The translations under genes were made by a program, and so were the position numbers. 13,681 nucleotides of DNA from Bacillota bacterium (lineage in GTDB: Bacteria > Bacillota_A > Clostridia > Lachnospirales > WQUN01): assembly GCA_009786175.1 (NCBI GenBank), contig WQTQ01000172.1:1-13681 (forward strand), read 5' to 3'. Each line of letters opens with the position of its first letter. Position 1 is the stretch's first letter. The notes below the pieces were generated by a model. The model did no database searches. It saw only the letters and a list, made by a program, of their open reading frames with translations, and was not told the origin of the DNA. Of the stretch, positions 1-13,681 are shown in pieces.

Positions 1-41
1 AATTTGCCTTCACCATATTTTTTCAGCTTCTCATACTTCAC
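1..41 (-). CDS. 5' end of an unidentified gene running off the left edge
   Basis: A GTG start at 41..39 on the minus strand opens a frame reading VKYEKLKKYGEGK up to the window edge (13 codons visible). It is preceded at six bases by GGAGGTG (54..48), a near-ideal Shine-Dalgarno sequence, and by a sigma-A type promoter at 93..65. The visible peptide is short, lysine-rich and has no recognisable motif, so no product is proposed. The only ATG nearby, at 34..32, closes after three codons, which favours GTG. The gene is transcribed away from the two-component operon. Initiation signals are good; identity is unknown. Confidence 0.5.
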   Translation of the reverse strand, partial: MKYEKLKKYGEGK

Positions 42-64
42 TTAGTTCACCTCCACTAATTGGA

Positions 65-93
65 AGTATACTATCTTTAGCTTAGTTATGCAA
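65..93 (-). promoter_or_regulatory. Sigma-A promoter for the left-edge gene
   Basis: On the minus strand a -35 box TTGCAT (93..88) is followed, after exactly 17 bases, by a -10 box TATACT (70..65). Each box differs from consensus at one or two positions. Transcription would start near 58, only a few bases ahead of the GGAGGTG ribosome site, giving a very short leader. Confidence 0.6.
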
Positions 94-165
94 GAAGTCT
101 AATGTATTCATTACGCCATCTCCTCAGATAATAGAATGCCCTGCCAACGATAGCGTAACATAACA

Positions 166-212
166 ATCACGAAAAGACAAGAAATTAAATATGAAATTAT
201 CACGAAAAGACA
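166..212 (+). repeat. 14-bp direct repeat, two copies 33 bp apart
   Basis: ATCACGAAAAGACA occurs at 166-179 and again at 199-212. The second copy lies inside a small ORF at 191-289. The pair could be a regulator site or the trace of a short local duplication. Nothing else in the region explains it. Confidence 0.5.
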
Positions 213-289
213 TTGTTGAAAAACTTGATCGCGCACGAAAGAACGATATTTATGTATGTCAAGAAATCCGTGAGTCCGTGCCTCTGTGA
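191..289 (+). CDS. Doubtful 32-residue ORF
   Basis: An ATG at 191 opens 32 codons starting MKLSRKDIVEKLDRARKN and ending at TGA 287-289. The peptide is charged and plausibly helical, as in small DNA-binding or antitoxin-like proteins, but no convincing ribosome site precedes the ATG and no family is recognised. It may be the remnant of a longer gene or chance. It sits between the left-edge promoter and the two-component operon, in a 366-base stretch that otherwise holds only regulatory sequence. Confidence 0.15.
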   Translation: MKLSRKDIVEKLDRARKNDIYVCQEIRESVPL

Positions 290-302
290 GTAAAATTTTT
301 CA

Positions 303-344
303 GCATTTGTACACAACTTTGACACAAATATGTGGTAATATAGT
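303..344 (+). promoter_or_regulatory. Promoter region of the two-component operon with candidate autoregulatory boxes
   Basis: TTGACA at 319-324 matches a -35 box, but the possible -10 boxes (TAATAT 336-341 or TATAGT 339-344) are only 11 or 14 bases away, so this is not a standard sigma-A promoter. CATTTGT (304), CAACTTT (314) and CAAATAT (325) form a 10/11-bp series resembling the boxes upstream of the serine hydrolase gene at 3402. If TAATAT is the -10, the two nearest boxes lie 11 and 22 bp ahead of it, the same geometry as at the hydrolase promoter. This suggests activation by the operon's own response regulator. Confidence 0.45.
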
Positions 345-366
345 GCCAAAGTGAGGAGATGTCAAA

Positions 367-1020
367 ATGCTGAAAGTACTAATTGTAGAAGACGAACACG
401 CAATCGCCAACTTAATATATGTAAATTTAACAAACGAGGGCTACAACTGCAAATGCGCCTATGACGGTAAAGCAGCCGCCGACCTTATCGAAAAAGAGCA
501 GTACGACCTGGTACTGCTTGACATTATGCTGCCGGAAATTGACGGATACGAGCTGCTGGAGTACATAAAACCAGATGCTACACCTGTGATATTTATCACG
601 GCCAAGGGCTCTGTAAACGACAGGATAAAGGGCCTTAAGCTTGGCGCGGACGACTACCTGGTAAAGCCGTTTCAAATTGGTGAACTGCTGGCCCGGGTGG
701 AAGCTGTGATGCGGCGATACGGGAAGAGTGAAAAACAGCTTGTAATTGCAGATGTAACAATTGATACTAATTCCCGCATGGTAACAAAAAACGGCGTAAA
801 TATAGACCTGACCGTAAAGGAGTTTGACTTGCTGGTAGAACTTGTCCGTAACAAAAACGTGGCACTGTACCGCAGCAGGCTTTACGAAAAAGTTTGGAAC
901 GAGGACTTTTTTGGCGAAACCCGCACATTAGACTCACATATCCAGCGGCTGCGTAAGAAACTTGGCTGGGAAGAGCAGATAAAAACTGTATTCCGCATCG
1001 GATACCGGTTGGAGGGATAA
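367..1020 (+). CDS. OmpR/PhoB-family response regulator
   Basis: A cytoplasmic DNA-binding regulator that takes phosphate from the kinase encoded next to it. The receiver domain (about residues 1-118) has the acidic pair E8-D9, the phosphorylation site D52 in LLDIMLPEIDG, the switch T78 in FITAKG, and K100 in LVKPF, all the residues required for activity. A winged-helix output domain covers about 125-217, with a recognition helix near RTLDSHIQRLRKKLG (186-200). The 217-residue length is normal for the family. The ATG at 367 follows GAGGAG (352-357). The stop is one base before the kinase ATG, so the two are co-transcribed and translationally close. Likely targets are the 11-bp boxes ahead of this gene and at 3320-3363. 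Which member of the family it corresponds to (VanR-, PhoP- or ResD-like) cannot be decided here. Confidence 0.95.
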   Translation: MLKVLIVEDEHAIANLIYVNLTNEGYNCKCAYDGKAAADLIEKEQYDLVLLDIMLPEIDGYELLEYIKPDATPVIFITAKGSVNDRIKGLKLGADDYLVKPFQIGELLARVEAVMRRYGKSEKQLVIADVTIDTNSRMVTKNGVNIDLTVKEFDLLVELVRNKNVALYRSRLYEKVWNEDFFGETRTLDSHIQRLRKKLGWEEQIKTVFRIGYRLEG

Positions 1021-1021
1021 A

Positions 1022-2416
1022 ATGCGGCTGTTCGCAAAATTTTTCCTGTGTGCCACAACGGTTATAAGCATCGCGCTTTTAGTCTCCGGGTACTTGCTGA
1101 TTACATTTTCTCACGAAAGCGCGGTTAAACGCGAATTAGAGCGGGCCGCAACCCAGTTTCAATTTGACAAGTTTGCTGTACAGGTCAGGCTGCTTTCCAT
1201 TGCTGCGGATGGAGAAATACCCGGCGGGGTACTAAGCGCGTGGGCGTCGGATTTAAGCGGGTTTGCCGCTTTTTTTGCATATGACAGAACCCTTTTGTAT
1301 TCAAATTTACCGGGAGAAACCGGCCTTGCGTTGTTGGAAAATGTATCGGACACCGCTCACGCTTACCGGTTTCAGACATTGGGCGAAGACAGCTACATCG
1401 TCCTTGCCGGAAGGCTTACACAAAACAACATAACCCTGTACCTGGTAGTTGCCACAGACATAACTGCCGTGGGCGCACTTCGCGAACAAATGACCCAAAG
1501 TTTTGTGCAGGTATATTTCATAACACTAATATCCGGCATGGTTGTAATTATGGTGCTGTCCGCATTTATTACCGGGCCCATAAAAAAAATGAGTAAGCTG
1601 GCGGCACAGATTGCCCGCGGCAATTATAACGAGCGGCTGCCTGTTGTCAGCCGTGACGAAATTGGCGCGTTATCCAACAGCTTTAACCTAATGGCAGATT
1701 CTATTGAAGGCAAAATTTACGAGTTGCTGGAAAACGCCCGCCAAAAAGAAGACTTTGTAGCCAATTTTGCCCACGAACTAAAGACGCCCCTAACCTCCGT
1801 TATCGGCTATGCAGACATGCTGTACCAAAAAGACCTGACACCGGGACAAACAAAGGACGCCGCCTGGTACATTTTAAACGAAGGGCTGCGCCTGGAAGCG
1901 TTATCACTAAAACTTATGGATTTAATCGTGCTTAACAGGCAAGATTTTGTTTTGGAAAATATATCTACGGAAGAGTTGCTGACAGACCTTTCCGGCAGCC
2001 TTATGCCCGTGCTGGAGGAAAATAACATCACCCTCAAAATTAACGCCGCCCCGGAATATATTTTAGTGGAATACGATTTGTTCAAGACACTGATGCTTAA
2101 TTTAATTGACAACGCCATTAAGGCCGGGTGCAGTACCGTGGAAATTACCGGCAAACAAGTTTCCGGCAGGTATGAAATAACAGTAATTGACAACGGCAGG
2201 GGTATGCCGGAAGCGGAACTTGCCCGCATAACCGAGGCTTTTTACGTTGTGGATAAATCCCGCTCTCGCAGGCAGCACGGCGCGGGTATCGGGCTGGCAC
2301 TTGCGGCAAAAATAGCCGCTATTCACGGCAGCACATTACAATTTGACAGCATTAAAGGCAGCGGCACCATGGTAAAAACCAATCTGGCTATAAGTGCGTA
2401 CACGGAGGACATATGA
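1022..2416 (+). CDS. Membrane sensor histidine kinase with HAMP domain
   Basis: Partner kinase of the upstream regulator. Transmembrane helix 1 lies at about residues 4-29, an extracytoplasmic sensor region at 30-162, and helix 2 at about 163-184. A HAMP linker (185-240) and a HisKA dimerisation helix follow, with phospho-acceptor H251 in NFAHELKTPLTSVIGY. The ATP-binding domain shows the N box (LNLIDNAIKAG, N364), the G1 box (DNGRGMP, 390-396) and the G2 box (HGAGIGLALA, 419-428). All catalytic motifs are intact. The sensor domain has no recognised fold, so the stimulus is unknown; the envelope-directed neighbours suggest a cell-wall signal. The start follows GGAGGG at 1011-1016, which lies inside the end of the regulator gene. 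The final codons overlap the next gene as ATGA (2413-2416). Confidence 0.95.
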   Translation: MRLFAKFFLCATTVISIALLVSGYLLITFSHESAVKRELERAATQFQFDKFAVQVRLLSIAADGEIPGGVLSAWASDLSGFAAFFAYDRTLLYSNLPGETGLALLENVSDTAHAYRFQTLGEDSYIVLAGRLTQNNITLYLVVATDITAVGALREQMTQSFVQVYFITLISGMVVIMVLSAFITGPIKKMSKLAAQIARGNYNERLPVVSRDEIGALSNSFNLMADSIEGKIYELLENARQKEDFVANFAHELKTPLTSVIGYADMLYQKDLTPGQTKDAAWYILNEGLRLEALSLKLMDLIVLNRQDFVLENISTEELLTDLSGSLMPVLEENNITLKINAAPEYILVEYDLFKTLMLNLIDNAIKAGCSTVEITGKQVSGRYEITVIDNGRGMPEAELARITEAFYVVDKSRSRRQHGAGIGLALAAKIAAIHGSTLQFDSIKGSGTMVKTNLAISAYTEDI

Positions 2417-3315
2417 AAAAGCAAAATATTTTTACCGTCATTGGCATGGCTTTGTCTTTTGTTATCGCCATTGGCGGGTGGGCTTTAATAAGCCGGTTAA
2501 TTGACATACGGTCTGACGCGCTGATGTCCGCGTCCGGGGTTTCCCCAATTGCAATGCCAATTGCTGTACCTGTGCCGCTGACGGAAGAAACCGGTAATGG
2601 GTTTGGCAATGGCTTTCGCCCATTGTTAACCGAGCAGGAAATTGTATCAATTTTACGTAACCGCGAAACTGTGGGACGGGCAATACCCCACGAGCCAACA
2701 CCGGAGCAAATTGATATGGATCGGGCAGTCCGTACCGCAAGGGAATGGTTATCCTTCATCGGCGATTATCTTTATATTCACCATGGGCTGTTTACTTTCT
2801 ACGATATAACCGCCGACCTTACCCAAAACCAGCAGCGGGGCAGTGACGGATTTCTGCCGCCACAGTACAGTTTTTGGACCGTAACGTTTTACGGCAGGCA
2901 TGCAACCGCCATGTTTCTTATTAACGCGGTAGAAGGGCAGGTGTGGCAGACAGAAATATCCCTGACTAACATGAGGCCGATGCACCTAACCCGGGACAGG
3001 TATCATTACACGGTTGTAGTCCAGGGATGGGGACATGAGGAAACCGCTTTTTATTTCGAAACCACCCTTACCGGTGCCGGCAACATGCTGGATGAATTTA
3101 TGTCTGTTATAGGCATAGACGCAGGTGAAAAGCAATATGACATATTCATACCCCGGCCCCCGCTTATTCGTGATTACTGGACTTGGCCCACAACAGGCGT
3201 ACGAAAACTTTTCGCTAATGAAGAGGCTTATGCGGCAGTGCGCATATACGGCACTTCCATGGACGGGGAGAGATGGTACATTAATAGTTTTACCATGCGT
3301 CTTGGGGTAAACTAA
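2413..3315 (+). CDS. Membrane-anchored extracytoplasmic protein of unknown function
   Basis: A 300-residue protein with a short basic N-terminus and one hydrophobic helix at about residues 6-29 (signal anchor or uncleaved signal peptide), so the rest should face outward. A proline- and glycine-rich linker (about 44-70) leads to a mixed alpha/beta domain. Residues about 103-185 run from a helix (AVRTAREWLSFIG) to strands with FWTVTFYG and then INAVEGQVW. That pattern resembles the end of a PepSY-type fold; this is a weak, inferred similarity. No catalytic motif or lipobox is seen. It overlaps the kinase stop by ATGA, implying translational coupling and a role in the same signalling unit, perhaps as a modulator of the kinase sensor domain. 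GGAGG at 2405-2409 is its ribosome site. Confidence 0.8.
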   Translation: MKKQNIFTVIGMALSFVIAIGGWALISRLIDIRSDALMSASGVSPIAMPIAVPVPLTEETGNGFGNGFRPLLTEQEIVSILRNRETVGRAIPHEPTPEQIDMDRAVRTAREWLSFIGDYLYIHHGLFTFYDITADLTQNQQRGSDGFLPPQYSFWTVTFYGRHATAMFLINAVEGQVWQTEISLTNMRPMHLTRDRYHYTVVVQGWGHEETAFYFETTLTGAGNMLDEFMSVIGIDAGEKQYDIFIPRPPLIRDYWTWPTTGVRKLFANEEAYAAVRIYGTSMDGERWYINSFTMRLGVN

Positions 3316-3319
3316 ATTT

Positions 3320-3370
3320 ACAACTAATCCGCAACTGAGCCGCATCTGTAAAACATCTGTCGGCTATGAT
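3320..3370 (+). promoter_or_regulatory. Activator-type promoter with four 11-bp tandem boxes
   Basis: CAACTAA (3321), CAACTGA (3332), CATCTGT (3343) and CATCTGT (3354) start exactly 11 bp apart, each preceded by a purine. They lead into a -10 box TATGAT at 3365-3370. The region where a -35 box should lie (about 3342-3347) does not resemble TTGACA and is covered by the third box. Direct repeats at one-helical-turn spacing next to a -10 box are typical of sites for OmpR-family dimers, so the regulator encoded at 367 is the natural candidate. Confidence 0.65.
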
Positions 3371-3401
3371 TATCTCAACCTATTTCAAGGAGAGATAAAT
3401 C

Positions 3402-4373
3402 ATGGTATACGAAAACCGGCAAAAAAAGGCATCGCGCGCACGAAAAGAACACAGAGCTTACATCACGTTTATAGTTTTGCTTTTTGCAATTCTTATATTT
3501 ACCGCGCACTTCCTGCTTACTAACCTGGACGAAGCGCGGGCCAACGTAACAGACGCATTATTGCAGCTTCAATACGCCCGTTCGGCAGCAAAAGAGGCAT
3601 TACCGCCTTTAATTGCACCGTCCTTAATTACGCCCCCTACTTACGAACTTGACGCACTCCTTATCCGCCACGGGGATTATTTATCGGTGTTTTTTCAAAA
3701 CATAGAAACCGGATTCACCTACACGTACAATGCGGACCGGGTTTATTTTTCCGCAAGTGTGCCCAAAGCCGTTTACGCGCTGTATCTTTTCCAATTGGCG
3801 GAAAAGGGAATTATTTGCCTGGACAGCATACACACATTTACTTACGCAGATGCCAACTGGGGCTCCGGCATAATACAGCGGCGGTACAGTTTTAGCGCGA
3901 CATTTACATTACGGGAACTGCTGCGGCTTAACATAAGCGAAAGTGACAATGTGGCAACCCTTATGCTAAGAAGAATCTACGGCCTGGACGGGTACAAAGA
4001 GTTTATCGCAAAGATGGGCGGCAACCCGGGCTTAGTAGGGTGCCGTGTCATGAACTCGAACCTAACCGCCAACGAAGCCGGACTTTTTGCCGGGGAAATT
4101 TTTGCATATATCGAATCCGGCGGCAAGTACAGCCAAGAGTTTAAAGAGCATTTGCTTAACAACCAATTCCCATTTATCGTGTCCTGCTACCCGGTGGCAA
4201 GCAAAACAGGCTGGACAAACCCAACCGCTTGGCATGACATGGCAATTGTGTACGCGCCTTCGCCTTATATTCTTGTGATTCTATCCGCAAGGGAAGGCTG
4301 GGCCGATGAAGATTATGCCGATTTTGCGGAAATTTCCATGGCGTTTCAGGAGTTTAACGATATGTGGTTTTAA
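3402..4373 (+). CDS. Membrane-anchored serine hydrolase, class A beta-lactamase / PBP-like fold
   Basis: A 323-residue protein with a basic N-terminus and one transmembrane helix at about residues 19-40, followed by a helical linker and an extracytoplasmic catalytic domain from about residue 83. The three active-site motifs of the penicillin-recognising family are present in order: S119-V-P-K122 (SxxK), S181-D-N183, and K268-T-G270. The SDN triad and spacing fit the class A beta-lactamase-like branch. The omega-loop region (about 208-225) has no ExxLN motif, so the glutamate used to deacylate beta-lactams appears to be missing. A D,D-peptidase, a penicillin-binding sensor or another acyl-transfer role is therefore more likely than beta-lactamase activity. 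It has its own promoter with tandem boxes and ribosome site AAGGAGAG ahead of the ATG. The product is not certain beyond fold and motifs. Confidence 0.85.
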   Translation: MVYENRQKKASRARKEHRAYITFIVLLFAILIFTAHFLLTNLDEARANVTDALLQLQYARSAAKEALPPLIAPSLITPPTYELDALLIRHGDYLSVFFQNIETGFTYTYNADRVYFSASVPKAVYALYLFQLAEKGIICLDSIHTFTYADANWGSGIIQRRYSFSATFTLRELLRLNISESDNVATLMLRRIYGLDGYKEFIAKMGGNPGLVGCRVMNSNLTANEAGLFAGEIFAYIESGGKYSQEFKEHLLNNQFPFIVSCYPVASKTGWTNPTAWHDMAIVYAPSPYILVILSAREGWADEDYADFAEISMAFQEFNDMWF

Positions 4374-4374
4374 A

Positions 4375-4737
4375 CTACCACGCATCAAAGGCGTTTTCTA
4401 TGTGGTTAATTTCCACCCGGCCGTCATACCCCAAAACCTCGATAACGTCAAACCTGAAATCCTGGTTATCCAAATCATTAACAGCTATGTAATGCATGGC
4501 TGTTTTTATTATCCGCCGCTGTTTCGCCTTGCCAACGGATTCACGCGGGTAGCCATAGCCTACCCCGCTCCGGTACTTTACCTCGATAAAAATAATATAA
4601 TCCCCATCCCGGGCAATCAGGTCTACCTCACCCGTTTGTATGCGATAATTTCGTTTTAATATACGGTACCCCTTGGCCTGTAAAAATTTCTCTGCGTCTT
4701 GCTGGCCCTGCATACCAAATTCATATTTATTTATCAT
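4375..4737 (-). CDS. yraN: YraN/UPF0102-family endonuclease-like protein
   Basis: A 120-residue protein, the usual length for this family. The restriction-endonuclease-like core is visible as GEVDLIARDGDYIIFIEVKYR (36-56), with E37, D39, E52 and K54 in the expected metal-binding positions. The N-terminal part has the family's G(x)xxAExFLxxxGY pattern (11-24) and RNYR (29-32). The biological role of the family is poorly defined. The ATG at 4737 is preceded by AGGGG at a workable distance and starts 9 bases after the stop of the upstream lipid kinase gene, so the two form an operon. The stop lies 1 base from the convergent hydrolase stop, with no room for a separate terminator. Confidence 0.9.
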   Translation of the reverse strand: MINKYEFGMQGQQDAEKFLQAKGYRILKRNYRIQTGEVDLIARDGDYIIFIEVKYRSGVGYGYPRESVGKAKQRRIIKTAMHYIAVNDLDNQDFRFDVIEVLGYDGRVEINHIENAFDAW

Positions 4738-4746
4738 CGCTGTCCC

Positions 4747-5640
4747 CTATTCCACCAAAATTCTGACCCACTGCTGCATATTGCCGATAGTAACTTTACT
4801 GCTCTCACCGGCATATTCCCCATCTATGGTCCAGGGGACATCGTCTTCAAAGGTAAACTCTACACGACTTGCGGTAAAAAACAGTACGGAATCGTCTCTG
4901 TAGTCTTGGTTGACGAGGCCTTGAACAATGTAGTGTAAATCGAAAGGGTCTTTTGGGGTTTTTATCAGCATTACTTCAAACTTGCCATCATCAAGGCGAA
5001 TACTTTCCTCGGGCAATTTTACAAGGCCGCCTATCACCGTAGTGTTTGACACGCTGCCGTATACAAAATCCCCGTCAATTTCCGTACCGTCGGCGGTAAT
5101 CCGTACCCTGTGAGAACGGATTTTTCCCGTTTCCGAAATGCCGTAAAAAAAATACGAAGCACGCCCCAGGCGGTTTTTAAGCCACTGGGGAGTTTCGTAC
5201 GCAACATTAGAAAACGCGCCAAATGACGCCACATATGAAAAATATTTATCACTGTTAAATGTGCCCAAATCCAGGTCCCGGGCATTGCCATGCAGGGCCA
5301 GGTGCATGGCCTTATCTACGTCATGTGCCAAACCCAGTGCATTGGCAAGGTCGTTGGTGGTACCTGTGGGAATATACCCCACAGGTATTTTTTTGTCCAT
5401 TAAGGCCACGCCCGACAGTACTTCGTTTAAAGTACCGTCGCCGCCGCAGCAAATAATTCTGTCGTGATCTTCTGCATGAGTACATACAAGTTCTGTAGCA
5501 TTACCACGGCCCGTTGTTGAAAAAATCGTGGTTTTACAACTGTTATGACTTAAAAAATTAACAATATTGTAAATCATTGTCCTGGCTCTTCTTCTGCCGG
5601 ACACGGGGTTTACAATTAATAACACATTTGGGTTTGCCAT
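4747..5640 (-). CDS. Diacylglycerol/lipid kinase family protein
   Basis: A 297-residue soluble or membrane-associated kinase of the DagK/YegS family, which phosphorylates diacylglycerol or related lipids with ATP and so recycles phospholipid precursors. The N-terminal nucleotide-binding domain has NPVSGRRRA (11-19), the glycine loop GGDGTLNEV (66-74) and PTGTTNDLA (91-99). The C-terminal beta-sandwich domain has LDDGKFEV (216-223) and WTIDGE (270-275), which holds the family's conserved acidic residues. A TTG at 5655 is in frame, but GGAGGTG lies between it and the ATG at 5640 with good spacing, so 5640 is chosen. The true lipid substrate cannot be read from the sequence. Confidence 0.92.
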   Translation of the reverse strand: MANPNVLLIVNPVSGRRRARTMIYNIVNFLSHNSCKTTIFSTTGRGNATELVCTHAEDHDRIICCGGDGTLNEVLSGVALMDKKIPVGYIPTGTTNDLANALGLAHDVDKAMHLALHGNARDLDLGTFNSDKYFSYVASFGAFSNVAYETPQWLKNRLGRASYFFYGISETGKIRSHRVRITADGTEIDGDFVYGSVSNTTVIGGLVKLPEESIRLDDGKFEVMLIKTPKDPFDLHYIVQGLVNQDYRDDSVLFFTASRVEFTFEDDVPWTIDGEYAGESSKVTIGNMQQWVRILVE

Positions 5641-5670
5641 AAAACACCTCCGCAATCTTACACGCCTTAA

Positions 5671-5699
5671 ATGATAACAGTAAATACGCGGTTGGACAA
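5671..5699 (-). promoter_or_regulatory. Promoter of the lipid kinase-yraN operon
   Basis: On the minus strand, TTGTCC (5699..5694) is followed after 17 bases by TATCAT (5676..5671), a sigma-A pattern with a good -10 and a moderate -35. It is placed about 31 bases ahead of the chosen start codon and diverges from the atp promoter. Confidence 0.55.
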
Positions 5700-5712
5700 C
5701 TGCTTTTACACC

Positions 5713-5732
5713 ACCCCCTGATATCAGGGGGT
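5713..5732. promoter_or_regulatory. Perfect 20-bp palindrome between divergent promoters
   Basis: ACCCCCTGATATCAGGGGGT reads the same on both strands. It sits 13 bp from the lipid kinase -35 box and 17 bp from the atp -35 box. It could be an operator acting on both promoters. A terminator is less likely: no gene ends here, and neither side has a clean T-run. Confidence 0.6.
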
Positions 5733-5749
5733 AATTTTGTCACAAAACA

Positions 5750-5778
5750 TTGACAACCATAAGAAATTTTCGTAACAT
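5750..5778 (+). promoter_or_regulatory. Promoter of the ATP synthase operon
   Basis: A perfect -35 box TTGACA (5750-5755) is followed, after 17 bases, by TAACAT (5773-5778). The expected start near 5785 would give a leader of about 45 bases to the first ATG. No other promoter was noticed inside the operon. Confidence 0.55.
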
Positions 5779-5828
5779 TGGAATACTGTTTTTTCTGCAC
5801 ATGTCAAACAAATGAAGGTGCTTAGGTT

Positions 5829-6041
5829 ATGGATAAAGAAGATCGTAAAAATTTGGCAAAAGGCATGTCAACTGTCTCGCAACTGGGGCTTATTTCTTTA
5901 ACCTGCGTGGGTATTGGGGTTCTTGCCGGTTACTGGCTGGACAGGTTAACCGGCCTGGCTCCGCTGTTTATCATTGTACTGTCGCTAATTGGTGTTGCTG
6001 CGGCCATAAAAGCAATGATGGATTTTGCAAAAAAGCTATAA
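5829..6041 (+). CDS. atpZ: AtpZ-like ATP synthase accessory membrane protein
   Basis: A 70-residue protein with two transmembrane helices (about 18-36 and 44-64), separated by a short loop with GYWLDRLTG. This matches the small AtpZ-type proteins often encoded first in bacterial atp operons and grouped with AtpI in the F0F1-ATPase accessory family. They have been linked to magnesium or calcium handling or to assembly of the rotor ring. The start follows GAAGGTG (5814-5820) with eight bases between. The gene is the promoter-proximal member of the operon, 16 bases before atpI. Assignment rests on size, helix layout and position. Confidence 0.75.
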   Translation: MDKEDRKNLAKGMSTVSQLGLISLTCVGIGVLAGYWLDRLTGLAPLFIIVLSLIGVAAAIKAMMDFAKKL

Positions 6042-6057
6042 ATTTGGGGGAAACAGT

Positions 6058-6516
6058 ATGGAGTTTACAATAGATGCGGTTGCAAACAAAATGATTTTGA
6101 TAATTATCGGCCTTTCTGTACTTGTAATGGTGGGCGGGGTTATCTTTTTTCAGTTGCATCCGGCTTTTTATTTTAACGGGGCCTTTCCATTTGCCGTTGG
6201 TGCTGCCATGGCGATGGGGGTAAATATTGTCAAAGTAATTTGGCTTAAAAAAACCATAAACAAAACCGTAGACATTGATGCCCCACAGCACGCGAAACTT
6301 TTCTTTTCACTGCAATATTTTTTTCGGATTATATTTACCGGCGTGGTGCTTCTTATAGCGGCACTTGCCCCGGACAATATTGTTAATCTTTTGGGCGTTA
6401 TCATTGGGATACTTACATTCCCTGTTGCTATGCGCCTGATGCAGTTTTTTATCCCTGCAGACACAGCAATTATCAGCAAAGTAGATGATGCAGACTCTAC
6501 CGGAAAGGAAGACTAG
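6058..6516 (+). CDS. atpI: ATP synthase protein I (AtpI-like)
   Basis: A 152-residue integral membrane protein with four predicted helices (about 12-31, 40-60, 85-107 and 108-130) and a charged C-terminal tail. Position between atpZ and atpB plus this layout fit AtpI, which helps assemble the c-ring or supply ions and is not part of the final enzyme. AtpI sequences are poorly conserved, so position carries much of the call. An in-frame ATG at 6025 lies inside atpZ without a ribosome site. The ATG at 6058 follows GGGGGAAA (6046-6053) and is preferred. Confidence 0.75.
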   Translation: MEFTIDAVANKMILIIIGLSVLVMVGGVIFFQLHPAFYFNGAFPFAVGAAMAMGVNIVKVIWLKKTINKTVDIDAPQHAKLFFSLQYFFRIIFTGVVLLIAALAPDNIVNLLGVIIGILTFPVAMRLMQFFIPADTAIISKVDDADSTGKED

Positions 6517-6522
6517 CCATTT

Positions 6523-7227
6523 ATGGATTTTTCGATAGGGGTTTACGGCGCGGTAAGGATTACAGACAATGTTACTATATACATTACCGAAACATTACTT
6601 GTAATGTGGCTAATTATGGCTTTATTTATCACTTTTGCCGTGGTAGTAAAAATAAGGTCAAAAAAATGGGACCCAATGGACAAGCCGTCCGGGCTGCAAA
6701 ATTTTGTAGAATTTCTTGTATCTGCGTTCGAAGGGTTGTTTAAAAACAGTGCCGGGGAAAAAGTAATTTATCTGGCACCCTGGTTTTTTACACTGTTTTC
6801 ATTTTTGATTGTGTCCAACACAATAGGCGTTACGGGTCTTAGACCCCCAACTGCCGACTGGTCTATGACCTTTCCGTTGGCACTCACGTCCTTGGTACTT
6901 ATCCAGTATGCGGGGTTAAGGCACCGCCCTAAAAATTATCTAAAGGGCTTTCTACAGCCACACTGGGCCGTAGCGTTTTTATTCGTACCAATTAATTTAA
7001 TGGGTGAACTTGCAAAACCCATCGCCTTAAGCTTTCGTCTTTTTGGTAATATTTTGGGCGGCATGATACTAATGTCCCTTCTGTACGGCCTGACACCGCT
7101 GGTGTTCCGTCTGGGCTTCCCGGCATTTTTACACGCCTATTTCGACATAGCCGTCGGTATTTTACAGGCGTTTATTTTCACCGTAATAAGTATTACTTTT
7201 GTTGGCCTGGCCGCAGAAGAAAAATAA
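6523..7227 (+). CDS. atpB: ATP synthase Fo subunit a
   Basis: Stator subunit of the membrane motor that provides the two half-channels for the coupling ion. The 234-residue protein has several long membrane helices. It has the conserved segment GELAKPIALSFRLFGN (161-176), in which R172 is the essential arginine facing the c-ring. The C-terminal helix ends LQAFIFTVISITFVGLA. The N-terminal region is short, as in many Gram-positive subunits. The ATG at 6523 comes 6 bases after the atpI stop, with GGAAAGGAAG inside the atpI end as ribosome site. No missing residues were noticed. Confidence 0.97.
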   Translation: MDFSIGVYGAVRITDNVTIYITETLLVMWLIMALFITFAVVVKIRSKKWDPMDKPSGLQNFVEFLVSAFEGLFKNSAGEKVIYLAPWFFTLFSFLIVSNTIGVTGLRPPTADWSMTFPLALTSLVLIQYAGLRHRPKNYLKGFLQPHWAVAFLFVPINLMGELAKPIALSFRLFGNILGGMILMSLLYGLTPLVFRLGFPAFLHAYFDIAVGILQAFIFTVISITFVGLAAEEK

Positions 7228-7250
7228 AAACAATATTAGGAGGAAACACA

Positions 7251-7529
7251 ATGCATGATCCCTTAGCGTTTATCTTAGCCGTAACGCAAATTGCAGTAGC
7301 TCTGTCTCTTTGGACAGGTATCCTAACAACACTTGGGCAGGGTAAAGTTGCCGCCGCCGCGTTAGAAAGTATTGCCCGCCAACCGGAAGCAAAAGGCGCG
7401 ATTACAACCAACATGATAATCGGTTGCGGCTTTGCCGAAACAGGCGGTGTTTACGGTTTGCTGTTTGGCTTCTTGTTGCTATACGCTAACCCAATTGTAA
7501 ACCAGGCAATCAGCATTTTTGCCGGTTAA
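7251..7529 (+). CDS. atpE: ATP synthase Fo subunit c
   Basis: The rotor-ring proteolipid, 92 residues, two helices joined by the polar loop ARQPEAK (42-48). The ion-binding carboxylate is E63 in GFAETGGVYG. Q30, T64 and Y68 occupy positions equivalent to ion-coordinating residues of sodium-type c subunits such as that of Ilyobacter, so sodium coupling is possible. The inner helix is odd. The usual GxGxGxGxG run is here G23-I-L25-T-T27-L-G29-Q-G31, with leucine and threonine in place of two packing glycines, and a tryptophan at 21. AGGAGGA (7238-7244) is the strongest ribosome site in the operon, fitting the many copies of c needed per complex. Confidence 0.96.
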   Translation: MHDPLAFILAVTQIAVALSLWTGILTTLGQGKVAAAALESIARQPEAKGAITTNMIIGCGFAETGGVYGLLFGFLLLYANPIVNQAISIFAG

Positions 7530-7550
7530 TAAAACGAGGGGATGATTCTC

Positions 7551-8114
7551 TTGAACCCTCTACGGTTTATTTTCCTTAGCAATACAGAAACAACTTCTCT
7601 TCCCATGTTCGACCTGGCTGCTCAAACATTTTATCAAATGGTTCCGTACCTTATCAGTTTTGGTGTCCTTGTTTTCTTTTTTGCCAAATTTTTATACAAG
7701 CCCGTAAAAGAAATTTTACAAAAACGGGCAGACACCATTGCTGCAAACATTAAAGAGGCCGCAGAAAGCAAAGCCACGGCGGAAGAGTTAAAGGCCCTGT
7801 ACGACCAAAAGCTTAGGGACATTGAAGCTGAGCGAAACGCCATCCTGGACGAAGCCCGAAAGGAAGCTTCTGCCCGTGTCAGCCAAATTTTGGGCGAAGC
7901 CAAAATAGAAGCCCAAGAAGCAAAAGACCGGGCTAACCGGGACATTATCGCAGAGCAGGAACGTGTAAAAACACAAATCCAGCAAGCTATTATCGACATT
8001 TCTACAGATATGGCGTCTAAATTAATTTCTGTCACCATAGACCGGGCTGCTCAGGACAAATTGTTTGCGGAAGCCATGAACGAGTTAGAGGCCACGGCCT
8101 TCAAACCGTACTAA
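7551..8114 (+). CDS. atpF: ATP synthase Fo subunit b
   Basis: Peripheral-stalk subunit tying Fo to F1. From the chosen start it has 187 residues: a short N-terminus, one membrane helix (LISFGVLVFFFAKFLY), then a long alanine/glutamate/lysine-rich helix expected to form the b2 coiled coil. An ATG at 7542 directly abuts GAGGGG (7536-7541), too close for initiation. The TTG at 7551, nine bases further on, has proper spacing and is preferred. If ATG 7542 were used, three residues would be added. The gene lies 21 bases after atpE and 12 before atpH. Confidence 0.93.
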   Translation: MNPLRFIFLSNTETTSLPMFDLAAQTFYQMVPYLISFGVLVFFFAKFLYKPVKEILQKRADTIAANIKEAAESKATAEELKALYDQKLRDIEAERNAILDEARKEASARVSQILGEAKIEAQEAKDRANRDIIAEQERVKTQIQQAIIDISTDMASKLISVTIDRAAQDKLFAEAMNELEATAFKPY

Positions 8115-8126
8115 GGGGGCTGTAAA

Positions 8127-8660
8127 ATGGCAGACCTTGGCGTACGCTATGCAACCGCGTTGTTTCAATTGGCCCGGGAAAGCGGGCAGCTTAACATGTT
8201 TATGGAACAGTCCCGGTTTTTATGCGGCACATTTGAAGGGGAAGACGGCGCGCTGCGTATTCTTACCCACCCGCTGATTACCGCAGAAGAAAAAAATACC
8301 TTTGTAGACAAGGTATACGGCACGGTTATTCACTCGGATTTACTTGGGTTCATGAAGCTGGCAATTGCCAAAAATCGTGAGGCCTTCCTTTTGTCTGCCC
8401 TTACGCAACTGGAAGAAATGATAAAACGCCACCAAAACTACACTTCCGCAAGGGTAGTTTCTGCCGTACCCTTAAGCGACAGGCAAAAGGCTCAAATTTC
8501 AAGTACACTGTCCACCAAACTTGGCAAAACCGTTGACCTTACCTTAATTGTTGACCCTATGCAAATTGGCGGTATTAGCATACATGTGGACGGGTACTTC
8601 CTGGACCGCACGGTAAAAACCATGTTGAAAAATATGAAAGAATCTTTTGAATTAATATGA
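8127..8660 (+). CDS. atpH: ATP synthase F1 subunit delta
   Basis: A 177-residue OSCP/delta subunit that caps the alpha3-beta3 head and joins it to the b stalk. It has the typical N-terminal helical domain beginning [15 protein letters not shown] and the C-terminal motif [23 protein letters not shown]. The length is normal. The ATG at 8127 follows AAGGGGGC at a good distance. It is followed 16 bases later by atpA. Nothing unusual was seen. Confidence 0.96.
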
Positions 8661-8676
8661 TGAAGGGGCTGGACTA

Positions 8677-10224
8677 ATGATTTTACGGCCGGACGAAGTA
8701 AGCTCCATAATTAAGCAACAAATAAGGTCCTTCGCATCCAAAATGGATGTGGCGGAAGCAGGAAGCGTTATCCATGTGGGTGACGGTATTGCTCGTGTTT
8801 ATGGGTTAAACAATGCCATGAGCGGCGAGCTTTTAGAGTTCCCCGGTAGTGTGTATGGCATAGCCCTTAACCTGGACGAAGACAGTATAGGCGCGGTACT
8901 TCTTGGGGCAGACAGCCACATTAGCGAAGGCGACCCTGTAAAACGCACGGGCCGCATTGCGGAAGTGCCCGTTGGCGACGCATTACTTGGCCGGGTTGTA
9001 GACCCAACAGGCAAGCCTATTGATAACAAGGGGCCTATCCTTACCCACAAAACCCGCGTGGTTGAACGCATTGCTCCCGGCGTTATCGAACGCTACGAGG
9101 TAAATGTACCGCTGCAGACGGGTATCAAGGCCATCGATTCTATGATTCCAATCGGACGGGGCCAGCGGGAGCTTATAATTGGCGACCGCCAAACCGGTAA
9201 AACCACCATTGCCCTTGACACAATCATCAACCAAGCATTAATAAATCATAAGCTTAGCGCGCCAAAACACGGCGAAAAAGACACCCGTGTATATTGCGTT
9301 TATGTTGCCATCGGGCAGAAAGCGTCAACTGTTGCCCGCGTGGCGCGTACCCTTGAAAAAGCGGGCGCGCTGGAGTATACATGTATTGTAGCGGCTTCTG
9401 CCAGTGACACGGCACCAATGCAGTACATTGCACCGTACGCGGGCTGTGCAATTGGTGAGGAATGGATGGAAGAAGGACGTGATGTACTTGTTGTCTACGA
9501 CGACTTGTCTAAACACGCTGTTGCTTACCGTGCCCTAAGTTTGCTCCTTCGCCGCCCACCGGGGCGCGAAGCATACCCCGGCGACGTTTTCTACTTGCAT
9601 TCCCGCTTATTGGAAAGGGCCGCATGCCTTACAAAAGAGCGCGGCGGCGGTACGCTTACAGCCCTGCCAATTATCGAAACCCAGGCCGGCGATATTTCTG
9701 CCTATATCCCAACCAACGTAATTTCTATCACAGACGGGCAAATTTTCCTGGAATCGGAATCCTTTAACAAGGGTATCCGCCCTGCCATAAACCCGGGGTT
9801 GTCCGTATCCCGTGTAGGCGGCGCGGCGCAAATTGCCGCCATGAAAAAGCTGGCAGGCCCCCTTCGCCTGGAACTTGCCCAGTTCCGCGAGTTGGAAGCC
9901 TTTGCCCAGTTTGGTTCCGACCTTACCAAGGACACGCTGGACCGTTTGAACCAGGGCCGCCGCATAGTAGAAACATTAAAGCAGCCGCAAAACGCTCCCC
10001 TTCCCGTAGAGCAGCAGGTATTGGTTTTCTTTGCAATAACCAGGAAGCTTTTCACTGACATTGCCGTAGAAAACATCCGGGAAACAGAGCGGGCATTATT
10101 AAAATATTTTATGGAACATCACTGGGGTATTTTAGAAAAAATCCGTACAGATAAGAAGATTGACGGGCTTGAATATGCGATTGAAGACGCAATAAAGGCT
10201 TTTAAAGCCACGCGAGAGGGTTAG
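8677..10224 (+). CDS. atpA: ATP synthase F1 subunit alpha
   Basis: Non-catalytic nucleotide-binding subunit of the F1 head, 515 residues. It shows the P-loop GDRQTGKT (169-176), the segment [10 protein letters not shown] (209-218), [14 protein letters not shown] with the Walker B region, and [10 protein letters not shown] near the arginine-finger region. Between IINQ and YVAIGQK there are about 14 more residues than in the E. coli protein (about 188-203), a length also common in mitochondrial and alphaproteobacterial alpha subunits. Other motifs are standard. The ATG at 8677 follows GAAGGGGC. The gene is 4 bases ahead of atpG, so translation is probably coupled. Confidence 0.98.
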
Positions 10225-10228
10225 TAAT

Positions 10229-11155
10229 ATGCCGTCAATGAAAGCAATCAAGCGTAGACGCTTGACCGTAAAAAATATTTCCCAAATAACCAAGGCCATG
10301 AACCTGGTTGCAACATCTAAGCTGCAACGGGCACGAAACGCCCTTGCTGCCGTTGCAGAGCCTGTTCGGGCCACATTTGACATTGTATACAACACGGTTA
10401 GCCATCCGGATGCCCTGGAACACCCGCTAATGCAAATGCGCGATCCCGTTAAAAATACCGCCTACGTAGTATTTTCTGCTAACCGCGGGTTGTGCGGCGG
10501 GTATAATTCCGGCGTGTGCAAAGAGTTGATACGCCACGCTAAGCAGCAAGACAGCAACCCGATAATTATCCCCGTAGGCACGAAAGGGCGGGATTACTTG
10601 CGCCGCCGCAACTACAATGTTATGGAGTTTTCACCTGCTTCCGACACCGCTTCTTACGAAGACGCCCACACCATTTCCGATTTATTAGTGGAAATGTACA
10701 CAAAGGGCCAAGTGGACGAGGTGTACGTTGTGTACACAAAATTTGTTACAATCCTTAACCTGGAACCGATTGTGCGAAAAGTACTGCCTGTAGACCCCGC
10801 ATATTTACGCCGTGTTGTGGCGGATAATTTACCCGAGGGCGAAACGTGGGAAGACCTTGGGTTTTTCCCAAAGCCCGTGTCTAAGCCCGCCACAAATAGC
10901 CAAATCGAGTTTGAGCCGGGGCTGGAAGAGGTTTTGGCAAACGTAGTCCCCTGGTACTTGAGCATGTTTATGTACGCAGCAATGACATCCGCAATTTTAT
11001 GCGAACACGCCGCCCGTATGACCAGCATGGATTCCTCCACCAAAAACGCGACGGAAATTATAGATAAGCTGACACTGCAGTTTAACAGACAGCGGCAAAG
11101 CATTATTACACAGGAAATTACAGAAATTGTTAGTGGTGCAAACGCACTGCGGTAA
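10229..11155 (+). CDS. atpG: ATP synthase F1 subunit gamma
   Basis: Central rotor shaft of F1, 308 residues, somewhat longer than the usual 285-295. The N-terminal helix MKAIKRRRLTVKNISQITKAM, the core motif SANRGLCGGYN, and the C-terminal helix ending TQEITEIVSGANAL are typical of the family, and the two end helices form the coiled-coil axle. The extra length seems to lie in the middle around the segment with LPEGETWEDLGFFPKP (about 204-225), before the normal EEVLANVVPWYL. The start is 4 bases after the atpA stop, with GAGAGGG as ribosome site. No frameshift was seen. Confidence 0.97.
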   Translation: MPSMKAIKRRRLTVKNISQITKAMNLVATSKLQRARNALAAVAEPVRATFDIVYNTVSHPDALEHPLMQMRDPVKNTAYVVFSANRGLCGGYNSGVCKELIRHAKQQDSNPIIIPVGTKGRDYLRRRNYNVMEFSPASDTASYEDAHTISDLLVEMYTKGQVDEVYVVYTKFVTILNLEPIVRKVLPVDPAYLRRVVADNLPEGETWEDLGFFPKPVSKPATNSQIEFEPGLEEVLANVVPWYLSMFMYAAMTSAILCEHAARMTSMDSSTKNATEIIDKLTLQFNRQRQSIITQEITEIVSGANALR

Positions 11156-11167
11156 ATATAACGGTAA

Positions 11168-12595
<1,428 letters not shown>

Positions 12596-12602
12596 GTGCG
12601 TT

Positions 12603-12875
12603 ATGGCTGATAAAAAACTGGAACTGCGCATCATTGCCCCCGGCATGAACCTTGAAAAAAAGCCCCCCGCCTTTGCAGACATGGTAATTGTCCACTGCAT
12701 AACCGGCGAACTTGGGATACTGCCCGGCAGAATGCCCTGCAGCATGGTGCTGGGCAAAGGTGCCCTGCGCATACATGACGGCGAAACCGAATACCGTATG
12801 AAAATTGACGGCGGCATAGCAAGCGTAAGTAATGACGTTGTAACTGTGCTGTCCAATTCCGTGGAATGGGAATAA
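12603..12875 (+). CDS. atpC: ATP synthase F1 subunit epsilon, short form
   Basis: A 90-residue protein matching only the N-terminal beta-sandwich of epsilon, which binds gamma and the c-ring; HCITGELGILPGRMP (31-45) and the IDGGIASVSNDVVTVL stretch are typical. Most epsilon subunits are about 130-140 residues and carry a C-terminal two-helix domain that can inhibit ATP hydrolysis. Here the frame stops at TAA 12873-12875 directly after the sandwich. The sequence downstream becomes a hairpin, with no displaced helical coding visible, so the domain is absent rather than frameshifted. GTAGGTG spanning the atpD stop is the ribosome site. Natural short epsilons are known in some bacteria. Confidence 0.93.
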   Translation: MADKKLELRIIAPGMNLEKKPPAFADMVIVHCITGELGILPGRMPCSMVLGKGALRIHDGETEYRMKIDGGIASVSNDVVTVLSNSVEWE

Positions 12876-12919
12876 AAGATACATCCGTCCTTCCTTACAA
12901 TACCCTGCACTGCCCCCGC

Positions 12920-13010
12920 AAACGACACTCCCCCACAGCTCCGAATCGATGATAATCGCATTTCATGCGATTCTAATCGATAGTCGCTGCAGGGGAGTGT
13001 CGTTTTCTTA
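12920..13010 (+). terminator. Large imperfect hairpin after atpC, probable operon terminator
   Basis: AACGACACTCCCC (12921-12933) pairs perfectly with GGGGAGTGTCGTT (12992-13004); A12920-T13005 adds a 14th pair. Inside, CAGC/GCTG, ATCGAT (12945-12950) with ATCGAT (12976-12981), and AATCGCAT (12954-12961) with ATGCGATT (12965-12972) continue the stem to a three-base loop. A TTTT run overlaps the right foot, consistent with intrinsic termination of the atp transcript; from the minus side the T-run is weaker. At about 86 bases it is much larger than a usual terminator and could also be a small palindromic mobile repeat. Confidence 0.65.
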
Positions 13011-13035
13011 GTTAGCGCGAAAGTGTAGGATGTTC

Positions 13036-13416
13036 CTAATTACGAAAAATTTTCATGAGTATTTCATACGCGGTTGCTATTAACAATGAAGGAACAATCC
13101 AAAAGGTTGAGGTTAGCAGCAACACCTGTACGATCCATTCAACTCCTAAGTTAATCCATACACCATTATGACCAGAGCCAAATCTATCCGTAATTAAAAG
13201 AAGGGCACATACACCACCAACCATAACAATCTGACTCAATGGGAAATACCATATCCGTTGCTCGCCTTTTCTATACAGCACATAGGCTATGATTATTGAA
13301 GTGAGAAATGTAAAGGCAACGTAAGCAAACATATTGGGGAAATCCAATAATGCCACGAAGAAAAAAAGAATGAAATTTACGATAAAAAACGCGAGTAACT
13401 TAAACACAAACCTCAA
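13036..13416 (-). CDS. Small four-helix membrane protein, unknown function
   Basis: From the chosen start this is a 126-residue, strongly hydrophobic protein with about four membrane helices (4-24, 29-47, 58-77, 95-118) and short charged ends. No family or catalytic motif is recognised. The frame extends upstream to a TTG at 13431, but GAGGTGG (13429..13423) lies between it and a second in-frame TTG at 13416, with six bases of spacing. The second TTG is therefore preferred, and no ATG is available nearby. It is convergent with the atp operon across the large hairpin and divergent from the frameshifted gene on the right. Its base composition is more AT-rich than the atp genes. Confidence 0.7.
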   Translation of the reverse strand: MRFVFKLLAFFIVNFILFFFVALLDFPNMFAYVAFTFLTSIIIAYVLYRKGEQRIWYFPLSQIVMVGGVCALLLITDRFGSGHNGVWINLGVEWIVQVLLLTSTFWIVPSLLIATAYEILMKIFRN

Positions 13417-13450
13417 TGAATACCACCTCAATTTTCACAGTTAATTCCAC

Positions 13451-13477
13451 ATTATCAGGCTGCTATGCCCCTGTCAA
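13451..13477 (-). promoter_or_regulatory. Promoter of the small membrane protein gene
   Basis: On the minus strand a perfect TTGACA (13477..13472) precedes GATAAT (13456..13451) with a 15-base spacer, or TAATGT with 17. The first pair has better boxes and the second better spacing. Either would start transcription about 25-30 bases before the TTG start codon. Confidence 0.45.
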
Positions 13478-13499
13478 CAAAAAATCATTTTACGGTGTA

Positions 13500-13528
13500 T
13501 TGTGAACAACACCAAAATAATGTACAAT
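13500..13528 (+). promoter_or_regulatory. Promoter of the right-edge gene
   Basis: TTGTGA (13500-13505) and TACAAT (13523-13528) are separated by exactly 17 bases, a good sigma-A pattern. TGTGAA (13501-13506) and TTCACA (13530-13535) form an inverted repeat around the core promoter and might be a regulator site. The promoter is back-to-back with that of the small membrane protein gene. Confidence 0.5.
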
Positions 13529-13582
13529 ATTCACATCACATTTGACCCCGCACAGGAATGTTATATCAGGGGGTAAATTACA

Positions 13583-13681
13583 ATGTCATTAAGTTAAGGA
13601 AGGTATCGATTTTTCACGTGCACAAGATAGTAAAATAGCGAGTAAAAACCTGCGAGCAAAAGATTTGTTCGCTGTTATAAC
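13583..13681 (+). pseudogene. Partial gene with an apparent early frameshift, right edge
   Basis: GGGGG (13569-13573) lies nine bases ahead of an ATG at 13583, but that frame reads only MSLS before TAA 13595-13597. In the next frame, from 13596 to the edge, the sequence is open and protein-like: KEGIDFSRAQDSKIASKN, then LRAKDLFAVI. That frame has no start codon before its own upstream stop at 13590-13592. Removing one base near 13594 would join the two as MSLSKEGIDFSRAQ and so on. A one-base insertion in the gene, a sequencing error, or, less likely, programmed frameshifting would explain this. The product is not recognised. Confidence 0.4.

Follow-up and report, generated by a model that had tools for sequence, protein, structure and literature searches.

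Four tandem 11-bp boxes ahead of a clostridial serine hydrolase gene are very probably the landing site of the neighboring, self-controlling OmpR-family regulator

Introduction

PhoB and PhoP boxes are tandem 11-bp direct repeats that replace the -35 box and activate from there, and activator-dependent promoters of the PhoB/OmpR type carry their half-sites on one helix face, with the last of them 11 bp before the -10 box and no -35 box. OmpR-family regulators bind direct repeats in tandem, each unit roughly one helical turn long. WalR systems encode the membrane proteins YycH and YycI behind the kinase gene. The WalR (YycF) regulon of Firmicutes joins an OmpR-family regulator and 11-bp tandem half-sites to cell-wall targets, and the WalR boxes are quoted as TGTWAH-N5-TGTWAH (PMC9210968). 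Regulators of the OmpR family that pair 11-bp tandem sites with targets in the cell wall are a kind already known.

The 13,681 bases of clostridial DNA analyzed here (the window) hold a locus that shares with WalR the regulator family, the 11-bp tandem half-sites and the leaning toward cell-wall targets, and as in WalR systems a probable membrane protein is encoded behind the kinase gene. Unlike WalR, however, the regulator scores 186.6 bits against a YycF cut-off of 340, the motif is GATRCAA or RCAWCT, and the YycH and YycI Pfam families are absent among matches up to E 0.1 for ten third operon genes, the window's included. With PhoB and PhoP boxes the window operators have in common the tandem 11-bp direct repeats in the place of the -35 box; PhoB (TIGR02154) is the best NCBIfam model for the regulator, yet the score of 198.2 bits lies below the cut-off of 296.2, and no phosphate genes were seen among the targets tested. 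As in the van operons controlled by VanRS, the two-component pair of several relatives is followed by a gene for a VanY DD-carboxypeptidase or an alanine racemase, but the regulator reaches only 184.9 bits against a VanR-ABDEGLN cut-off of 350, and the gene in this position in the window encodes a serine hydrolase. Our search of the literature by title and abstract found no published description of this motif or module.

Results

Genes of the locus

Three operon genes, an 86-base gap (3316-3401) and the hydrolase gene follow one another on one strand:

367..1020, + strand: response regulator of the OmpR/PhoB family (Response_reg and Trans_reg_C, Pfam)
1022..2416, + strand: sensor histidine kinase (HAMP, HisKA and HATPase_c, Pfam)
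2413..3315, + strand: third operon gene, 300 residues, sharing 4 bp with the end of the kinase gene
3402..4373, + strand: serine hydrolase of the Beta-lactamase2 family (PF13354), with a hydrophobic N-terminal stretch

Membership of the regulator in the OmpR/PhoB family follows from PF00072 (107.7 bits) and PF00486 (78.6 bits), both above their cut-offs. The third protein has a single long N-terminal helix, a probable membrane anchor, and its domain perhaps has a fold like the C-terminal domain of YpeB. The hydrolase belongs to the Beta-lactamase2 family (95.8 bits, cut-off 22) and carries the SxxK/SxN/KTG motifs as SVPK at residue 119, SDN at 181 and KTG at 268, but with 55 bits against a cut-off of 200 it does not match the class A beta-lactamase NCBIfam model; judging by sequence, it is probably a peptidoglycan enzyme. 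Elsewhere in the window, positions 6025-12875 hold a run of genes that resembles an ATP synthase operon by sequence, with the subunits in the usual order.

Two promoters with 11-bp boxes and no -35 box

The gap ahead of the hydrolase gene holds two features, the first box starting 5 bases beyond the stop codon of the third gene:

3320..3358, + strand: putative hydrolase operator, four RCAWCT boxes with their C at 3321, 3332, 3343 and 3354 (from letters, shuffles and cross-genome ranks)
3365..3370, + strand: -10 box TATGAT, 11 bp beyond the last box, without a -35 box (from letters, promoter scan and alignment)

A preliminary description of this DNA had placed CAACT at 3321 and 3332, CATCT at 3343 and 3354 and TATGAT at 3365, in one 11-bp register and with no -35 box, and in this it was right throughout: every letter and position agrees, the three steps from C to C are 11 bp each and the T of the -10 box follows after another 11, the scan of the + strand lists no sigma-70-like site here, and a 17-bp spacing would give GCATCT as the -35 box.

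The pattern RCAWCT-N5 (x4), which we composed after seeing the hydrolase site, has a single match in the 13,681 bases on both strands, an exact one, even with 3 mismatches permitted, and occurred in 0 of 200 dinucleotide shuffles of the window. Positions 3316-3359 also show the highest 11-bp self-similarity in the window (rank 1 of 13,638), a value that none of 2000 shuffles of the intergenic stretch 3316-3401 reached. Yet in 30 shuffles of the whole window the maximum self-similarity averaged 32.9 and went up to 39, against 37 observed; periodicity alone is thus indecisive, and the case has to be made by the cross-genome comparison below. A second pattern, RCAWCT-N5-RCAW-N8-TANNAT, also composed with the window sites in view, matches the window exactly twice, at 313 and 3342; in 200 shuffles with one mismatch permitted, it was found 0.05 times on average and never twice.

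The match at 313 lies in the promoter of the regulator operon:

304..310, + strand: CATTTGT, off the 11-bp register by one base and probably no conserved box (from letters and alignment)
310..327, + strand: putative regulator operator, boxes TACACAA (310-316) and GACACAA (321-327) with an 11-bp period (from the profile of relatives)
336..341, + strand: candidate -10 box TAATAT for the regulator operon, with C325 lying 11 bp upstream (from the spacing in relatives)

Under a profile made only from the regulator promoters of three other genomes, 310-327 ranks first of 27,298 window positions. The elements listed here earlier (CATTTGT at 304, CAACTTT at 314, CAAATAT at 325 and TAATAT at 336) are all present, but the step from 304 to 314 is 10 bp, which takes the first of them out of register; the pair C314/C325, at 22 and 11 bp before TAATAT, holds and is kept in relatives. 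A TTGACA at 319-324 sits just 11 bp ahead of TAATAT, which is too close for a normal -35 box. A strong sigma-70-like match, TTGACA-17-TATATT, overlaps the regulator promoter on the minus strand (337-365).

Two or four half-sites, the last 11 bp before the -10 box, and no -35 box make up an arrangement of the activator type, and for this reason we prefer activation. One might instead propose that these are real operators of this regulator that repress, given their place over the core promoter: the boxes reach right up to the -10 box, and a third repeat overlaps it in some relatives (e.g., L114, L115 and L119). We regard repression as unlikely, because neither window promoter has a usable -35 box and the -10 register is fixed, as in activator-dependent promoters.

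A family motif at the regulator promoters of relatives

A regulator search of genome contigs kept 80 loci, L001 at 63% identity and the others at no more than 45%, of which only L001, L009, L015, L018 and L034 were used further; the relatives were reached through L001 and L018 and then through order and class searches. The comparison covers 49 related regulator genes (54-82% identical), namely those with a fetched locus, since loci were given for only part of the listed matches; the window's regulator and two regulators of 41% identity were left out. Within 160 bases upstream, 37 of the 49 carry GATRCA-N5-GATRCA with at most one mismatch, against a mean of 0.14 and a maximum of 1 in the shuffle control. 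The period of 11 is specific, as the same repeat at periods 9, 10 and 12 to 15 is found before 0 or 1 of the 49 regulators. A profile was drawn from 41 sites (8 of the 49 left out, L141 placed by hand), and at the fixed spacing the -10 box is recognizable in these sites, with T in 30, A in 38 and the final T in 35. The preliminary description had staked its case on conservation of the boxes in related genomes, and the tandem site before most of these regulators bears it out. Its motif R-CA(A/T)CT is present in the window, but the family consensus is GATRCAA-N4-GATRCAA, of which RCAWCT is the drifted form.

As we read the sequences, the lineage nearest to the window has a drifted box. The close-clade regulators of G050, G795 and G931 are 80%, 82% and 75% identical to the window's, and their promoters read CAACTTAGACACAA, CAACTTTGACACAT and CAACTTGTACACAT. 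In G050 and G795 the regulator promoter is the only exact match of the close-clade motif in the genome; in G931 the motif is exact at two other places and the regulator promoter has one mismatch. The genome scan for the tandem motif that had been suggested could be run but told us little: RCAWCT-N5-RCAW-N8-TANNAT with one mismatch gave 5 matches against 4 in the control for G050, 20 against 20 for G795 and 65 against 48 for G931, which is near control level, so that a wider close-clade regulon cannot be read from this pattern.

Some promoters of relatives show further structure. In G020 the regulator promoter (L180, L106) is a row of four 11-bp GATACAACT units with two degenerate units behind them, and further close copies of the site stand ahead of a solute-binding gene and a transport-permease gene of that genome (L193, L194). 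Inverted repeats, CCCCGTTATGA...TCATAACGGGG and ATATACTGTCCGC...GCGGACAGTATAT, lie at or behind the -10 box in L126 (from the -10 box to the start of the gene behind the operon) and in L085 (in the regulator leader), where they are possible leader hairpins or a second operator; none were seen by eye at the two promoters of the window.

A second site behind the operon

For 40 further loci, the DNA was taken in over as much as about 7.5 kb, counted from the start of the regulator gene. With the 41-site profile at a score of at least 11, a coding-strand site lies 2.7-3.3 kb behind the regulator start in 21 of 47 loci and an other-strand site in 2 of 47, and across the whole fetched stretches there are 51 coding-strand against 12 other-strand matches; the hydrolase site of the window is about 2.97 kb behind its regulator start. 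When gene order defines the place, as the gap that follows the third gene (or the kinase gene in loci lacking a called third gene), a score of at least 11 is reached on the coding strand in 17 of 45 loci and on the other strand in 2 of 45, and at a score of at least 14 the numbers are 16 and 0. These 45 loci are the 47 less L146 (kinase not directly behind the regulator, near a contig end) and L259 (no kinase frame), and since many of them are interrelated, independent events are fewer than the counts suggest. In 28 of the 45 the gap has no site at a score of 11; the window and the two close relatives are among them, their drifted boxes reaching 4.8, 7.6 and 10.1 with this profile.

A different OmpR-family regulator of the same cell, such as a WalR or PhoP ortholog, might bind the boxes in place of the adjacent one. 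WalR boxes share the 11-bp period, and in the form given above they resemble the reversed family motif TGTATC-N5-TGTATC; many of the targets, too, are cell-wall genes. We nonetheless think another regulator improbable, because the site recurs at the promoter of this very regulator in most relatives, because that promoter is the sole exact close-clade match in two genomes (G931, as noted, departs from this), and because the second site sits behind this same operon.

Ranking of the hydrolase site across genomes

A profile of the regulator promoters of G050, G795 and G931 (two boxes and the -10 box) puts the two window promoters at the top of 27,298 positions, that of the regulator first and that of the hydrolase second; with other ends, the same three promoters place the hydrolase promoter third, third and tenth for two, three and four box positions. 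The 41-site profile with equal weights ranks it only 13th of 27,298 (z 3.54), and 144th by the boxes alone, because the boxes of the window lineage have drifted from GATRCAA.

The gaps behind the third gene in the close relatives allow a more direct comparison (the G795 contig stops before this gap). G050 has CAAGT, CAACT, CGCCT and CAACT at exact 11-bp steps and then TATGAT, and G931 has CATCT, CAACT, an empty position and CATCT, with the same final spacing to the -10 box; at the third box position G050 keeps a degenerate box and G931 none. When the profile is built from just these two promoters, the hydrolase site comes out on top of 27,264 positions with four box positions (z 5.97), stays there with three and drops to second with two, and none of 300 column-permuted profiles (five promoters, three box positions) placed it in the top five. 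Because the -10 anchors of G050 and G931 were picked by eye in gaps of less than 150 bp, this forward test is slightly favored. The reverse test, with the hydrolase site as the query, builds its profile without any chosen anchor: with four box positions its best hits are the gaps behind the third gene in both relatives (first of 33,904 at the G050 locus, first of 37,904 in G931), with three it again ranks them first, and with two it ranks that of G050 first and that of G931 55th. The four-position query misses the relatives' own regulator promoters, which come in at ranks 74, 66 and 44. The four-position layout with the -10 box in register, as described from the window, recurs behind the operon in G050 and G931.

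For the hydrolase boxes to be a chance periodicity or a relic seems very improbable on these ranks, and we reject chance periodicity on the cross-genome ranking, where whole-window shuffles alone would not have done so. Both the self-similarity reached in those shuffles and the modest ranks under the all-relatives profile speak for chance; the first rank in both directions with four box positions, the 0 of 200 shuffles with the four-box pattern, the intergenic placement, the -10 register and the operon context speak against it.

A minus-strand reading of the boxes (GATGY-type units) was set aside, the fixed -10 register and the promoters behind the operons of relatives favoring the + strand. 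The boxes alone do not fix the orientation: pooled-box profiles without the -10 box score the minus strand somewhat better (four boxes, z 4.61 vs 4.17; three boxes, rank 3 vs 10), and so did the boxes-only profile of the close promoters. Two other matches were also set aside: 5689-5727 (+ strand), which lies ahead of ATP synthase-like genes, ranks second or third with several profiles and overlaps a terminator-like hairpin at 5713-5732, and a minus-strand match at 2660, which we put down to chance since it falls within the coding sequence of the third gene.

Genes behind the second site and the wider regulon

The gene in the slot behind this gap varies. By Pfam, 15 of 19 slot genes fall into a family, namely nine VanY, two N-acetylmuramoyl-L-alanine amidases (Amidase_3), two FemAB, an alanine racemase and a trypsin/PDZ protease, while the other four reach no cut-off; one of the VanY genes is in G931 and three are behind gaps lacking a strong site. 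Since L147, L234, L236, L239 and L251 were picked partly by look, the resulting 14 of 19 peptidoglycan enzymes is biased, and a fairer figure comes from gaps scoring at least 11, where 10 of 14 slot genes encode peptidoglycan enzymes (5 VanY, 2 Amidase_3, 2 FemAB, 1 alanine racemase); these 14 derive from 17 loci, with no gene called in L231 and L255 and with L263 left out. The slot gene of G050 is a short frame of 110 residues. The hydrolase itself was found in the slot of none of the genomes searched, with a best identity of 40% in 394 order and 391 class genomes (draws from larger groups), nor were relatives of it found in viral contigs, so the conservation concerns the slot and the operator and not this gene. 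Among protein clusters, a relative of the hydrolase apparently occurs with a relative of the regulator or third gene on seven contigs (23067, 37812, 25364, 13560, 5619, 19227 and 6283; all three genes on 37812 and 25364), an observation for which equal lengths are the sole basis.

Scanning 23 genomes with the family pattern including the -10 box gave 49 matches, about one third of them at the regulators' own promoters, where the reversed pattern used as a control gave 1; the set includes G106, G082 and G122, which have no listed regulator match and gave 1, 0 and 0 matches. The 22 genes examined behind non-self sites include, by Pfam, three LytR-CpsA-Psr proteins in three genomes, VanY, FemAB, alanine racemase (the last two being the same genes as in the slot set), NlpC/P60, an S-layer-homology peptidase and two HlyD, together with a number of genes not linked to the cell wall, for transport, lipoproteins and other functions. 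The putative regulon leans to the cell envelope, and the serine hydrolase of the window would be a fitting member.

Discussion

According to the preliminary description, both the hydrolase gene and the regulator's own operon are activated by the regulator at 367, and the conserved sites support control of both; binding and activation we infer from them. We consider it likely, on the evidence of sequence comparison, that the regulator binds 11-bp repeats and activates both promoters, with a kinase that senses an envelope signal and a peptidoglycan-modifying enzyme as the output. In this model the regulator (367-1020), presumably in a phosphorylation-dependent manner, would bind the direct repeats as tandem dimers, and the repeats would stand in for the -35 box. 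Two boxes would serve to activate its own operon of regulator, kinase and third gene, and four boxes the hydrolase promoter, where cooperative binding of two dimers is predicted. The kinase would sense a signal from the envelope, probably modulated by the membrane-anchored third protein, and the enzyme put out would in this case be the Beta-lactamase2-type serine hydrolase.

We lean toward the view that the module as a whole is undescribed: a regulator, a kinase, a membrane-anchored and perhaps YpeB-like protein, autoregulation and an exchangeable slot for a peptidoglycan enzyme, apparently present in at least three Firmicutes orders and with operators that have drifted together from GATRCAA to RCAWCT. 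Held jointly with that view, and with the same tempered confidence, is the reading of the slot as exchangeable, such that unrelated VanY, amidase, FemAB, alanine racemase and serine hydrolase genes come under the same operator.

This exchangeable slot is the part likely to surprise a specialist. That one regulatory slot holds non-homologous peptidoglycan enzymes suggests a purpose, namely the adjustment of cross-link or stem-peptide chemistry in response to an envelope signal. For a three-gene signaling operon of uncultured clostridia there is now an operator that can be read and a prediction of the output, and the motif points to cell-wall target genes in genomes for which we found no regulon of this kind described. 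If true, the joint drift of both operators from GATRCAA to RCAWCT would offer a natural series in which to follow the co-evolution of a regulator and its operator.
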